A stretch of DNA of 64,000 nt, taken from assembly GCA_945888525.1 (NCBI GenBank), contig CAMDAF010000010.1:1-64000 (forward strand). The letters run 5' to 3'. Of the stretch, positions 1 through 64,000 are shown piece after piece. The notes under the pieces were generated by a model. That model searched no databases, had not been told where the DNA came from, and was given only the letters and a program-made list of their open reading frames with translations. This DNA comes from Chitinophaga pinensis. Lineage in GTDB: Bacteria > Bacteroidota > Bacteroidia > NS11-12g > UBA955. The translations under genes and the position numbers were made by a program. Position 1 is the first letter of the stretch. Every line of letters begins with the position of its first letter.

Positions 1-1590
1 TACAACAATGAAAGCACCACCACTTGTGGTCCTATCACTGCTGGTGAATACGAAGACTACGGCATTGTATTATTCAATGACAATAACCCTCCAGTAATTA
101 CTTTGAAAGGTAATGATACTGTAAGAATTGAAGTTGGTTCATCTTATACTGATGCTGGTGCAACTGCATATGATGCCTCAGAAGGTGATATCACTTCAGC
201 TATGACAAGTGCAAATGACCTTGATGCTGCTGTTACAGGTTTATATACTTATGAATATAACGTTACAGATAAATCAGGTAACAAAGCTGCTCCAGCTATT
301 CGTACAATCATTGTAGTTAACGATTTAACCAAGCCAGTTTTAACCTTAAACCCGGGGAATGCTGGTTGTATTGAAGCAAGAAGAGACAACGCTCCTTATG
401 TTGATCCAGGCGCTACGGCAACTGACAACAAAGCTCCTTTCAACTTAACTTCATCAATTCTTACAAGTGGATCTGTTGATTCACGTACTATTGGAAGCTA
501 TGTTATTACCTACTCTGTTAAAGATGTAGCTGGTAATATGATTAGCAAAACTAGAACAGTTTGTGTTGAAGATACAAAAGCTCCTGCTATTGATACTTTA
601 GGTGACAATAGAATTCAAATTGGAAGTGTTTGGTTTGACCAAACAACTGCAATAGATGCTTATGATAATTCTCCAGTATTGGTTAAAACATGGGGCTTCA
701 ATGGCTCAGTTAATACTTTATTAAGAAGAACGTATCCAGTAGTTTATACTGCATACGATCAAAGCTCTAACCAATCGACTGCGGTTGCTAGAAATTACAG
801 AGTAGACGACTTTATCGCCCCAGTAATTAGCTTAAATACATTTGATGTTGTTTACCATGAAGTAAGAACTTCTTACAACTCAGTATCTGCATCTGTATCT
901 GATAACTATTATGGACCAGGTCAAGTAAGTTTGGTTAAAATCTTCAGTGATGTTGATGCAACAAAACTTGGTACCTATACAGAAGTATATGAAGCTGTAG
1001 ATGGTTCTGGAAACAAAACTCAAAAAATCAGAACTGTAAAAGTGGTTGACACTCAAGCTCCAAGAATTTGGGGAGAAATCATCCATGGTTGTGTAGGCGA
1101 AAATATATGGCCAATGTTCGGTATTTCAACTACCGACAACTACTATAGTCCTGCTGATTTGAAGCCATTGGTTGAGATCGTTAATCAAAATGTTAACATT
1201 TGGGAAGAAGGTATTTATTCAATTACTTACAGAGTAACTGATCCAAGTAACAATACTTCTAATGAGTTTACTAGATTGGTTTACTTCACCTACTGGCCAA
1301 AATGCTTTAACAGCACTGTTTCAGTAAATGATGTTAAATCTATTGAAGAGACAGTTAGCGTTTACCCTAATCCAAGCAATGGTATTGTAAATGTTGATTT
1401 ACAAGGTTTAATTGCTCAAAATGCAAGTATCGAAGTATACAATGCGATGGGTCAATTAATATTGGTAAACAACTATACTGAGTCAAACAGCAAATTTGAA
1501 ATCAACTTAAGCGGCAATGCAAGTGGTATCTATACCATCAAATTAATTGCAGACGGTCAAGTGATTACCAAACGCGTTGTTTTACAATAA
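1..1590 (+). CDS. T9SS cargo protein with Ig-like repeats, 5' truncated by window edge
   Basis: The reading frame is open from base 1 (codons read YNNESTTTCGPITAGEYEDY), so the tracked ATG at 103 is internal and the gene begins outside the window. What is visible is the end of a GEVED domain (GEYEDY), then about five DUF5011/HYR-like Ig modules of 75-95 residues (repeated 'DxSGNK…RTIIVV' and 'YVDPGATATDN' patterns), then a type A T9SS sorting domain starting near SVNDVKSIEE with VYPNPSNG and ending in KRVVLQ. The protein is therefore predicted to cross the outer membrane through T9SS and be attached or released at the surface; its ligand is unknown. It matches the C-terminal half of the next gene module for module, so the two are tandem duplicates. 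A rho-independent terminator follows directly. Confidence 0.9.
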   Translation, partial: YNNESTTTCGPITAGEYEDYGIVLFNDNNPPVITLKGNDTVRIEVGSSYTDAGATAYDASEGDITSAMTSANDLDAAVTGLYTYEYNVTDKSGNKAAPAIRTIIVVNDLTKPVLTLNPGNAGCIEARRDNAPYVDPGATATDNKAPFNLTSSILTSGSVDSRTIGSYVITYSVKDVAGNMISKTRTVCVEDTKAPAIDTLGDNRIQIGSVWFDQTTAIDAYDNSPVLVKTWGFNGSVNTLLRRTYPVVYTAYDQSSNQSTAVARNYRVDDFIAPVISLNTFDVVYHEVRTSYNSVSASVSDNYYGPGQVSLVKIFSDVDATKLGTYTEVYEAVDGSGNKTQKIRTVKVVDTQAPRIWGEIIHGCVGENIWPMFGISTTDNYYSPADLKPLVEIVNQNVNIWEEGIYSITYRVTDPSNNTSNEFTRLVYFTYWPKCFNSTVSVNDVKSIEETVSVYPNPSNGIVNVDLQGLIAQNASIEVYNAMGQLILVNNYTESNSKFEINLSGNASGIYTIKLIADGQVITKRVVLQ

Positions 1591-1640
1591 GATATAAATA
1601 ATTATTCTAAAAAGGGGTGCATTTGATGCACCCCTTTTTT
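1418..1640 (+). repeat. Near-identical 3' block, copy 1 (sorting tail plus terminator)
   Basis: From base 1418 to the stop codon this block differs from 5848-6020 at only 4 of 173 positions by my reading, all synonymous third positions, and the identity continues through the post-stop sequence gatataaataattattcta into the terminator. The roughly 40 bases just upstream differ at about seven positions, so identity rises abruptly. Confidence 0.85.
1609..1640 (+). terminator. Rho-independent terminator
   Basis: The stem AAAGGGGTGCA pairs with TGCACCCCTTT around a five-base loop and runs into a T tract. It lies 19 bases after the stop of the first T9SS gene. Confidence 0.9.
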
Positions 1641-1721
1641 TATGTTAAGACAATTCCACCCATATTTTGGGAAATAAGTTCCAGTCATTTTTTTATCATT
1701 TTTTTTGCCCAATTGGTAATT

Positions 1722-1748
1722 CTTTAATTTCTTTAATTTCTTTAATTT
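1722..1748 (+). repeat. Three tandem copies of a 9-bp unit
   Basis: The unit ctttaattt is repeated three times in the AT-rich spacer between the two paralogous T9SS genes. It is a small microsatellite with no visible role. Confidence 0.6.
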
Positions 1749-1907
1749 TAATTCATATATCTTTAAATAACAGTTATTTAACATTAAATATATTTCTTTT
1801 TATTTCATTGTAATAGTTAAAAAATTAACAATTATCTTCTATTATATATTCCATAATATTAAAATATTGCTAAAAACACATTAAATTGCAAGCCAATTAT
1901 TATTTAT

Positions 1908-4900
1908 ATGGATAACTTTACTAACAAAATCAACGGAAGAAAAGAACTAAATAGACTAATCGGTCTATTGTGTTTATTTATTCTTGGAATTAATTCTGTG
2001 TCTGCACAGTATTGTTCTTCAAACGCAGTCTCAACTGCAGACGAAGATATTGCTTCGGTATACCTAAAAGGTAATACTGTTACATTAAACAATGTATCTT
2101 CAACTCCGACATGTCAACTCTATACAGATTGGACAGGTTTAACGCCTGTGGACTTATCTGCTGGCCGTTCTTATACGATCACTATTGTTGAAAGCACATG
2201 CAATGGTCACTACACCTATGCATGTAATGCCTGGATTGATTACAACAGAGATGGTACTTTTCAGAAAGCTGAGGCAGTTGCTGCAACCTCTCAAAGTAAG
2301 AATGGCGCAGGTGCTACATTTACTTATACGTGGTCTGTGCCATGTAACATCACACCTGGTAACACCAGAATGCGTGTTGTAATGATCGAAGGTGCTGTTA
2401 ACAATCCAGGTTCTGCATGTGGAACCTACACTTGGGGTGAAACAGAAGATTACACAGTTAATCTTCAATTGCCTTCATCTGTAAGCTCTAACTTTATAGC
2501 ACCTTCAAGTGCTTGGATTAAAACGGTTGTAAAATTTTTAAATAGCAATCCTAGTGGTTATATATCTCACGAATGGGATGCTAATAATGATGGTTCTATA
2601 GAGGCACCCAACAGTGTTAATTTTAATTACACTTGGAACTCTGGCGGAACCCAGTGTGTTAAATTGAAAAGCACCAATTGTTTGGGTAGCGATTCAATCG
2701 TTAAATGTTTGACTTTAAATACGCCAACTGCTATACCTGTAGGCGATTTCGTTGCCAATAGGTTGACTGTTGAACAATATGAAATTACACAATTGTTTGA
2801 TTTATCTTCAAACGGACCATATGAGTGGACTTGGGACGTATACGATTCAACCACTTATGCGTCATCTGGATTTTATCCTTGTTTAGCAACAGGGGAGGTT
2901 TATTCTGATCCAAATGGTAATGGAAATAATGAGTTTACTCAAAATCCTCAATTTGCTTTCGATATCCCAGGTTGTTATACAGTGACCTTAACTTCTAAGA
3001 ATGATATTGGGCCTTCTGCGCCTCTTAGAAAGACTTGTTACGTCACCGTTACCCTACCAACTCAATATAACTTAGGATACGGCACCTATGGGCCTAACAG
3101 CGACAACGTTGTTGGAAGTACAGGAGGAACTATCTTTGATGACGGCGGTCCAAACCTAAACTATGCTAACAGTCAAGGTTTAGGCTCTCGCTCTTACCTT
3201 CAGATTACTCCTTGTAATGCTAAGAAAATTACTTTAACCATGACCCGCCTCAAGTTTAAAGATGTTGCAGATAAATTAAGCGTTTGGGACGGTAAAACTC
3301 CAGGCGGATCAGGATCTACGCTTTTGGCTTCATGGACAAAAGGAGCAAAGGTGCCAGCTACAGTTGTTGCAAAGAGTGGAAGCATGTATATTTTGTTTGA
3401 ATCAGACGGTGCGGGAGTAGATTCTGGCTATGCTGGTTCTTATGTCTCAGAGCTTGGCCCTGCTACTTTGCCAACGCCTTCATTTAGCTCAAATTCAGTT
3501 CCTAATTACAATGCCACTCCAGCAATGTTCACCAATAAGACTCAAAATATCGTTGGTGTTCCTACATGGGAGTGGACTATTGATGATAATCAAGTTTCTA
3601 ACAATGCCAAAAAGGATTTTAGATATACCTTCTATACCGACGGTCAGTACAAAGTGTGTCTTGAAATGAAATCTTGTGTTGGCAACAATAAAACATGTAC
3701 CACAATTGATGTAGTTACGCCAAGTACTTCAACTGAACTTGACGCTGTTGTGTCTAACCGTAGACCAAGAGTAAGCAATGATTTAGTTACCTTCAAGGCA
3801 ATTAGCGACAAAGCCAATAGATTTGAATGGGGTATTTTCCCAACGACTTATACTTTAATGAATGCCCCTGCTAGTCCTTCAACTTACGGACCAGGCTTCA
3901 TTAAATACAATGCTACGCCTGGCGATAGCATTCCAATGCCAATCATTAAGTTTACTTCTCCTGGTTGTTATACAATTAGCTTGAAGGGCTATAACTCACT
4001 AGATCCAACAAATACCTCTAAAACAATTGTTAAAAATAAATTCGTTTGTGCTTTAGACTATTGTTCTCCGTCATCATACATACTGTCTACTGACGTTGGT
4101 ATCAACAGGGTTAAATTAACTGACAATGGCGTTGATTTAATTAACAACTACACCACTTCAGGCATAAATCCTTATACTGATTACAGTGATCAAATCAGCG
4201 CTAACTTAACTTATGGTAAAAAATACACGCTTGAAGTTTCTAGAAATAGCAATGTTGACCCTGCCAATAGAAAAGCTTGGATTGACTGGAACATAGATGG
4301 TGATTTTGATGATGCAGGTGAAGAATTATTCTATGAAACCAGCACTTACAATCAAACAAAATCTCTTGTAATTACCGTTCCTGCTTTGTCTCAGTCATTT
4401 GAAGGTAAAACCAAGTTGCGTGTTGCTATTAATTACAACAATGAATCTACCACACCTTGCGGTCCAATTACTGCAGGAGAATATGAAGACTATAGCATTG
4501 TCTTAGCTAATGATAACCAACGCCCGGTTATTACCCTTAAAGGTAGTGATACCGTAAGAATGGAAGTTGGTGCTTCTTATACCGATGCTCTAGCAACTGC
4601 TTATGATGCTTCGGAAGGTGATATCACATCTGATATTGTAATGACTACAGATTTGGATGCGAATGTTACAGGTATGTACACTTCTGAATTTAATGTAACA
4701 GATAAATCTGGCAATAAAGCTCAACCAGTATCAAGGGTTATAATTGTTGTCAATGATTTAACGAAGCCAATTTTAACTTTAAATCCAGGCAGCACGAAAT
4801 GTTTACAAGCAGATAGAACCAATGCGCCTTATGTTGATCCAGGTGCAACGGCAACCGACAACAAAGCGCCATTTAATTTAACTTCAGCAATTGTTACTAC

Positions 4901-6020
4901 AGGTTTTGTTGATTCAAAAGTGGTTGGCAATTATGTATTGACCTATACAGTTAAAGATGTTTCTGGAAATATGGTAATGAAAACTAGAGACATTTGCGTA
5001 GTTGATACAATTGCTCCATTCTTTACTGCTGGCGGTGATGACAAAATTCAAATTGCAAGTGTTTGGTTCGACCAAACAACAGTTGAAGATGGCTATGATA
5101 ACAATCCAATGTTGATCAAAAATTGGGGCTTTAATGGTCCTGTAAATACGCTATTGAAAAGGACTTACCCAGTTGTTTATACCGCAAAAGATTCTACAGG
5201 TAATTCAGCAACGTTAAGCCGTAATTATGTTGTTGATGACTATATAGCTCCAACAATTATTTTAAATACTTTTGAAGTTGTAAACCATAAAGTAAGAACA
5301 CCATACTATTCTATTGCTCCATCTGTAACAGATAACTATTATGGCCCTGGTCAAGTTAGTTTGGTTAAAATATTCGACAATGTAAATGAAAATATTGTTG
5401 GTGTTTATACTGAAGTTTATGAAGCTATAGATGGTTCTGGTAATACTTCTCAAAGAACGCGCACCGTTAAGGTAGAAGATAAAGTAGCGCCAAGTATTTG
5501 GGGAGAAATCATCCACGGTTGTGTAGGAGAAAACATATGGCCAATGTGGGGATTATCTACTGCTGATAACTATTATAGTCCTAATGATTTAAAACCTTTG
5601 ATTGAGATAGTTAGTCAAAATGTAAATATTTGGGAAGAGGGTGTATATAATATTACCTATAGAGTTACAGACCCAAGCAACAATACTTCAGATGATTATA
5701 CTAGATATGTTTACATGACCTACTGGCCAAGATGCTTCAACAGCACAATATCAGTAAACGATGTTAAATCTATTGAAGAAACAGTTAGTGTATACCCTAA
5801 CCCAAGTAATGGTATTGTAAATATTGACTTGCAAGGCTTAGTAGCTAAAAATGCAAGTATCGAAGTATACAATGCGATGGGTCAATTAATATTGGTAAAC
5901 AACTACACTGAGTCAAACAGCAAATTTGAAATCAACTTAAGTGGCAATGCAAGTGGTATTTATACCATCAAATTGATTGCAGACGGTCAAGTGATTACCA
6001 AACGCGTTGTTTTACAATAA
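1908..6020 (+). CDS. Giant T9SS cargo protein with GEVED, PKD, CUB-like and Ig-like modules
   Basis: This is a 1370-aa secreted protein. Residues about 15-33 form a signal peptide ending SVSAQ. A first GEVED domain follows (WIDYNRDG … GETEDYTV, to about 185), then PKD-like modules, then a CUB-like domain (about 385-505; GSRSYLQITPCNAKKITL, LSVWDG, ILFESDG), more PKD modules, a second GEVED (about 720-866; AWIDWNIDGDF … GEYEDYSIV), five DUF5011-like Ig modules, and a type A T9SS sorting tail (about 1280-1370). GEVED, PKD and CUB modules are common in adhesive or glycan- and protein-binding surface proteins, so a surface adhesin or a shell component is the inference; no catalytic domain was recognised. 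The C-terminal half is a paralogue of the preceding gene. The ATG start gives a good signal peptide. Confidence 0.92.
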   Translation: MDNFTNKINGRKELNRLIGLLCLFILGINSVSAQYCSSNAVSTADEDIASVYLKGNTVTLNNVSSTPTCQLYTDWTGLTPVDLSAGRSYTITIVESTCNGHYTYACNAWIDYNRDGTFQKAEAVAATSQSKNGAGATFTYTWSVPCNITPGNTRMRVVMIEGAVNNPGSACGTYTWGETEDYTVNLQLPSSVSSNFIAPSSAWIKTVVKFLNSNPSGYISHEWDANNDGSIEAPNSVNFNYTWNSGGTQCVKLKSTNCLGSDSIVKCLTLNTPTAIPVGDFVANRLTVEQYEITQLFDLSSNGPYEWTWDVYDSTTYASSGFYPCLATGEVYSDPNGNGNNEFTQNPQFAFDIPGCYTVTLTSKNDIGPSAPLRKTCYVTVTLPTQYNLGYGTYGPNSDNVVGSTGGTIFDDGGPNLNYANSQGLGSRSYLQITPCNAKKITLTMTRLKFKDVADKLSVWDGKTPGGSGSTLLASWTKGAKVPATVVAKSGSMYILFESDGAGVDSGYAGSYVSELGPATLPTPSFSSNSVPNYNATPAMFTNKTQNIVGVPTWEWTIDDNQVSNNAKKDFRYTFYTDGQYKVCLEMKSCVGNNKTCTTIDVVTPSTSTELDAVVSNRRPRVSNDLVTFKAISDKANRFEWGIFPTTYTLMNAPASPSTYGPGFIKYNATPGDSIPMPIIKFTSPGCYTISLKGYNSLDPTNTSKTIVKNKFVCALDYCSPSSYILSTDVGINRVKLTDNGVDLINNYTTSGINPYTDYSDQISANLTYGKKYTLEVSRNSNVDPANRKAWIDWNIDGDFDDAGEELFYETSTYNQTKSLVITVPALSQSFEGKTKLRVAINYNNESTTPCGPITAGEYEDYSIVLANDNQRPVITLKGSDTVRMEVGASYTDALATAYDASEGDITSDIVMTTDLDANVTGMYTSEFNVTDKSGNKAQPVSRVIIVVNDLTKPILTLNPGSTKCLQADRTNAPYVDPGATATDNKAPFNLTSAIVTTGFVDSKVVGNYVLTYTVKDVSGNMVMKTRDICVVDTIAPFFTAGGDDKIQIASVWFDQTTVEDGYDNNPMLIKNWGFNGPVNTLLKRTYPVVYTAKDSTGNSATLSRNYVVDDYIAPTIILNTFEVVNHKVRTPYYSIAPSVTDNYYGPGQVSLVKIFDNVNENIVGVYTEVYEAIDGSGNTSQRTRTVKVEDKVAPSIWGEIIHGCVGENIWPMWGLSTADNYYSPNDLKPLIEIVSQNVNIWEEGVYNITYRVTDPSNNTSDDYTRYVYMTYWPRCFNSTISVNDVKSIEETVSVYPNPSNGIVNIDLQGLVAKNASIEVYNAMGQLILVNNYTESNSKFEINLSGNASGIYTIKLIADGQVITKRVVLQ

Positions 6021-6072
6021 GATATAAATAATTATTCTAAAAAAGGGGTGCATTTAATGCACCCCTTTTTTT
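5848..6072 (+). repeat. Near-identical 3' block, copy 2 (sorting tail plus terminator)
   Basis: This is the counterpart of 1418-1640 at an offset of 4430 bases. It includes the last 58 codons, the post-stop spacer and the terminator hairpin, which differs by one inserted A and one loop base. Confidence 0.85.
6039..6072 (+). terminator. Rho-independent terminator
   Basis: The stem AAAAGGGGTGCA pairs with TGCACCCCTTTT around a short loop, followed by Ts. It is nearly the same hairpin as the one at 1609-1640. Confidence 0.9.
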
Positions 6073-6422
6073 ATGTTGTTTTTCCTTTTTTAATACCATC
6101 ACAGGTATCAAAATTAGTTTTGGATTTATTGCCTAATATTTATTAAGAATACTGATTATATAGCCATTAATCCAATTACAATAAGCGAACCGGCGAACTA
6201 AATATCCTAATTGGCTGAAGCGCCCATTTGGGTATTTCAGATGCAATTATGATCAAGGATTGCTTAAAAAGAGTGAAAGTATGACCCAGCCCAATAAAAA
6301 AGAATTGGCGTAAGCCTAAAAATGAAACACCAAAGGATATTTTCTTGAATCCCTATCCAATATTGTTAAATGAGTAAAATAAAGGCCAAGCAAAGTAAAC
6401 GGTTTTGAACTGGCGCAAAATC
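6073..6422. other. 350-bp spacer with no recognised gene
   Basis: It holds only short open stretches, the longest about 40-60 codons on either strand and each broken by stops. None resembles a family I know. There is no tRNA-like fold or promoter box I would defend. It separates the T9SS terminator from the 3' end of glyA and may contain old gene debris. Confidence 0.5.
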
Positions 6423-7700
6423 TTAACTATACAATGGAAATTGTTTCATCCAGTTATTTACCTCAAGCTTGATATCCATTAAAACATCTGGATTGTCATG
6501 ATTCATAAGTGCTTTATCTATTAAGCTTGCTATTTTAGACATATCTTCTTCTTTCATGCCGCGTGATGTTATTGCCGGCGTGCCTAAGCGTATTCCTGAG
6601 GTAACAAATGGAGACCTGGTTTCGAAAGGCACAGTATTTTTATTGATGGTAATATCACATTTAACCAATGTGTTTTCTGCCAATTTACCAGTAATCATGT
6701 CGCCTTTTGGGCGCAAATCAATTAGCATTAGATGGTTATCTGTTCCACCAGAAATTATTTTATAGCCCAGTTCTACCATACTTTTGGCCAATGCGTTGGC
6801 GTTGGACTTTACTTGCTTCATATATGTTCTATATTCTTCAGTTAAAGCTTCTCCAAATGCTACTGCCTTTGATGCAATGACATGTTCTAACGGACCGCCT
6901 TGGGTACCAGGAAAAACAGCACCATCGAGAATTGCACTCATCATTTTGATTTCACCTTTTGGGGTCTTTATACCCCAAGGATTTTCAAAGTCTTTACCCA
7001 TCATAATGATACCCCCCCTTGGCCCTCTCAAAGTTTTATGGGTGGTAGAGGTAACTATATGGCAATATGGAAGCGGGTTGTTTAATAAACCAGCCGCAAT
7101 TAATCCTGCAGGATGTGAAATGTCTGCCAACAAAAGGGCTCCAACACTATCAGCGATTTCACGCAATGTTTTATAATCCCAATCTCTACTGTAAGAAGAA
7201 GCCCCACATATAATTAATTTTGGTTGCTCCCTTTTTGCAATTTCTGCAATTTTATTGAAGTCTATTAACCCCGTTTCTTCTTCAACACCATAAAAACTTG
7301 GCACATATAATTTACCAGAAAAATTAACTGGCGATCCATGGGTTAAGTGACCACCATGGCTCAAATCAAAACCTAAAATCTTATCTCCCGCATTTAGGCA
7401 TCCAAGCATTACAGCTGCATTGGCTTGGGCCCCGCTGTGAGGCTGAACGTTTGCCCACTCAGCGCCAAATAATTGCTTAAGTCTATCAATAGCAATTTGT
7501 TCAACTTGGTCTACAATTTCACAGCCTCCATAATATCTTTTGCCAGGTAAACCTTCGGCATATTTATTTGTCAAAACACTTCCCATGGCTTCCATGACCT
7601 GTCTAGAAACAAAATTTTCTGAAGCGATTAATTCAATGCCATGTTCTTGGCGTTCTTGTTCTAAATTGATTAGATCGAATATTTGTGTATCTCTTTGCAT
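6423..7700 (-). CDS. glyA: Serine hydroxymethyltransferase
   Basis: The enzyme interconverts serine plus tetrahydrofolate with glycine plus 5,10-methylene-THF in the cytosol, and so feeds one-carbon units to thymidylate and purine synthesis (thyA and purM lie elsewhere in the window). The PLP-binding lysine is K222 in [13 protein letters not shown]. The N-terminal LIASENFVS and [15 protein letters not shown] motifs are intact, and the length of 425 aa is typical. The tracked ORF starts 13 codons earlier at 7739, but the TATCTTTG promoter box at 7711-7718 lies inside that extension, and family members begin near [11 protein letters not shown], so I chose the ATG at 7700. The gene is divergent from the 2420-aa CHU_C gene. 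Confidence 0.97.
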
Positions 7701-7710
7701 GATATAAGCA

Positions 7711-7718
7711 CAAAGATA
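7711..7718 (-). promoter_or_regulatory. Bacteroidota -7 box for glyA
   Basis: TATCTTTG on the minus strand matches TAnnTTTG and ends 10 bases before the chosen ATG. It decides the start at 7700 over 7739. Confidence 0.6.
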
Positions 7719-7743
7719 TTTAAAGTTTTTAAATTCCAATTAT

Positions 7744-7775
7744 TTTGTAATGCCCATATATTATTAATATATTTG
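7744..7775 (+). promoter_or_regulatory. Bacteroidota -33/-7 promoter for the CHU_C giant gene
   Basis: TTTG (7744-7747), a 20-base spacer, then TATATTTG (7768-7775) matches the TTTG-N19-TAnnTTTG consensus. The box ends five bases before the TTG start, which implies an almost leaderless mRNA. Confidence 0.6.
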
Positions 7776-7780
7776 CTATA

Positions 7781-10700
7781 TTGATAAAATTATACCGTCA
7801 TAGCATTCGTGTAGTATTTTTTCTATTTATGCTCTTGGCGCAAAATACATTTGCGCAAGGGAATCGTTTGTCAATTCAGTCTACCGGGCCTTCTAAACTA
7901 AGCATATGCGGGGTAAATGATACTTCATATTTTGAAATTTACAATATATCCTCAGGAACCGTTACCTCCATTATTGTTAAACTAAATCTACCAAGCGGTA
8001 TTAAATATGTCAAAAATACGCTTATTGGCGCAGGGATGAGTGAAAGCAATGTTTCAAATTTAAACCAACCTGAATTTTCGGCTCCTAATCTGGCAATTGC
8101 TAAGAATTTTAAATTTAAATTATTGCTTACGGCAGACTGTGATTTATTGTCTTATTTATCTAGTAATATTCCCTCACTACAAGTAAGAGCCAATTATACA
8201 GGCAATTATGATGTTGGATCTTCAATACCTTTTCAGGTTCGTGTGCCCTCGGCTCAGATTGCATCAATAGCTAACCTATCGTTTGTTGGTGATATAGGCA
8301 CAAAATTTACAAGAACAATTACTGTTGGAAATTATGGAAAAGGTCCTTTAAGAGAATTGAAATTTAAGAGAATCAATGGCAAGGATGTTCAAACATTTTT
8401 TGTAAACAAGGGTAACAATTCCTTTACAGCAGATACGGTTACCAGCACTTTTGGAACCTCATTTTTTAAGACAATTGGTAATTTAGACACCTTTTTAGAC
8501 CAAAATGAAACCTTTACAATTATAGATTCAAATGTTATAAAAGGGTGTAAGCAGCTTAATACTGCTTTTGAACTAACTTGGGGTTGCAATAAAAAATTCT
8601 GTCAGACAGCCAAAACCAGTGGATCTGCTTCCATTAGCAACAAGAGTCCCGTCCTAAAAGCTATACCATATCCGGTGACGCCAACATGTTACAATAAAAA
8701 TATTTTTAAATCTGAAATTCGATTTGTTAATACTGGTAATATGCTTGCAGTAAGCCCACGGGTTTCAATATCATTAAATTACCCTTATGTGATGTCAACT
8801 TTTGACACCTCATCTATTAGGATTAAGGTTGGCTATAAAGGCACGTATAGTAAAGTAGCTAAAGACAGTACAACTGCAACTTATAATTTGGGATATTACG
8901 GATGTATTGGCTTATATCCGATCGGATTTTTCAGACTAAAATCTCCAGATTTAAAACCCAATGACACACTTTTTGTAACCTGGAGTACCGAAACTTGCAC
9001 GGTACCTGTTTGTTCAAATGCTTATATGCTTGTTAATTGTTGGGCATATTATGCGGATTATCAGGACCAATGTAAAAATTTAAAAAATGTTCCATGGGCT
9101 TGGGGAAAAGTATATGATCAGCACTACATGACTTCTAGTTCCTTTTCTCCAACCGATCTTATCAATGGACAGAAAGGAGAATTCAGGACTTTAATAAGCT
9201 CTGCTAGTTTGTTTCCTACCAGTTCAAGCGCTCGTTATTATGTAGATTTAATATTGCCCCCTGGTTTAGTTCATAGCAAACAAAAAAAAGATTTATATTT
9301 TATAAATTCTGATTTAACCGCAAATTGGAACCCTGATAGCATTGCACAAATAGGAGATACAATAAGAGGGTATTTTCCGCATCCAATTCCGATTTCACTG
9401 ACCAATGCTGAATTGGTTTATTATCTAACTGCAGATTGTTCTAAAACAGGCGCCAATGGCAATAAATCAATTAAATTGCAGATTAGGTATAACCCAGATA
9501 AAAATTGTAATCCCAAAGAGTGGCTGTATTTGACTTGTCAAACGATGTCAGTTAAAATCCATTGCGTTAGCAATTGTGGAGGCGGTTTAAAATTTAGAAA
9601 TTTCTCAGTGCAGAGAGTCAATTTTGGTAAACCTGATAATAATAATGATGGCAAACCTGATAATACAGGTTCAATAGACACCCTTAAAGTTCGTGAAGAA
9701 AGATGCTTTGTTGGCGATACCATTATGGCTGTATATACTGGCACAGTTAAGAGAACATCTTCTATAATATCTTGGCGTTATAATTACATTGAATCAGATA
9801 TTACCGGCGGTAAATTTTTAGATATTGTTGGAATACAATTATTGGTTTGGCGAAGAGGGATTACCCTATCGACCAATTGCACCCAAATTCGCAGTTACAA
9901 AACCATATCAGGGAACAATGCTACGTTTAAAATTCATCTTAGCACAGATTCTTTGTTGTCGTGTGTTTCGAATTCTTATAGATACAATAACGATGACAGC
10001 ATAATTGTGAGAGTAAAATATAAGGTAAGCTCCAATATTGGCGCGTCTACCATGAATATTAATTTCACAAACAGGTTTTATACCAGCAATGTTGTTAATC
10101 CTACCAGCAATGCGAACAAGTTTCAGTGCGATACATTTAGTGGCCAGATGATTATGGCAGGTTATTATTTTTACACTTGTTGCGCCGATAATTATCAGTT
10201 AAACTCATGTGCTCAAGTGGCGGTGAATAATTACTATTATATGGTCATTGGTTCATGCTGTTCTAATTATGGCGGCAATAATTATTTTCCATATGAATAT
10301 AGAAATTTTGCCAGATTAAAAGCGGTAAGATTTTATATGCCAAGTGGCTTTACAATGAAGAAATCAATATTTGCCCAGTATCGAACTGCAGGGTCAAATA
10401 AAACAGCTTACGAGTTAAAAGATACAATTAGGCCAGTCAATGTTAACGCATATCCAATTTCATATGATGTTAGAAAGTATTTTGTTGATTCGGCCAAAGG
10501 AATGGTCAATTATAGTGACGATGCATTTCATGGGTATTTTCAAGCATTTATAGAGCCTTCTTGTTCAATTCAATCTCAAGGCAATATTCCAATTAAGTAC
10601 GATTTTATTTTTGAAAGACTTAATACATTAGGCTCCGGATATGATACGGTCTCAAGTGGCAATACCGATAATATTATTTACAATAAACCTGTAACGACAA

Positions 10701-13700
10701 TAAAGTCTATTTTTCCTACAATTTACGCCTCAAAAGACACCGCCGAATGGGAATTAGAGTACACAAATTATTCGGCAACTTTTAGCAATATCAATGCATG
10801 GTTTGCGCCGGATAATAGTGGAGCTGTTAAAATAGTGCAGATTAAAGATGCAGCAAGTGATACTTCCATGCCCTCAAAAAATTTGATTTTTAAATTGGGC
10901 ACTATTCCGTCTAATAAATCAAGAAAATTTAAGGTTAGAGCAATCTACAACAGCTGTAATAAAGACAGTGTAATTTTATATTCTGGTTGGAATTGTCAAT
11001 CATATCCAAATGATTTGGCATCATTTAATTGTTTGAAAGATAAAATAACATTATACATTGAACCTCAAAATACCCAGTTTCAAAGCTCCATTACCGACTC
11101 GGTAAATGTTGTGGATTTATGTGCAAATTCACCCTATACTTTAACGATAGAAAATGCAGGGATAACAAATGGTTATAACCCTAAGGCTTTTATTAGTTTA
11201 CCAATTGGAATGAGCGTAGTTCCTGGTTCTTGTTATTTAAAATATCCGCACAAAGGAAGTAAGACATCGATCCCATTACCAACACTAAAAAGCGGAACAA
11301 CTTATGAGTGGAATTTAGGCGCTTATAATACCGCCCTAAGTTCTGGGCTGAAAGGCATTAATGATACCAATAAAAATAAGATCATTGTATATTTCAGGGT
11401 TAAGACGGATTGCAATTATTCAAGCGGAAATTATATAAGGGCAGGTGGATCAGGAAACATTAAATGCGGGGATCCTATTTTAAGTTATTCATGTATCAGC
11501 AATCCATTAAACATTAAAGGCGTTACAAGACCATATTATACCCTCTTAAAAACGGAATCAGACTCAATATTTCCTTGTGAAAAAGGCAGTAAATTAAAAG
11601 TAAAAATTATCAATCTTGGCCCTTCAAAAACCGGGATAGAAGATAAATATCAAGTTGTTTTACTTCCAGGAATGGTGTTCGACTCGGCATCTTTTAACAA
11701 CATTAACAATGGCCCAAACAATACATTGACAAAGAGTAGAAATATTAATGGTGCTACAGAGGTGGAATTTAGTTTGCCAAGCAATGTAATACCTGGCGAT
11801 AGTATGGCATTTGAATTTAATTATACTACCGATGGCAAAAAGGTGAATTGCGGCAATTTGGATTTATACAGTCAAGCTGCCGTTAAGCAGGAAGTGGTTT
11901 GCGTTTCAGATAATTCAAAATGTAAAATAAATGTTGTAACCGGAAATAGCTTATTAAAAGTTCCAGTCTTTAAAGGCGCAATAAGCTTCTTTGGACTGAA
12001 AAGCAAGTTGGTGTTTACCAGTTCAGATTCTGAATCTTTAGATTTAACCTACAGCATTAGAAATACAGGAAATAAAATAATTTCATCCAATCCAATTGTT
12101 TTGAAATATGTTTATGATAGAAATAATTCTGGAACTGCTGATCCTAAAGACTTAGTGGCCTATATTGACACACAATATCTTAATTTAGCCAAGAACGGAG
12201 TTGTAAGCATAAACAAGAAAATTAAAGTAAAGGCAGGCCTTTCTTGTGCTTTGTTTGTGCTATTAGATTCTGCTTCCTGTAGCTGTAATTTTGTGTACAG
12301 CAAGTTTCCAATTCCATCATTAAAAAACGCAGGCGTTTCAAAATCCGTTTGTAGTGGAGACACCATGAAAATTGGAATTGGAAAGGTTAATGGTTATAGA
12401 TATTTGTGGAGCCCGGGAATAGAATTAAACGATGATACTATTTCAAATCCTTTCGGAGTTTTCAATAATTCAGACACAGGTAAAATACGAAAACAATTTA
12501 TATTGACAACCTACAGAGGTCAATGCAACAGCAAGGACACGACTTTTATTGATATTTATAAATTACCTCAAATAAGTATATTACAAAATGATACGACTGT
12601 TTGCAGCGGACAAAAAGTACTTTTAAAAACCTTGGTTAAAAGCAGCAATGGCGGATTGAGAATTTCATGGACACCAAACTATAAAATAACAGATACAACA
12701 AGTTATAATCCTACCGTTCAAGCCCAAAAAGATACAAAATACAAAGCCACCTTGATCGACAGCAAAAATTGTTACGCTATGGATTCTATTTCAATTTTTA
12801 CCAAAGAATATCCAAAGGCTAACTTTGGTTTTTCCAAAGCATGTGATGGCAATTTAATTACCATTTCAGATTCATCAAAAGTCTTAAACGATAGTATTGC
12901 TTATCTAAGATGGATAGAAAACACATTGGATACCTTTAACGTCACTAACTTTAGTTTTGATTTAAAGGGGAAATTAAGCAGCAGCATAAAACTAACCGCA
13001 AAATCATCGTTTGGATGCACAGATACCATTCGAAAAACAATATTTGTGAACCCATTGCCTAGCGCTAAATTTTTAAGCAACAATGTGTGTTTTGGAGATT
13101 CAATTCAATTTAAAGACCTCTCTAAGGTTTTAACCGGTTTTATAAGTAATTATAAAATTGATATGGGAGATGGCATACAATATTTTAAATCAAATTTTAA
13201 ACACCATTATGCTGTTGCCGATACTTATAACATTTCATTGTACATAGCATCCGATCAGAATTGCATGGATACATTTAGAAATGATGTTATTGTTTACCCA
13301 AGACCTCAAGCTGGTTTTAGTGTTTCAAATGTATGCAGTCAAGACAGCCTAAAACCAATTAATTTATCTAGTATTTTTAATGATTCAATTCTTGCGTACC
13401 AATGGGTAATACTAAGCGATACTTTTAATGTTAAGACTCCAGTATTTTATTACCTTAAAGATACAGTTTACAAAATAGAACTCAAGACCGTTTCAAGTAT
13501 GGGTTGTCGTGACAGCATAAACAAATCTGTAGAAGTTTATACCAATCCAATAGCCGGCTTTAATGTATTGCCTGTATGCGAGGGAAAGAAAAGCTCAGTT
13601 TTTAGTAATTCGTCTTTAAATAAAGGAAACATTATTTCTCACAATTATAATATTAGCGATGGCAGTTTATATACAAATCCAAATTATGTTCATGCTTTTG

Positions 13701-15043
13701 CCAAAGGCGACACCTTTGATATTAGATTAATTGTAAGCTCTAATAAAGGCTGTAAAGACACAATAACTAAGCAAGCCATAGTGTATCCTCGAATTAATCC
13801 TGGTTTCACTACCACGGATACCTGTGTTACGGACTTGGTAATTGTCAAAGACAGATCACAGTTCATAAATACAGGGATACGCAATTGGATTTATGACTTC
13901 GGAAATGGGGATTCGGTATTTATTGCCAATCCGTATTATAAATATTCTAAGCCTGGCACCTATACCGTTAAACAAATAGTTATTAGCAATGAAGGCTGTA
14001 TTTATGATACAAGTGGATTGCTCAACATTTATCCTCAACCTATTGCAGAATTCAGAGATACCAATAAGTGCGTTGATAATCAATTTAAATTTTTTACAAG
14101 ATCAAACATTAGTTCGGGATCGATTAATACTTATAAATGGTTATTTAGCGATAATACCAGCTCTTTATTAAAAGACCCAAATCACATATTTCCAAGTTCG
14201 GGTAATTTTAAAATAAAGCATATAGTTTATAGCAATTTTGGATGTGTTGACTCAATAGAAAAGTCAGTGGTTAGTTACCCGCCTGTTGTTGTTAAATTTA
14301 GCGCTCAGAATGTTTGTCTAGGCGATCCAATTGAGTTTATAGACAAAAGTATAGTTCCAAGTTCGAGCATTAAAAAATACCTTTGGCAATTTGGGGACAC
14401 TGATACGTCTATGTTGAAGCAACCAAAGCATACGTATCTTTTAAGTGATACATTTAACGTTAAGTTGAGGATTACAACAGGCTATAATTGTGATTATGAT
14501 ACAAGCGATAAAGTAGTGGTTTATCCTGTTCCGGTGGCAAGTTTTAAAACAGATCCTGATCAGGGCACCATTGTTAACCCAGAAATTCAAATTACAGATT
14601 TGAGTATGGGCGCAGATACATTAATTTATGATTTGGGTGATGGCAACTATTCAATGATGCGAAACTTGGTCAATAGCTATCCAGATAGCGGTGTGTTTAC
14701 GCTGCGACAAACGGTTTGGAATATTTATGGTTGCAGAGACACTTTTATTAAAACAATCACTATAAGGTACCTCTATGTTTTCAATGCTCCTACTGCATTT
14801 TCTCCTAATGGTGATGGAATAAATGACTTTTATGCACCTGGTGGAATTGGAATTAAATATTATGAAATGAACATTTTTAACCGTTGGGGTGAGATGGTGT
14901 ATAAAACAGATAATAGCATTCCATGGGATGGAAAATATATGGAAAATGATGTCATGGAAGGAATGTATGCAGTAACCTTTAAAGTGAGAGATTTTAAAGG
15001 CAGATGGCATTTCTTAAAAACAAGTTTTTTGTTGTTGCGTTAA
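7781..15043 (+). CDS. Giant surface protein with PKD repeats and gliding-associated (CHU_C) C-terminus
   Basis: This is a 2420-aa protein exported by Sec and then T9SS. The signal peptide is residues 1-26 (…LFMLLAQNTFAQ). Residues about 27-1500 are long DUF11-like, Cys-containing beta modules (phrases such as 'NIGSGT', 'LPSGIKYVKN'). From about 1500 to 2330 come an Ig-like module (VCSGDTMKIGIGK) and a run of PKD-type modules, each with a 'YxFGDGD/…HxYxxxGTYxVKL' pattern. Residues about 2332-2420 are the T9SS type B CHU_C domain (FSPNGDGINDFY, IFNRWGEMVY, WDGKY). The start codon is TTG; no in-frame ATG would keep the signal peptide. No enzyme domain is visible; adhesion or a filamentous surface role is inferred. 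No terminator was found after the stop. Confidence 0.92.
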   Translation: MIKLYRHSIRVVFFLFMLLAQNTFAQGNRLSIQSTGPSKLSICGVNDTSYFEIYNISSGTVTSIIVKLNLPSGIKYVKNTLIGAGMSESNVSNLNQPEFSAPNLAIAKNFKFKLLLTADCDLLSYLSSNIPSLQVRANYTGNYDVGSSIPFQVRVPSAQIASIANLSFVGDIGTKFTRTITVGNYGKGPLRELKFKRINGKDVQTFFVNKGNNSFTADTVTSTFGTSFFKTIGNLDTFLDQNETFTIIDSNVIKGCKQLNTAFELTWGCNKKFCQTAKTSGSASISNKSPVLKAIPYPVTPTCYNKNIFKSEIRFVNTGNMLAVSPRVSISLNYPYVMSTFDTSSIRIKVGYKGTYSKVAKDSTTATYNLGYYGCIGLYPIGFFRLKSPDLKPNDTLFVTWSTETCTVPVCSNAYMLVNCWAYYADYQDQCKNLKNVPWAWGKVYDQHYMTSSSFSPTDLINGQKGEFRTLISSASLFPTSSSARYYVDLILPPGLVHSKQKKDLYFINSDLTANWNPDSIAQIGDTIRGYFPHPIPISLTNAELVYYLTADCSKTGANGNKSIKLQIRYNPDKNCNPKEWLYLTCQTMSVKIHCVSNCGGGLKFRNFSVQRVNFGKPDNNNDGKPDNTGSIDTLKVREERCFVGDTIMAVYTGTVKRTSSIISWRYNYIESDITGGKFLDIVGIQLLVWRRGITLSTNCTQIRSYKTISGNNATFKIHLSTDSLLSCVSNSYRYNNDDSIIVRVKYKVSSNIGASTMNINFTNRFYTSNVVNPTSNANKFQCDTFSGQMIMAGYYFYTCCADNYQLNSCAQVAVNNYYYMVIGSCCSNYGGNNYFPYEYRNFARLKAVRFYMPSGFTMKKSIFAQYRTAGSNKTAYELKDTIRPVNVNAYPISYDVRKYFVDSAKGMVNYSDDAFHGYFQAFIEPSCSIQSQGNIPIKYDFIFERLNTLGSGYDTVSSGNTDNIIYNKPVTTIKSIFPTIYASKDTAEWELEYTNYSATFSNINAWFAPDNSGAVKIVQIKDAASDTSMPSKNLIFKLGTIPSNKSRKFKVRAIYNSCNKDSVILYSGWNCQSYPNDLASFNCLKDKITLYIEPQNTQFQSSITDSVNVVDLCANSPYTLTIENAGITNGYNPKAFISLPIGMSVVPGSCYLKYPHKGSKTSIPLPTLKSGTTYEWNLGAYNTALSSGLKGINDTNKNKIIVYFRVKTDCNYSSGNYIRAGGSGNIKCGDPILSYSCISNPLNIKGVTRPYYTLLKTESDSIFPCEKGSKLKVKIINLGPSKTGIEDKYQVVLLPGMVFDSASFNNINNGPNNTLTKSRNINGATEVEFSLPSNVIPGDSMAFEFNYTTDGKKVNCGNLDLYSQAAVKQEVVCVSDNSKCKINVVTGNSLLKVPVFKGAISFFGLKSKLVFTSSDSESLDLTYSIRNTGNKIISSNPIVLKYVYDRNNSGTADPKDLVAYIDTQYLNLAKNGVVSINKKIKVKAGLSCALFVLLDSASCSCNFVYSKFPIPSLKNAGVSKSVCSGDTMKIGIGKVNGYRYLWSPGIELNDDTISNPFGVFNNSDTGKIRKQFILTTYRGQCNSKDTTFIDIYKLPQISILQNDTTVCSGQKVLLKTLVKSSNGGLRISWTPNYKITDTTSYNPTVQAQKDTKYKATLIDSKNCYAMDSISIFTKEYPKANFGFSKACDGNLITISDSSKVLNDSIAYLRWIENTLDTFNVTNFSFDLKGKLSSSIKLTAKSSFGCTDTIRKTIFVNPLPSAKFLSNNVCFGDSIQFKDLSKVLTGFISNYKIDMGDGIQYFKSNFKHHYAVADTYNISLYIASDQNCMDTFRNDVIVYPRPQAGFSVSNVCSQDSLKPINLSSIFNDSILAYQWVILSDTFNVKTPVFYYLKDTVYKIELKTVSSMGCRDSINKSVEVYTNPIAGFNVLPVCEGKKSSVFSNSSLNKGNIISHNYNISDGSLYTNPNYVHAFAKGDTFDIRLIVSSNKGCKDTITKQAIVYPRINPGFTTTDTCVTDLVIVKDRSQFINTGIRNWIYDFGNGDSVFIANPYYKYSKPGTYTVKQIVISNEGCIYDTSGLLNIYPQPIAEFRDTNKCVDNQFKFFTRSNISSGSINTYKWLFSDNTSSLLKDPNHIFPSSGNFKIKHIVYSNFGCVDSIEKSVVSYPPVVVKFSAQNVCLGDPIEFIDKSIVPSSSIKKYLWQFGDTDTSMLKQPKHTYLLSDTFNVKLRITTGYNCDYDTSDKVVVYPVPVASFKTDPDQGTIVNPEIQITDLSMGADTLIYDLGDGNYSMMRNLVNSYPDSGVFTLRQTVWNIYGCRDTFIKTITIRYLYVFNAPTAFSPNGDGINDFYAPGGIGIKYYEMNIFNRWGEMVYKTDNSIPWDGKYMENDVMEGMYAVTFKVRDFKGRWHFLKTSFLLLR

Positions 15044-15127
15044 TTCAAATTTAAATACAATCAATTGGGTTATTTTTGCATATGCAAAACATTCCATTGG
15101 CAGAAAGGATGTGCCCCCATTCTTTAA

Positions 15128-15440
15128 AATTTTTTGTTGGCTTGCAGCCCTAAAAGCAACACTTCTTATGTGGCCATAGATGAAGCAATGGCATTTGTGA
15201 AAAAACAGGTGCATTAAAAGAGCCTTTACATTTAAGAAATGCCCCAACTGGCTTAATGAAAGACTTAGATTATGCAAAGAACTACGGGTATGCAAATGCG
15301 CATTCTGGAAATTTTATTGAACAGGAAGTTTACCAGACACAATACAAGGTGTAAAATTTTATGAGCCAGGGGGAAATGCCAGAGAAAATGAAATGCGTGC
15401 TTTTTTAAACAAGAGATGGAAACATAAATACAATTATTGA
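15128..15440 (+). pseudogene. rarA: C-terminal remnant of replication-associated recombination protein A
   Basis: Three frames joined in order read as the end of RarA/MgsA: ACSPKSNTSYVAIDEAMAF (frame 2), then KEPLHLRNAPTGLMKDLDYA and NYGYANAHSGNFIEQEV (frame 1), then LPDTIQGVKFYEPGGNARE and NEMRAFLNKRWKHKYNY (frame 3, stop at 15438-15440). The PLHLRNAPTxLMKDLxY signature is highly specific to this AAA+ clamp-loader-like ATPase. Each frame change is explained by loss of one base in a homopolymer (A run near 15200-15205, T run near 15326-15330). Only about 100 of the usual 420-440 codons remain and the ATPase domain is absent, so this is a decayed fragment, not a sequencing slip in a full gene. 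It is absent from the ORF track. Confidence 0.85.
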
Positions 15441-15564
15441 GCTTAATTATTCTCTATTTAGATTCGTTGTAAATCTTTATTTATTAGGCAATATTTATAT
15501 GTACTAATCTAATTATCAATAGCTTATCTTTTTTTACACTATTCAAAAATCCATTTTTTTTGCT

Positions 15565-15572
15565 TACCTTTG
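15565..15572 (+). promoter_or_regulatory. Bacteroidota -7 box for the ileS operon
   Basis: TACCTTTG followed by C matches TAnnTTTG closely and lies 20 bases before the ileS ATG. No clear TTTG -33 element is present. Confidence 0.6.
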
Positions 15573-15592
15573 CACATTTTAGAAAGTAAAGT

Positions 15593-18500
15593 ATGTACCG
15601 CACCCTTAAACAAGTTAATTGGCCGGAGATAGAAGCTGAGGTTTTAAACCATTGGGAGAGTGACAAAACTTTTCAAAAGAGTATTGATACACGTTCGAAG
15701 CAAAAGCCTTTTGTTTTCTATGAGGGACCGCCAAGTGCGAATGGCATGCCGGGTATTCACCACGTAATGTCCCGTGCAATCAAAGATATATTTTGTCGAT
15801 ACAAAACATTACAAGGCTATAGAGTTGAACGAAAAGGTGGTTGGGATACCCACGGACTTCCTATTGAGTTGCAGGTTGAAAAGCGACTTGGCATTACAAA
15901 AGAAGATATTGGTAAGAAAATCTCGGTTCTTGAGTACAATGCAGAATGCAGAAAGGATGTCATGGAGTTTAAAGATAAGTGGGATGAGTTAACAGTTAAA
16001 ATGGGTTATTGGGTTGATTTGGAGACTCCATATGTAACCTACGAAACAAGTTACATTGAAACACTTTGGTACCTGCTTAAACAAATTCATCAAAAAGGAT
16101 ATTTATACAAAGGCCACACAATTCAGCCATATAGCCCTGCTGCGGGAACAGGTTTGTCATCGCATGAACTTAACCAACCTGGAACGTATAAAAATGTTAA
16201 AGACACTACCGCTGTTGCTCAATTCAGATTAACAAGCGATTCTCTTGCTCTTGCATTAAAATTATTTAATCTTGATGCCTCTAATCTTGATGCTTTATGT
16301 TTTTTAGCTTGGACAACGACGCCATGGACCTTGCCAAGCAATACCGCTTTGGCTGTAGGTAAAAATATAAATTATGTTTGCATGCAAACGGTTAATGCCT
16401 ATTCACACAAAACCATCAACATAGTTTTGGCCGAACCATTAATTGGCAAACATTTTAATCCAGCGGGGAAAGATCTTGCAATTGAAGATTATAAAGCCGG
16501 AGATAAGATCTTGCCTTATAAAATTCTTGGAACCGTTAAAGGTTCAGAATTAGCAGGTTTAACTTACGAGCAATTGTTGCCATTTGAAGCCAATACCAGG
16601 AATTTAATCGAGGGCGATGCATTTAAAGTTTTAATCGGTGATTTTGTAACTACCGAAGATGGTACTGGAATAGTACATATAGCACCTAGTTTTGGTGCTG
16701 ATGACTATAGAGTTGCCAAACAAAATGGCGTAGGGTCATTAACCCTGGTAGATAAAAGAGGAAAATTTCTATCAGGCGTGAATGATGGGTTGTTTCTTTA
16801 TGGTGAAGAGTATGTAAAAGAAGATTATCTAAACGAAGCAGAAAAGGCAATTGAATTGGAAATTCAAAAAGACAAATTACAAGGTTTTATAAAAGATACC
16901 AGCAAGTTAAGTTATTTGAATGTTGATGAGAGAATAGTTCTAAAGCTTCAAAATGAAGATAAGTTATTCAAAAAGGAGAAATATGAGCACACCTATCCTC
17001 ATTGTTGGAGAACAGACAAACCAATTTTATACTATCCTTTAGAAAGTTGGTTTGTAAAAACAACTGCTGTTAAAGATAAATTGGTCGAGTTGAATAAAAC
17101 AATAAACTGGAAGCCGCAGTCAACCGGCGAAGGGAGATTCGGAAATTGGTTGGAAAATTTAGTCGATTGGAATTTAAGCCGCAGCAGATATTGGGGAACC
17201 CCATTGCCAATATGGCGAACCGAAGAGGGGGATGAAGAAATTTGTATTGGTTCGGTAGAAGAATTTAGGGCTGAAATACAAAAAGCAAATGAGCAACTGA
17301 ATTTAAATCAATCGATATCTGAAATACCTGATCTTCACAAGCCGTTTGTAGATGAAATTATTTTAGTTTCTGATTCTGGAAAACCAATGAAACGCGAGAG
17401 CGATTTAATTGATGTTTGGTTTGATAGTGGTGCAATGCCTTATGCGCAATGGGGATTGGCAAACAAAGATAAATGGTCCGAAAATTTTCCGGCAGATTTT
17501 ATTGCTGAGGGCGTCGACCAGACGAGAGGTTGGTTCTTTACATTGCACACAATTGCCGCCATGTTGTTTGATTCGGTTGCTTACAAGAATGTTATTGCAA
17601 ATGGCTTGGTATTAGATAAGAATGGCAATAAGATGAGCAAACGTCTTGGCAATGCCATTGATCCTTTTACCACGATCAATAAATATGGCTCAGACAGCAC
17701 CCGATGGTATATGATTACCAATTCTGATCCATGGGATAATTTAAAATTTGATTTAGAAGGCATAGCTGAGACCCAAAGGAAGTTTTTTGGAACACTTTAC
17801 AACACGTATTCATTCTTTGCCATATATGCCAATATTGACCAATATGAATACAATGCTGCACGTTCAGAGCAAATCAATAATTTAAGCGAATTGGATAATT
17901 GGATTTTATCAAAATCGAACACTTTGATAAAAACTGTTTCTGATTGTATGAATGCTTATGACCCTACACCTGCTGCAAGGGCAATAGAGGCTTTTGTGTG
18001 CGATGATTTAAGCAATTGGTATATTCGCTTATCCAGAAGGCGTTTTTGGAAAGGGGAGATGAATCAAGACAAACAATCGGCGTATGATACTTTATACACT
18101 TGTTTGGTTAGCGTAAACAAACTGATGAGTCCATTTGCTCCATTCTTCTCAGAATGGTTGCATAAGAGCCTAAAATCAGAAACTGAACTTTCATCGGTGC
18201 ATTTAAGTTTGTTTCCGGAGTGCAATGATAAACGCATAGATATTGAACTGGAGAAAACAATGCAATTGGCTCAAGATTTAAGCAGCATGGTTTTAGGTTT
18301 GAGAAAGAAGCACAATATAAGGGTTAGACAACCGTTGCAGAAAATTATGGTTCCTGTGTTAGATGAGGCATTTAAAAAACGCTTAGATCACATTAAAGAT
18401 CTAATACTGTCAGAAGTGAATGTTAAAGAATTAGAGTATTTAGGGGCTGAAAATGAAGTGATAGTTAAAGGTATAAAGTTGAATTTTAAAGCTTTAGGAC

Positions 18501-18988
18501 CAAAAATTGGCAGCAATATGAAATTGCTAAGTGCCGCAGTTTCAAAAATGAATCAGGACGATATAAGAGCCATTGAAAAAGATGGCAAGATTGTATTGGA
18601 TCTTGGGGCACTAAGCTTTGAGTTAATTATTGAAGATGTTGAAATAACCGCACAAGACATACCGGGTTGGTTGGTAAATACCAATGGCGCATTAACCGTT
18701 GCGTTAGAAATAACAATAAGCGATGAACTAAGAAAAGAAGGCATAGCTAGAGAATTTGTAAACCGCTTACAAAATTTAAGAAAGGATTCTGGATTAGACG
18801 TAACGGATAGGATATTGGTTAGCGTTGAAACAGATGAAACAACATGGGGTGCTATACTTGATTTTAAATTGTATATTTGCAGCGAAATTTTAGCAGATGA
18901 TTTAATTCAATTAAAAGGTTTGCAAAATGGCACTGAAATTGGGATTGAAGGAGTAAATTGTATCATACAACTAGATAAAAATGGCTAA
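15593..18988 (+). CDS. ileS: Isoleucyl-tRNA synthetase
   Basis: This class I aminoacyl-tRNA synthetase charges tRNA-Ile and edits misactivated valine. The HIGH motif appears as GIHH (residues 54-57 in PPSANGMPGIHHVMSRAIKD), the KMSKS loop as KMSKR (680-684), and the editing-domain signature WTTTPWTLPSNTAL is intact. Length 1131 aa fits the long IleS type found in Bacteroidota, with an anticodon-binding C-terminal half and no C-terminal zinc cysteines that I can see. It heads an operon: the next gene's ATG lies eight bases before the end of ileS. Confidence 0.97.
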   Translation: MYRTLKQVNWPEIEAEVLNHWESDKTFQKSIDTRSKQKPFVFYEGPPSANGMPGIHHVMSRAIKDIFCRYKTLQGYRVERKGGWDTHGLPIELQVEKRLGITKEDIGKKISVLEYNAECRKDVMEFKDKWDELTVKMGYWVDLETPYVTYETSYIETLWYLLKQIHQKGYLYKGHTIQPYSPAAGTGLSSHELNQPGTYKNVKDTTAVAQFRLTSDSLALALKLFNLDASNLDALCFLAWTTTPWTLPSNTALAVGKNINYVCMQTVNAYSHKTINIVLAEPLIGKHFNPAGKDLAIEDYKAGDKILPYKILGTVKGSELAGLTYEQLLPFEANTRNLIEGDAFKVLIGDFVTTEDGTGIVHIAPSFGADDYRVAKQNGVGSLTLVDKRGKFLSGVNDGLFLYGEEYVKEDYLNEAEKAIELEIQKDKLQGFIKDTSKLSYLNVDERIVLKLQNEDKLFKKEKYEHTYPHCWRTDKPILYYPLESWFVKTTAVKDKLVELNKTINWKPQSTGEGRFGNWLENLVDWNLSRSRYWGTPLPIWRTEEGDEEICIGSVEEFRAEIQKANEQLNLNQSISEIPDLHKPFVDEIILVSDSGKPMKRESDLIDVWFDSGAMPYAQWGLANKDKWSENFPADFIAEGVDQTRGWFFTLHTIAAMLFDSVAYKNVIANGLVLDKNGNKMSKRLGNAIDPFTTINKYGSDSTRWYMITNSDPWDNLKFDLEGIAETQRKFFGTLYNTYSFFAIYANIDQYEYNAARSEQINNLSELDNWILSKSNTLIKTVSDCMNAYDPTPAARAIEAFVCDDLSNWYIRLSRRRFWKGEMNQDKQSAYDTLYTCLVSVNKLMSPFAPFFSEWLHKSLKSETELSSVHLSLFPECNDKRIDIELEKTMQLAQDLSSMVLGLRKKHNIRVRQPLQKIMVPVLDEAFKKRLDHIKDLILSEVNVKELEYLGAENEVIVKGIKLNFKALGPKIGSNMKLLSAAVSKMNQDDIRAIEKDGKIVLDLGALSFELIIEDVEITAQDIPGWLVNTNGALTVALEITISDELRKEGIAREFVNRLQNLRKDSGLDVTDRILVSVETDETTWGAILDFKLYICSEILADDLIQLKGLQNGTEIGIEGVNCIIQLDKNG

Positions 18989-19382
18989 GAAAAAAATTGA
19001 AGGAAAGGAAAAAACACGCTACAGCGACGCTGATCTTCTTGAATTTAAACAATTAATTTTGTCTAAATTAGAAGTTGCGAAAAGTGAATTTGGAAAAATG
19101 CAAAGATCCTTGCAAAATCCAAATGAAAACGGGGATGAAAACACCTCAAACCAATACTTAACTCTAGATGATGGCGCCAGTACTTTTGAAAAAGAGAACT
19201 TAAACCAATTGGCCGCTAGACAAAAGAAGTTTATAGACAATTTGGAAGCTGCATTGATTAGAATTGAAAATAAAACTTATGGTGTTTGTAGGGTAACTGG
19301 TAAATTAATCCAAAAGGAAAGATTAATGGCAGTGCCTCATGCGACCTTAAGTATGGAAGCAAAATTAAATCAATACAAATAG
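18981..19382 (+). CDS. DksA/TraR-family protein with degenerate zinc finger
   Basis: This 133-aa protein has a basic N-terminus, a long helical hairpin (about 18-95) and a C-terminal finger region. In DksA-type proteins that region carries four cysteines; here it reads YGVCRVTGKLIQKERLMAVP with a single Cys and then TLSMEAK, so zinc binding is most likely lost. Such Cys-poor forms are the usual Bacteroidota version of the family. DksA binds RNA polymerase through the secondary channel; a similar transcription-linked role is inferred only. The gene overlaps ileS by eight bases and is followed 12 bases later by lspA, suggesting co-transcription and translational coupling. Confidence 0.85.
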   Translation: MAKKKIEGKEKTRYSDADLLEFKQLILSKLEVAKSEFGKMQRSLQNPNENGDENTSNQYLTLDDGASTFEKENLNQLAARQKKFIDNLEAALIRIENKTYGVCRVTGKLIQKERLMAVPHATLSMEAKLNQYK

Positions 19383-19394
19383 CCAAGTATTTTG

Positions 19395-20096
19395 ATGAGC
19401 GAGGGAATCGAAAATACTTCATTGGCTTCTGAGCAGGTTAAACCATCTGTTGTGAAATGGGCATTGCCATTTCTGGTATTGTTTTTTGTAATATTTATTG
19501 ATCAATACTTCAAATATTGGGTAAAGAACAATATGATCTTGCATACAGAAAGAACAATGATTAAGGATTGGTTTTTCCTTCATTTTACAGAAAACGAAGG
19601 AATGGCTTTTGGCATGAAATTTTTTGGAGTAAAAGGAAAATATGCCCTATCAATATTAAGACTTGGTGTTGCTGTTTTTGGATTTTGGTATTTAATATCT
19701 CATATTAAAAAACAAGCCAACACATTTTTCTTAGTTTGTGTTGCTTTGATTTTAGGGGGCGCTCTGGGAAACATTATCGATTGTGTTTTTTATGGCGTTT
19801 GGTACCACAACATGAATGATTATCAGGGAGGCTATTTATTGGGTTGGGTGGTTGATATGTTATATTTCCCTATCGTAGAAACGCATTATCCATCTTGGTC
19901 GCCTATAAAACCTGGTCAAGAATTTGTGTTTTTCAGCCCTGTTTTTAATTTAGCAGACGCAGCAATTAGTGCCGGAGTTATAGCCATTATAATTTTTCAA
20001 AAACGTTTCTTTAATCTTCATGTAAGCAAGGAAAATCCTGCTGAAATTATGCATGAAGCCAATATTGAAGAATCTAACATTTCAAATGAAGCTTAG
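19395..20096 (+). CDS. lspA: Lipoprotein signal peptidase (signal peptidase II)
   Basis: This inner-membrane aspartyl peptidase cleaves the signal peptide of diacylglyceryl-prolipoproteins. Four hydrophobic segments are visible. Conserved boxes are present: DQYFKYWVKNN (N-terminal Asp box), TENEGMAFGM, GGALGNIIDCVFYGVWYH with the first catalytic Asp in GNIID, and VFNLADAAISAGV with the second. A longer loop between the last two boxes (…YPSWSPIKPGQEF…) is common in Bacteroidota. The track begins at a TTG at 19392; the adjacent ATG at 19395 is the natural start. Many lipoproteins in this window are its likely substrates. Confidence 0.96.
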   Translation: MSEGIENTSLASEQVKPSVVKWALPFLVLFFVIFIDQYFKYWVKNNMILHTERTMIKDWFFLHFTENEGMAFGMKFFGVKGKYALSILRLGVAVFGFWYLISHIKKQANTFFLVCVALILGGALGNIIDCVFYGVWYHNMNDYQGGYLLGWVVDMLYFPIVETHYPSWSPIKPGQEFVFFSPVFNLADAAISAGVIAIIIFQKRFFNLHVSKENPAEIMHEANIEESNISNEA

Positions 20097-20961
20097 AGGA
20101 TTATTTCTAGCGGTTTTTATTTTATTTTATTCATTACTTAGTGCACAAAGTGATGGAATATTATGGAAGATAAGCGGCAATGGATTGACAAAACCAAGCT
20201 ACCTTTTTGGCACAATTCATGCGTATTGTGACAAGGATAAGATTTTTACGGACGATTTTATAAGCACTTTTAAGTCGGTAGATGTGGTGGCAATGGAGTT
20301 GAATCTAAATGATTTTTCGACCTTTGTTTATTTGATGAAGGCATCAATGAAGGCCAGCGAAAAACCTATATCTTCATTTTTAACGCAGAATGAAACTTAC
20401 CTTTTAGACAGTATTTGTCATAAAATACTCGGTGATTCTTTGGTAAATCTTGACAAACGTTCTCCCATATCTTTGCTTAGTAAGATGTACTTATCTGATT
20501 CTATTATTGGATGTTCACCAATTCCATTAGATTTTATTGTAGCTGAACTTGCCAAACGCAACAACAAAGAATCTTATGGATTAGAATCACCTCAATTTCA
20601 AGACAGTCTTTTGAATAATATTCCTGACAGTATACAGGTAAAATGGTTGTTGGAATTTGCAATGAATATCGAACAAGCCAAATTAGATTTCAAAAACTTA
20701 CTAAAGGCCTATGATTCCCAGCAATCAAAATCTATTTATGAAATATCCTTTAGAACATCACCTGAAATGTTGTTTTTAAAAGATGTACTTTTAGATAATA
20801 GAAATAAAAATTGGGTAAATTATTTGCTAAGAAATATTCACACTAAATCATATTTTGTTGCCGTTGGTGCCGCTCATATCGCTGGCGAATTTGGTATGGT
20901 AGAATTGTTGAGAAAAAATGGATTCCAATTAGATCCAATAATGATTAAATTTAATAAATAA
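20086..20961 (+). CDS. TraB/GumN family protein, exported
   Basis: The ATG at 20086 gives a signal peptide (MKLRGLFLAVFILFYSLLSAQ) and overlaps the lspA stop by 11 bases; the tracked start at 20053 would place 11 extra residues before it. The mature protein shows the TraB/GumN hallmarks: YLFGTIH near the N-terminus, YGLES in the middle, and VAVGAAHIAGE near the C-terminus. The family belongs to the Tiki/ChaN/EreA-like fold and includes putative metal-dependent proteases, but its substrate in bacteria is unknown. Probably periplasmic. It is the fourth gene of the ileS operon. Confidence 0.85.
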   Translation: MKLRGLFLAVFILFYSLLSAQSDGILWKISGNGLTKPSYLFGTIHAYCDKDKIFTDDFISTFKSVDVVAMELNLNDFSTFVYLMKASMKASEKPISSFLTQNETYLLDSICHKILGDSLVNLDKRSPISLLSKMYLSDSIIGCSPIPLDFIVAELAKRNNKESYGLESPQFQDSLLNNIPDSIQVKWLLEFAMNIEQAKLDFKNLLKAYDSQQSKSIYEISFRTSPEMLFLKDVLLDNRNKNWVNYLLRNIHTKSYFVAVGAAHIAGEFGMVELLRKNGFQLDPIMIKFNK

Positions 20962-20966
20962 ATAGA

Positions 20967-21620
20967 ATGAAACTTTTAAGATTATACATACTTTATAGAT
21001 TGTTTTTTGCACTAGGTTTGCTAGTTGCAGGTATACTCTCTCACTTGTTTGCCGACGTTATATTGGCTTGGATTTTATACATTTTAGCGGTTGTATCTGT
21101 TGTGCTTCATTACATGATAGGAACCATGCGTTTGGTTAAGGATGCAGTTGAGGATGGCGATGTTGAGTTGGCTCAGGCATACATAAGGAAAATAAAATAC
21201 CCCAATTTGCTGGTTAAACCAATTCGTTCAGCCTACTTTATGTTGCAAAGTACAATGTCTATGGCAACCAATGATTTGACAACTGCAGAATCGAATATCC
21301 GCAAAAGCATGAACACTAAGTCGTCTTTGGCTGGCGATATGCAAGGAACCAATCTGATGCAATTGGGATTTATACAAATGCGTCAAGGTAAAACCAAAGA
21401 AGGCAGGGCAAATTTACTAGCAGCTATTCAAGCGGGTATTCCAGATAAAGAAAGCTTAGCGGGTGTTTATTTACAATTGTGTTCTTTGGAAATTCAAAGA
21501 CAGCAGAATAAGTCAGGTAAGGCTTATTTCAGAAAGGCTAAAGCATTAAATCCTAAATCAAAGGAGATTGTTGAGCAAATTAAAATTATGGAAAAGTCTA
21601 TCAGTAGACTTCCTGGATAG
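20967..21620 (+). CDS. Membrane-anchored TPR-like protein of unknown function
   Basis: The 217-aa protein has two N-terminal transmembrane helices (residues about 8-28 and 31-51) followed by a soluble helical region with weak tetratricopeptide character (QLGFIQMRQGKTKEGRANLLAAI; SGKAYFRKAKALNPKSKEIVEQI). I do not recognise a named family. It starts six bases after the GumN-like gene and ends the ileS operon, with a strong terminator 20 bases later. A scaffold role at the inner membrane is a guess from the TPR-like segment. Confidence 0.75.
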   Translation: MKLLRLYILYRLFFALGLLVAGILSHLFADVILAWILYILAVVSVVLHYMIGTMRLVKDAVEDGDVELAQAYIRKIKYPNLLVKPIRSAYFMLQSTMSMATNDLTTAESNIRKSMNTKSSLAGDMQGTNLMQLGFIQMRQGKTKEGRANLLAAIQAGIPDKESLAGVYLQLCSLEIQRQQNKSGKAYFRKAKALNPKSKEIVEQIKIMEKSISRLPG

Positions 21621-21640
21621 TTTGGTTTAAAATTTATAGC

Positions 21641-21667
21641 AAAGGCAGATTGTAAAATCTGCCTTTT
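21641..21667 (+). terminator. Rho-independent terminator after the ileS operon
   Basis: The stem AAAGGCAGAT pairs with ATCTGCCTTT across a short loop and is followed by a run of Ts. Confidence 0.9.
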
Positions 21668-21855
21668 TTTGTGCTAAACTTATGTTCGATTCCATTGAAA
21701 CGGGTTCCAATTGTATACAAACGCTTAATGCTGTTTAATTTATTTACAACGTTAATTTATTTCAAAACGAATCGTTATTAAACGATGAAATGGAACCTTT
21801 TAACTCATAATTTAAGCAACTCAACTAATTTTTTTAAATATATATTTTTCAAGGC

Positions 21856-21863
21856 TAACTTTG
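21856..21863 (+). promoter_or_regulatory. Bacteroidota -7 box
   Basis: TAACTTTG matches TAnnTTTG and ends 13 bases before the ATG of the first small lipoprotein gene. Confidence 0.5.
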
Positions 21864-21876
21864 ATAAAAAACATTT

Positions 21877-22257
21877 ATGAAGAACAATTTTACCATTAAA
21901 TTTATTTCAATCTTATTTTTCAGTTTAGTATTTTTCATCGCATCTTGTAGCAAGAAAACCGATGACTCAACTGGCGCCAATGTAATACCTGCCAAAACAC
22001 TCAACAAAAGCATATTGACGCCCAAAAAATGGTATAGCCAAGGAAGCTCCTTTGTTCACGATTTAAAGGCTGGTGGAATGTATGGAACCATGGGTGGAAC
22101 ATGGCAATGGAAAAACAACTCTGACACATTGCAAATCGTTACCCAATCTGGTTATCCAGATACGTTTTGGAAAGTGTATTGGAATACCAGCAATGAAATG
22201 GAATGTGAAAAAGTTGGGACTTTTACAAAATTACTGTACAAAGACGTCGCTTGGTAG
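21877..22257 (+). CDS. Small lipoprotein, tandem paralogue 1
   Basis: The 126-aa protein has a type II signal peptide with lipobox IASC (MKNNFTIKFISILFFSLVFFIASCSKK). The mature part carries TLNKSILTPKKWYSQGSS, GTWQWKNNSDTLQIV and WKVYWNTSNEMECEKVG, all shared with the next gene, so the two arose by tandem duplication. The compact, Trp-rich beta-like pattern (GTWxWKNNSDTL) recalls lipocalin-like lipoproteins of Bacteroidota, but no family can be named. It has its own promoter-like box and no visible terminator before the next gene. Confidence 0.85.
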   Translation: MKNNFTIKFISILFFSLVFFIASCSKKTDDSTGANVIPAKTLNKSILTPKKWYSQGSSFVHDLKAGGMYGTMGGTWQWKNNSDTLQIVTQSGYPDTFWKVYWNTSNEMECEKVGTFTKLLYKDVAW

Positions 22258-22312
22258 ATATTTGTGTTAATTAATAATAGGCCTTAAATTTTTTTTGTTG
22301 TCATTGCAGCCT

Positions 22313-22320
22313 TATTTTTG
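22313..22320 (+). promoter_or_regulatory. Bacteroidota -7 box
   Basis: TATTTTTG matches TAnnTTTG, 23 bases before the second lipoprotein ATG. A TTTG at 22294-22297 is 15 bases upstream, shorter than the usual spacing. Confidence 0.4.
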
Positions 22321-22343
22321 GCGCTACAACAATTTAAATTTTA

Positions 22344-22703
22344 ATGAAAAAGCAAACTTTCAAATCTCTATTATGGCTTTCATTGCCGTTAATTACTTTA
22401 TTTATTAGCTCGTGTAAGAAGTCTTCAGACTCTAACCCTTCTAACACGCTTAACAAGGCAACATTAACCACCAAGGCTTGGTATAACCAAGGAGGGTCAA
22501 TTATCCATGATTTCAGGGGCAATGGTATTTACGCAAATACTGGAACTTGGAAATGGAAAAACAATTCTGATACACTTGAGATAGTGCCGTCATCGGGTGG
22601 TTTCAAAACGTATTGGAAAATGTATTGGAACACAGACCGCGAAATGAACTGTCAACGCGTAGGAACACCTTCTGCAGAACTATACAAAGACCAACTTTGG
22701 TAG
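22344..22703 (+). CDS. Small lipoprotein, tandem paralogue 2
   Basis: The 119-aa protein has lipobox ISSC (LITLFISSCKKSSDS) and the same core as its neighbour: TLNKATLTTKAWYNQGGS, IHDFRGNGIYANTGTWKWKN, and WKMYWNTDREMNCQRVG. The shared C-terminal form 'LYKDxxW' ends both proteins. Function is unknown. A terminator follows 17 bases after the stop. Confidence 0.85.
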   Translation: MKKQTFKSLLWLSLPLITLFISSCKKSSDSNPSNTLNKATLTTKAWYNQGGSIIHDFRGNGIYANTGTWKWKNNSDTLEIVPSSGGFKTYWKMYWNTDREMNCQRVGTPSAELYKDQLW

Positions 22704-22720
22704 TTAAGAACTTGAATTTT

Positions 22721-22747
22721 AAAATGCCCCCAAAAGGGGCATTTTTT
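22721..22747 (+). terminator. Rho-independent terminator
   Basis: The stem AAATGCCCC pairs with GGGGCATTT around CAAAA and ends in Ts. Confidence 0.88.
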
Positions 22748-22807
22748 ATTTACCATGTTTTGTATTAAAGGTTTAAAATCTGTGTATATGCATTCTATTA
22801 ATTGTCT

Positions 22808-22815
22808 TACTTTTG
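22808..22815 (+). promoter_or_regulatory. Bacteroidota -7 box for thyA
   Basis: TACTTTTG matches TAnnTTTG and ends only four bases before the ATG at 22820. The mRNA would be leaderless or nearly so, and this box lies inside the six-codon extension of the tracked ORF (22802). Confidence 0.5.
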
Positions 22816-22819
22816 TTTC

Positions 22820-23617
22820 ATGCTTAATCAGTATGAGAATTTTCTAAAATACGTTTATGAAAATGGCACACTCAAAAGTGACCGCACAGGCACAGGTACC
22901 AAAAGTATTTTTGGTTATCAAATGAGATTTGATCTCAATGAAGGTTTTCCATTAATAACGACAAAGAAAGTTCATTTAAAATCAATTATACATGAGTTGC
23001 TTTGGTTTTTAAAGGGTGAAACCAACATTGCATATTTAAAAGAGAATGGGGTTCGGATTTGGGATGAATGGGCAGACGAGAAAGGAAATCTGGGCCCAGT
23101 TTATGGCAAGCAATGGAGAAGTTGGGCATGTCCTGATGGGCAAGTTATTGACCAAATTACGGATATAGTAAAAACATTAAAGACCAATCCAGATAGTAGG
23201 CGTATGATTGTTTCTGCATGGAACCCGGCCGATTTGCCTCAAATGGCTTTGGCTCCATGTCATTGTATGTTTCAATTCTATGTTGCTGATGGAAAGTTAT
23301 CTTGTCAATTGTACCAAAGAAGTGCTGACATATTTTTAGGCGTGCCATTTAATATAGCTTCTTATGCATTATTAACCATGATGTTGGCTCAGGTATGTGG
23401 CTTAAAATATGGCGATTTTGTTCATACTTTTGGAGATGCACATATTTACACCAATCACTTTGAGCAGGTCGAATTGCAATTATCTAGAGCATCAAATGCG
23501 TATCCAACTATGAAATTGAATGCAAATGTTGACTCAATTTTTGACTTTAAATACGAAGACTTTACATTAGAAAATTATAACCCTCACCCAGCAATTAAAG
23601 CTCCAGTTGCGGTTTAA
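22820..23617 (+). CDS. thyA: Thymidylate synthase
   Basis: The enzyme methylates dUMP to dTMP using 5,10-methylene-THF. The catalytic cysteine is C147 in [12 protein letters not shown]; the N-terminal [11 protein letters not shown] phosphate loop, the [12 protein letters not shown] box and the [10 protein letters not shown] motif are intact. The 265-aa length is standard. The tracked start (TTG at 22802) adds MSYFCF and overlaps the promoter box; the ATG giving [12 protein letters not shown] matches family N-termini. ftsX follows 15 bases downstream, so the two are probably co-transcribed. dUMP would come from dut (minus strand near 51 kb). Confidence 0.97.
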
Positions 23618-23632
23618 GCAATTCGATTTTTA

Positions 23633-24532
23633 TTGCTAAATTTGACAAAGATTTTGAAACAAGAAAAAACATATAAAAAGCGCACTTCATTTTGGCCAAC
23701 CATAATCAGTATGACATTGGTTTTATTTATTGTTGGCTTGCTAGGTGTGGTCTCCATTTATGCCAAGCATTTGGCAAAGTTTTATCAGCAAAATTTTGAG
23801 GTGTTTGTGTTTTATACGGATTCAACAGATGCAGATCAAGCAAAACAAATAGAATTACAAGTTAAGAAGTTATCGTTTGTAAATTCAACAGTTTTTATAG
23901 ACCGTGAAATTGCAGCTAGAAAAGAAATTAAAAGACTTGGGAATGATTTCATTAAAACTTTGGGCTACAATCCAATACCACACACTTTGCAGTTAAACAT
24001 CAAAGCAGATTTTGCAGACGAGGGTAAAATGGACCAAATTGAAAAGCAACTAAGACTTCTGCCCAATGTTGATGATGTAAAATATGCTAAGGATGATTTG
24101 GGAAAAAATCTATTAACTCAAATCAATAAAAACTTTAAAACGGTAGAATTTATCTTACTTGCCTTGGCCGTGATTTTTCTTATAATTGCTTTGGCTTTAA
24201 TTAACAGCACAGTCAGAATAAACATGTTTGCTCGCCGCTTTATAATAAAGAGTATGCAGTATGTTGGTGCTTCGGATTGGTTTATTGTTAGACCTTTCTT
24301 AGGCATGTATTCAATTTATGCGCTTTTGTCAGTTTCTCTTGCCATTTCAATGCTATCGGGCATTGTATATTTAGTAGAAACGCATCTTCAGCAAAATAAC
24401 TGGCAATTATTTATTGTACAGTATGCAAGTTTAGCCGGATTTTTATTAGTTTTGGCCCTACTTATTTCGTTGATTAGTGTGTTCTTCTCTACGAAGCGGT
24501 ATTTAAAATTAAAAATAGACCAACTTTATTAA
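23633..24532 (+). CDS. ftsX: Cell division permease-like protein FtsX
   Basis: The 299-aa protein has an N-terminal transmembrane helix (about 22-45), an extracytoplasmic domain (about 46-170; VFIDREIAARKEIKRLG), and three C-terminal helices (about 175-198, 220-245, 265-288), the FtsX/MacB-fold layout. With the ATPase FtsE (not in this window) it couples divisome state to peptidoglycan hydrolysis. An EnvC-like activator is encoded at 46271-47542, consistent with that pathway. The start is TTG at 23633 (LLNLTKIL); there is no ATG before the first helix, so the exact start is uncertain. It lies between thyA and DUF3098 and uppP. Confidence 0.93.
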   Translation: MLNLTKILKQEKTYKKRTSFWPTIISMTLVLFIVGLLGVVSIYAKHLAKFYQQNFEVFVFYTDSTDADQAKQIELQVKKLSFVNSTVFIDREIAARKEIKRLGNDFIKTLGYNPIPHTLQLNIKADFADEGKMDQIEKQLRLLPNVDDVKYAKDDLGKNLLTQINKNFKTVEFILLALAVIFLIIALALINSTVRINMFARRFIIKSMQYVGASDWFIVRPFLGMYSIYALLSVSLAISMLSGIVYLVETHLQQNNWQLFIVQYASLAGFLLVLALLISLISVFFSTKRYLKLKIDQLY

Positions 24533-24538
24533 AATTAT

Positions 24539-24814
24539 ATGGCAGCTCCAAATAAATCAAAAATCGTAAAACAGCCAGAAAAGAAGGCAATACCAACTAT
24601 GGTATTTAAAAAGGAAAATTACATTCTACTTATTGCAAGTGTTGCAGTAATTGTAATAGGTTTTATCGTTATGGGAAGCGGAAAAGATTTACCTTTTGAT
24701 GCTCCAATCAAAATAACAGTAGCCCCTATAATTGTATTGTTAGGGTTCGGTTTAGGTGTTTTTTCAATTCTATACACACCGAAAGAGCAAGAAGCTCAAG
24801 AAGATTCTAAGTGA
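24539..24814 (+). CDS. DUF3098 small membrane protein
   Basis: The 91-aa protein has a basic cytoplasmic N-terminus and two transmembrane helices (about 29-47 and 58-79) joined by MGSGKDLPFDAPIKIT. This matches DUF3098, a Bacteroidota family usually encoded between ftsX and uppP, exactly as here. No function is established; the fixed neighbourhood suggests a link to the divisome or undecaprenyl-phosphate recycling. Its stop overlaps the uppP start (GTGA). Confidence 0.88.
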   Translation: MAAPNKSKIVKQPEKKAIPTMVFKKENYILLIASVAVIVIGFIVMGSGKDLPFDAPIKITVAPIIVLLGFGLGVFSILYTPKEQEAQEDSK

Positions 24815-25617
24815 ATTTAATAGATGCTATTATAATAGCTGTCATAGAAGGATTAACAGAGTATTTGCCTGTTTCTTCTACAGCCCATATGATATTTACA
24901 AGTTCATTTCTTGGTATTGAAAAGGATGAGTTTGTAAAAATGTTTCAAGTTTCTATCCAATTTGGAGCTATACTCTCAGTTGTTGTGGCGTATAGAGAGA
25001 AATTTTTTAATCTAAGCAATCTTAAATTTTATTTTAAATTGGCTTTTGCCGTCATTCCAGCTTTGGTGCTCGGATATCTATTTGACGATAAAATAGAGGC
25101 AGTTTTAGAAAAGCCAATACCAATTGCCATTGCAATGATTATTGGAGGAGTTGTTCTCTTGTTTATTGATAAATTCTTTCAGAATCCAATTAAAATAAAA
25201 GATGAGCATATAACGTATAAAAATGCAATTACTATTGGATTTTGGCAATGTTTGGCAATGATGCCCGGTGTTAGCCGTTCAGCAGCATCAATTATTGGTG
25301 GCATGCACCAAAAGCTAGATAGAAAACTGGCTGCAGAATTTTCATTTTTTTTAGCTGTGCCTACTATGTTTGCAGTGACAGCCTACTCAATCTTTTTGAA
25401 AGATTGGAAATTGCCTTTGGGTGACAAGAAAGGATATGAAATGATATTATCCAATTCAGGCAATATTACTTTGTTTATTGCCGGGAATATAATTGCATTT
25501 ATTGTTGCATTAATTGCCATCAAGACCTTTGTTGGCATACTAAATAAATATGGGTTTAAACCCTTCGGTTGGTACCGCATTATTGCAGGTTCCTTAATTT
25601 TATTTGCCTTAACCTAG
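24811..25617 (+). CDS. uppP: Undecaprenyl-diphosphatase
   Basis: The multi-pass membrane enzyme dephosphorylates undecaprenyl diphosphate, recycling the lipid carrier for peptidoglycan and glycan synthesis. Both BacA/UppP signatures are present: EGLTEYLPVSSTAH near the N-terminus and MMPGVSRSAASIIGG near residue 150-165. Length 268 aa is normal. The start is GTG at 24811, overlapping the DUF3098 stop by four bases, which implies translational coupling. It is the last gene of the thyA-ftsX-DUF3098-uppP run. Confidence 0.96.
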   Translation: MNLIDAIIIAVIEGLTEYLPVSSTAHMIFTSSFLGIEKDEFVKMFQVSIQFGAILSVVVAYREKFFNLSNLKFYFKLAFAVIPALVLGYLFDDKIEAVLEKPIPIAIAMIIGGVVLLFIDKFFQNPIKIKDEHITYKNAITIGFWQCLAMMPGVSRSAASIIGGMHQKLDRKLAAEFSFFLAVPTMFAVTAYSIFLKDWKLPLGDKKGYEMILSNSGNITLFIAGNIIAFIVALIAIKTFVGILNKYGFKPFGWYRIIAGSLILFALT

Positions 25618-25691
25618 TTGTTTGCCATCAGGACTAAAAAATGGCGACCAATTGGTTTCCATATTGGTAGAGGCAACAAAGCTTTTGTGAA

Positions 25692-26864
25692 TTAATAAGT
25701 GAATGTACCGTTTTCGCCAATAATGCTAACATGTTTATGGCTTGAGTTCTCTACCCTGCCAATAACTTTTGCAGCGACTCCAAATGATTCAGAAATCTTG
25801 ATAATCTGATCAGCAAATTCTGCTTGTATGTAAATTTCTAAACGGTGCCCCATATTAAAAACTTTATACATTTCTTCCCAAGATGTTCCACTTTGAGCTT
25901 GAATTGTTTTGAATAAAATAGGCGTAGGGAATAATTGGTCTTTAATAATATGAAGGGGCGCTTGAACAAAGTGCAATACCTTGGTTTGAGCCCCGCCCGT
26001 GCAATGCACCATGCCATGTATGCTTTCTCTAAAATCCGCTAAAATAGATTTGATTATTGGCGCGTAAGTTCTGGTTGGAGATAGCACCATTTTTCCAGCG
26101 TCTAATGGAATGCCTTCAATTGTTGATGTCAGTTTTAAACTACCGGTATAGGCAAGTTCAGCAGACAATAAATCATCATATGATTCAGGGTATTTGCTGC
26201 GGTATTCTTTGTCAAAAACATCGTGTCTAGCACTGGTTAACCCATTGCTACCCATTCCTGCATTGTATGTTTTTTCATAAGTTGCCAATCCATCTGATGC
26301 CAAACCAATAATAACATCTCCATCTTGAATATTATGGTTAGAAATAATACCACTTCTTTTTGCTCTGGCAGTGACTGTGCTATCAACAATGATAGTTTTC
26401 ACTAAATCCCCAACATCAGCAGTTTCACCACCACCGCTAATTATATTTATACCATGCTCTTTTAAAGATTCAATAAAGTCTTCGGTGCCATTAATGATTT
26501 CAGCGATTACTTCACCTGGTATTCTCTTCTTGTTGCGGCCAATAGTGCTTGATAGCAAAAAGTTATCAGTTATGCCAACACACAGTAAATCGTCTATATT
26601 CATTACAATTGCGTCTTGAGCTATACCACGCCAAACGGAAATATCTCCTGTTTCTTTCCAATACAGGTATGCAAGACTGCTTTTTGTTCCAGCGCCATCA
26701 GCGTGAATTACGTTACAGAAATCAGGATCATTTCCTAAAACATCAGGAATAATTTTGCAGAAAGCTTGTGGGAATAAACCCTTGTCAATATGAGCAATTG
26801 CTTTATGTACGTCTTCTTTTTGAGAGGAAACGCCTCTTTCTGCGTATTTATCAGTAGGTTTCAT
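25692..26864 (-). CDS. purM: Phosphoribosylformylglycinamidine cyclo-ligase (AIR synthase)
   Basis: This ATP-dependent enzyme closes the imidazole ring in purine synthesis (FGAM to AIR). The N-terminal YAERGVSSQKEDVHKAI, the HADGAGTKSSLAYLYW glycine-rich segment, MNIDDLLCVG, ISGGGETADVGD and VHCTGGAQTKVL are all PurM family features. The 390-aa form is longer than the E. coli enzyme and is typical of Bacteroidota. It is transcribed alone, convergent with uppP. Confidence 0.95.
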   Translation of the reverse strand: MKPTDKYAERGVSSQKEDVHKAIAHIDKGLFPQAFCKIIPDVLGNDPDFCNVIHADGAGTKSSLAYLYWKETGDISVWRGIAQDAIVMNIDDLLCVGITDNFLLSSTIGRNKKRIPGEVIAEIINGTEDFIESLKEHGINIISGGGETADVGDLVKTIIVDSTVTARAKRSGIISNHNIQDGDVIIGLASDGLATYEKTYNAGMGSNGLTSARHDVFDKEYRSKYPESYDDLLSAELAYTGSLKLTSTIEGIPLDAGKMVLSPTRTYAPIIKSILADFRESIHGMVHCTGGAQTKVLHFVQAPLHIIKDQLFPTPILFKTIQAQSGTSWEEMYKVFNMGHRLEIYIQAEFADQIIKISESFGVAAKVIGRVENSSHKHVSIIGENGTFTY

Positions 26865-26872
26865 TAACCCTA

Positions 26873-26880
26873 CAAAAATA
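26873..26880 (-). promoter_or_regulatory. Bacteroidota -7 box for purM
   Basis: TATTTTTG on the minus strand matches TAnnTTTG and ends eight bases before the purM ATG, again leaving almost no leader. Confidence 0.5.
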
Positions 26881-26922
26881 CTAAAATCTACTGAAACAGA
26901 CTATTTTTAGAAACCGAAGAAT

Positions 26923-28452
26923 TTAATCAATTAAAAAGCTTGCAGAGATGATTAAGTTATTGGCGCGAACATTATTTGTAATTGCATAAGAAACGCCATT
27001 GCTGAGGGTGTAGGGCACAAAGTAATTTGCATAGCCACTATTAACAAAGGCGATATCAAACGCGTATCTTTTTTCTTTTATTCCCATGCCAAGGGTATAA
27101 ATATTATTGACCAGGCTCTTAACGTATGGCACAGCACCCTCTCTGTATGTTGAAGGATAGCGGGCATAACCGGCTCGAATTCTAAATTGATTCTGAATCA
27201 ACTCACCCCCAAGTCGAAGGTTAAGCACACTTGGATTCATGGATTTTTTGATGTTTAAATTTTCATCTGCGAATGCATAGTCTTTGGCATAAAGGTATGA
27301 TTGACTATAGTTCACAGATTCAAGATCTAAAGAAAGGAAGCCAAGATTTTTATTTACAAGACCTAAACTAAACACTTGTCTTCCTGGGACTGAAATTTTA
27401 TATTTATAAACGGTTGCGTCTGTTGTTGCAGTTGAGCTTTGTCTAAGGTCACCAAATTGGTCACGGGCTTGATAATCGAATTTAGATGTAATGGTGTAGC
27501 TGTACGAATCTGTTAAATTGAAGATTGTTGGCGAATGATAGGCATACCCAATTCTTATAAATTCATTTGGGGCTATATTAACGCCAAACTTTGCATTTAG
27601 GCCAATGCCATTTGTGCGTTGATATTGATCTAATACCACATAATCAATATCTTTAACCACCAATGGTTTGTTGTCTTTCTCTTTAAAACTATTGCTTTGA
27701 ACATAACGAACACTTTTTGCGCCTAAAGAGATGCCAAAAAGTAGTATGTGCTTATAATTACCTGCAAAACTTGCATTGTAGTCGCTTAGAGCTCCTTTTG
27801 TTAATATGTTGCCTTGCTGATTGACATTAACCGCTGCATTTTTTCCATAGGCCGAATTATAGGCCGGAGTAGGCGAAGTCGTATCTTTATCAAGCAACCA
27901 TGTTTGGTAGGCCAAATGTTCGAGTGAATATCTTGAAAAATTAATCGGAATATCGTTGGTGCCATTGGCCCTTTGAGCCCAGTCTTGGGTAATGCTACTT
28001 TCTTTGTTGTTGGCAGAAAATAGACTGCGCATGTTGTAGTTGTTTAGTCTATTGACATTGAAACCAAAAACAAAATTGACAAAACCTGCAGGCTTTTTAT
28101 TGTTATAATCTGCAGCAGGAAGGTTGACAATTAAGCCCAGATTAGGAACATTAAAATTGAATTTATTGTCGTTAAAGGTTTGGCCTATATAGCTTGCATT
28201 GTTTTTGGCATTGTAAAAACTTGCACTTAAATTCAATGAACTGCTTCTGAACCTTGCAAGCCCTGAAGGATTGATGCCTGCGCAAGAAGCATCGGCGCCT
28301 ATAGAACCAAAAGCACCTGCCACACCATATGATCTTGCAGTGCTGCCTATAGTTTGCATTGAATACCGAACAACATCTATTTCGTTTTGAGCTTTTAAGG
28401 AAAAACAAGAAAGAAAAACGAACAGAAAAAATTTAAAATTTAGCTTCAACAT
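26923..28452 (-). CDS. OmpP1/FadL-like outer-membrane beta-barrel protein
   Basis: The 509-aa protein has a signal peptide (LNFKFFLFVFLSCFSLKAQ) and an N-terminal plug-like segment RYSMQTIGSTARSYGVAGAF and GADASCAGINPSGLARF, characteristic of FadL/OmpP1-like transporters, followed by amphipathic strands rich in aromatic residues and a C-terminal segment ending LIISASFLID. FadL proteins move hydrophobic compounds across the outer membrane; the substrate here is unknown. The tracked start is a TTG (28458); the ATG at 28452 gives the same signal peptide. It follows the lipoprotein gene by eight bases and is likely in the same operon. Confidence 0.82.
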   Translation of the reverse strand: MLKLNFKFFLFVFLSCFSLKAQNEIDVVRYSMQTIGSTARSYGVAGAFGSIGADASCAGINPSGLARFRSSSLNLSASFYNAKNNASYIGQTFNDNKFNFNVPNLGLIVNLPAADYNNKKPAGFVNFVFGFNVNRLNNYNMRSLFSANNKESSITQDWAQRANGTNDIPINFSRYSLEHLAYQTWLLDKDTTSPTPAYNSAYGKNAAVNVNQQGNILTKGALSDYNASFAGNYKHILLFGISLGAKSVRYVQSNSFKEKDNKPLVVKDIDYVVLDQYQRTNGIGLNAKFGVNIAPNEFIRIGYAYHSPTIFNLTDSYSYTITSKFDYQARDQFGDLRQSSTATTDATVYKYKISVPGRQVFSLGLVNKNLGFLSLDLESVNYSQSYLYAKDYAFADENLNIKKSMNPSVLNLRLGGELIQNQFRIRAGYARYPSTYREGAVPYVKSLVNNIYTLGMGIKEKRYAFDIAFVNSGYANYFVPYTLSNGVSYAITNNVRANNLIISASFLID

Positions 28453-28460
28453 AATCAAAT

Positions 28461-29348
28461 TTATCTTCTTCTAGTGCTTCCTGAGCTGCCCGATGATCCT
28501 CTATCGCTATTGCCGCCCGATGATCCACCACTGCTTGATCCGCCGCTAGATGAACTTCCAGATCCGCTGCCACCACTTGAACTTCCTCTATCAGAATTTC
28601 CGCCATTGTACCAAGTATTTCCGCCATTGCTGCTGTTGCCAGAGGTAGACGGGTTTTGGGGTTGAGATGTTCTTGTGGTGCTTGTTGGTTGGTTGTTGGT
28701 GCCACCGGTTCTTCTCGAATAATTTGGGTTGCTTGGGTTTCCGTAATAATTGTTATTGTTGTTATTATTGTAGTTGTTATAATAATAGTTCCTGTAATAT
28801 GGGTTGTAATAACCATATCCAAAACCATAATAATATGAACAAGGATTATAGAAATACGGATTAAAAGTATAGTATGGATAGTATCCATTCATCCACGAAT
28901 TTCCCCAACCATAAGAGAAAAACGGATTGTAGTATGGCATGTTGTAACCATAATACATCGAAAATGGGCTGTTAAAACCACTGGCATACCCAAATCGAGG
29001 ATCAACATAACCTAAACCCATACTATTTCCAGTATAGTTGTTATTCGATAGGCTTGGAACTATACTTGCTTGGTAATTGTTATAATTAAACCTATGTGAA
29101 CTACCGAAATTCCTAAAGCGATTGGAATAGCTGCTGGTGTAATAGCCTGCATTGCTAATTTGCTTATTATTCTGCGTTTGATTTACATTCTGCTTGTTTG
29201 AAACCGCAAGATCATCTGATTTCTTTCTGGTGTCGTTTGGCGTAAAATAGACTTCATCACTTCTACCATTCAGATTGGAGGCTTGTTTTTGTATGCTGCA
29301 TGAACTTAAAATAAGAATAGAAACCGATGCAAAAATGATTTGTTTCAT
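28461..29348 (-). CDS. Tyr/Asn-rich, Gly/Ser-tailed lipoprotein
   Basis: From the ATG at 29348 the 295-aa protein starts with a type II signal peptide (MKQIIFASVSILILSSCSIQ; Cys after LSS). The tracked start at 29372 adds eight residues before it. The middle is extremely rich in Tyr, Asn, Phe and Pro (YYGFGYGYYNPYYRNYYY, then a run of eight Asn), and the tail is Gly/Ser-rich (GGSGSGSSSSGGSSSGGSSG) ending in RRR. This low-complexity composition suggests a disordered or prion-like surface polypeptide and not an enzyme. The family is unknown; similar Tyr-rich lipoproteins occur in Bacteroidota. Upstream neighbour of the FadL-like gene. Confidence 0.82.
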   Translation of the reverse strand: MKQIIFASVSILILSSCSIQKQASNLNGRSDEVYFTPNDTRKKSDDLAVSNKQNVNQTQNNKQISNAGYYTSSYSNRFRNFGSSHRFNYNNYQASIVPSLSNNNYTGNSMGLGYVDPRFGYASGFNSPFSMYYGYNMPYYNPFFSYGWGNSWMNGYYPYYTFNPYFYNPCSYYYGFGYGYYNPYYRNYYYNNYNNNNNNNYYGNPSNPNYSRRTGGTNNQPTSTTRTSQPQNPSTSGNSSNGGNTWYNGGNSDRGSSSGGSGSGSSSSGGSSSGGSSGGNSDRGSSGSSGSTRRR

Positions 29349-29387
29349 ATGGCTGTATTTTTTTAGGTGCATTTGGTCTTAAGTGAA

Positions 29388-29395
29388 TACCTTTG
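29388..29395 (+). promoter_or_regulatory. Bacteroidota -7 box for proS
   Basis: TACCTTTG followed by CA matches TAnnTTTG, 37 bases before the proS ATG. Confidence 0.55.
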
Positions 29396-29432
29396 CAATA
29401 TCAAAGATACAAAAAACATTCCAATTTAATAT

Positions 29433-30905
29433 ATGGCATTTGAGAAAGTAAAAAGAAGTGAGAATTACAGCGAATGGTATAACAACCTAGTTAAGAACGC
29501 TGATATGGCAGAGCATGCAGATGTGAAAGGCTGTATGGTCATTAAACCATATGGATACGCAATTTGGGAAAAAATGCAAGCCCAATTGGATAAAATGTTC
29601 AAGAAAACGGGGCACGTAAATGCCTATTTTCCCTTGTTAATTCCAAAGTCATTTTTTGAGAAGGAAGAAAAAAATGCTGAGGGTTTTGCCAAAGAGTGTG
29701 CTGTTGTAACCCACTACAGGCTTAAGGTTGACGAAAATAGAAAGATTGTTGTAGATGAAGATGCAAAACTTGAAGAAGAGTTAATTATAAGGCCTACCAG
29801 TGAGGCGATTATTTGGAACACTTATAGAGGATGGATTCAAAGTTATAGAGACCTTCCTATACTAATTAACCAATGGGCAAATGTTATGCGCTGGGAAATG
29901 CGCACAAGGTTGTTTTTGCGTACTTCTGAATTTTTATGGCAAGAAGGCCATACCGCGCACTCAACATCAGATGAAGCAATAGCCGAGACAAAACAAATGT
30001 TAAATGTTTATGCTGAGTTTGCAGAAAAATTCTTAGCTGTACCGGTTATTTGTGGGGTTAAAACCGAGAATGAACGTTTTGCTGGCGCCGTTGAAACTTA
30101 TTGTATTGAGGGCTTAATGCAAGATGGCAAAGCCTTGCAAATGGGCACCTCTCACTTTTTAGGTCAAAATTTTGCAAAAGCATTTGATGTAAAATTTCAA
30201 ACTAAAGAGGGTAAGTTAGAGCATGTTTGGGCAACGAGTTGGGGCGTTTCAACAAGGTTAATTGGCGCTTTAATTATGGCACATAGTGACGACGAAGGCT
30301 TGGTTTTACCACCTAGTTTAGCACCAATTCAAGTCGTTATTGTTCCTATTTATAGAAGCGATGAAGAGCGTTTGAAAGTTGAAGAGGCTGCAGAACAAAT
30401 AAAACAAAAATTAGAGGATCATGATTTATCGGTGAAATTTGACAATAGAGACACCTATAAACCAGGTTATAAATTTGCAGAATGGGAATTAAAAGGTGTT
30501 CCAGTGCGCATTGCAATTGGGCCTAGGGACATTGAAAATGGCACTGTGGAATTGGCTAGAAGAGATACCAAAGAAAAATCTGTTACCAGTATTGATGGCA
30601 TAGATTTACACATTAAGAATCTTTTAAATGAAATCCAATCTGCAATATACGAACGTGCAAAATTGTTTAGAGACCAAAGCATTCATGTGGTTAATTCATG
30701 GGAAGAGTTTAAAGAAGTTCTGAATACCAAGGGCGGTTTTATTTCAGCCCATTGGGATGGTACAGGTGAAACCGAAGAAAAGATCAAAGAGCTCACAAAA
30801 GCAACAATTCGTTGCATTCCTTTAGACAATATTCAAGAAGATGGGATTTGTGTGTTAACTGGAAATCCTTCTAAACAAAGGGTCTTGTTTGCAAAAGCCT
30901 ACTAA
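29433..30905 (+). CDS. proS: Prolyl-tRNA synthetase, archaeal/eukaryotic-like type
   Basis: This class II synthetase charges tRNA-Pro. The 490-aa enzyme is the short ProRS type without the bacterial INS editing insertion: motif 2-like [21 protein letters not shown], the RPTSEAIIW loop, and [15 protein letters not shown] are visible, followed by an anticodon-binding domain ([13 protein letters not shown]) and a C-terminal domain ending [12 protein letters not shown]. The C-terminal zinc-type cysteines are reduced (one in IRCIPLD, one in GICVLTG). Single-gene unit ending at a bidirectional terminator. Confidence 0.96.
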
Positions 30906-30910
30906 AAAAT

Positions 30911-30945
30911 AAAAAAGCCGAGTATTTAATTTGCTCGGCTTTTTT
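30911..30945. terminator. Bidirectional rho-independent terminator
   Basis: The stem AAAAAAGCCGAG pairs with CTCGGCTTTTTT, so it has a T tract on either strand. It sits between the convergent proS and prolyl oligopeptidase genes. Confidence 0.92.
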
Positions 30946-30950
30946 ATTAT

Positions 30951-33089
30951 CTATTTTATTTCAGTAATACCCATATTCCAAAGCGCGAAAGCAAATCGGT
31001 CTGCATATTCTGCAATGACCATATTTGTAGGCTTTCCGGCACCATGACCAGCATTGGTTTCAATTCGAATAAGTGTAGGATTTGGACCATCATTTACCGA
31101 CTGTAATTTCGCGGCAAACTTGAATGAATGCGCCGGCACAACGCGGTCATCGTGGTCGCCTGTTGTTACCATGGTTGCAGGATAATTTTTGCCCTTGATT
31201 AAATTGTGATAAGGCGAGTATTTTAATAAATACTGAAACATTTCCTTTGAATCATCCGCAGTTCCATAATCGTAAGCCCAACCAGCACCTGCTGTGAATT
31301 TGTGGTAACGCAGCATATCTAAAACTCCAACTGCAGGCAGTACAACCTTAAATAAATCCGGTCTTTGGGTCATGCAAGCTCCAATGAGCAATCCACCATT
31401 TGAGCCACCTGAAATGCATAAGAAGGCTGAGCTGGTGTATTTTTCTTTAATTAGGTAATTTGCTGCTGAAATAAAGTCATTAAAGACATTTTGTTTTTTC
31501 ATCTGTATACCGGCATCGTGCCAGTCTTTACCGTATTCGCCACCGCCTCTTATATTCGGCACGGCGTATATTCCTCCTGCATCCAACCAAACAACCATTG
31601 CTGTGCTAAAAGATGGCGTTAGGTTTACATTAAATCCTCCATAACCATAGAGCATGCATGGGTTTTTACCATCCATTTTCAATCCTTTTTTATAGGTAAT
31701 CATCATCGGAATCTTTGTATGGTCTATTTCATTTTCATAAAAAACTTGAATTGACTCATATAGACGTGGATCGAATTGAACACCGGCTTTTTTAAATAAA
31801 GTTGAAGCGCCATCGCTGACATTGTATGAAAAAATGGTAGGTGGGTATATATAACTTGTAAACGTATAATAAAGTGTGTTTTCTTCCCATTTTCCGCTTA
31901 ATCCTCCAGCTGTTCCTTTGCCCGGCAATGCTATCTCTCTTTCTAACGTTCCGTTGATGTTGTATTGTAACAATTGAGTGCAAGCATCTTTCATATAGGA
32001 TGCAAAAAATTTGCCCGCTCCAGTGCTGATACTTAAAGGCATTTTTGTTTCAGAAATAAGATCTGACCACTCAGAAAATCCTTTATCTTTTAAGTACTCA
32101 GTTTTTACTAGGCGCATATTTGGAGCACCCATATCGGTTAGGATATATAAAGTATTTCCTTCTGAATGAACAACATCGTTGTTGTTCTTAAAATCAGCTA
32201 CTAAATTGGTAATTTTACCATCAATTTCGCTAAGATCTTTAACGTACAATTCATTTCCATTGGTCGATGTTGCAGCGCTTATAATCAGGAAGCGCTCATC
32301 TTCCGTCACATAGCCGCCAATATACCTGCGGGGTTTTTCGCTGCCTCCAAAGATTAATAGATCTTCAGATTGCTTGGTCCCCAATTTGTGGTAAAATAAC
32401 TTATGTTGATTGGTCATTGCAGACAATTCGCTGCCTTTGCTCGGTTTATCATAGCTGCTGTAGAAAAACCCTTCATTTCCCTTCCAAGAAATACCACTAA
32501 ATTTTACATCAATCAATGTATCTCCAATAGTTTGTTTGCTTGCAGAGTTCAATACAATCACCTTTCTCCAATCACTTCCACCTTCGCTAATTTGGATGGC
32601 CAAAATGCTTCCATCCTTTGTAAAACTTACATCTGAAAGTGAGCTAGTTCCATCTTTGGAAAAGGTATTTGGGTCTAAGAATACCTTAGCTTCTTCATTG
32701 TTGTTTTGCCTGTAAAGAATACTTTGGTTTTGAAGTCCATTGTTTTTATAAAAATAGGTATAGTTTCCTTCGTTAAACGGAGCAGAATAGCGTTCGTAAT
32801 TCCAAATCTTTTCTAGGTTTTTTTTCAGTGTCTCGCGGTAGGGGATTTGTGATAAATAATTGTAAGTATTTTCGTTTTGTTTGCCAATCCAATTTTTAGT
32901 TTTCGGATCGAGGTCATCTTCCAGCCATCTATACGGATCAATAACTGTTGCTCCAAAAAAGGTATCATTTACTGGTATTATTTCCGTTTGCGGATAGGTC
33001 ATAATTTTATTTTTGGGTTTATCGGGTAGCATAAATGAAAGGCTTGAGGCTAAAATAGATATTGCAGCAATAGTATATTGAAGTTTCAT
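30951..33089 (-). CDS. Prolyl oligopeptidase family serine peptidase (S9A)
   Basis: The exported enzyme is expected to cleave short peptides after proline. A signal peptide occupies about residues 1-25. The N-terminal beta-propeller begins at VIDPYRWLEDD. The C-terminal alpha/beta hydrolase domain carries the nucleophile S563 in ISGGSNGGLLIG, the Asp in GDHDDRVVPAHSFKFAA, and the His in NAGHGAGKPT. The 712-aa length fits the family. Probably periplasmic. It is a monocistronic unit between a terminator and its own promoter-like box. Confidence 0.94.
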   Translation of the reverse strand: MKLQYTIAAISILASSLSFMLPDKPKNKIMTYPQTEIIPVNDTFFGATVIDPYRWLEDDLDPKTKNWIGKQNENTYNYLSQIPYRETLKKNLEKIWNYERYSAPFNEGNYTYFYKNNGLQNQSILYRQNNNEEAKVFLDPNTFSKDGTSSLSDVSFTKDGSILAIQISEGGSDWRKVIVLNSASKQTIGDTLIDVKFSGISWKGNEGFFYSSYDKPSKGSELSAMTNQHKLFYHKLGTKQSEDLLIFGGSEKPRRYIGGYVTEDERFLIISAATSTNGNELYVKDLSEIDGKITNLVADFKNNNDVVHSEGNTLYILTDMGAPNMRLVKTEYLKDKGFSEWSDLISETKMPLSISTGAGKFFASYMKDACTQLLQYNINGTLEREIALPGKGTAGGLSGKWEENTLYYTFTSYIYPPTIFSYNVSDGASTLFKKAGVQFDPRLYESIQVFYENEIDHTKIPMMITYKKGLKMDGKNPCMLYGYGGFNVNLTPSFSTAMVVWLDAGGIYAVPNIRGGGEYGKDWHDAGIQMKKQNVFNDFISAANYLIKEKYTSSAFLCISGGSNGGLLIGACMTQRPDLFKVVLPAVGVLDMLRYHKFTAGAGWAYDYGTADDSKEMFQYLLKYSPYHNLIKGKNYPATMVTTGDHDDRVVPAHSFKFAAKLQSVNDGPNPTLIRIETNAGHGAGKPTNMVIAEYADRFAFALWNMGITEIK

Positions 33090-33094
33090 ATATA

Positions 33095-33102
33095 CAAATC
33101 TA
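33095..33102 (-). promoter_or_regulatory. Bacteroidota -7 box for the prolyl oligopeptidase
   Basis: TAGATTTG on the minus strand matches TAnnTTTG and lies five bases before the ATG. Confidence 0.5.
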
Positions 33103-33162
33103 TTTTATTATTTCTAATAAGCACAATGATTGGATGTTTTTTCGAATGAAATTAGGCGAAAA

Positions 33163-34908
33163 TTATGATTTTCTTTCCCCAATTTGTTGACGCCACATAG
33201 CATAGTACAAACCTTTTTCTGCTAAGAGTTCATCGTGTTTACCATGTTCAATAATTTTGCCTTGCTCAAGAACATATATTCTATTGGCATGCATTATGGT
33301 ACTCAATCTATGGGCAATTAAGATGGTTATTGCCGAATGGTCTTCATTAATTTGTTTAATGGTTTGGGTAATTTCATCCTCGGTCAAACTATCTAGTGCA
33401 GAGGTCGCTTCATCGAAAACCAATAACCCTGGATTTCTTAGCAATGCTCTAGCGATTGATAGTCTTTGCTTTTCGCCTCCACTAACCTTGACACCACCTT
33501 CACCAATTACTGTATCAATTCCATTGTCTGCCCTTTTTAAAAGGTTTTGACAACTCGCTCTATCTAAAGCATTCATTATTTCCTCATCACTTGCTTTGGG
33601 TGCTACAAATAATAAGTTTTCTTTGATAGAGCCAGAGAACAATTGAGTGTCTTGGGTAACAAAACCAATTCGCTCTCTCAATTCATCTAAATCAATTTCT
33701 TTGGCGTCAATTCCCTCATAAAAGACATTGCCTGTTTGAGCTTGATAAAGACCAACAAGTAATTTTACAAGTGTTGTTTTTCCTGAACCTGAAGGGCCCA
33801 CAAATGCAATTGTTTCGCCTTTATGGACTTTAAAACTGACATCTGTTAAGGCAGGTGTTCGTGAACTTAAATGTTGAAATGATACATTTTTAAATTCAAA
33901 GTCCTCAAGGCCTTTAAGTACGCGAGGTTTGGCAGGCTTATAGTCTATAGGTGTGTCGATTAACTTCTTGAAATTATCCAACGAAACCTCAGCTTCACGG
34001 TGAATAAGGATAATATTTCCAAGCTCTTGAAGGGGATTAAAAAGAAAGAAAGAGTAAAATAAGAAGGTAAAATATTGCCCTGCTGATAATGTATGGTTAA
34101 AGATTAAATACAAAAGAACAACAATCATAATGCTTCTAGTAAACTGTACTGTGGTTCCTTGTAAAAAGTTTAAACTCCTTATGTATTTTACTTTTTTAAG
34201 CTCTAATCCAAGTATTTTATAGGTTGTGTTGTTAAGTCTTGCAATTTCTTGGTTGGCTAAACCTAGACTCTTCACCAATTCGATGTTTCTGAGACTTTCA
34301 GTAGTGCTGCCTGCTAAAGCCGTCGTTTCACCAACAATAGCCTTTTGCATCAATTTGATTTTCTTACTCAACAAAGAACTAATGAGTCCGATGGCGATAA
34401 TAGCCCCTATGTATACTAAAGCAACTTTCAAACTAACACTAATAGTAAAAATCATTACGAATATCATCCCTACTATTGAAGTGAAAAGAATACCAATAAA
34501 TGAAGTGATTAATTTTTCAGAATCGGTTCTCACTTTTTCTAAAATAGACAATGTTTCTCCGCTCCTTTGGTCTTCAAAAACTTGATAAGGTAGTTCTAGC
34601 GAATGTTTGAGTCCATCTGAAAAGATTTGAGCACCCATTTTGAGCACAATCACATTGGTGTAATAGTCTTGAAAGTTTTTAGCAATCCTTGAAACCATGG
34701 TTACACCGATTGACAATCCTACAAGATATAGTGCATGAGATATAAATTGTTCTTTGCTTAATTCACCGTGCTTATTGATAATTTCATCTACAATTCTGCC
34801 GGTAATTTGTGGGTCTAATAAAGAAAAAGACTGGTTTATTGCAGCTAAAAATAATGCCAATAATAGGGTAGGCCATTGTCTTTTTAGGTATTTAAAAAGG
34901 ATACTCAT
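33163..34908 (-). CDS. ABC exporter, fused permease and ATPase (MsbA-like)
   Basis: The 581-aa half-transporter has six predicted transmembrane helices in the first 300 residues and an ATPase domain with Walker A GPSGSGKTTL (near 370), ABC signature KVSGGEKQRLSIARALL (near 475) and Walker B LLVFDEATSALD. It should act as a homodimer exporting a lipid, peptide or drug. Resemblance to MsbA-type exporters is general, so the lipid A flippase role is possible but unproven. Monocistronic. Confidence 0.93.
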   Translation of the reverse strand: MSILFKYLKRQWPTLLLALFLAAINQSFSLLDPQITGRIVDEIINKHGELSKEQFISHALYLVGLSIGVTMVSRIAKNFQDYYTNVIVLKMGAQIFSDGLKHSLELPYQVFEDQRSGETLSILEKVRTDSEKLITSFIGILFTSIVGMIFVMIFTISVSLKVALVYIGAIIAIGLISSLLSKKIKLMQKAIVGETTALAGSTTESLRNIELVKSLGLANQEIARLNNTTYKILGLELKKVKYIRSLNFLQGTTVQFTRSIMIVVLLYLIFNHTLSAGQYFTFLFYSFFLFNPLQELGNIILIHREAEVSLDNFKKLIDTPIDYKPAKPRVLKGLEDFEFKNVSFQHLSSRTPALTDVSFKVHKGETIAFVGPSGSGKTTLVKLLVGLYQAQTGNVFYEGIDAKEIDLDELRERIGFVTQDTQLFSGSIKENLLFVAPKASDEEIMNALDRASCQNLLKRADNGIDTVIGEGGVKVSGGEKQRLSIARALLRNPGLLVFDEATSALDSLTEDEITQTIKQINEDHSAITILIAHRLSTIMHANRIYVLEQGKIIEHGKHDELLAEKGLYYAMWRQQIGERKS

Positions 34909-34918
34909 TACTTAAGTG

Positions 34919-34926
34919 CAAAAGTA
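34919..34926 (-). promoter_or_regulatory. Bacteroidota -7 box for the ABC exporter
   Basis: TACTTTTG on the minus strand, followed by C, matches TAnnTTTG and lies 10 bases before the ATG. Confidence 0.55.
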
Positions 34927-34987
34927 AGACAAACTGAATCAGAATTGGAGAATTAAATTCAGTTGAGCGCATAATCTTTGTTTATAA

Positions 34988-37732
34988 TTATTGGACACTA
35001 ATCTTTTCAATCCAATATCCGTCATCTGTCTGTATATTAATAAAATATATTCCTGAAGTAAGGTTAGCGAATTGAATGGAAATGTGTTTTTGATCTAAAA
35101 TATGCAGTTTATAATACCCGCTTGGAATGGCATTGCCTAAGTTGTCTAAAATTGAAATTTCTAAATTTTGAATCGAATTATTTTTAAAATCAATTTTAAG
35201 CAGTTCATTTTTATTTAGCGGGTTGGGATATGCGTTTAAATCTTTTAAATTTTCAGATCTAAGATTCGTTATTTGCCAAGGATTTGAAATGTTGGCGCTA
35301 TATGCACCATTTCCGTGGGTTGCAACCGCTATGAAGTTGTCTAAATTTCTTGTGTCGAGCATGGTAACAATATTATTTCCAATTCGATTCGGTGATTGTT
35401 GAATCCAACGCGTTTGTATGCCATTTAAAGTATCGGTAGCATAAAGGCCAACACTTGTTCCAATAAACCACGATTTTCTTCCATTGTCTAAATTAAGAAC
35501 AGCCGCCCACCTGCAACTAGGCCCTGATCCACTTCCGTTTGAGTTTTCTTCAAGATTGCCAGAAATATTTGTCCATGACGAACCACCATTATCAGAGGTA
35601 AACAAACTAATGATATTGTAGTTAGAAAACACAACTGTCATTTTATTGCTATCAGAAGGATCGAGTGCGATACAATTAACATTCCCACTGGGAAAGTTTG
35701 AGCCTGTTATCTCAATAGGATTTGATTGCCCAATATTGGCCGAACCTAATTTATAAAGTCTTCCTTTATCAGTAGCATAATAGAGCGTATTTGGGTTGGC
35801 TTTTGAAATAGAAATGGCTGAGAATTCTTGACCTGTTAGTGGCTTACAATTGACCAATTCTTCCCACAATGGAGTATCCCATCGGGTGCTATCAAAGTCT
35901 GTACTTAAAGGCTTTGATAGAATATTGGTGTTTCTAAATAAACGGTTTTTAGCCGGGAGATACATTATTTTTTGGTCAAACGGGTCCAAAACAAATGGGT
36001 TAATAAAATCATAATTGTCGCGGTTTAATTGCTTAGGGTCAATGCGAGCATATTTTATAGGTTGTCCGATTTGATCTATTTGTAAATGGGCAATTCTGCC
36101 TTGCTGTGCACTTCCTATAATTTCATTTGTGCCATCTAAAAATGAGCAATAAGATCCATCGCCATTAAAACTCATATGCCAAGATGCTAGTCCATAAACA
36201 TCTGTAAACTGGGTCCCATTGTCTTGCAAACCACCCATGATTTTATTGTTATTGGCCACAGAATGATCAATGGCAATGGTATAAAATTGTGAGGTGATAT
36301 AATTATTATTCTTTAATTCCCAAACAACATTTTTAGCCATGATATTGTTGGTAAAACTAATTCCTCCGTCATGTGAACTTAAGGCAATTTCAGGATTATT
36401 AGGATAAAATACCAATTGATGGTTGTCTGGGTGATGGTTTGGGTATAATTTAAAGTCTGGTCTTGAAGTATTTACAGCATAGCCACCGATCCAATCTATC
36501 TTTGTATTGCTTCGAAAGGCATCAGAGCTTCGCCATAAATTTGTTGCGCCTATGAATACAACATTGGTATCATTTGGATTTACTTTAACATATAGATCAT
36601 AGCCGCCTTGTGTGCTAAAATAACCAAAATCACCACCAGCATCAGGCATGTTTGAACTTCTATTTACCCAACGCCCGCCTGCACTTGAACCATTTCCTGA
36701 TACATAATTGTATTTCCATAAACTATTCCATTCTTTGGTTCCTTGAAAATTGGCACTAACAAAGCCAAAATTTGTGGTGCCGCTTGCAACAATATAAACT
36801 TGATTTTGATCAGATGGTGCAATGCCAATGCACATTCTTCCATATGCACTCGGGAAGCCAGTTGGTGTTATACTTATCCAAGCTTCACCATCTACGCTTC
36901 TCCATATACCTTTTTGAGTGCTTTCGCTGCTCATTGTTGCATAAACAACACCTTGTTTGTCGATTGCAACATCCGTATAGTAAGAATAGTTAGGCAATGC
37001 TCCAGATCTTTTCTTTTTCCAATTTAATCCTCCATCGGTTGTTTTGTATATTCCTCCATAAGTAGCCGCATAAATTTCATCTTGGCTGGTATTTGAATAG
37101 TCAATAGCAATGTTCCAAACACCATCAAAATCGGAATCAAAAGAAGTTGTGCTTCCGCCATTTGTAAAGGGGATAACCGACCATGTATTTCCCCCATCTA
37201 TGCTTTTAAAGATGCCTTGTCCATAGTAATAAGCGCCGTTTGCAGTGCCACTGCTTCCTGATAATTCTCCTGTGCCAGCGTACCAAATATTGGTTTTTCC
37301 AACTCTGGTATCTTGAACAATGCAGGTAATAGCATTTGCAGGACAGTTGGCTTTTTTCCAAGTTTGTCCAGCATCAGTAGATTTATAAATACCACCTGTG
37401 GCTGAGCCAGCTAGGATGATATTGGAATTGTTAATGTCTAAGGCTATTGCTCTTGTGCGCCCACCTTGGTTGTTGGGCCCTCTTGATTTCCAAATATCTT
37501 CCGAACGTTTGTTGTTCAAATATTTAGGTAGACTAGACGCAAAGGACAATTCATTTTGCCTAATATTTGCCGGTATTTTGCCGGTTTTTGGGTCAGCTAG
37601 TAAGCTCAAATAATAGCCATCAAGCTGAGCTTTCTCATAAGCTTGTGCATCAAAGTTGTGTTGGTTTTTGAGCAAGGAACAAGACCCTGCGATAAAGACC
37701 AAACTGAGTAGTGAAAGTATAGGCTGTCTCAT
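34988..37732 (-). CDS. BNR/VPS10-type beta-propeller protein with T9SS sorting domain
   Basis: From the ATG at 37732 (the tracked 37771 start overlaps the promoter box) the 914-aa protein begins MRQPILSLLSLVFIAGSCSL, a signal peptide with a lipobox-like AGSC. The body contains many BNR/Asp-box repeats (STDAGQTWKK, SIDGGNTWSV, TTDGGLNWKK, TSDNGGSSWTN), typical of sortilin-like propellers and sialidase-like or xyloglucanase-like folds. The C-terminus is a type A T9SS sorting domain (LNAYPNPLNKNE … GIYFINIQTDDG). No catalytic residues could be assigned. Surface or secreted location is predicted. Confidence 0.9.
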   Translation of the reverse strand: MRQPILSLLSLVFIAGSCSLLKNQHNFDAQAYEKAQLDGYYLSLLADPKTGKIPANIRQNELSFASSLPKYLNNKRSEDIWKSRGPNNQGGRTRAIALDINNSNIILAGSATGGIYKSTDAGQTWKKANCPANAITCIVQDTRVGKTNIWYAGTGELSGSSGTANGAYYYGQGIFKSIDGGNTWSVIPFTNGGSTTSFDSDFDGVWNIAIDYSNTSQDEIYAATYGGIYKTTDGGLNWKKKRSGALPNYSYYTDVAIDKQGVVYATMSSESTQKGIWRSVDGEAWISITPTGFPSAYGRMCIGIAPSDQNQVYIVASGTTNFGFVSANFQGTKEWNSLWKYNYVSGNGSSAGGRWVNRSSNMPDAGGDFGYFSTQGGYDLYVKVNPNDTNVVFIGATNLWRSSDAFRSNTKIDWIGGYAVNTSRPDFKLYPNHHPDNHQLVFYPNNPEIALSSHDGGISFTNNIMAKNVVWELKNNNYITSQFYTIAIDHSVANNNKIMGGLQDNGTQFTDVYGLASWHMSFNGDGSYCSFLDGTNEIIGSAQQGRIAHLQIDQIGQPIKYARIDPKQLNRDNYDFINPFVLDPFDQKIMYLPAKNRLFRNTNILSKPLSTDFDSTRWDTPLWEELVNCKPLTGQEFSAISISKANPNTLYYATDKGRLYKLGSANIGQSNPIEITGSNFPSGNVNCIALDPSDSNKMTVVFSNYNIISLFTSDNGGSSWTNISGNLEENSNGSGSGPSCRWAAVLNLDNGRKSWFIGTSVGLYATDTLNGIQTRWIQQSPNRIGNNIVTMLDTRNLDNFIAVATHGNGAYSANISNPWQITNLRSENLKDLNAYPNPLNKNELLKIDFKNNSIQNLEISILDNLGNAIPSGYYKLHILDQKHISIQFANLTSGIYFINIQTDDGYWIEKISVQ

Positions 37733-37768
37733 AAACAATTCAATATTACTTAAAATATTGACTTGTGA

Positions 37769-37776
37769 CAAATATA
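37769..37776 (-). promoter_or_regulatory. Bacteroidota -7 box for the BNR protein
   Basis: TATATTTG on the minus strand matches TAnnTTTG. It overlaps the tracked ORF start and so supports the ATG at 37732. Confidence 0.55.
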
Positions 37777-37796
37777 AACTGAATAAAGGCTGTTAA

Positions 37797-40544
37797 CTAT
37801 ACAACTACGTTCACAATCTTACCTTTTACAATGATCAACTTTTTTGGCGCTTTTCCTTCAAGATATTTTTGTGTTTGTTCGCTGTTAAGTATTGCTTTTT
37901 CCATATCAGCGGCATCCATATCAAGAGCGAAATTGATATTAAATCTTACTTTTCCATTAAATGATATTGGATAATTAAACTCATTTTCTACTAAATATTC
38001 GGCATTAAACGTTGGCCAATTGGCATATGAAACACCGCCATTATTTCCGCAAAGCAACCAGAGTTCTTCGGCAATATGAGGCGCAAATGGAGAAAGCAAC
38101 ACAACAAGAGGCTCTAATATTTCTTTTTTATTGCACTGAAGGTCCTGCAATTCATTGACACAAACCATAAATGCAGATACAGATGTATTAAATGAAAAGT
38201 TATCTATATCCTCGCTAATTTTTTTGATGGTTTTATGCAAGATTTTGTATTCAGCTTTACTTGGAGACTCTAATGAAACATTGAAATTCTCTTGCGCATT
38301 GTTATGGAATAAACGCCAGAATTTTCTCAGGAAGCGTAAAACGCCTTCTATTCCTTGGGTTGACCATGGCTTTGCATCTTGTAATGGACCTAAGAACATT
38401 TCGTAGAGTCTTAATGTGTCTGCGCCAAAATCGTTGCATACATCATCCGGATTGACAACGTTGTGCCAGCGTTTTGACATTTTTCCAACCTCCGTACCAC
38501 AAATGAGTTTTCCATTTTCTAATTCAAACACAGCCTCATTAAATTCGGCTGGTCTCCATGCTTTTAAAGCTTCAATATCAACTTCATTGCCCGCATTTAC
38601 AAGTTGAATGTCAATATGAATTGCAGTGGTTTCATATTGGTCTTTTAAACCGATTGAAACAAATTTAGATGTCTGATTGACACGATAAATTAAGCAAGAC
38701 ATTCCCTGAATCATTCCTTGATTAATTAGTTTCTTAGCTGGTTCATCAGTTGGAATGATGCCTAAATCATGCAAAAATTTTGTCCAAAAACGGAAATACA
38801 AAAGATGTCCAGTTGCGTGTTCACTTCCGCCCATGTAAAGGTCAATATCCTTCCAATAATTTAAGGCTTGCTTTGAGGCAATTTCTATATTATTATCTGG
38901 ATCCATATACCTTAAAAAGTACCATGAAGAACCTGCCCATCCTGGCATTGTTGTTGTTTCAACCGCAAGGCCTTTGTATGTCCAGTTGTTTGCACGGGCC
39001 AAAGGTGGTTCGCCAGATTCAGTTGGCAAATATTTGTCTATCTCGGGTAAAATTAGAGGCAAATCATTTTCGCTGAAAGTTTTTGGAATTCCATTTTCAT
39101 AAAAAATTGGGATAGGTTCACCCCAATAGCGTTGTCTTCCAAAAACAGCATCCCTCAATCTATAGTTGGTTTTGCCTTTTCCGAGATTTAGAGATTCGAT
39201 TTCTTTAATTGATCTTTTTATGCCTTCTTTAACACTTAAGCCATTTAAAAAATCAGAATTGATGATATTTCCAGTCTTGGCATCAAATGATTCTTTTGAA
39301 ATATCGCCACCGCTTACAACTTCTTTTATAGGAAGATTGAAATGTGTTGCAAAAGAATAGTCTCTGCTATCATGCGCGGGAACGGCCATTACAGCGCCTG
39401 TGCCATAGCTCCCTAACACATAATCAGCAATCCAAATTGGAATGGCCTCGTTTGTAAAAGGATGTTTCGCATATGAACCAGTAAATGCACCAGTAATATT
39501 TTTGACCTCAGCTTGCCTTTCTCTTTCACTTCTATTTTTTGCTTTTTCTGTATAGTCTAATGCGAGGCTTCTAAATTCATTGACACAAAGCAAATCCAAG
39601 CTTGGATGTTCAGGCGCAATAGCCAAATAAGTTACACCAAATATTGTATCTGGACGGGTGGTAAAAACTTCAATCTCTGTGTTTTCAGAATAGAATTTCA
39701 GAGAGCACCCTTCGCTTTTGCCAATCCAATTTCTTTGTGCTTCTTTCAAACTATCGCTCCAATCAATGTTTTCGAGTCCTGTTAGTAAGCGTTCGGCATA
39801 TGCAGAGATTCTTAGGCTCCATTGGATCATAAGTTTTCTCTCAACCGGGAATCCCCCTCTCTCGCTAAGCCCATCTTTAACTTCATCATTGGCCAATACG
39901 GTACCTAATTCTGGACACCAATTGACCATTGCTTCGCTAAGGAAGGCCAAACGGAATCTTAGCAAAATATCAGATTTGATTTTATCTGGAAAAGCCAGCC
40001 ATTCTTCTTTGGTAAAACTTAATTCATCATTTGTGAAGCCGGAAATTTCGAAAACAGCAATTAAAGAGTCTATGTTTTCTGCTTTATTGGAATTTGGATT
40101 ATACCAAGAATTGAACAATTGAATGAATATCCACTGTGTCCATTTATAATAATTTGGATCGCAAGTCTTTATTTCACGCGACCAATCATAAGAAAAGCCA
40201 ATACGGTCTAATTGTTCTCTATACCGTTTTATATTCTCATCTGTAGTTAGGGCGGGGTGTTGACCGGTTTGAATAGCATATTGTTCGGCAGGCAAACCAA
40301 AAGCATCATAACCCATAGGGTGCAATACATTAAATCCTTTGTGTCTTTTAAATCTAGAAACAATATCGCTAGCGATGTAACCAAGTGGGTGACCAACATG
40401 CAAACCCGCACCTGAAGGATATGGGAACATATCTAGAACATAAAACTTTTCTTTTTCTGAAATATTTTCAGTTTTAAAAGTATTGTTCTTAGCCCAGTAT
40501 GCTTGCCAATCCTTTTCTATTCTTCTGAATTCGTAAGTAGCCAT
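37797..40544 (-). CDS. leuS: Leucyl-tRNA synthetase
   Basis: This class I synthetase charges tRNA-Leu with post-transfer editing. HIGH appears as HVGH (residues 49-52 in PYPSGAGLHVGHPLGY), the KMSKS loop as KMSKR (688-692 in VGKMSKRWHNVVNPDD), and the editing-domain threonine-rich motif EVFTTRPDTIFGVTYLAIAP is intact. Length 915 aa is usual for Bacteroidota. Monocistronic, with its stop 64 bases from the BNR gene start. Confidence 0.97.
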   Translation of the reverse strand: MATYEFRRIEKDWQAYWAKNNTFKTENISEKEKFYVLDMFPYPSGAGLHVGHPLGYIASDIVSRFKRHKGFNVLHPMGYDAFGLPAEQYAIQTGQHPALTTDENIKRYREQLDRIGFSYDWSREIKTCDPNYYKWTQWIFIQLFNSWYNPNSNKAENIDSLIAVFEISGFTNDELSFTKEEWLAFPDKIKSDILLRFRLAFLSEAMVNWCPELGTVLANDEVKDGLSERGGFPVERKLMIQWSLRISAYAERLLTGLENIDWSDSLKEAQRNWIGKSEGCSLKFYSENTEIEVFTTRPDTIFGVTYLAIAPEHPSLDLLCVNEFRSLALDYTEKAKNRSERERQAEVKNITGAFTGSYAKHPFTNEAIPIWIADYVLGSYGTGAVMAVPAHDSRDYSFATHFNLPIKEVVSGGDISKESFDAKTGNIINSDFLNGLSVKEGIKRSIKEIESLNLGKGKTNYRLRDAVFGRQRYWGEPIPIFYENGIPKTFSENDLPLILPEIDKYLPTESGEPPLARANNWTYKGLAVETTTMPGWAGSSWYFLRYMDPDNNIEIASKQALNYWKDIDLYMGGSEHATGHLLYFRFWTKFLHDLGIIPTDEPAKKLINQGMIQGMSCLIYRVNQTSKFVSIGLKDQYETTAIHIDIQLVNAGNEVDIEALKAWRPAEFNEAVFELENGKLICGTEVGKMSKRWHNVVNPDDVCNDFGADTLRLYEMFLGPLQDAKPWSTQGIEGVLRFLRKFWRLFHNNAQENFNVSLESPSKAEYKILHKTIKKISEDIDNFSFNTSVSAFMVCVNELQDLQCNKKEILEPLVVLLSPFAPHIAEELWLLCGNNGGVSYANWPTFNAEYLVENEFNYPISFNGKVRFNINFALDMDAADMEKAILNSEQTQKYLEGKAPKKLIIVKGKIVNVVV

Positions 40545-40558
40545 ATTAATATGAACTG

Positions 40559-40566
40559 CAAAAATA
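40559..40566 (-). promoter_or_regulatory. Bacteroidota -7 box for leuS
   Basis: TATTTTTG followed by C on the minus strand matches TAnnTTTG, 14 bases before the leuS ATG. Confidence 0.55.
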
Positions 40567-40657
40567 TCATATTAGATTCACCTTTGCTATTTTTGAGTTC
40601 TAATGTCAATAAATTCCTGATTTTACACAATTTAGACAGTTTTTTGGATAATATTTA

Positions 40658-40687
40658 TTTGTTAAATGTCTGAAAAGACTAAATTTG
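40658..40687 (+). promoter_or_regulatory. Bacteroidota -33/-7 promoter for gdh
   Basis: TTTG (40658-40661), 18 bases, then TAAATTTG (40680-40687) is one of the best matches in the window to TTTG-N19-TAnnTTTG. It straddles the tracked ATG at 40666, so translation should begin downstream at 40720. Confidence 0.65.
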
Positions 40688-40719
40688 CAACCCTTTACTA
40701 TTATAAAAATAAGAAAACA

Positions 40720-41982
40720 ATGAGTAATGCAACCATCCACAGCAATTTGAATCCTTTGGATTCGATGATGAAACGTTTTGATGAAGCAGCTAAAATCATA
40801 GGCCTTGATGAATCAGCTTATGACACCTTAAAATATCCCGCAAAGATTGTTACTGTTAATCTTCCAGTTATCATGGATAATGGAAAAGTAAAAGTATTTG
40901 AAGGACATAGAGTTCAACATAGTACAACCTTAGGCCCGTCTAAGGGTGGTATCAGATATTCTATGGACGTAACTCTGGATGAAGTAAAAGCCTTAGCAGC
41001 ATGGATGACATGGAAAACCGCTGTGGTAGGTATCCCATATGGAGGAGGAAAAGGAGGAATCAAATGTGATCCTAAGTCGATGAGCAAAGGTGAACTTGAG
41101 CGTTTAACACGCGCATATGCCGCATCAATGAGTGATGTATTTGGTCCAGACAAAGACATTCCTGCCCCAGACATGAATACCGGCCAGCAAGAAATGGCTT
41201 GGATTGTGGATGAATATTCAAAAATTAAAGGCCAATATACACCCGCAGTAATTACAGGCAAACCAATTTCAATGGGCGGCTCATTGGGTAGAGTTGAAGC
41301 TACCGGCAGAGGCGTAATGGTATGCACCCGTTCTGCTTTGGCAAAAATGGGACTAAAACCAGAAGAGTGCACATGTGTAGTTCAAGGTTTTGGTAATGTT
41401 GGTTCAATTTCAGCAAAACTAATTGAAATGTTAGGGGTTAAAATTGTTGGTATATCAGATGTAACTGGTGGCTATTACAATCCAGAAGGCATAAGTGTAG
41501 AGGAAGCAATTGCCTATTCTAAAGAAAAAGGGAATCTTGATGGATATCCTGGCGGTAAAAATATTAGCAATTCAGAATTGTTAGAATTAGAATGTGATAT
41601 TTTAGTTCCTGCTGCTATGGAAGATCAAATAACGGATGAAAATGCAGGAAATATTAAAGCCAAACTTATTGTAGAAGGTGCAAATGGACCAACAAGTGCC
41701 AATGCGGATAAAATATTAAACGACAAAGGGATTATTGTGGTGCCGGATATCTTGGCAAATGCAGGCGGTGTTACAGTGTCTTATTTCGAATGGGTTCAAA
41801 ACAGAATGGGTTATTTCTGGACCGAGGAGCGTGTAAATAGAAGAGCTGACAGGGTAATGAAAAGTGCATTTGATGTTGTATTTGAAGCCGGCAAAAAACA
41901 CATTGTAAGTTTGCGTACAGCTGCATACATCGTCGCTATTGATAAAGTAGCTACTACACAAAAATTTAGAGGCGTATTCTAA
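40720..41982 (+). CDS. Glu/Leu/Phe/Val-type dehydrogenase, probably glutamate dehydrogenase
   Basis: The 420-aa enzyme reversibly deaminates an amino acid (most likely glutamate to 2-oxoglutarate and ammonia) with NAD(P). The active-site lysine region is VVGIPYGGGKGGIKCDPKSM, the substrate and hinge region GRVEATGRGVMVC, and the Rossmann motif VVQGFGNVGSISAKLI. The tracked start at 40666 lies within the promoter; the ATG at 40720 (MSNATIHSNLNPL) is preferred. Cofactor preference cannot be read with certainty. The stop codon overlaps the psd start (TAATG). Confidence 0.92.
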   Translation: MSNATIHSNLNPLDSMMKRFDEAAKIIGLDESAYDTLKYPAKIVTVNLPVIMDNGKVKVFEGHRVQHSTTLGPSKGGIRYSMDVTLDEVKALAAWMTWKTAVVGIPYGGGKGGIKCDPKSMSKGELERLTRAYAASMSDVFGPDKDIPAPDMNTGQQEMAWIVDEYSKIKGQYTPAVITGKPISMGGSLGRVEATGRGVMVCTRSALAKMGLKPEECTCVVQGFGNVGSISAKLIEMLGVKIVGISDVTGGYYNPEGISVEEAIAYSKEKGNLDGYPGGKNISNSELLELECDILVPAAMEDQITDENAGNIKAKLIVEGANGPTSANADKILNDKGIIVVPDILANAGGVTVSYFEWVQNRMGYFWTEERVNRRADRVMKSAFDVVFEAGKKHIVSLRTAAYIVAIDKVATTQKFRGVF

Positions 41983-42638
41983 TGCTAATACATAGAGAAG
42001 GATACAAAATCATTTTAGTTACCTTGTTAATTCTTGCAGGAATTAACCTAGGCATACAATCGCTATTAGGCGACGAGCATTTAATAGGCAAAATAGTTCT
42101 ATCTATATCTTTAATATTTTTCATTCTTATTGTTCAATTTTTCCGCAATCCCTTCCGCAATACAATTATAAATGATCATCATGTTATAGCTCCTGCAGAT
42201 GGTAAAGTAGTCGTTATTGAAGAAGTTGAGGAGACAGAATACTTTAAAGACAAGCGCCGCCAGGTTAGTATATTCATGAGCCCTATAAATGTGCATGTTA
42301 ACCGCAACCCAATTTCAGGCATTGTTAAATATGCAAAATACCATCCAGGGAAATACTTGGTGGCTTGGCATCCTAAATCATCAACTGAGAATGAAAGAAC
42401 CACTGTTGTTATTGCTGGTTCGAAAGCAGAAGTGCTTTTTAGACAGGTGGCAGGCGCGTTGGCAAAGAGAATCGTTTACTATGTAAAAGAAGGCGATATG
42501 GCTACACAAGGTGGTGAAATGGGATTTATTAAGTTTGGTTCACGCATTGACTTATACTTGCCATTATCTGCTAAGATAGAAGTTTCACTTCAACAAAAGA
42601 CCAAAGGTGGAGAAACAGTGGTTGCCACTTTGGCTTGA
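41982..42638 (+). CDS. psd: Phosphatidylserine decarboxylase proenzyme, archaeal-type
   Basis: The enzyme converts phosphatidylserine to phosphatidylethanolamine at the inner membrane. Two N-terminal transmembrane helices (about 10-50) precede the PADGKVVVIEE and MSPINVHVNRNPISG motifs. The self-cleavage site that makes the pyruvoyl group is the Gly-Ser of FGSRIDLYLP, with S187 becoming pyruvoyl. The 218-aa length matches the short Bacteroidota/archaeal form. Translation is coupled to gdh by a one-base TAATG overlap. Confidence 0.94.
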   Translation: MLIHREGYKIILVTLLILAGINLGIQSLLGDEHLIGKIVLSISLIFFILIVQFFRNPFRNTIINDHHVIAPADGKVVVIEEVEETEYFKDKRRQVSIFMSPINVHVNRNPISGIVKYAKYHPGKYLVAWHPKSSTENERTTVVIAGSKAEVLFRQVAGALAKRIVYYVKEGDMATQGGEMGFIKFGSRIDLYLPLSAKIEVSLQQKTKGGETVVATLA

Positions 42639-42679
42639 TTTTTGACTAATTTTAAATATAAATAATATTAATACAACAT

Positions 42680-43006
42680 ATGAAAAAGTTAATTTTAAGC
42701 ATCGTTTTAATTGCAGGATTGTCTTTCATTGCTAGCGCCCAAGACAATACAGCAGGAAATACAACTTCCAATTCAAAGCCTAAAACGATTATCGAAGTGG
42801 CTAAACCAGCAGCAGATCAGCCATCTTCGGCAGCTGTTGTTACAAATGACAGTACAGCAAAGAAAACCACCGCAGCTTCTACAGAGAAGAAATGCGCCAA
42901 GAAATCTTGTTGCAAAAAGGAAGCATCAAGTTCTTGCGATAAGGATAAGGCCGAAGGATCAGCTTGCTGCAAAAAGAAAACCGAAGCAGCAACTAAAAAG
43001 GATTAA
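42680..43006 (+). CDS. Small secreted Lys/Cys-rich protein
   Basis: The 108-aa protein has a signal peptide (MKKLILSIVLIAGLSFIASAQ), a Thr/Ser/Ala/Lys-rich low-complexity middle, and a C-terminal segment with six cysteines spaced C-x4-CC-x7-C-x9-CC among many lysines (KKCAKKSCCKKEASSSC, then SACCKKK). No family was recognised. The clustered cysteines in an exported protein suggest metal binding or redox sensing, but that is inference. It is 41 bases after psd and ends at a strong terminator, so it may belong to the gdh-psd transcript. Confidence 0.78.
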   Translation: MKKLILSIVLIAGLSFIASAQDNTAGNTTSNSKPKTIIEVAKPAADQPSSAAVVTNDSTAKKTTAASTEKKCAKKSCCKKEASSSCDKDKAEGSACCKKKTEAATKKD

Positions 43007-43023
43007 TTATCTACACAGTATTT

Positions 43024-43053
43024 AAAAGCCTCTATCATTTGATAGAGGCTTTT
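43024..43053 (+). terminator. Rho-independent terminator
   Basis: The 13-bp stem AAAAGCCTCTATC pairs with GATAGAGGCTTTT around ATTT, followed by Ts. Confidence 0.93.
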
Positions 43054-43296
43054 TTTATGGCAATAGTTTTGGCCTAGGAGACTATTATGGTTGAGAGGCA
43101 TCCATAATCTTTTAGCATTAAATAGCCCAAGAAGGGCTTAAATCATGCCTAAATATAAAAGAATACACTTGTGATCTTAAGTTAAAATGTAAAATTGATT
43201 TAATGATAAATCAAATCATCATTCAGAATGTTTAAGTAAGGATTTTTATCGCCCAAATTATACTTGGAACAACCCCTATCAGAAATCTTTGGATAT

Positions 43297-43324
43297 AAAA
43301 AAAGGCAGGATAAATCCTGCCTTT
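43297..43324 (-). terminator. Rho-independent terminator of the OmpA gene
   Basis: On the minus strand AAAGGCAGGA, loop TTTA, TCCTGCCTTT, then a seven-T run. It lies 22 bases after the OmpA stop. Confidence 0.9.
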
Positions 43325-43345
43325 TCAATATTATAAAACTAAAAA

Positions 43346-44881
43346 TTAGTAAGTTAACTTGAAGTCAACTCTTCTGTTTAAAACTTGACCTGTTTTTTTG
43401 TTTTCTGCAACTGGCTGAGTATCACCGTAACCAGTAGCTGTTAATCTCATTGCTGCTATGCCCTTGTTAATCAAATAAGCCATAACTGCATTTGCCCGTT
43501 TTTGAGACAATTCTTTGTTTTTAGCAGGATCGCCAACGTTATCAGTATGACCATCTATTGCAACATTCGCCTCAAGATATTCGTTTAGTATTTTAACTAA
43601 GGCGTCTAAGGCGACGTAAGATTCAGGATTTATTACATCGCTTTTGGTTTCAAAATTGATACCTTTAGCAGCAAGAGCAATTTTTCGTACTACATCTTGT
43701 TGGATTTCAGGGCAACCCTTGTTGGCAGCTATACCAGCAACACTTGGACAAACGTCTCTGTTGTCATAAATACCATCACCATCTGTATCAGGGCAGCCTT
43801 CTCCATCTTTAGATCCAGCAACATTTGGACATTTGTCTTTTTTGTCTTCAATACCATCACCATCTGAATCAGGGCAACCGTTGTATTCTTTAGGTCCTTT
43901 AACTGCAGGGCAAGCATCATCAATGTCTAAAATACCATCACCATCAGTGTCAGGGCAACCTTGGAATTCAACTGGACCAGCTTTTTCAGGGCAACGGTCT
44001 TTGATGTCTATAATACCATCATTGTCTTTATCAGGGCAACCGTTGAATTTACGTGGGCCAAAGTTGAAAGGACATGAATCTTGGTAGTCTGGAATTGAAT
44101 CCAAATCAGAATCTTTAGGACAACCATCTTCGTTAACAGGTAACTGCCAAGGCTGAGTTTTTGGGCATTTATCAAGTGCATCAGGCACTCCGTCTTTGTC
44201 TTTGTCTTTCTGAGAAACACCACCAGACATAGCTCCATCGCCGTAAGGTAGGTTATAGAAGAAACCTAGGGAGTGAAATGCAAACAAATCATTGTTTTTG
44301 TTTCTAGTGTGCGTTAAATAAGCGTATGGTTCACCATCCCAAATATCATTAAATGTATAGTTGTACATAGACTGTAGTCTAATTCCAAACTTTTCATTTA
44401 CACTGTATTGGAAACCAAAACCTACCGCAGCATTACCAGCAGCACCAGTGTATGAGTTAGGGTCGCGACTTACATTGCTATGTAAGTAAACACCGCCTAA
44501 ACCCAACATGATATATGGCGTAAATGGCTTGTCTTTTAATAACTTAAAACGAATGCCACCATTAACAGTAGCTAAATTGGTTCTGAATTGAACGTATTTA
44601 AATTCAGGATCTACATAAGGGAGAGCAGTAAAGTATCCTACATCACCACCAGAGCCAAAGAATGATAAATCAATGTTTGGGGTAAGGTAATAACTGATGG
44701 ATGCGCCAATTCCTTGGTAGTTTGGCTTTCTAGCAAAGAACAAGGCAGATCCAAGATCACCTTGATATTCATTAATTCCACCGTTGATTTCTATTCCAAG
44801 TCGTCTCTCTGCAGATTGCGAAAAAGCCTGATTAACAGACAATAGTGCAATGATGGTAACTAGTAATTTTCTCTTTATCAT
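43346..44881 (-). CDS. OmpA-family outer-membrane protein with thrombospondin type 3 repeats
   Basis: The 511-aa protein has a signal peptide (…LLSVNQAFSQ), an N-terminal eight-strand-type barrel (about 25-210), five to six thrombospondin type 3 Ca-binding repeats (about 220-390; DKDGVPDALDKCP, DSDGDGIEDKKDKCP, DTDGDGIYDNRDVCP), and a C-terminal OmpA peptidoglycan-binding domain (about 395-511; VAIDGHTDNVGDPAKNKELS, RANAVMAYLI, NRRVDFKLTY). It links the outer membrane to peptidoglycan. The gene is monocistronic with its own promoter box and terminator. Confidence 0.94.
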   Translation of the reverse strand: MIKRKLLVTIIALLSVNQAFSQSAERRLGIEINGGINEYQGDLGSALFFARKPNYQGIGASISYYLTPNIDLSFFGSGGDVGYFTALPYVDPEFKYVQFRTNLATVNGGIRFKLLKDKPFTPYIMLGLGGVYLHSNVSRDPNSYTGAAGNAAVGFGFQYSVNEKFGIRLQSMYNYTFNDIWDGEPYAYLTHTRNKNNDLFAFHSLGFFYNLPYGDGAMSGGVSQKDKDKDGVPDALDKCPKTQPWQLPVNEDGCPKDSDLDSIPDYQDSCPFNFGPRKFNGCPDKDNDGIIDIKDRCPEKAGPVEFQGCPDTDGDGILDIDDACPAVKGPKEYNGCPDSDGDGIEDKKDKCPNVAGSKDGEGCPDTDGDGIYDNRDVCPSVAGIAANKGCPEIQQDVVRKIALAAKGINFETKSDVINPESYVALDALVKILNEYLEANVAIDGHTDNVGDPAKNKELSQKRANAVMAYLINKGIAAMRLTATGYGDTQPVAENKKTGQVLNRRVDFKLTY

Positions 44882-44919
44882 AAGCTGCTTTTTAATAGTG
44901 ATTTGTTGATATAACCCGA

Positions 44920-44927
44920 CAAATATA
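44920..44927 (-). promoter_or_regulatory. Bacteroidota -7 box for the OmpA gene
   Basis: TATATTTG on the minus strand matches TAnnTTTG, leaving a leader of about 30 bases. Confidence 0.55.
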
Positions 44928-44968
44928 TTAAAATGTTTTACTTAATAAAGATTTTTTTTAATTTTTTT

Positions 44969-45418
44969 TTAATTTTTTACGGACAATTCGGTTCCGTTTT
45001 TAATAACTTGGTATTGTTTCAGGCCAAAAGTTGCAGGCCCATTAAGGACTTGCCCATTCATAAAGAACTTTGAATCGCAACATTTTTCAAAACCTGTAAG
45101 TTGAGTATTTCCGCATCTAAACACCATAAATGAGCTGTCGACTTCAATTTTTGCGCATGAAGTGCTTGGTTGATAGCTGCATGATCTGTCAAAAGCGTAA
45201 TACTCGTCATTTTGGTAATGAACCACTACAATGCCTTTAACTCCGCCATCCCAGTATAAAAATGTGCCCTCATTCAACAAATGGCTGTATAATGGCAGTG
45301 CCATGTTGATCGTTATATTTACAGGTACGTCAGCAATTGGATCATTGTTGATATTGTTTTTTTGACAAGCAATTAGAGCTGTTAAGCCTAATATGGTTAA
45401 AATAATTATTTTATTCAT
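44969..45418 (-). CDS. Rieske-like lipoprotein lacking the histidine ligands
   Basis: From the ATG at 45418 the 149-aa protein starts MNKIIILTILGLTALIACQK with lipobox LIAC; the tracked start at 45451 is inside the upstream gene. The second half follows the Rieske fold outline: YYAFDRSCSYQPSTSC where a C-x-H would stand, then FEKCCDSKFFMNGQVLNGPA where C-x-x-H-x-S-x-F would stand, then GLKQYQV. Both histidines are missing while cysteines remain, so a 2Fe-2S cluster is unlikely; a disulfide is possible. It overlaps the end of the dehydrogenase gene by eight bases and is the last gene of the envelope operon. Confidence 0.75.
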   Translation of the reverse strand: MNKIIILTILGLTALIACQKNNINNDPIADVPVNITINMALPLYSHLLNEGTFLYWDGGVKGIVVVHYQNDEYYAFDRSCSYQPSTSCAKIEVDSSFMVFRCGNTQLTGFEKCCDSKFFMNGQVLNGPATFGLKQYQVIKNGTELSVKN

Positions 45419-46268
45419 AATTGTAAAATCCTCCTTTGGTTTTTCGGCCATGAAGACCTGCTTCTACTTTTTGTTTCTGAATTCTGCTCGGCCTAAAACG
45501 CGCTTCGTAATTAAATAGCCTAAACTGACTTTCAGTGACTGAGTAGTTAGTGTCTACCCCTATTAAATCCATCAATTTAAATGGCCCCATTTTAAAACCA
45601 GAGGATTCCATTATTCCATCTATTGTTTGAAAATCACTAACATTTTCCTCTAGTGCTTTAAGTGACTCAACGTAATACAATCGCGCAATTCTATTGACGA
45701 TGAAACCAGGCGCATCAGCGGCTATAACTGCTTGTTTTTTAATTGCTTGTACAAAATTTACCGACTGGTTTACAACATTTTGATCTGTTTTAGCACCTTT
45801 AATCACTTCAACCAGTTTCATGATATGTGCAGGATTGAAAAAGTGAATTCCTACGACATTTTGAGGCAAACTTAAACCAGCGGCTATTTGAGTGATTGGA
45901 ATAGAAGACGTATTGGTGGCGTATATTGTTTCCTCCCCATTTAAATCAATTAGTTGTTGAAAAAGAGAAATTTTAATGTCTGCTTTTTCAATAATCGCTT
46001 CAATAATCAAATCTGCTTTTAACTCAGATATTTTGCTGCTATAAATTATATTTTCAAGACACGAATTGTATACATTTTGATCAATTCGGCTAGTTTCCAG
46101 CATTTTATTTAAAATTGTTAGATTTGATTTTTGAGCCGATTCAAGAACGATGGGGTTGATATCAAACAATACAACTTTAAAATTTGCTTGTGCGCAAACC
46201 ATTGCAATTCCAGCGCCCATTGTTCCAGCGCCTGCAATTCCTACTGTTTTAATTTCTTTGTTTTCCAT
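45411..46268 (-). CDS. 3-hydroxyacyl-CoA dehydrogenase (3-hydroxybutyryl-CoA type)
   Basis: The enzyme oxidises 3-hydroxyacyl-CoA with NAD in fatty-acid or butanoate metabolism. The NAD-binding motif is GAGTMGAGIAMVCA (residues 13-26) followed by VVLFDIN; the catalytic His is in VGIHFFNPAHIMKLVEVI; the C-terminal domain has SGFKMGPFKLMDLIGVD and GLHGRKTKGGFYNY. The single-domain length of 285 aa is typical of PaaH/Hbd-type enzymes. It is a metabolic gene inside an envelope operon, two bases from the EnvC-like gene. Confidence 0.93.
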   Translation of the reverse strand: MENKEIKTVGIAGAGTMGAGIAMVCAQANFKVVLFDINPIVLESAQKSNLTILNKMLETSRIDQNVYNSCLENIIYSSKISELKADLIIEAIIEKADIKISLFQQLIDLNGEETIYATNTSSIPITQIAAGLSLPQNVVGIHFFNPAHIMKLVEVIKGAKTDQNVVNQSVNFVQAIKKQAVIAADAPGFIVNRIARLYYVESLKALEENVSDFQTIDGIMESSGFKMGPFKLMDLIGVDTNYSVTESQFRLFNYEARFRPSRIQKQKVEAGLHGRKTKGGFYNYE

Positions 46269-46270
46269 TT

Positions 46271-47542
46271 TTATCTAGCGAGCCAAAGCTCAGGGTTTTG
46301 TTTGTCTTGGTTTAACCAAATTTCAAAATGAATTTCAGTTGCCCCATCTTCATCTTCAGCAATACTGCCAATAATTTGTTTTAAAGCAACTGTTTGTCCT
46401 TGACCCACACTCACATCTTTCAGTTTAGAATAAACAGTATAATATTCACCATGGTTTACAATAACGGCCTTCCCCATTCCAGGGATATTAATAATAGCCG
46501 TGACGGTTCCTTTGTGAATGCAACGCGCATTTGATCCACTGCTTGCTTGGATATCTATTCCATTGTTTTGAACTGTTACTTGATCAAGTTTTTCATGCGC
46601 ATGCGACCCAAAACGTTCGCTGATGAACCCTTTTTCAACTGGCCAAGGCAATCTTCCTTTGTTGGCAGAAAAGTTATCAGACAACTGCTTAACCTCAGGG
46701 GTGACACTTGGGGTCGAACCCTCAGATTTATTTTGTGTCGAAGTTTTGTCTGCAACTTTACCATCATTTTTATTGGTGCTTGATTTTTGATCGACTGCCT
46801 TTTTTCTGGCAGCGGCAATTTCTTTGGCAATAATGGCATTAATCTGTGCATTTAAATTTTCCTTGGCTTTTTTCTGTTTTTCCAAGTTCTTTTTTAATTC
46901 AGATTCTTTACCTGAAAGAGCAACAACTACTTTGTTTTTTTCGGTTTTATCTTGCTCTAGTTCTTTAACCTCAGACTTTTTATTGGTGGCTAATTTTTCT
47001 TTAGAGACCTTTAACCCTAGCAAATCTTGAAGTATGGTTTCTAGCTCATTTCGATTTTCATTAATTCTAAAAAGAAACTTTTCTTGGGCAGCATTTAAAT
47101 AGGCACCAAATCGGAATCTAAGAAACAATTGATTAAATGATTTTGCAGCAAAGAGGTAAAGTGAGTTGTTGTATACTTTTTTACTTTTAAAGGATTGAAC
47201 AATGGCTTTGGCGTAGTTCTTTTTTTCTAAGTCAATCTGACTATTGAGTCTTTCGATATCATTTTTTTTGCCTTCAACGTCTTTATTAACATAGATTATT
47301 TCCTCATTAATGGTATTGATTAATTCTTCTCTTTTCTCAATTAGCCTCGAAATTGTAACTATTTCTCTAAGGCTTTGTTGCTTTTTATTTTTGGTTTCTT
47401 TTAGAATTTTTTTTGTTAAAGCAATTTCATCTTCAGTCTTTTTTCGCTGTTTCTCCAAATCTTTTTTTGTTTGTCCTATGGTGTTAAAGATAAAAACAAA
47501 GAAGAAGACGATGAATAGAATTTTATTAATTGGCTTTTTCAT
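46271..47542 (-). CDS. EnvC-like murein hydrolase activator with degenerate LytM domain
   Basis: The 423-aa exported protein has a signal peptide (about 1-23), a long charged coiled coil (about 25-250) and a C-terminal M23/LytM domain (about 295-423). The domain keeps the fold signatures (LPWPVEKGFISERFGSHAHE, GIDIQASSGSNARCIHKGTV, VIVNHGEYYTVYSKL) but the zinc ligands are altered: N-N-G-I-D replaces H-x-G-x-D and T-E-I-H-F-E replaces H-x-H-F-E. This is the pattern of EnvC-type activators, which do not cut peptidoglycan themselves but switch on an amidase under FtsEX control. ftsX is also in this window. Its start overlaps the DUF4292 gene by 17 bases. Confidence 0.9.
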   Translation of the reverse strand: MKKPINKILFIVFFFVFIFNTIGQTKKDLEKQRKKTEDEIALTKKILKETKNKKQQSLREIVTISRLIEKREELINTINEEIIYVNKDVEGKKNDIERLNSQIDLEKKNYAKAIVQSFKSKKVYNNSLYLFAAKSFNQLFLRFRFGAYLNAAQEKFLFRINENRNELETILQDLLGLKVSKEKLATNKKSEVKELEQDKTEKNKVVVALSGKESELKKNLEKQKKAKENLNAQINAIIAKEIAAARKKAVDQKSSTNKNDGKVADKTSTQNKSEGSTPSVTPEVKQLSDNFSANKGRLPWPVEKGFISERFGSHAHEKLDQVTVQNNGIDIQASSGSNARCIHKGTVTAIINIPGMGKAVIVNHGEYYTVYSKLKDVSVGQGQTVALKQIIGSIAEDEDGATEIHFEIWLNQDKQNPELWLAR

Positions 47543-48320
47543 ATGAGGAAGGTATTTGGCATGGGAAACTTAAAAGTGTTTCAAAATCGATATCTGAATA
47601 TTTTAATTCTAGTTCAATATTTTTACCGTTAAACTTTGATTGTATATAGGTAAAGACAGGGAAGTTGTGTGCGTTAAATACAGCATACTCTGAATAGCTA
47701 ATTTTGGCGTTATTGGGTTTTAAATTATCTACCAAATTACTTGAATCTATTGTATAGGATTGCTTATTGTAAGCATGGGATGTATTGTATTTTTTTTGTG
47801 AATATTGAATGGAAATTTGAGCATCATTTTGCATAGTGATTTGGTATAAATTTAGGGCATAAATAGGATTGGCAGTGATTATATTTTGAATCTGAGAAAC
47901 CGTAAGGGCTACATCAGATAATCCTTTGAATTCGCTTGTTTTATATATGAAGTATTTTTTTTCTAATTTATTTAGAATGATCACCGAATCTTTATTAATC
48001 AATATTCGAAAGCCTTCTATGCCGAACATTCCGGCTGATATCCAAATCAAAGAATCTTTATACATTCTAATGCTGCCATTTGCGTTAATTTTTTTCCCGT
48101 CATTTTGTCTAAATTCTAAATCAACTTTTGAAGAAAAGTAAGTCCACGGTTTTAAAGTAAAAGAGAGGATGTCAGTGGCTGTAGGATTGTGTATGCTTGA
48201 ATCAATGTTTAATTTAACAACGGGTGGTCCGCTTGTTTTGTTTTTCTTGCCCGCACAAGATGCAAGTAAAATTACCATTAAGAAGACTACAATTGTTTTA
48301 TTGTTCAATGTATTTACCAT
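47526..48320 (-). CDS. DUF4292 lipoprotein
   Basis: The 264-aa protein has lipobox LASC (TIVVFLMVILLASCAGKK). The mature part (LKPWTYFSSKVDLEFRQNDG, SIRMYKDSLIWISAGMFGIE, RILINKDSVIILNKLEKKYF) matches DUF4292, a Bacteroidota family with a LolA/LolB-like fold that may bind lipid or lipoprotein. It lies between a TPR gene and the EnvC-like gene, an arrangement I know from other Bacteroidota genomes. It overlaps the TPR gene by 23 bases and the EnvC gene by 17 bases. Confidence 0.88.
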   Translation of the reverse strand: MVNTLNNKTIVVFLMVILLASCAGKKNKTSGPPVVKLNIDSSIHNPTATDILSFTLKPWTYFSSKVDLEFRQNDGKKINANGSIRMYKDSLIWISAGMFGIEGFRILINKDSVIILNKLEKKYFIYKTSEFKGLSDVALTVSQIQNIITANPIYALNLYQITMQNDAQISIQYSQKKYNTSHAYNKQSYTIDSSNLVDNLKPNNAKISYSEYAVFNAHNFPVFTYIQSKFNGKNIELELKYSDIDFETLLSFPCQIPSSYEKAN

Positions 48321-49827
48321 TATTAATTTTTTTATCTATTGTTGTTGAATCAAGCCCTAGCGCTTTGGCTTTTTTCCAATATTCAATTGCTTTATCTAAA
48401 GAATTCAATGCATAAAATACATTTCCTAAATGATCCAATACATTTGGATCTTTGTCGTTTAGACTTAGCGCTTCTTGAAAGGTAGTTTCAGCATCTTTAA
48501 ATTGTTTTAATTTAAAATATGAAATCCCTTGCTCCAGAAGCAATTGGCCTTTAACGCTTGGATCAAAAGCAAAACTCAGTCCACTTTTTTCGAATTCAAT
48601 GGCTTTCGAGTATTCCTTAACTGCATTGCAAGCTTTTGCTGCCTCCAAGTATATTAACGCAACATTTGGATAGTATTCCAATGCTTTATTTGAAATATCA
48701 ATTGTATTGGAATGCTGCTTAAGTTCAGAAGACATTTTAATGGCGCCAAGCCAAGCATCATACATGCCAGGACTTATTTCATTAATTTTTGTGTAGCACA
48801 CCAAGGCATCCATTAATTGTTTGTTTTGCTCAAAATATTTTGCTGCTACTGATAAAGATTTAGGATTGTCAGGATAGTTTTTAACCAAGCAAAGCGCTAT
48901 TGCATTTGCGTACACTAGATAACTAGTATCTGCATTGATCTTTTGGTTAATTTGTTTGCAAACATCTAGTTTTATATCCAGGCTTGTTAATGGGTCAGAA
49001 AAGGCATTATTTAAATAAGTATTTGCTTCAATTGTTGCTTTTTTGTCTGCCTTTAATTTGAATAATGAATAATTAAGATTGAAATTATCGGGATTGAGCG
49101 CTCTTGCTTTTTCAAAATTTTCAAAGGCACGTTTTTCATTATTTTCTTGAAGATAAAGGTTTGCATCATCAATGTAGTATTTATACTTCAGAGGGCTTGC
49201 TTTTTTAATTTCATCATATAATAAATGTGCAGATGCAAAATCTTTAATTTGAATATAAAATTCAATAAGCTTAAGTGTCGAATTAAGTTTATAACCAGCG
49301 CTTAACTTATATTTCAACCAAATATCAATTCTATCTTGAATAGGATTTGTGTTGCGAACATACAATGCATCCAAAGCTTTCAAAACTTGCTCATTTTTAG
49401 TGTTTGTAGAAAAAGTTTGTGAAAGCACTTTTACAGCTTCATTTAAATTGCCAATTTCGCTTAATTTTTCTCCATACCATAAACTGTAATAAGTATTGTC
49501 TGGAGCCAAATTATAGGCTTTCATTGCATTTTGCAAGCTTAAATTTGGGTTAGATAATTCGTTGTAATTTTTACTTAATTGGTAATAAACGGAGGCTTCA
49601 TCTGGTTTTAGACTTACACATTTTTCCAGATTCTTAATGGATAAGGTATAATTTGCATTTCCAAATTGGGTGCAAGCATCAATAAAGTAATCATCAAAAT
49701 TTACTTGTTTGATATTGCCGGAAGCATCAGAATGTACTTTTTTTTTATAAAGTAGTTGACAACCTTCAGAAAACAGAATACTTCCTGATGCAAAAATCAT
49801 GAAAGCAATATGTAATCTGTTTTTCAA
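48298..49827 (-). CDS. Tetratricopeptide repeat protein, exported
   Basis: The 509-aa protein has an N-terminal hydrophobic segment ending FSEGCQLL, a weak lipobox, and then roughly ten TPR units (for example KPDEASVYYQLSKNYNELSN, DALVCYTKINEISPGMYDAW, DPNVLDHLGNVFYALNSLDK). It probably scaffolds an envelope complex. The start is TTG at 49827; the next ATG (49800) would weaken the signal sequence. It sits in the flippase-to-EnvC envelope operon, next to the DUF4292 lipoprotein. Confidence 0.87.
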   Translation of the reverse strand: MKNRLHIAFMIFASGSILFSEGCQLLYKKKVHSDASGNIKQVNFDDYFIDACTQFGNANYTLSIKNLEKCVSLKPDEASVYYQLSKNYNELSNPNLSLQNAMKAYNLAPDNTYYSLWYGEKLSEIGNLNEAVKVLSQTFSTNTKNEQVLKALDALYVRNTNPIQDRIDIWLKYKLSAGYKLNSTLKLIEFYIQIKDFASAHLLYDEIKKASPLKYKYYIDDANLYLQENNEKRAFENFEKARALNPDNFNLNYSLFKLKADKKATIEANTYLNNAFSDPLTSLDIKLDVCKQINQKINADTSYLVYANAIALCLVKNYPDNPKSLSVAAKYFEQNKQLMDALVCYTKINEISPGMYDAWLGAIKMSSELKQHSNTIDISNKALEYYPNVALIYLEAAKACNAVKEYSKAIEFEKSGLSFAFDPSVKGQLLLEQGISYFKLKQFKDAETTFQEALSLNDKDPNVLDHLGNVFYALNSLDKAIEYWKKAKALGLDSTTIDKKINNGKYIEQ

Positions 49828-49833
49828 TAGAAA

Positions 49834-50841
49834 TCAATTTAATGTGCTGTAATCGCCAATGCTTAACTCATTACAATTGCCTTTAATGCTTACATGGTTT
49901 CCAATTAAACTATTTGTGAATGAAGTATTTTCGATATTGCAATTGGTTTGAATAATGCTATTTGAAATGGTAGAGTTTTTAATTGTACTTTTCATGCCGA
50001 TGCTCACATGCGGACCTACTGTGCAATTTTCCAAAAACACCTCCTTGTCAATAAAACATGGCTCAATAATGCTTACACCAGCTTTGCTTAATGCGGTATT
50101 GTCGAATTCCGATTTTTTAATTTCCAAAATTCTTTGGTTGGTATTAACTGTTGCATCTTTATTTCCACAATCAAGCCATTCTTCAACTTCACCTGGCCTA
50201 AATACCAGCCCTTTGTTTTTCATGTTTTCCAAAGCGTTGGTGAGCTGATATTCGCCTTTTTCTTTGATATCATTGTCCACTAGGTATTGAATTTCATCGA
50301 GCAAATTATCGCCATCTTTAAAATAATAAATACCAATAATTGCAAGATCAGAAATAAATTCAGTTGGTTTTTCAATAAAGTCAGAAATATTATTTTCTGA
50401 ATCTAACATAACAACACCAAATTGACTTGGATTTTCTACTTTATGCACCCAAATGGTGCCATCTGCTGATTTATCCATGTCAAATTCAGCTTTGAACAGG
50501 GTGTCAGCAAATGCAACAATTACTTCGCCGGTTAGCGAAGGGGTAGCACACATTACAGCATGCGCAGTGCCTAGAGCCTGGTCTTGGTAATAAATTCTGC
50601 CTTCTGCACCAATGCTCTCTGCAATACTTAATAACTGCATTTCAACTTCAGGTCCAAAATCGCCTATAACAAATGCAACTTCATTTATTTTATCATTGCA
50701 AACGGCAGCAATGTCTTCAACCAATCTTTGAACAATTGGTTTTCCAGCAATAGGGATTAACGGTTTTGGGACCGTTAGGGTATGAGGCCTCATGCGTTTG
50801 CCCATGCCAGCCATCGGGATTATTATGTTCATTCCACTCAT
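49834..50841 (-). CDS. Sugar-phosphate nucleotidyltransferase with left-handed beta-helix tail
   Basis: The 335-aa enzyme has the nucleotidyltransferase signature IIPMAGMGKRMRPHTLTVPK at the N-terminus and a C-terminal hexapeptide beta-helix (ISIGMKSTIKNSTISNS, SIIQTNCNIENTSFTNSLIG). It should couple an NTP to a sugar-1-phosphate; glucose-1-phosphate thymidylyltransferase-like activity is the usual annotation, but base and sugar specificity cannot be read here. An alternative ATG (50832) gives MNIIIPMAG and may be the true start. It lies between dut and the TPR gene. Confidence 0.88.
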   Translation of the reverse strand: MSGMNIIIPMAGMGKRMRPHTLTVPKPLIPIAGKPIVQRLVEDIAAVCNDKINEVAFVIGDFGPEVEMQLLSIAESIGAEGRIYYQDQALGTAHAVMCATPSLTGEVIVAFADTLFKAEFDMDKSADGTIWVHKVENPSQFGVVMLDSENNISDFIEKPTEFISDLAIIGIYYFKDGDNLLDEIQYLVDNDIKEKGEYQLTNALENMKNKGLVFRPGEVEEWLDCGNKDATVNTNQRILEIKKSEFDNTALSKAGVSIIEPCFIDKEVFLENCTVGPHVSIGMKSTIKNSTISNSIIQTNCNIENTSFTNSLIGNHVSIKGNCNELSIGDYSTLN

Positions 50842-50853
50842 TTAAATTCTATT

Positions 50854-51288
50854 TTATTTGTTTCCTGTGTGCCCATATCCACCTTCACCTCTTTCAGTAA
50901 CGCTGAGTTCTGATTGGATTTGAAATTCTGCTTGTAAACAGCTTGCAATAACCATTTGCGCAATTCTTTCTCCAGGTTGAATTTGATATTCTATTTGTCC
51001 TAAATTTATTAGCAAAACTTTAATTTCACCTCTATAATCAGCATCAATAGTACCGGGTGAATTAAGCACAGTTATTCCATGTTTGAATGCCAAACCACTT
51101 CTTGGCCTAATTTGCGCTTCGAAATTTAATGGCAGTTCGATGATTAACCCAGTTGGTATCAGAACACGTTCAAACGGTTTAATTGATAGTGGTTCTGAAA
51201 TGCTAGCGTATAAATCAGCGCCCGCAGATTGTTCAGTCTGGTAGGACGGAGTAGGGTAAGGCCCTTGATTTATGATCTTAATTTTCAA
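50854..51288 (-). CDS. dut: dUTP diphosphatase
   Basis: The trimeric enzyme hydrolyses dUTP to dUMP, keeping uracil out of DNA and supplying thymidylate synthase. All five motifs are visible: [44 protein letters not shown] and [10 protein letters not shown]. The 144-aa length is standard. The start is TTG at 51288 ([14 protein letters not shown]). Its place between a flippase and a sugar nucleotidyltransferase is a recurring Bacteroidota arrangement. Confidence 0.96.
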
Positions 51289-51309
51289 AATAGTAAAGGT
51301 TTGGCAAAT

Positions 51310-52755
51310 TTAAGTAATTTTTCTCTTAGGTTGTAACATCCAAATTATCAACAGCATCAACGTTAGTAAGGCTAATAATATTGCTATTTCTAAACTTTTG
51401 ACATGAATATGACCCACTATCTCTTTAGACAATAACCAAATACCTACTGAAGTAAATATCAGTATGGCATATTTTCCTAAAAAATAGGGTATTTGATAAT
51501 GGTGTTGCCCAAGAATATAGGACGCAACACACATCAGTGCATACACAAGCAAAGTAATCCAAGCGCAAGCAACAAATCCCCAAATTGGAATTAGGGCAAT
51601 GTTAAGGAATATGGTTAGAACGGCAGCAGATATTGCCAATATGGCGCCAAGCCGGGTATTATTTGTAAACCGGTACCAAATACTTAAATTGTAATAAATA
51701 CCTAGGAACATATTGGCTATTAGCAGAATCGGTACAATGTACAAACCATTCGGGTTTTCGAAAAAAGCTTCATTTTTGATAAACAAATGTGCCAATGGTT
51801 CAATAAAAAATACACATGCCAGGAAAATAAAAGTACAAACTGCAATAAACCAGTACATAACCAAAGCATAATTTTCTCTTGAATCTTTGGATTCCTTTTG
51901 TTTAAAGAATAATGGCTCAGCGGCAAATCGAAACGCTTGGACAAACATGGTCATAACCATGGTTAGTTTATAAAATGCGCCATAAATACCATTCTGATAG
52001 GAACCTTCTGAGGCAGGAAGTAATTTCTTTAGCAGTGTTCTATCGAGTGTTTCATTGACAATACCCGCAAAGCCAACAAAAACTAAAGGCCATGCGTATT
52101 TTAACATGTCTTGGAAAAGCGTTTTATCGAAGGGTTTGTTGATTTGAAAAACAATTGGCGCAAGAATTAGAAAGGAAATAAAACTGGCTATTGCGTTTGC
52201 GATTAGTATCAATGATACTTGGTCAAAATGCGCTAAGACATTGGGTGTTGCTTTTAAGAAGAATAAATTGAGGGAAATATTAACGCCAATGTTAAGCAAT
52301 TTGATTATGGCATATTTTAGGGGCTTCTCTTCATACCTTAAACGTGCAAAAGGCAATGCAGATAAAGTGTCAAATACCAAAAAAATTAGGCATATATAAA
52401 TATACTCTTTTTGTCCTTCATATCCAATGAAATCAGCACATTGTGGCGCAAAAATGTAGACAAAAATAGCGAAAATTAATGTGGTGAATAAAATGCTTTT
52501 TTGGCCAATACTGTAGACCAATTTTGAATCTTTCCCATTTCTAATGAAGTTAAAATAGGACGTTTCCATGCCATATGTTAAAAGAACATTAAAAAAGGCC
52601 ATGAAAGAAAAGATGGTGGTGATATCACCATATGAATTCACGGTTTTTAAATACTGTGTGTGTGGAATTACCAATAAAAAATTGATAAATCTGCCAAGCA
52701 TAGAGCTTAGACCATAGATTGCAGTTTGAGATGCTAGTTTGCGAATTAGTCCCAC
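51310..52755 (-). CDS. Polysaccharide flippase (MATE/Wzx-like oligosaccharide translocase)
   Basis: The protein has about 14 transmembrane helices and begins GLIRKLASQTAIYGLSSMLG, the usual N-terminus of Bacteroidota polysaccharide-biosynthesis flippases. It should move a lipid-linked sugar across the inner membrane. The track begins at a TTG (52764), but the promoter box at 52762-52769 overlaps that codon; the GTG at 52755 gives MGLIRKLASQ and is preferred. First gene of the envelope operon that continues through dut to the EnvC-like gene. Confidence 0.87.
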   Translation of the reverse strand: MGLIRKLASQTAIYGLSSMLGRFINFLLVIPHTQYLKTVNSYGDITTIFSFMAFFNVLLTYGMETSYFNFIRNGKDSKLVYSIGQKSILFTTLIFAIFVYIFAPQCADFIGYEGQKEYIYICLIFLVFDTLSALPFARLRYEEKPLKYAIIKLLNIGVNISLNLFFLKATPNVLAHFDQVSLILIANAIASFISFLILAPIVFQINKPFDKTLFQDMLKYAWPLVFVGFAGIVNETLDRTLLKKLLPASEGSYQNGIYGAFYKLTMVMTMFVQAFRFAAEPLFFKQKESKDSRENYALVMYWFIAVCTFIFLACVFFIEPLAHLFIKNEAFFENPNGLYIVPILLIANMFLGIYYNLSIWYRFTNNTRLGAILAISAAVLTIFLNIALIPIWGFVACAWITLLVYALMCVASYILGQHHYQIPYFLGKYAILIFTSVGIWLLSKEIVGHIHVKSLEIAILLALLTLMLLIIWMLQPKRKIT

Positions 52756-52761
52756 CGAGGA

Positions 52762-52769
52762 CAAAGATA
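52762..52769 (-). promoter_or_regulatory. Bacteroidota -7 box for the envelope operon
   Basis: TATCTTTG on the minus strand matches TAnnTTTG and overlaps the tracked TTG start, pushing the true start to the GTG at 52755. Confidence 0.5.
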
Positions 52770-52797
52770 TAGGATAATTAAGCTAGGATTTTTTAAA

Positions 52798-53238
52798 TTA
52801 TTTCAACAGTTCCCAACTTTTGTCTGCTAATAATCTAGCAGAACAAACATGTCTTTCGTATGCCTGTTTCTTGCCCCATTCATTTGGCGAAATGATAGAT
52901 AAAACAGTTTTACCTTTTTTTTCATAAACATGGTAAACGGTTCCTATGACAGGCTCAAAATTTAGATCTGCCTCATATATTTGCCTAGAAATGATTAACC
53001 TTTCTTCAATTAATCTTGCTTGTTCAATAATTAAATCAGCTTGTTTTTTCAACATTGATATTTGCTGATGCGCTTGATGTTGCATCGTTTCATATGCATT
53101 TGCTTTAAGCAATCTTTTATCAATAGGTTCGATCTTGGGAGAAGACACAGACAGAGCTATAGGCGAAAATTTATCCACCCCTTGGTAAATAGCATCGCTC
53201 TTTAAAGGATCATAAATAAAGTCGTCATTTTCTTCCAT
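52798..53238 (-). CDS. DUF2452 domain protein
   Basis: The 146-aa soluble protein has a helical middle (HQQISMLKKQADLIIEQARLI) and a compact C-terminal segment (FEPVIGTVYHVYEKKGKTVL, SPNEWGKKQAYERHVCSARL, LADKSWELL) that matches DUF2452. Members are found in Bacteroidota and in animals, with no established function. No signal peptide, so cytoplasmic. It lies 42 bases upstream of the flippase gene, but the promoter box in that gap suggests separate transcription. Confidence 0.85.
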   Translation of the reverse strand: MEENDDFIYDPLKSDAIYQGVDKFSPIALSVSSPKIEPIDKRLLKANAYETMQHQAHQQISMLKKQADLIIEQARLIEERLIISRQIYEADLNFEPVIGTVYHVYEKKGKTVLSIISPNEWGKKQAYERHVCSARLLADKSWELLK

Positions 53239-53265
53239 TTTACTTTTTTTAAAACACTTATTATC

Positions 53266-53273
53266 TATTTTTG
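53266..53273 (+). promoter_or_regulatory. Bacteroidota -7 box for the glutathione peroxidase gene
   Basis: TATTTTTG matches TAnnTTTG, ten bases before the ATG. Confidence 0.45.
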
Positions 53274-53283
53274 TTCATTATTA

Positions 53284-53865
53284 ATGAAAAATACAATTTA
53301 TCTCATGGGAATATTAAGTTTAATCACTTCCTGCTTTGTTGGAAAATCAAAAAAAGCAGAGGCAACCACCACCACTACAAGCACCAAATCAATTTATGAT
53401 CTTAGTGTAAACACTTTAGACGGAAAAGGGGTGATCAAGTTGGCTGATTACAAAGGCAAATATATCGTAATAGTAAACACTGCAAGTGCCTGCGGATTCA
53501 CGCCTCAATACAAGGATTTACAAGCGTTTTATAGCAAATATAAGGACAGCAATATTGTTGTTTTAGGTTGTCCTTGCAATCAATTTGGAGGCCAAGAGTC
53601 AGGAACCGCTTTAGAAATAGGTAGTTTTTGTGAGAAAAATTATGGCGTTACTTTTCCATTAACAGAAAAATTAGATGTTAAAGGATCAAATCAAAATGCT
53701 TTGTACGCATGGTTAACTCAAAAATCTTTGAATGGATCTAGTGATTTTGAGGTGAAATGGAATTTCAATAAGTTTATCATCAGTCCTAGTGGCGAATTGG
53801 TGTATTACTTTGCTTCGACTGTGAAACCAACGGATGCCGATTTTTTAAAGGCTATAGGCAAATAA
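53284..53865 (+). CDS. Glutathione peroxidase-family lipoprotein
   Basis: The 193-aa protein begins with a type II signal peptide (MKNTIYLMGILSLITSCFVG; lipidated C17) and a Thr-rich linker, then a thioredoxin-fold peroxidase domain. The peroxidatic cysteine is C70 in NTASACGFTPQYKDL; PCNQFGGQE and VKWNFNKFIISPSG supply the Gln, Trp and Asn of the catalytic tetrad. Such bacterial enzymes usually use thioredoxin and not glutathione. The lipid anchor places it in the periplasm or outer membrane, where it may reduce peroxides or lipid hydroperoxides. It converges on the next gene with a single base between stops. Confidence 0.92.
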   Translation: MKNTIYLMGILSLITSCFVGKSKKAEATTTTTSTKSIYDLSVNTLDGKGVIKLADYKGKYIVIVNTASACGFTPQYKDLQAFYSKYKDSNIVVLGCPCNQFGGQESGTALEIGSFCEKNYGVTFPLTEKLDVKGSNQNALYAWLTQKSLNGSSDFEVKWNFNKFIISPSGELVYYFASTVKPTDADFLKAIGK

Positions 53866-53866
53866 A

Positions 53867-54832
53867 TTAATGGTACCATCTGAAATACATGATGGAAACG
53901 ATTAAAAGCAGATTAACAATTTCTTTAAGTATATTTATTTTACTGTTGGCAAAGTAGAATGTGAATGCGAAGGCTAGGGGTATTGTAACAAAAGAAAATT
54001 CCTGCTTTGGATTTTGTTTTCCTGTGGTCATTAAAACCAATGTGGTAATAAGAAAGATCATCATGAATTGAATAAATCTTCTTTGCTTGGTAGAGTTTCT
54101 GAAAAAATTTCGATACATTCTAAAGAAGGCTAAAACACCAACCAATCCGACACTTGGCAGTGCTGAGTAGAGTGCCCAATATTGGTTGTTGAAATTTCCG
54201 TAATCTGGGAAAAAGAGATAAAATGGCAAAAAGCTACCGTTTATGATGTAATTGAACATGGTGCCAACATATAAAGGCAATAAGAATCCAATTAAAGCTG
54301 AGATATTTTCTCTAAAATTAAACGGTCTAAAAGTGTTTATTCCAATTAAAACCACGATGAAAAATGCAACGTAGGTCATATTTAGCAAAGCACTTAAGCC
54401 TGCTAATGAAGAAGCCGAAAAGATTGCAATACTTGGATTTTCTGATTGAAAAAGATTTAGAATCGCACCGAGGGAGACAATCATAAAAAAGTTTACAAAT
54501 ATTACAGGACCAGCATAAAATTGATCTACAAAAACTGAGTTGAGCAATACGAAGAAATAGGCCGGTAGATAGGAAGGGAAAATAATAAGTTCGTGTTTAA
54601 CGCAAATCGTATTAAACATCAAAGCGGTTAAAAATACAAATATAGTAGAGATTAAAAATCCAATAATTGGGTAATAATTCAGCAATTGAAAGAACTCTGA
54701 TAAGTAACTAATATTGACAGTTTGGGTGGTATTAATATACGGCACAAAAAGACCTGTGGTTCTAATTACAAGCGTAAAAAGAAACAAAAAGAGTATTGTT
54801 TGGTTAAAAGTATATGAGAATAAACGTATCAA
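53867..54832 (-). CDS. Multi-pass membrane protein, DUF6427-like
   Basis: The 321-aa protein has nine to ten hydrophobic helices and short loops (INTFRPFNFRENISALIGFL is the most polar conserved-looking stretch). The layout and the FRPFNFRE segment resemble DUF6427 proteins of Bacteroidota, though I am not certain. No catalytic residues are evident. The start is TTG and overlaps the stop of the upstream secreted protein by four bases (TTGA), so the two are translationally coupled. Confidence 0.75.
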   Translation of the reverse strand: MIRLFSYTFNQTILFLFLFTLVIRTTGLFVPYINTTQTVNISYLSEFFQLLNYYPIIGFLISTIFVFLTALMFNTICVKHELIIFPSYLPAYFFVLLNSVFVDQFYAGPVIFVNFFMIVSLGAILNLFQSENPSIAIFSASSLAGLSALLNMTYVAFFIVVLIGINTFRPFNFRENISALIGFLLPLYVGTMFNYIINGSFLPFYLFFPDYGNFNNQYWALYSALPSVGLVGVLAFFRMYRNFFRNSTKQRRFIQFMMIFLITTLVLMTTGKQNPKQEFSFVTIPLAFAFTFYFANSKINILKEIVNLLLIVSIMYFRWYH

Positions 54833-56298
54833 TAAAGTAGTTTTATAAAAGTGAAATCTCGGTTTTGATTGATTGGCAAAACTATGCTATTGGCGGAAAC
54901 TTGGTTGTATTCCGATGGAATAAGTAAAGCATAATATTGATCATTGTTTAAAAGAATTTTTTTAGAATGTTCGCCAGTCGATTTGTAAGATACCTGTATG
55001 ATATCTGCGTTGGCGCTTAGTCTATCATTGTAAAGGATATTGATCTCCGCATCATTCACCATGATTACAATACCATTGTAGTATCCACCATCGTTTATTG
55101 AAGATTGGTTTTTGTTAACTATGTCAAACCAATTTGTATTTCCATTTGAGTCTAAATCAAGCACCAATACCTCATCGTTGTTAAATATTCTTGCATAAGT
55201 GCTTTGAGGTATTCCATTGACATAAAAGACATCGCTTTGTGTTGTGATGAACATTCTTTCACAAATTGCGAGCATACCACCATCAAGTTTAGGTATTAAC
55301 TTTTTAATTTTAAATTTATTGAGCTGTTCGCCCTTTTGCTCGTTTTTTAGACCGAGGACTTGACCTACTAATTTGCGGTCGAAATCATTGTATGATTTTG
55401 ATTTGATTGCGAAGTTTTGGCAGTTTATTGTTGTTGCAAAATAGCCCTTATTTTCGTCTTCGTCTGTTAGCCCTGTCAGGCCAAAGGCTATAACTTCTGA
55501 TAGAATTTTATTGAATGATAATTTGTATGCACTAAAAAATGTGTTAACTTCATTGAGCTTAATGTCAATTTTAGATTTGTTGGATATGTTAAATGCTAAA
55601 AATCTATGTTCAAAATCTGAAGCCAATTTGCTTTTAAATTTTTCAGATTTTGAATAAATAAGGTAAAGATTTCCAGTATCATCAATAAGGGCATCACCAA
55701 TAAATAGATTGTCTAGTTTGTATGGTATCGAAGGAATAAAATTCGGCCTAATTTGTCTGTTTTGAAGAATAAATGAATTTAAATTACTGCTTTCATTGTC
55801 GCTACTTAGATACCAAATCAGAAATTTATCTTTATTTGAATTGTATTCAATTCGCAAATCTGACATTTCCAGCTCAGGGTCGTTAAAATTAACGATTGTC
55901 GATGCTTCAGAAACATTGAAGTTGGAATCGATTGTTTGATAAAATAATCGGCTTAAATAGCCTTTAGAGTACTCTTTAGAAAATGCTATTATGTTGTTTG
56001 GTGTTACAACTATTTTTTCTAATTCAGAATTGGGTATTTTAAAGGATTTACTCTTTAAAAGATTCATTCGTTTATCAAAATGCTCAACTATAAAGTAGCG
56101 ACGGAAACTACTGTTTCTGTGTTTTAAGACATATACCCCAAATTTATTTTGACCTATAACTTTGGTGAAATCTGTTTTTTTGTCAAGGTTGTTCTTATTG
56201 GCCCACAGAATTTGTTGGGAAAAGCAGTTTTGTGAAGCTGAATAAGCCAACAAAGCTATAATAAAACCAAGCCAATTTAATTTGTTGTAAATTTTCAC
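54829..56298 (-). CDS. Exported protein of unknown function
   Basis: The 489-aa protein has a signal peptide (LNWLGFIIALLAYSASQNCFSQ) from a GTG start at 56298. The rest is a run of beta-strand-like segments with recurring aromatic and Asp/Asn turns (LYLIYSKSEKFKSK, DEVLVLDLDSNGNTNWFDIV), which could form a beta-propeller. No T9SS tail, lipobox or known family was recognised. It is coupled to the membrane protein downstream. Confidence 0.78.
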   Translation of the reverse strand: MKIYNKLNWLGFIIALLAYSASQNCFSQQILWANKNNLDKKTDFTKVIGQNKFGVYVLKHRNSSFRRYFIVEHFDKRMNLLKSKSFKIPNSELEKIVVTPNNIIAFSKEYSKGYLSRLFYQTIDSNFNVSEASTIVNFNDPELEMSDLRIEYNSNKDKFLIWYLSSDNESSNLNSFILQNRQIRPNFIPSIPYKLDNLFIGDALIDDTGNLYLIYSKSEKFKSKLASDFEHRFLAFNISNKSKIDIKLNEVNTFFSAYKLSFNKILSEVIAFGLTGLTDEDENKGYFATTINCQNFAIKSKSYNDFDRKLVGQVLGLKNEQKGEQLNKFKIKKLIPKLDGGMLAICERMFITTQSDVFYVNGIPQSTYARIFNNDEVLVLDLDSNGNTNWFDIVNKNQSSINDGGYYNGIVIMVNDAEINILYNDRLSANADIIQVSYKSTGEHSKKILLNNDQYYALLIPSEYNQVSANSIVLPINQNRDFTFIKLLY

Positions 56299-56328
56299 TA
56301 AATGCCTGAAATAAAGGGCTAAAATACT

Positions 56329-57507
56329 ATGTTTGTAGTTGATTACAAAAATAATATATATTTATTGAAACCAGCATTTTTTTATAACGATGTAAAGACA
56401 GAGAAAGCAATTCTAGTTGGCGTGCACCGCAAGGGTGATAAAGAAAATCACCTCAAGGAGTATTTAGATGAATTAGAGGCATTAACGACCACTGCGGGAG
56501 CAATTACCAAGGGCAGAGTTACTCAAAATTTAGAGTATCCAGATCCTAGAACATTTTTAGGGGAAGGGAAATTGAGTGAATTGGAAACTATGGTTAAAGT
56601 AGAAGGGGCTGATATGGTTATTTTTGACGATGAATTAAGTCCTTCACAGATCAGAAATATTGAGCGCGTCGTTAAAGAGGTTAAAATTCTGGATAGAAGC
56701 ATGCTCATACTGGATATTTTCTCAAAAAATGCAAAAACTGCCCAAGCAAAAACCCAGGTAGAGTTGGCTCAAAATCAATACATGTTGCCTCGTTTGACGA
56801 AGATGTGGACCCACTTATCCAAACAAAAGGGTGGCATAGGAATGAAGGGTCCAGGTGAAACTGAAATAGAAACGGACAGAAGGGTTATTCGAAGCAATAT
56901 TACAAAGTTGCAAGATCGCTTGGCATTGATAGAGAAACAAAATTATGTGCAAAGACAAAATCGATTTGATAAAAAACGGGTTGCACTTGTAGGGTATACA
57001 AATGTTGGCAAAAGCACCATAATGAATCTTTTAAGCAATGCGGATATTTTGGCTGAAAACAAACTTTTTGCAACCTTAGATTCAACCGTGAGAAAAATCG
57101 TGTTGGAAGACCATAGAACAGAAGGAAGGCATATTCCAATTCTACTTAGTGATACAGTTGGATTTATTAGAAAACTGCCAACATTATTAATTGAGAGCTT
57201 TAAAAGCACTTTAGCTGAGGTCATTGAAGCTGATGTATTAATTCATGTTATTGATATTTCAAATCCTGAATTTGAAAATCAAATGACATTGGTCAAACAA
57301 ACATTGTTTGAAATAGGCGCAAAAGATAAACCTACTTTATTGGTGTTTAATAAAATCGATGCCTATTTAGAAAACAACGAAGATACCGTTCTTACTGAAT
57401 TCGAAAGAAGTTGGATTAGCAAAGAACATGCGCCGGTTGTTTTTATCTCTGCAACAAGTAAAACCAATATTTTAGCATTCAAACAAAAAATAGTGGAACT
57501 ATTTTAA
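56329..57507 (+). CDS. hflX: GTPase HflX
   Basis: HflX is a ribosome-associated GTPase that splits stalled or stressed 70S ribosomes. The N-terminal domain carries NLEYPDPRTFLGEGKLSEL, the middle GGIGMKGPGETEIETDRR, and the G domain VALVGYTNVGKST (P-loop, residues 222-230), LLSDTVGFI (G3) and LVFNKIDAY (G4). The 392-aa length is typical. Monocistronic and divergent from the exported protein. Confidence 0.96.
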   Translation: MFVVDYKNNIYLLKPAFFYNDVKTEKAILVGVHRKGDKENHLKEYLDELEALTTTAGAITKGRVTQNLEYPDPRTFLGEGKLSELETMVKVEGADMVIFDDELSPSQIRNIERVVKEVKILDRSMLILDIFSKNAKTAQAKTQVELAQNQYMLPRLTKMWTHLSKQKGGIGMKGPGETEIETDRRVIRSNITKLQDRLALIEKQNYVQRQNRFDKKRVALVGYTNVGKSTIMNLLSNADILAENKLFATLDSTVRKIVLEDHRTEGRHIPILLSDTVGFIRKLPTLLIESFKSTLAEVIEADVLIHVIDISNPEFENQMTLVKQTLFEIGAKDKPTLLVFNKIDAYLENNEDTVLTEFERSWISKEHAPVVFISATSKTNILAFKQKIVELF

Positions 57508-57862
57508 ATAAATTTTATACTTGTTTTGCTAGCCATTTACTTGCTTTATCTATACCGTTGAAGATACATGGCTTTAATACAGTATTTGTATCATTGCAAG
57601 GCTACAGCTCGAATAAATTTAATAATTAATTGTAAATAATAAAGACATAATTGGTGTTATTGTGAATGTCTAAAAATGAGAATGTTATTCCCTAGCTTTT
57701 CAAGTTGATTAATATATTGTACACCTAATTATATAGGCATATGTAAGTTTGATTATATTTATACAATATAGTCATCAAATTTGTTAATAATTTACAGGGC
57801 ATACGTTAAGATCAAAGAAATGAAATTAGGTGCAAGTAGACGAATTTTGTGCCACTACCGCC
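57508..57862. other. AT-rich intergenic spacer without a recognised gene
   Basis: It has no open frame above about 30 codons that I would support. A 28-codon minus-strand stretch ending KASKWLAKQV looks protein-like but is too short to judge. There is no hairpin terminator after hflX. The region is very AT-rich and may hold the promoter of the next gene, but no good TAnnTTTG box was found. Confidence 0.45.
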
Positions 57863-59065
57863 ATGAGGGATCACCTGATTTTCGAGCAACTAAACAAAAT
57901 GTTTACCAATGAAATACATTTGGTTAACGAAGAACTTGAGGCTATTTCAAGTTTATATAAAAATATTCCCTTAAACGAAACGCGTAAAAAAACTTTTTTA
58001 GAGAAGAGTTTTAAAAGTAAGTCTGCATACTATGCGTGTTTGGTGAACACAAACATTGATGCGTTGTTGATTCCTGAATATTTGGAGACTAAACTGAGTA
58101 GAAATATCCTTATAAAAAAGGAGACAGAACAATATTTCCGTTCAATTGAAAATTTCCATTTACACACAATTCAAATCCCTTCTTCGATTTATGAATGCAT
58201 TTTATTTAATGAAGAACTTGAATTATCAAACAGTTTTGATTTGTTTACCAATCAGGCTCCTGAATCAGCCTCTTGCCCAGATGAATTGAAAGTAATCTTT
58301 GATCAATGGCTTGAAGATTTTAAAGGCTATAATTCTCTGGAAGCACTTTTTTATTCAATATTGGATTGGCATGCGTTTAACCAGTTTAGTTTTTCAAACA
58401 AGCGCCAAATCATATTGTTTTTAAACTATCAACTATGGAAACAATACGGCAATATTTTCCAACATTTAAATATTGAAGCTTACTTCTTTAAAAATTGGAC
58501 TTCAGAATCTTTAGATCCGATAAAAGCTTTAAAGGGTTTAATTTCATGTGTTAAAAAAGACATTGAAATTATGAATGTGGAGTTTAAAGGATATTATACA
58601 GAGCAGATAAACTTCAAACGTTTAAATTCAAAACAAAAAATTGTCTCTAACTTTCTTTTTAGCAAAAACTTCAATTTCAATTTAAATATAGACAGCGGAA
58701 GTTTAGCGAACAATAGTATAATTAGTCAAATTCAAAAGCAAGGGTTTATAGACTTTGCAGAATTAGGACAACACGCTGATTTGGTTCAACAGAAAAGCAA
58801 CATCTCAATTTTATTGGATTCAGGTGTTTTAGAATTAAGCAAAATTGAAGGTGTAATAGGCTTATATCTAAATACTTCATTTAACAATAAAAAGCAGTAT
58901 TTATACCAATTCCAAAATATACAACTAAAGGAGAATAATTTAAAGTTAGATGATTTCTTTAATCAATCAATATCCAACCCAATTGTACCAATCGAGAAAC
59001 TAATTGTGACTACTGAGCCCTCAATTGAAGTTAAGACCAAGCGTCAAAAAGCATTTTTTGGATAG
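57863..59065 (+). CDS. Unknown 400-aa protein, possibly a degenerate Fic-fold protein
   Basis: No signal peptide or membrane helix, so cytoplasmic. The overall order resembles class II Fic proteins: an N-terminal helical part with NTNIDALLIPEYLETK near residue 65 where the inhibitory S/TxxxEG motif would lie, then PDELKVIFDQWLED and FYSILDWHAFNQFSFSNKRQ where Fic proteins read HxFxxIHPFxDGNGR, then YYTEQI and LNSKQKIVSNFLF leading to a winged-helix-like C-terminus. The HPFxxGNGR catalytic motif itself is absent, so AMPylation activity is not expected. The track starts at a GTG (57830); the ATG at 57863 is preferred. Stops one base from the convergent 73-aa gene. Confidence 0.6.
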   Translation: MRDHLIFEQLNKMFTNEIHLVNEELEAISSLYKNIPLNETRKKTFLEKSFKSKSAYYACLVNTNIDALLIPEYLETKLSRNILIKKETEQYFRSIENFHLHTIQIPSSIYECILFNEELELSNSFDLFTNQAPESASCPDELKVIFDQWLEDFKGYNSLEALFYSILDWHAFNQFSFSNKRQIILFLNYQLWKQYGNIFQHLNIEAYFFKNWTSESLDPIKALKGLISCVKKDIEIMNVEFKGYYTEQINFKRLNSKQKIVSNFLFSKNFNFNLNIDSGSLANNSIISQIQKQGFIDFAELGQHADLVQQKSNISILLDSGVLELSKIEGVIGLYLNTSFNNKKQYLYQFQNIQLKENNLKLDDFFNQSISNPIVPIEKLIVTTEPSIEVKTKRQKAFFG

Positions 59066-59066
59066 A

Positions 59067-59288
59067 TTAATGCTCGTCTTCGTGAAAGAAGTAGTCATCA
59101 TCTGTGGGATAATCACCCCATATTTCCTCAATACTTTCGTATGGTTCTCCATCGTCTTCAAGCTCCTGTAAGTTTTCTACAACTTCCATTGGTGCTCCAG
59201 AACGAATAGCATAGTCTATCAACTCATCTTTGGTTGCAGGCCATGGCGCATCATCTAAATAAGATACTAATTCTAAGGTCCAATACAT
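59067..59288 (-). CDS. DUF2795-like small acidic protein
   Basis: The 73-aa protein reads YLDDAPWPATKDELIDYAIR and GAPMEVVENLQELEDDGEPY, then an acidic tail EEIWGDYPTDDDYFFHEDEH. This is a strongly conserved Bacteroidota small protein that I place near DUF2795; its function is unknown. Monocistronic, with a promoter box 18 bases upstream of the ATG. Confidence 0.9.
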   Translation of the reverse strand: MYWTLELVSYLDDAPWPATKDELIDYAIRSGAPMEVVENLQELEDDGEPYESIEEIWGDYPTDDDYFFHEDEH

Positions 59289-59306
59289 TTTAAAAATCTA
59301 TTTTTG

Positions 59307-59314
59307 CAAAAGTA
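59307..59314 (-). promoter_or_regulatory. Bacteroidota -7 box for the 73-aa gene
   Basis: TACTTTTG followed by C on the minus strand matches TAnnTTTG. Confidence 0.55.
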
Positions 59315-59402
59315 TATTTTTTAAGTAATTATTGTTTACTTTTTTTGTTAATTTTATAACAATCTGATTTACAGAGAGATAAAATTGTATAAATTGAAAT
59401 AT

Positions 59403-62105
59403 TTAATGATTTATATGCAAAACTTGATTTTTTTGCTTCTCGTCACAAGTCATTTTAACCAAATATGTTCCAGAAGAAATCGAATTTAAGTCTATTTTTT
59501 CGCCATTTTTTACATCGATTTCTAAGACCAATTTGCCACTTACATCTGTAATTTTCACATTGATTTTTTGAGCAAGATTGCTTTGAATTTGAATATATTC
59601 TGAGCTGGGATTGGGATAAAAATCCATATAATCCATATTATTTTGATTGACTGCAGTAAAATTGCGAAGGGTAATTGTTGTGTCTTTTTTGCCGCAATTT
59701 CCGTCAGCAATTAACTTAACTGTTTTTAAATTAGCATTTGTGTATTGATGTACTGGATTTTTTTCAATACTGCTATCGCCATCGCCAAAATACCATTTGT
59801 ATGTCATGTTGCTGCCTCTAGATTGGTTGATGAAACCCACTTTATTATTTGCATAATAACTATAGCCAAATGAAGCTTCGGTAAAAGTGTCATTTTCAAT
59901 ATTGACAATATTATTTTTTGTATAAATTTGATTGGTATTATTGTTTCCTGGGCATGAAATACTCAGAGTTGCATTTTTATTGCCTGGGGCATTGTATATA
60001 ACATTGTGTGGACCTTTACCATTTGCTGTGCTAGGAAAACCACCCGGAAATGACCATGCCCAATTACCCGCATACGCATCGCTTGAGTCGATATAATAAA
60101 CAGGCTCGTTAATACAAGCCGATAGTTTATTGGTATAATAATTTAACTTAGACAACTTGATGCTTATTGTGGTGTCTCGCGTATTGCAGGTATTTGAGCT
60201 AAATAGTTTAACATTATAAGTTCCACCCTGAGAATAGGTATGTGATGGATTATTGTTAGTTGATGAATCACCATCTCCAAAATACCATTTAGAGCTGACA
60301 GTGTTATTGGAGGTATTTGTAAATGTGATATTCCCTTTTTCCGCTGCCAAATAAGAGAAATTAGGATACATCTTACTGTCAGTTTGTACCGTTAGGTTTT
60401 TGTTTTTTACAAGGTTACCAGTTATGGTGCTTATGGTTAATTTAATTGTTTTTGTTCCTCCCACAGAATAAACACAATTGTGAGGTCCTTTTCCGGAAGC
60501 CGTTGCTGGTGTTGCATTTGCGCCAAAGTCCCATGCGTAAGCCGAAATGTTTCCTGAGGAAGAGTCTGTAAATGTAATTTGGTCATTTTTGCAAATAGGA
60601 TTCTTAGACAACCTGAAGTTGGCATTAGGTGCTACGATCGCACAATTGCCAGAATTAAGTTTGCTATGAATGCTTTTGCCGCATACAGACGTGCCACTTT
60701 TGTTGATTACATAGTTGCCTGCATTGATATCGTCGGTGCTTAAATTTGGTTTATTTTGCCCATTAGCAATTGAATAGTGCATCACAACAGCGCTATTGAT
60801 AACATGGCCCATTTGATGACCATGTCCAAGTTCGTGGGTAGCAACCGATTCAAAGTGAAATTGATTGCTTGTGGCCTGGGTTGTGCCATAGGTCCAGTTG
60901 GTGGTATTTGTAGGTCTAATTCTAAAACGAATATCCAATTCATTCACGAACCATTTAAGCCCGGGATTAAAGCAGCCTGACCAATAGCTAAAACATTGCG
61001 CTAAAACACCATTCGGCATGTTGTTTAAGGTATCCCAAGCACACATATTTACTCCATCTGGTTTAATTGCACTATGGCTTAAATGTCCTAATGTGTCCCA
61101 ATTAATAAAAGTGCCACAACGCCATCTTTCTAAACTTCTTATAAATGCGCCCCTTGCGCCAGCAGAATCATAAAATCTTTGATTCAATTTCCATGTAATA
61201 CCATTGCTGCTATTCATGCCAATTTGCTGCGTTTCAAATCCAATAGAATCCCCGCTTACAACGTTTAAATGGGCGTAAGAGACCTTTAAGGTGTCTGTCG
61301 ATGTGGTGATGCCATTGCCGGCAATTACCAATCTTATTTTGCCTGTGCCTGCTTTTGTTCTGACTATTAATTTGATCATCGTATCAGACCAAGAAATAAA
61401 ATCTCTTTTTAGGGCCTTTATATAACTGGCGCCGCCGTCATCTGCATTTTTAAATTGAACACTGCTGGTATCTTTTGTTGGCTTGAAATTTAGACCTTTA
61501 ATGGTCAGTATTGTAGAGGTCCCAGATGATAAAGTTTTTGGAGAAATTGAACTTACACTTGGCGTTGCTCTTTTATTGCTGATTGTAACTTTTGTTAAAA
61601 GACTATTAATGTCAATATTCGGTAATTTCGTTATACTTTTGATTTTATTTTGAATTGAAAAAGCTGGGTAGATATTAAAGATGTCACTTGCAGTGCCAGT
61701 ATACTTGTCGATTTTAATATATCCTTGCGGTCCACTTTCTGACACCCATTCTCCATCTTTTTGAACCAATAGAAATATACCTATGTCTCCTAATTCTAAT
61801 TCCAATTCTGGTTCAACCTTAACCGCTTTATCTCCAACTTGACCCCCCAAAGTTATGATGTTAATCTTGTTTGCTTTAAGAAGCTCCGAACCTCTGAAAA
61901 CGCTACTTAAAAGCAATTCATGGGAGGTAAAAATCATACTATGGTCTGCATTCCAATAAGAAATTTGTGCGTTTACTTTTGCTTCAACAATTAAAGTAGA
62001 AGGACTAACTCTGGTCTCAAGGCTCAGAGGAACTAAAACACATTCAGATTTTAGTAGATCAAGATGAAGTACAATAATGGAAAATAGTAAAAAGATTTTT
62101 TTCAT
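59403..62105 (-). CDS. T9SS-secreted matrixin-like metalloprotease with TIG and PKD domains
   Basis: The 900-aa protein has a signal peptide (about 1-20), an N-terminal domain, an IPT/TIG module (about 180-275; PSVSSISPKTLSSGTSTILT), and a metalloprotease domain with HELGHGHQMGH (H424-H434), fitting HExxHxxxxxH of metzincins, then the Met-turn VVMHYS and LSTDDINAGNYV, a matrixin-like arrangement. Four PKD modules follow (YFGDGDSS repeated), then a type A T9SS tail (DFYPNPSSEYIQIQS). The glycine usual at the eighth position of the zinc motif is Gln. It is probably a secreted protease. Monocistronic. Confidence 0.9.
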   Translation of the reverse strand: MKKIFLLFSIIVLHLDLLKSECVLVPLSLETRVSPSTLIVEAKVNAQISYWNADHSMIFTSHELLLSSVFRGSELLKANKINIITLGGQVGDKAVKVEPELELELGDIGIFLLVQKDGEWVSESGPQGYIKIDKYTGTASDIFNIYPAFSIQNKIKSITKLPNIDINSLLTKVTISNKRATPSVSSISPKTLSSGTSTILTIKGLNFKPTKDTSSVQFKNADDGGASYIKALKRDFISWSDTMIKLIVRTKAGTGKIRLVIAGNGITTSTDTLKVSYAHLNVVSGDSIGFETQQIGMNSSNGITWKLNQRFYDSAGARGAFIRSLERWRCGTFINWDTLGHLSHSAIKPDGVNMCAWDTLNNMPNGVLAQCFSYWSGCFNPGLKWFVNELDIRFRIRPTNTTNWTYGTTQATSNQFHFESVATHELGHGHQMGHVINSAVVMHYSIANGQNKPNLSTDDINAGNYVINKSGTSVCGKSIHSKLNSGNCAIVAPNANFRLSKNPICKNDQITFTDSSSGNISAYAWDFGANATPATASGKGPHNCVYSVGGTKTIKLTISTITGNLVKNKNLTVQTDSKMYPNFSYLAAEKGNITFTNTSNNTVSSKWYFGDGDSSTNNNPSHTYSQGGTYNVKLFSSNTCNTRDTTISIKLSKLNYYTNKLSACINEPVYYIDSSDAYAGNWAWSFPGGFPSTANGKGPHNVIYNAPGNKNATLSISCPGNNNTNQIYTKNNIVNIENDTFTEASFGYSYYANNKVGFINQSRGSNMTYKWYFGDGDSSIEKNPVHQYTNANLKTVKLIADGNCGKKDTTITLRNFTAVNQNNMDYMDFYPNPSSEYIQIQSNLAQKINVKITDVSGKLVLEIDVKNGEKIDLNSISSGTYLVKMTCDEKQKNQVLHINH

Positions 62106-62136
62106 GTATGGAGTATAATTAAGTTTATGTTTAATA

Positions 62137-62144
62137 CAAATTTA
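62137..62144 (-). promoter_or_regulatory. Bacteroidota -7 box for the metalloprotease gene
   Basis: TAAATTTG on the minus strand matches TAnnTTTG, about 31 bases before the ATG. It overlaps the last codon and stop of tilS. Confidence 0.45.
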
Positions 62145-63470
62145 ATGGTATTTTAAATAAATTGCCAAAGCCTGCATGGTTTCCTGACTAATTTTGTGTG
62201 CTTCGCTACAGGTGCTTGGCAATAGAGCTATAATAGATTTGTTTGCATCTAATAACACCAATTGAGATTTCCTATCGCTTGTATTAATTTTTTTATCTGT
62301 TAAAATATCACTAATTTTTTTATGGCCACTTAATCCAAGAGCTTGCATTTTATCCGCGGCTTCCCAAGTTCTTATCAGCAAGGGGAATTGACACTTTGTC
62401 GAGTCAAAAAACAGTGTATTTTCCTGGCTAAAATCAACCTCATTTTTTGGTATAGCTTTGAATGTTATATCAATTTCTTGAAAGCTAGCGCTGTCCTGAA
62501 AGGAGTTAATTATTTGAGAATAGGAATCAAAAGACGTTTTTTTTCTAAGATCAAAACCGCCCCGTTCTCTGGTAATTTGCCAATCATTTGAGTAAATTAC
62601 TGAGCCCAAAACGATAGAATCAATTTTCTCAAATGGTTTTAAACTTACAGCATTGAATCCATATTTTTTCAAACAATAGTAAAGCAAGATATTGGGTCGA
62701 ATAATATTTTCAAATATGGAATCAGGAATGCAGAATGCACCATTACTGAGCGTTACATTAGATTCCCATAAATTATTTAATATGTTTTCAGATAGTTTTT
62801 CAAATTCATTGATATGGCTAGAAACATTGTAAAATACTTCATCAATTTTTGGCTCAATTTTCTCAAATTCAGGTACAATATGGTGTCTAATTTTATTTCT
62901 CAGATAGCTGTCGCCGTCATTGCTTTGGTCGTGTCTAAATTCAATTTCTTGCGCTTGAATGCGTGAAAGAATTTCAGATCTACTGATGTATAGAAGAGGG
63001 CGAATAAGGTATCCATTTTTATTTTGGATGCCGTGCAAGCCAGAAATACCAGTAGAGCGCATCATATTGATTAACATGGTTTCTGTGTTATCAGATTTAT
63101 GGTGGGCTGTTAGCACATACCTATAATTTTCGCTAATTCTAAGTTCATCAAACCAATCATACCTTAGTTTTCTTGCTATTTCTTGTGTGCCTAGTTTTAA
63201 TTTTTTGGCTTCATCTTTTGTGTCAAATAACTTGACATGACAAACAATTTTATGCTGCTCACAAAGATCCTTGACAAACTGCTCATCTAAATCACTTTCA
63301 GTTCCTCTAAGTTGAAAATTACAATGTGCAACCGAAAATTTATAGCCACTTTGTAACAATAAATGGAACAAAAACACACTGTCCTGTCCACCGCTAATAG
63401 CGAGCAAAAGCTTGTCTTCTTTTGAAAAGAGTTGATTTTCTTGGATGTAGTTTTCAAAATCCGAAAGCAT
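62142..63470 (-). CDS. tilS: tRNA(Ile)-lysidine synthetase
   Basis: The enzyme converts C34 of the AUA-reading tRNA-Ile to lysidine. The PP-loop is SGGQDS (residues 26-31), followed by VAHCNFQLRGTESDLDEQFV and LTAHHKSDNTETMLINMMRS, IRPLLYISRSEI, and a C-terminal TilS domain (RTWEAADKMQALGLSGHKKI). Length 442 aa is normal. Monocistronic and divergent from the OstA-like gene, with a promoter box 14 bases upstream. Confidence 0.96.
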   Translation of the reverse strand: MLSDFENYIQENQLFSKEDKLLLAISGGQDSVFLFHLLLQSGYKFSVAHCNFQLRGTESDLDEQFVKDLCEQHKIVCHVKLFDTKDEAKKLKLGTQEIARKLRYDWFDELRISENYRYVLTAHHKSDNTETMLINMMRSTGISGLHGIQNKNGYLIRPLLYISRSEILSRIQAQEIEFRHDQSNDGDSYLRNKIRHHIVPEFEKIEPKIDEVFYNVSSHINEFEKLSENILNNLWESNVTLSNGAFCIPDSIFENIIRPNILLYYCLKKYGFNAVSLKPFEKIDSIVLGSVIYSNDWQITRERGGFDLRKKTSFDSYSQIINSFQDSASFQEIDITFKAIPKNEVDFSQENTLFFDSTKCQFPLLIRTWEAADKMQALGLSGHKKISDILTDKKINTSDRKSQLVLLDANKSIIALLPSTCSEAHKISQETMQALAIYLKYH

Positions 63471-63484
63471 GGCACTAATTTTGA

Positions 63485-63492
63485 CAAAGGTA
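63485..63492 (-). promoter_or_regulatory. Bacteroidota -7 box for tilS
   Basis: TACCTTTG on the minus strand matches TAnnTTTG and lies 14 bases before the tilS ATG. Confidence 0.55.
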
Positions 63493-63527
63493 AGAAATAG
63501 ATTTTTATTCCGATTATTGCTTAAACT

Positions 63528-64000
63528 TTGAAAAAGTATAAACTTTTAATATTAATAGTATTGTCAGCCCAGATTTCATTATTTAGCCAAACTAAAGTTG
63601 AAATTTTAGGCGGAGAGCGGATGTATGGAAACCAAGTAAAAAACTACTTGTATATAGTCAAAGGTGTCGTTATCAGACACAATGGTGTTACCATTCAATG
63701 TGATAGTGCCATTCGCAAAATAGATGATGGCGTAATTGAAGGTTTTGGAAATATTTTTATCTATCAAGCCGATACTTTTACGCTTTCAGGAGGCGATTAT
63801 CTCAACTATGACGAAGCAAGTAAAATCGCTAAGGTTACAGGGAAGAACGTCATTTTAAAGGATCAGCAAATGACTTTGCTTACAACTTCAATTAATTATA
63901 ATATTCAAAATCAAGTTGGATATTATATGAATGGTGCAGATATTTTAAATGAAAATACGAGACTGAAAAGCAAAAGAGGGCATTACAATAGGAGAAGTAA
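63528..64000 (+). CDS. OstA/LptA-like protein, 3' truncated by window edge
   Basis: This frame is missing from the ORF track because it has no stop inside the window. From a TTG start it reads KKYKLLILIVLSAQISLFSQ (signal peptide), then VEILGGERMYGNQVKNYLYI, VKGVVIRHNGVTIQCDSAIR, and IFIYQADTFTLSGGDYLNYD. The repeating 'xGNVxIxxxDxxxxxDxxxY' rhythm is that of the OstA/LptA beta-jelly-roll, which carries lipopolysaccharide across the periplasm or forms the periplasmic part of LptD. Bacteroidota have several OstA-like proteins, so the exact role is open. Divergent from tilS. Confidence 0.85.
   Translation, partial: MKKYKLLILIVLSAQISLFSQTKVEILGGERMYGNQVKNYLYIVKGVVIRHNGVTIQCDSAIRKIDDGVIEGFGNIFIYQADTFTLSGGDYLNYDEASKIAKVTGKNVILKDQQMTLLTTSINYNIQNQVGYYMNGADILNENTRLKSKRGHYNRRS

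What the first reader, a model, noticed from the sequence alone, without database searches (positions are those of the whole stretch)
1418..6072. Tandem T9SS genes share a homogenised 3' end
The last 173 coding bases of the two paralogues differ at only four synonymous sites by my reading, and identity continues into the intergenic hairpin. Immediately upstream, about seven differences occur in 39 bases, and the Ig modules before that are clearly diverged. The sharp step, and the inclusion of non-coding sequence, suggests recent gene conversion or recombination through the sorting-tail block, a route by which surface-protein bodies could be exchanged while keeping the T9SS tail.
Basis: seen in the sequence. 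Interest (0 to 1): 0.6.

Follow-up and report, generated by a model that had tools for sequence, protein, structure and literature searches.

The report
Gene-converted secretion tails of twin genes
Two old neighbouring genes for large bacterial surface proteins have recently been made identical again only at their last 173 coding bases and terminator, and the same local copying recurs independently in related species, so this is ordinary gene conversion at work on the part that directs secretion.

Summary
The last 173 coding bases of gene A (1418-1590) and gene B (5848-6020) differ at 4 synonymous sites, against 7 differences in the 39 bases before. Near-identity continues through the terminator and stops about 6 nt after its T-run. 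No other copy exists among about 71 T9SS tails of the genome. Selection on the tail does not explain it: between species, synonymous sites in the tail diverge as much as in the body. With the relative G009, 441 of 534 informative sites upstream of residue 1281 group genes by orthologue (A with A, B with B), but 17 of 21 after it group them by genome. AU tests agree. So A and B are an old pair whose tails were homogenised after the species separated.

The pattern recurs: five tandem pairs in two genera show a 3'-terminal homogenised tract, against none of 250 between-genome pairs. Dispersed loci also homogenise (glyA/peroxiredoxin-linked in G001 and G002; tatD/feoB-linked in G000, G009 and G015).

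Gene conversion is well supported. The extra idea, a route for exchanging bodies, is not: the body shows no mosaic here. The kind of event is known; its recurrence at T9SS tails appears undescribed in the literature searched.

The parts
1..1590 (+). Gene A, 3' part (529 codons): GEVED end, Bact_surface_Ig-like repeats, T9SS type A sorting tail (Por_Secre_tail); 5' part on contig C31
1318..1417 (+). Shoulder in gene A: 15 differences in 100 nt from B
1418..1590 (+). Homogenised coding tract in gene A (4 synonymous differences in 173 nt)
1591..1646 (+). Homogenised 3'UTR with intrinsic terminator hairpin and T-run of gene A (55 identities to B)
1908..6020 (+). Gene B, complete (1370 codons): two GEVED, PKD, Bact_surface_Ig-like, T9SS type A sorting tail
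5848..6020 (+). Homogenised coding tract in gene B
6021..6077 (+). Homogenised 3'UTR with intrinsic terminator of gene B
6423..7739 (-). glyA (serine hydroxymethyltransferase): flank that marks the B locus, conserved in G001, G002, G009, G010, G012, G015

Best explanation
A and B are old tandem paralogues encoding large T9SS-exported, Ig/PKD/GEVED-type surface proteins. After the separation from the G009 lineage, their 3' ends (the last ~57 codons, most of the sorting tail, plus 3'UTR and terminator) were made alike again by homologous, non-crossover recombination (gene conversion). The tract ends upstream inside homologous coding sequence and downstream where homology between the two copies ends, just past the terminator. 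Shown: tract, boundaries, tree conflict and recurrence in relatives. Inferred: RecA-type recombination as the agent, and the reason the tail is kept homogeneous while the bodies are not, namely that tails are interchangeable so their conversion is tolerated, whereas conversion of the diverged bodies is hindered by low identity or removed by selection. The direction (A to B or B to A) could not be fixed.
For: Tract and boundaries. Only two copies in the genome; other T9SS tails do not match. Between-species synonymous identity in the tail equals that in the body (A: 72 vs 71%; B: 64 vs 61%), so there is no special nucleotide constraint. Dispersed paralogues have tails less alike than bodies. 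Informative sites: residues before 1281, 441 orthologue-wise, 59 genome-wise, 34 crossed; from 1281 on, 2, 17 and 2. AU test: body orthologue-wise (others at most 4e-5), tail genome-wise (orthologue-wise p 0.003 for 90 codons, 0.03 for 57). Recurrence: G009, G012, G015 (same genus) and G023 (another genus) have 3'-terminal tracts of 60-101 synonymous codons, with terminator included in G012 and G023; 0 of 250 between-genome pairs show one. All five are adjacent tandem pairs (5/15 vs 0/27 non-adjacent, Fisher p 0.0035).
Against: For the window pair alone the permutation p is moderate (0.0002-0.0015) and the boundary has a shoulder rather than a single step. Direction is unpolarised. The genome is an incomplete assembly (63 contigs) and gene A is split between contigs. 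Bodies of G012 and G015 also group by genome, so those pairs may be separate younger duplications with extra tail homogenisation, or may have older body-wide conversion. In G032 the tract lies in the body and spares the tail, so tail preference is not a rule.
Confidence: 0.88

Rival explanations
1. The tail and terminator are conserved by purifying selection (protein, RNA structure or terminator function) and no recombination is involved.
For: The T9SS tail is functionally needed; the terminator is a real hairpin.
Against: Between species the same tails diverge at synonymous sites as fast as the body; non-tandem paralogues' tails are less conserved than their bodies; other T9SS tails in the genome share only about 24-38% amino acids with this one; terminators differ between species.
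Confidence: 0.03
2. A recent tandem duplication in which the bodies then diverged very fast, so the tail simply shows the true age.
For: B-type bodies sit on longer branches than A-type bodies in the body tree.
Against: G009 has orthologous A and B bodies with support 1.0 and AU near 1, so the duplication is older than the species split, while the tails are younger than it; body synonymous sites are also strongly diverged (60% of same-residue codons identical).
Confidence: 0.03
3. Assembly artefact: the assembler or mixed strains copied one tail onto the other.
For: Contigs of several relatives break at these tails, and the window itself begins inside gene A.
Against: Both tails lie inside one contig with different flanks, differ at four coding sites and two UTR sites, and the same pattern is found inside long contigs of G012, G015 and G023. 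Breaks at shared k-mers are what true repeats produce.
Confidence: 0.04
4. The shared tail block is an exchange device: recombination through it swaps surface-protein bodies between loci.
For: In G001 one contig ends at the terminator T-run and shares exactly 149 nt with two different continuations, glyA-linked and peroxiredoxin-linked, which could mean mixed arrangements in the population; dispersed loci do share tails.
Against: No mosaic or swapped body in G000/G009: each body window with data groups by orthologue. The G001 fork is equally explained by a repeat whose second incoming branch was lost by the assembler.
Confidence: 0.06

Closest known systems
Gingipain genes rgpA/rgpB/kgp and hagA of Porphyromonas gingivalis (T9SS cargo with domain rearrangement; PMC5266723; non-reciprocal rgpA/rgpB rearrangement recalled from my own knowledge)
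   Same: T9SS surface proteins whose paralogous segments are homogenised or rearranged by recombination within a genome.
   Different: Gingipains are C25 proteases and differ or exchange in catalytic and adhesin domains; here the genes are non-enzymatic Ig/PKD/GEVED proteins and the tract is the sorting tail plus terminator.
KLIKK proteases of Tannerella forsythia (PMC4404884)
   Same: Several secreted proteins of one genome with different bodies and a nearly identical T9SS C-terminal domain.
   Different: Six proteases in two gene clusters; no recombination analysis is given in that paper (the terms recombination and conversion do not occur), so whether their tails or terminators are converted was not asked there.
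Concerted evolution of duplicated bacterial genes by gene conversion (general; e.g. release factor genes, PMC4530459)
   Same: Paralogues more alike within a genome than to their orthologues over a limited tract.
   Different: Here the tract is usually anchored at the 3' end, runs into non-coding sequence, and recurs at the same place in separate lineages.

Membership tests
Gene conversion / concerted evolution between paralogues | Tract in which paralogues of one genome group together while the flanking gene body groups by orthologue | tested here: met
   441/59 orthologue- vs genome-wise sites before residue 1281, 2/17 after; AU tests
Gene conversion / concerted evolution between paralogues | Synonymous and non-coding sites included, with borders not set by protein function | tested here: met
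   4 synonymous differences in 173 nt; terminator included
Gene conversion / concerted evolution between paralogues | Non-reciprocal transfer (donor unchanged) | tested here: inconclusive
   outgroup tails and UTRs do not polarise donor and recipient
Gene conversion / concerted evolution between paralogues | Dependence on homologous recombination proteins | not testable with these tools
   needs a culturable host and mutants
T9SS type A cargo | C-terminal Por_Secre_tail domain above the curated cut-off | tested here: met
   PF18962 54-55 bits (cut-off 27), TIGR04183 49-50 bits (cut-off 23)
T9SS type A cargo | T9SS translocon in the same genome | tested here: met
   SprA 2437 bits (cut-off 200)
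T9SS type A cargo | N-terminal signal peptide | tested here: inconclusive
   hydrophobic N-terminus LIGLLCLFILGINSVSAQ in B by eye; no predictor run
Gingipain-type rearranging T9SS proteases | C25 protease catalytic domain | tested here: not met
   no protease domain in either protein
Antigenic variation by cassette exchange | Mosaic bodies assembled from silent copies | tested here: not met
   no mosaic in the body; B, and both copies in G009, G012 and G015, are open reading frames

The most novel reading that the evidence does not exclude
The T9SS tail plus terminator acts as a recombination-prone 3' module in this bacterial family: tails of separate loci, tandem or dispersed, are repeatedly homogenised within each species, and living populations may carry rearranged combinations of bodies and downstream loci joined at the terminator (as the G001 contig fork would suggest).
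Probability: 0.15. Interest if true: 0.65.

Novelty: new member of a known kind. Interest (0 to 1): 0.42.

Why it matters
It shows that C-terminal sorting tails of T9SS cargo evolve in concert in uncultured Bacteroidota, independently of the bodies they export. That affects how tail trees are read, explains why assemblies of these genomes break at cargo genes, and gives a natural set of replicated conversion tracts (57 codons to whole genes) for asking whether tail uniformity is selected or merely tolerated.

Tried and rejected
Polarising the conversion with G009 and G010 failed: G010's B-locus UTR looks partly A-like and partly B-like, and G010's A tail is not assembled. The bodies belonging to the tatD- and feoB-linked tails could not be found, so whether those tracts are tail-only or longer is unknown. 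A strictly 3'-anchored rule was considered and dropped because of G032, where the body is identical and the tail diverged. G030 tandem genes show no tail homogenisation. Literature searches for T9SS cargo with gene conversion or concerted evolution found only gingipains and general cases; the library holds open-licence papers only.

Full report
Observation. Aligning window 1-1720 with 4429-6160 gives the step that was reported. In 1418-1590 against 5848-6020 there are 4 differences in 173 nt, all synonymous; in the 39 nt before there are 7, and in the 61 nt before those 8. Farther upstream, 100-nt windows are 59-85% identical. Downstream, the 3'UTR and terminator agree at 55 positions (one substitution, one indel) and homology stops about 6 nt after the T-run. 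The block has no further copy in the genome. Among about 71 T9SS type A tails, DNA comparison shows only this pair and one other pair above 85%. Gene A is cut by the contig start; its 5' part is at the end of contig C31, 90% identical in protein to the A gene of G009 and 65% to its B gene, and about 218 codons are missing between the contigs.

What the genes are. Both encode large proteins (B 1370 aa; intact A orthologues about 1410 aa) with GEVED, PKD and Bact_surface_Ig-like domains and a Por_Secre_tail. The genome has the T9SS translocon protein SprA. The homogenised 57 codons are the larger part of the sorting tail (B residues 1314-1370; domain 1295-1370). glyA follows B and marks the locus in G001, G002, G009, G010, G012 and G015. 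Named relatives are uncultured Bacteroidota MAGs.

Not selection. Between the species G000 and G009, synonymous identity in the tail (A 72%, B 64%) equals that in the body (71%, 61%), so the tail DNA is not specially constrained. Paralogues of the same family elsewhere in the same genomes have tails less alike than their bodies.

Not a young duplication. In the body, G000 A groups with G009 A and G000 B with G009 B (support 1.0; AU near 1). In the last 90 codons the genes group by genome and the orthologue grouping is rejected (AU p 0.003; 0.03 for the last 57 codons). Site by site, residues before 1281 give 441 orthologue-wise, 59 genome-wise and 34 crossed sites; from 1281 on 2, 17 and 2; in 1321-1370 it is 0, 13 and 0. 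The duplication predates the species split; the tail identity postdates it. That is gene conversion, or an equivalent double recombination.

Recurrence. A permutation test on synonymous codons over 45 within-genome pairs of this family finds a long 3'-terminal tract in five: G000, G009, G012, G015 and, in another genus, G023. G012 and G023 also share the terminator within the genome, and each has its own terminator sequence. All five are adjacent tandem pairs (5 of 15, against 0 of 27 non-adjacent; adjacency classed by me from the coordinates, test). Of 250 between-genome pairs none has such a tract; five reach p<0.01 with short internal segments. Three further pairs (G027, G032, G041) are nearly identical over most of the gene. 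G027 has two copies 542 kb apart with about 1140 identical codons and diverged first ~240 codons; G041 is similar; in G032 the body is identical and the tail is not.

Dispersed loci. In G002 one 4119-nt contig holding the gene shares its first 141 nt with the ends of two contigs and its last 141 nt with the starts of two others, one glyA-linked and one peroxiredoxin-linked: an exact repeat of almost the whole gene at two loci. In G001 the contig with the gene ends at the terminator T-run and shares 149 nt with a glyA-linked and a peroxiredoxin-linked contig. A separate cargo pair, tatD-linked and feoB-linked, has identical tails within G000 (149/149), one difference in 96 nt within G009, and two differences through the terminator within G015. 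In G000 and G009 the sequence right after the stop codon groups by locus while the coding tail groups by genome. The bodies of that pair are unassembled.

Mechanism and limits. Homologous non-crossover recombination is the best-supported process. Why tails are preferred is inference: they are interchangeable export signals, so conversion is tolerated, while diverged bodies recombine less or are protected by selection. Body exchange through the tail is not seen in this pair. Direction is not fixed. Data are MAGs, with the risks that brings.

Placement. It works like known gene conversion between paralogues and meets the testable core features of that class. Closest T9SS precedents are gingipain rearrangement and the near-identical tails of KLIKK proteases. 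Recurrent concerted evolution of T9SS tails with their terminators was not found described in the papers searched, but the kind of event is known.

Noticed in passing
L230:1-149 and L231:1-149 (contigs C59 and C35 of the window's genome): A second pair of T9SS tails, tatD-linked and feoB-linked, identical over 149 nt at two contig starts; the same two loci are homogenised separately in G009 and G015. Bodies not assembled.
   Followed up: partly
L258:949-5112 and L259:1094-5239 (G027): Two copies of this gene family 542 kb apart: about 1140 codons identical in DNA up to the stop codon, while the first ~240 codons are 60-85% alike in protein.
   Followed up: partly
L094 (G002 contig C7, whole), with L096, L097, L313, L314: A 4119-nt exact repeat of nearly the whole gene at two loci, seen as an assembly node with two entries and two exits.
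   Followed up: yes
L086 3' end, L308, L309 (G001): Contig fork exactly at the end of the terminator T-run into glyA-linked and peroxiredoxin-linked continuations, without a visible second entry; repeat or mixed arrangement in the population.
   Followed up: partly
L262 (G032 C54): Same-contig copies with identical bodies but tails only 84-96% identical: the opposite polarity to the window pair.
   Followed up: no
window 7781-15043: 2420-aa protein that looks T9SS-related, ending in what looks like a gliding-motility-type C-terminal domain (by eye, no domain search run), next to glyA and conserved with it in G009, G010, G012, G015 and partly in G002.
   Followed up: no
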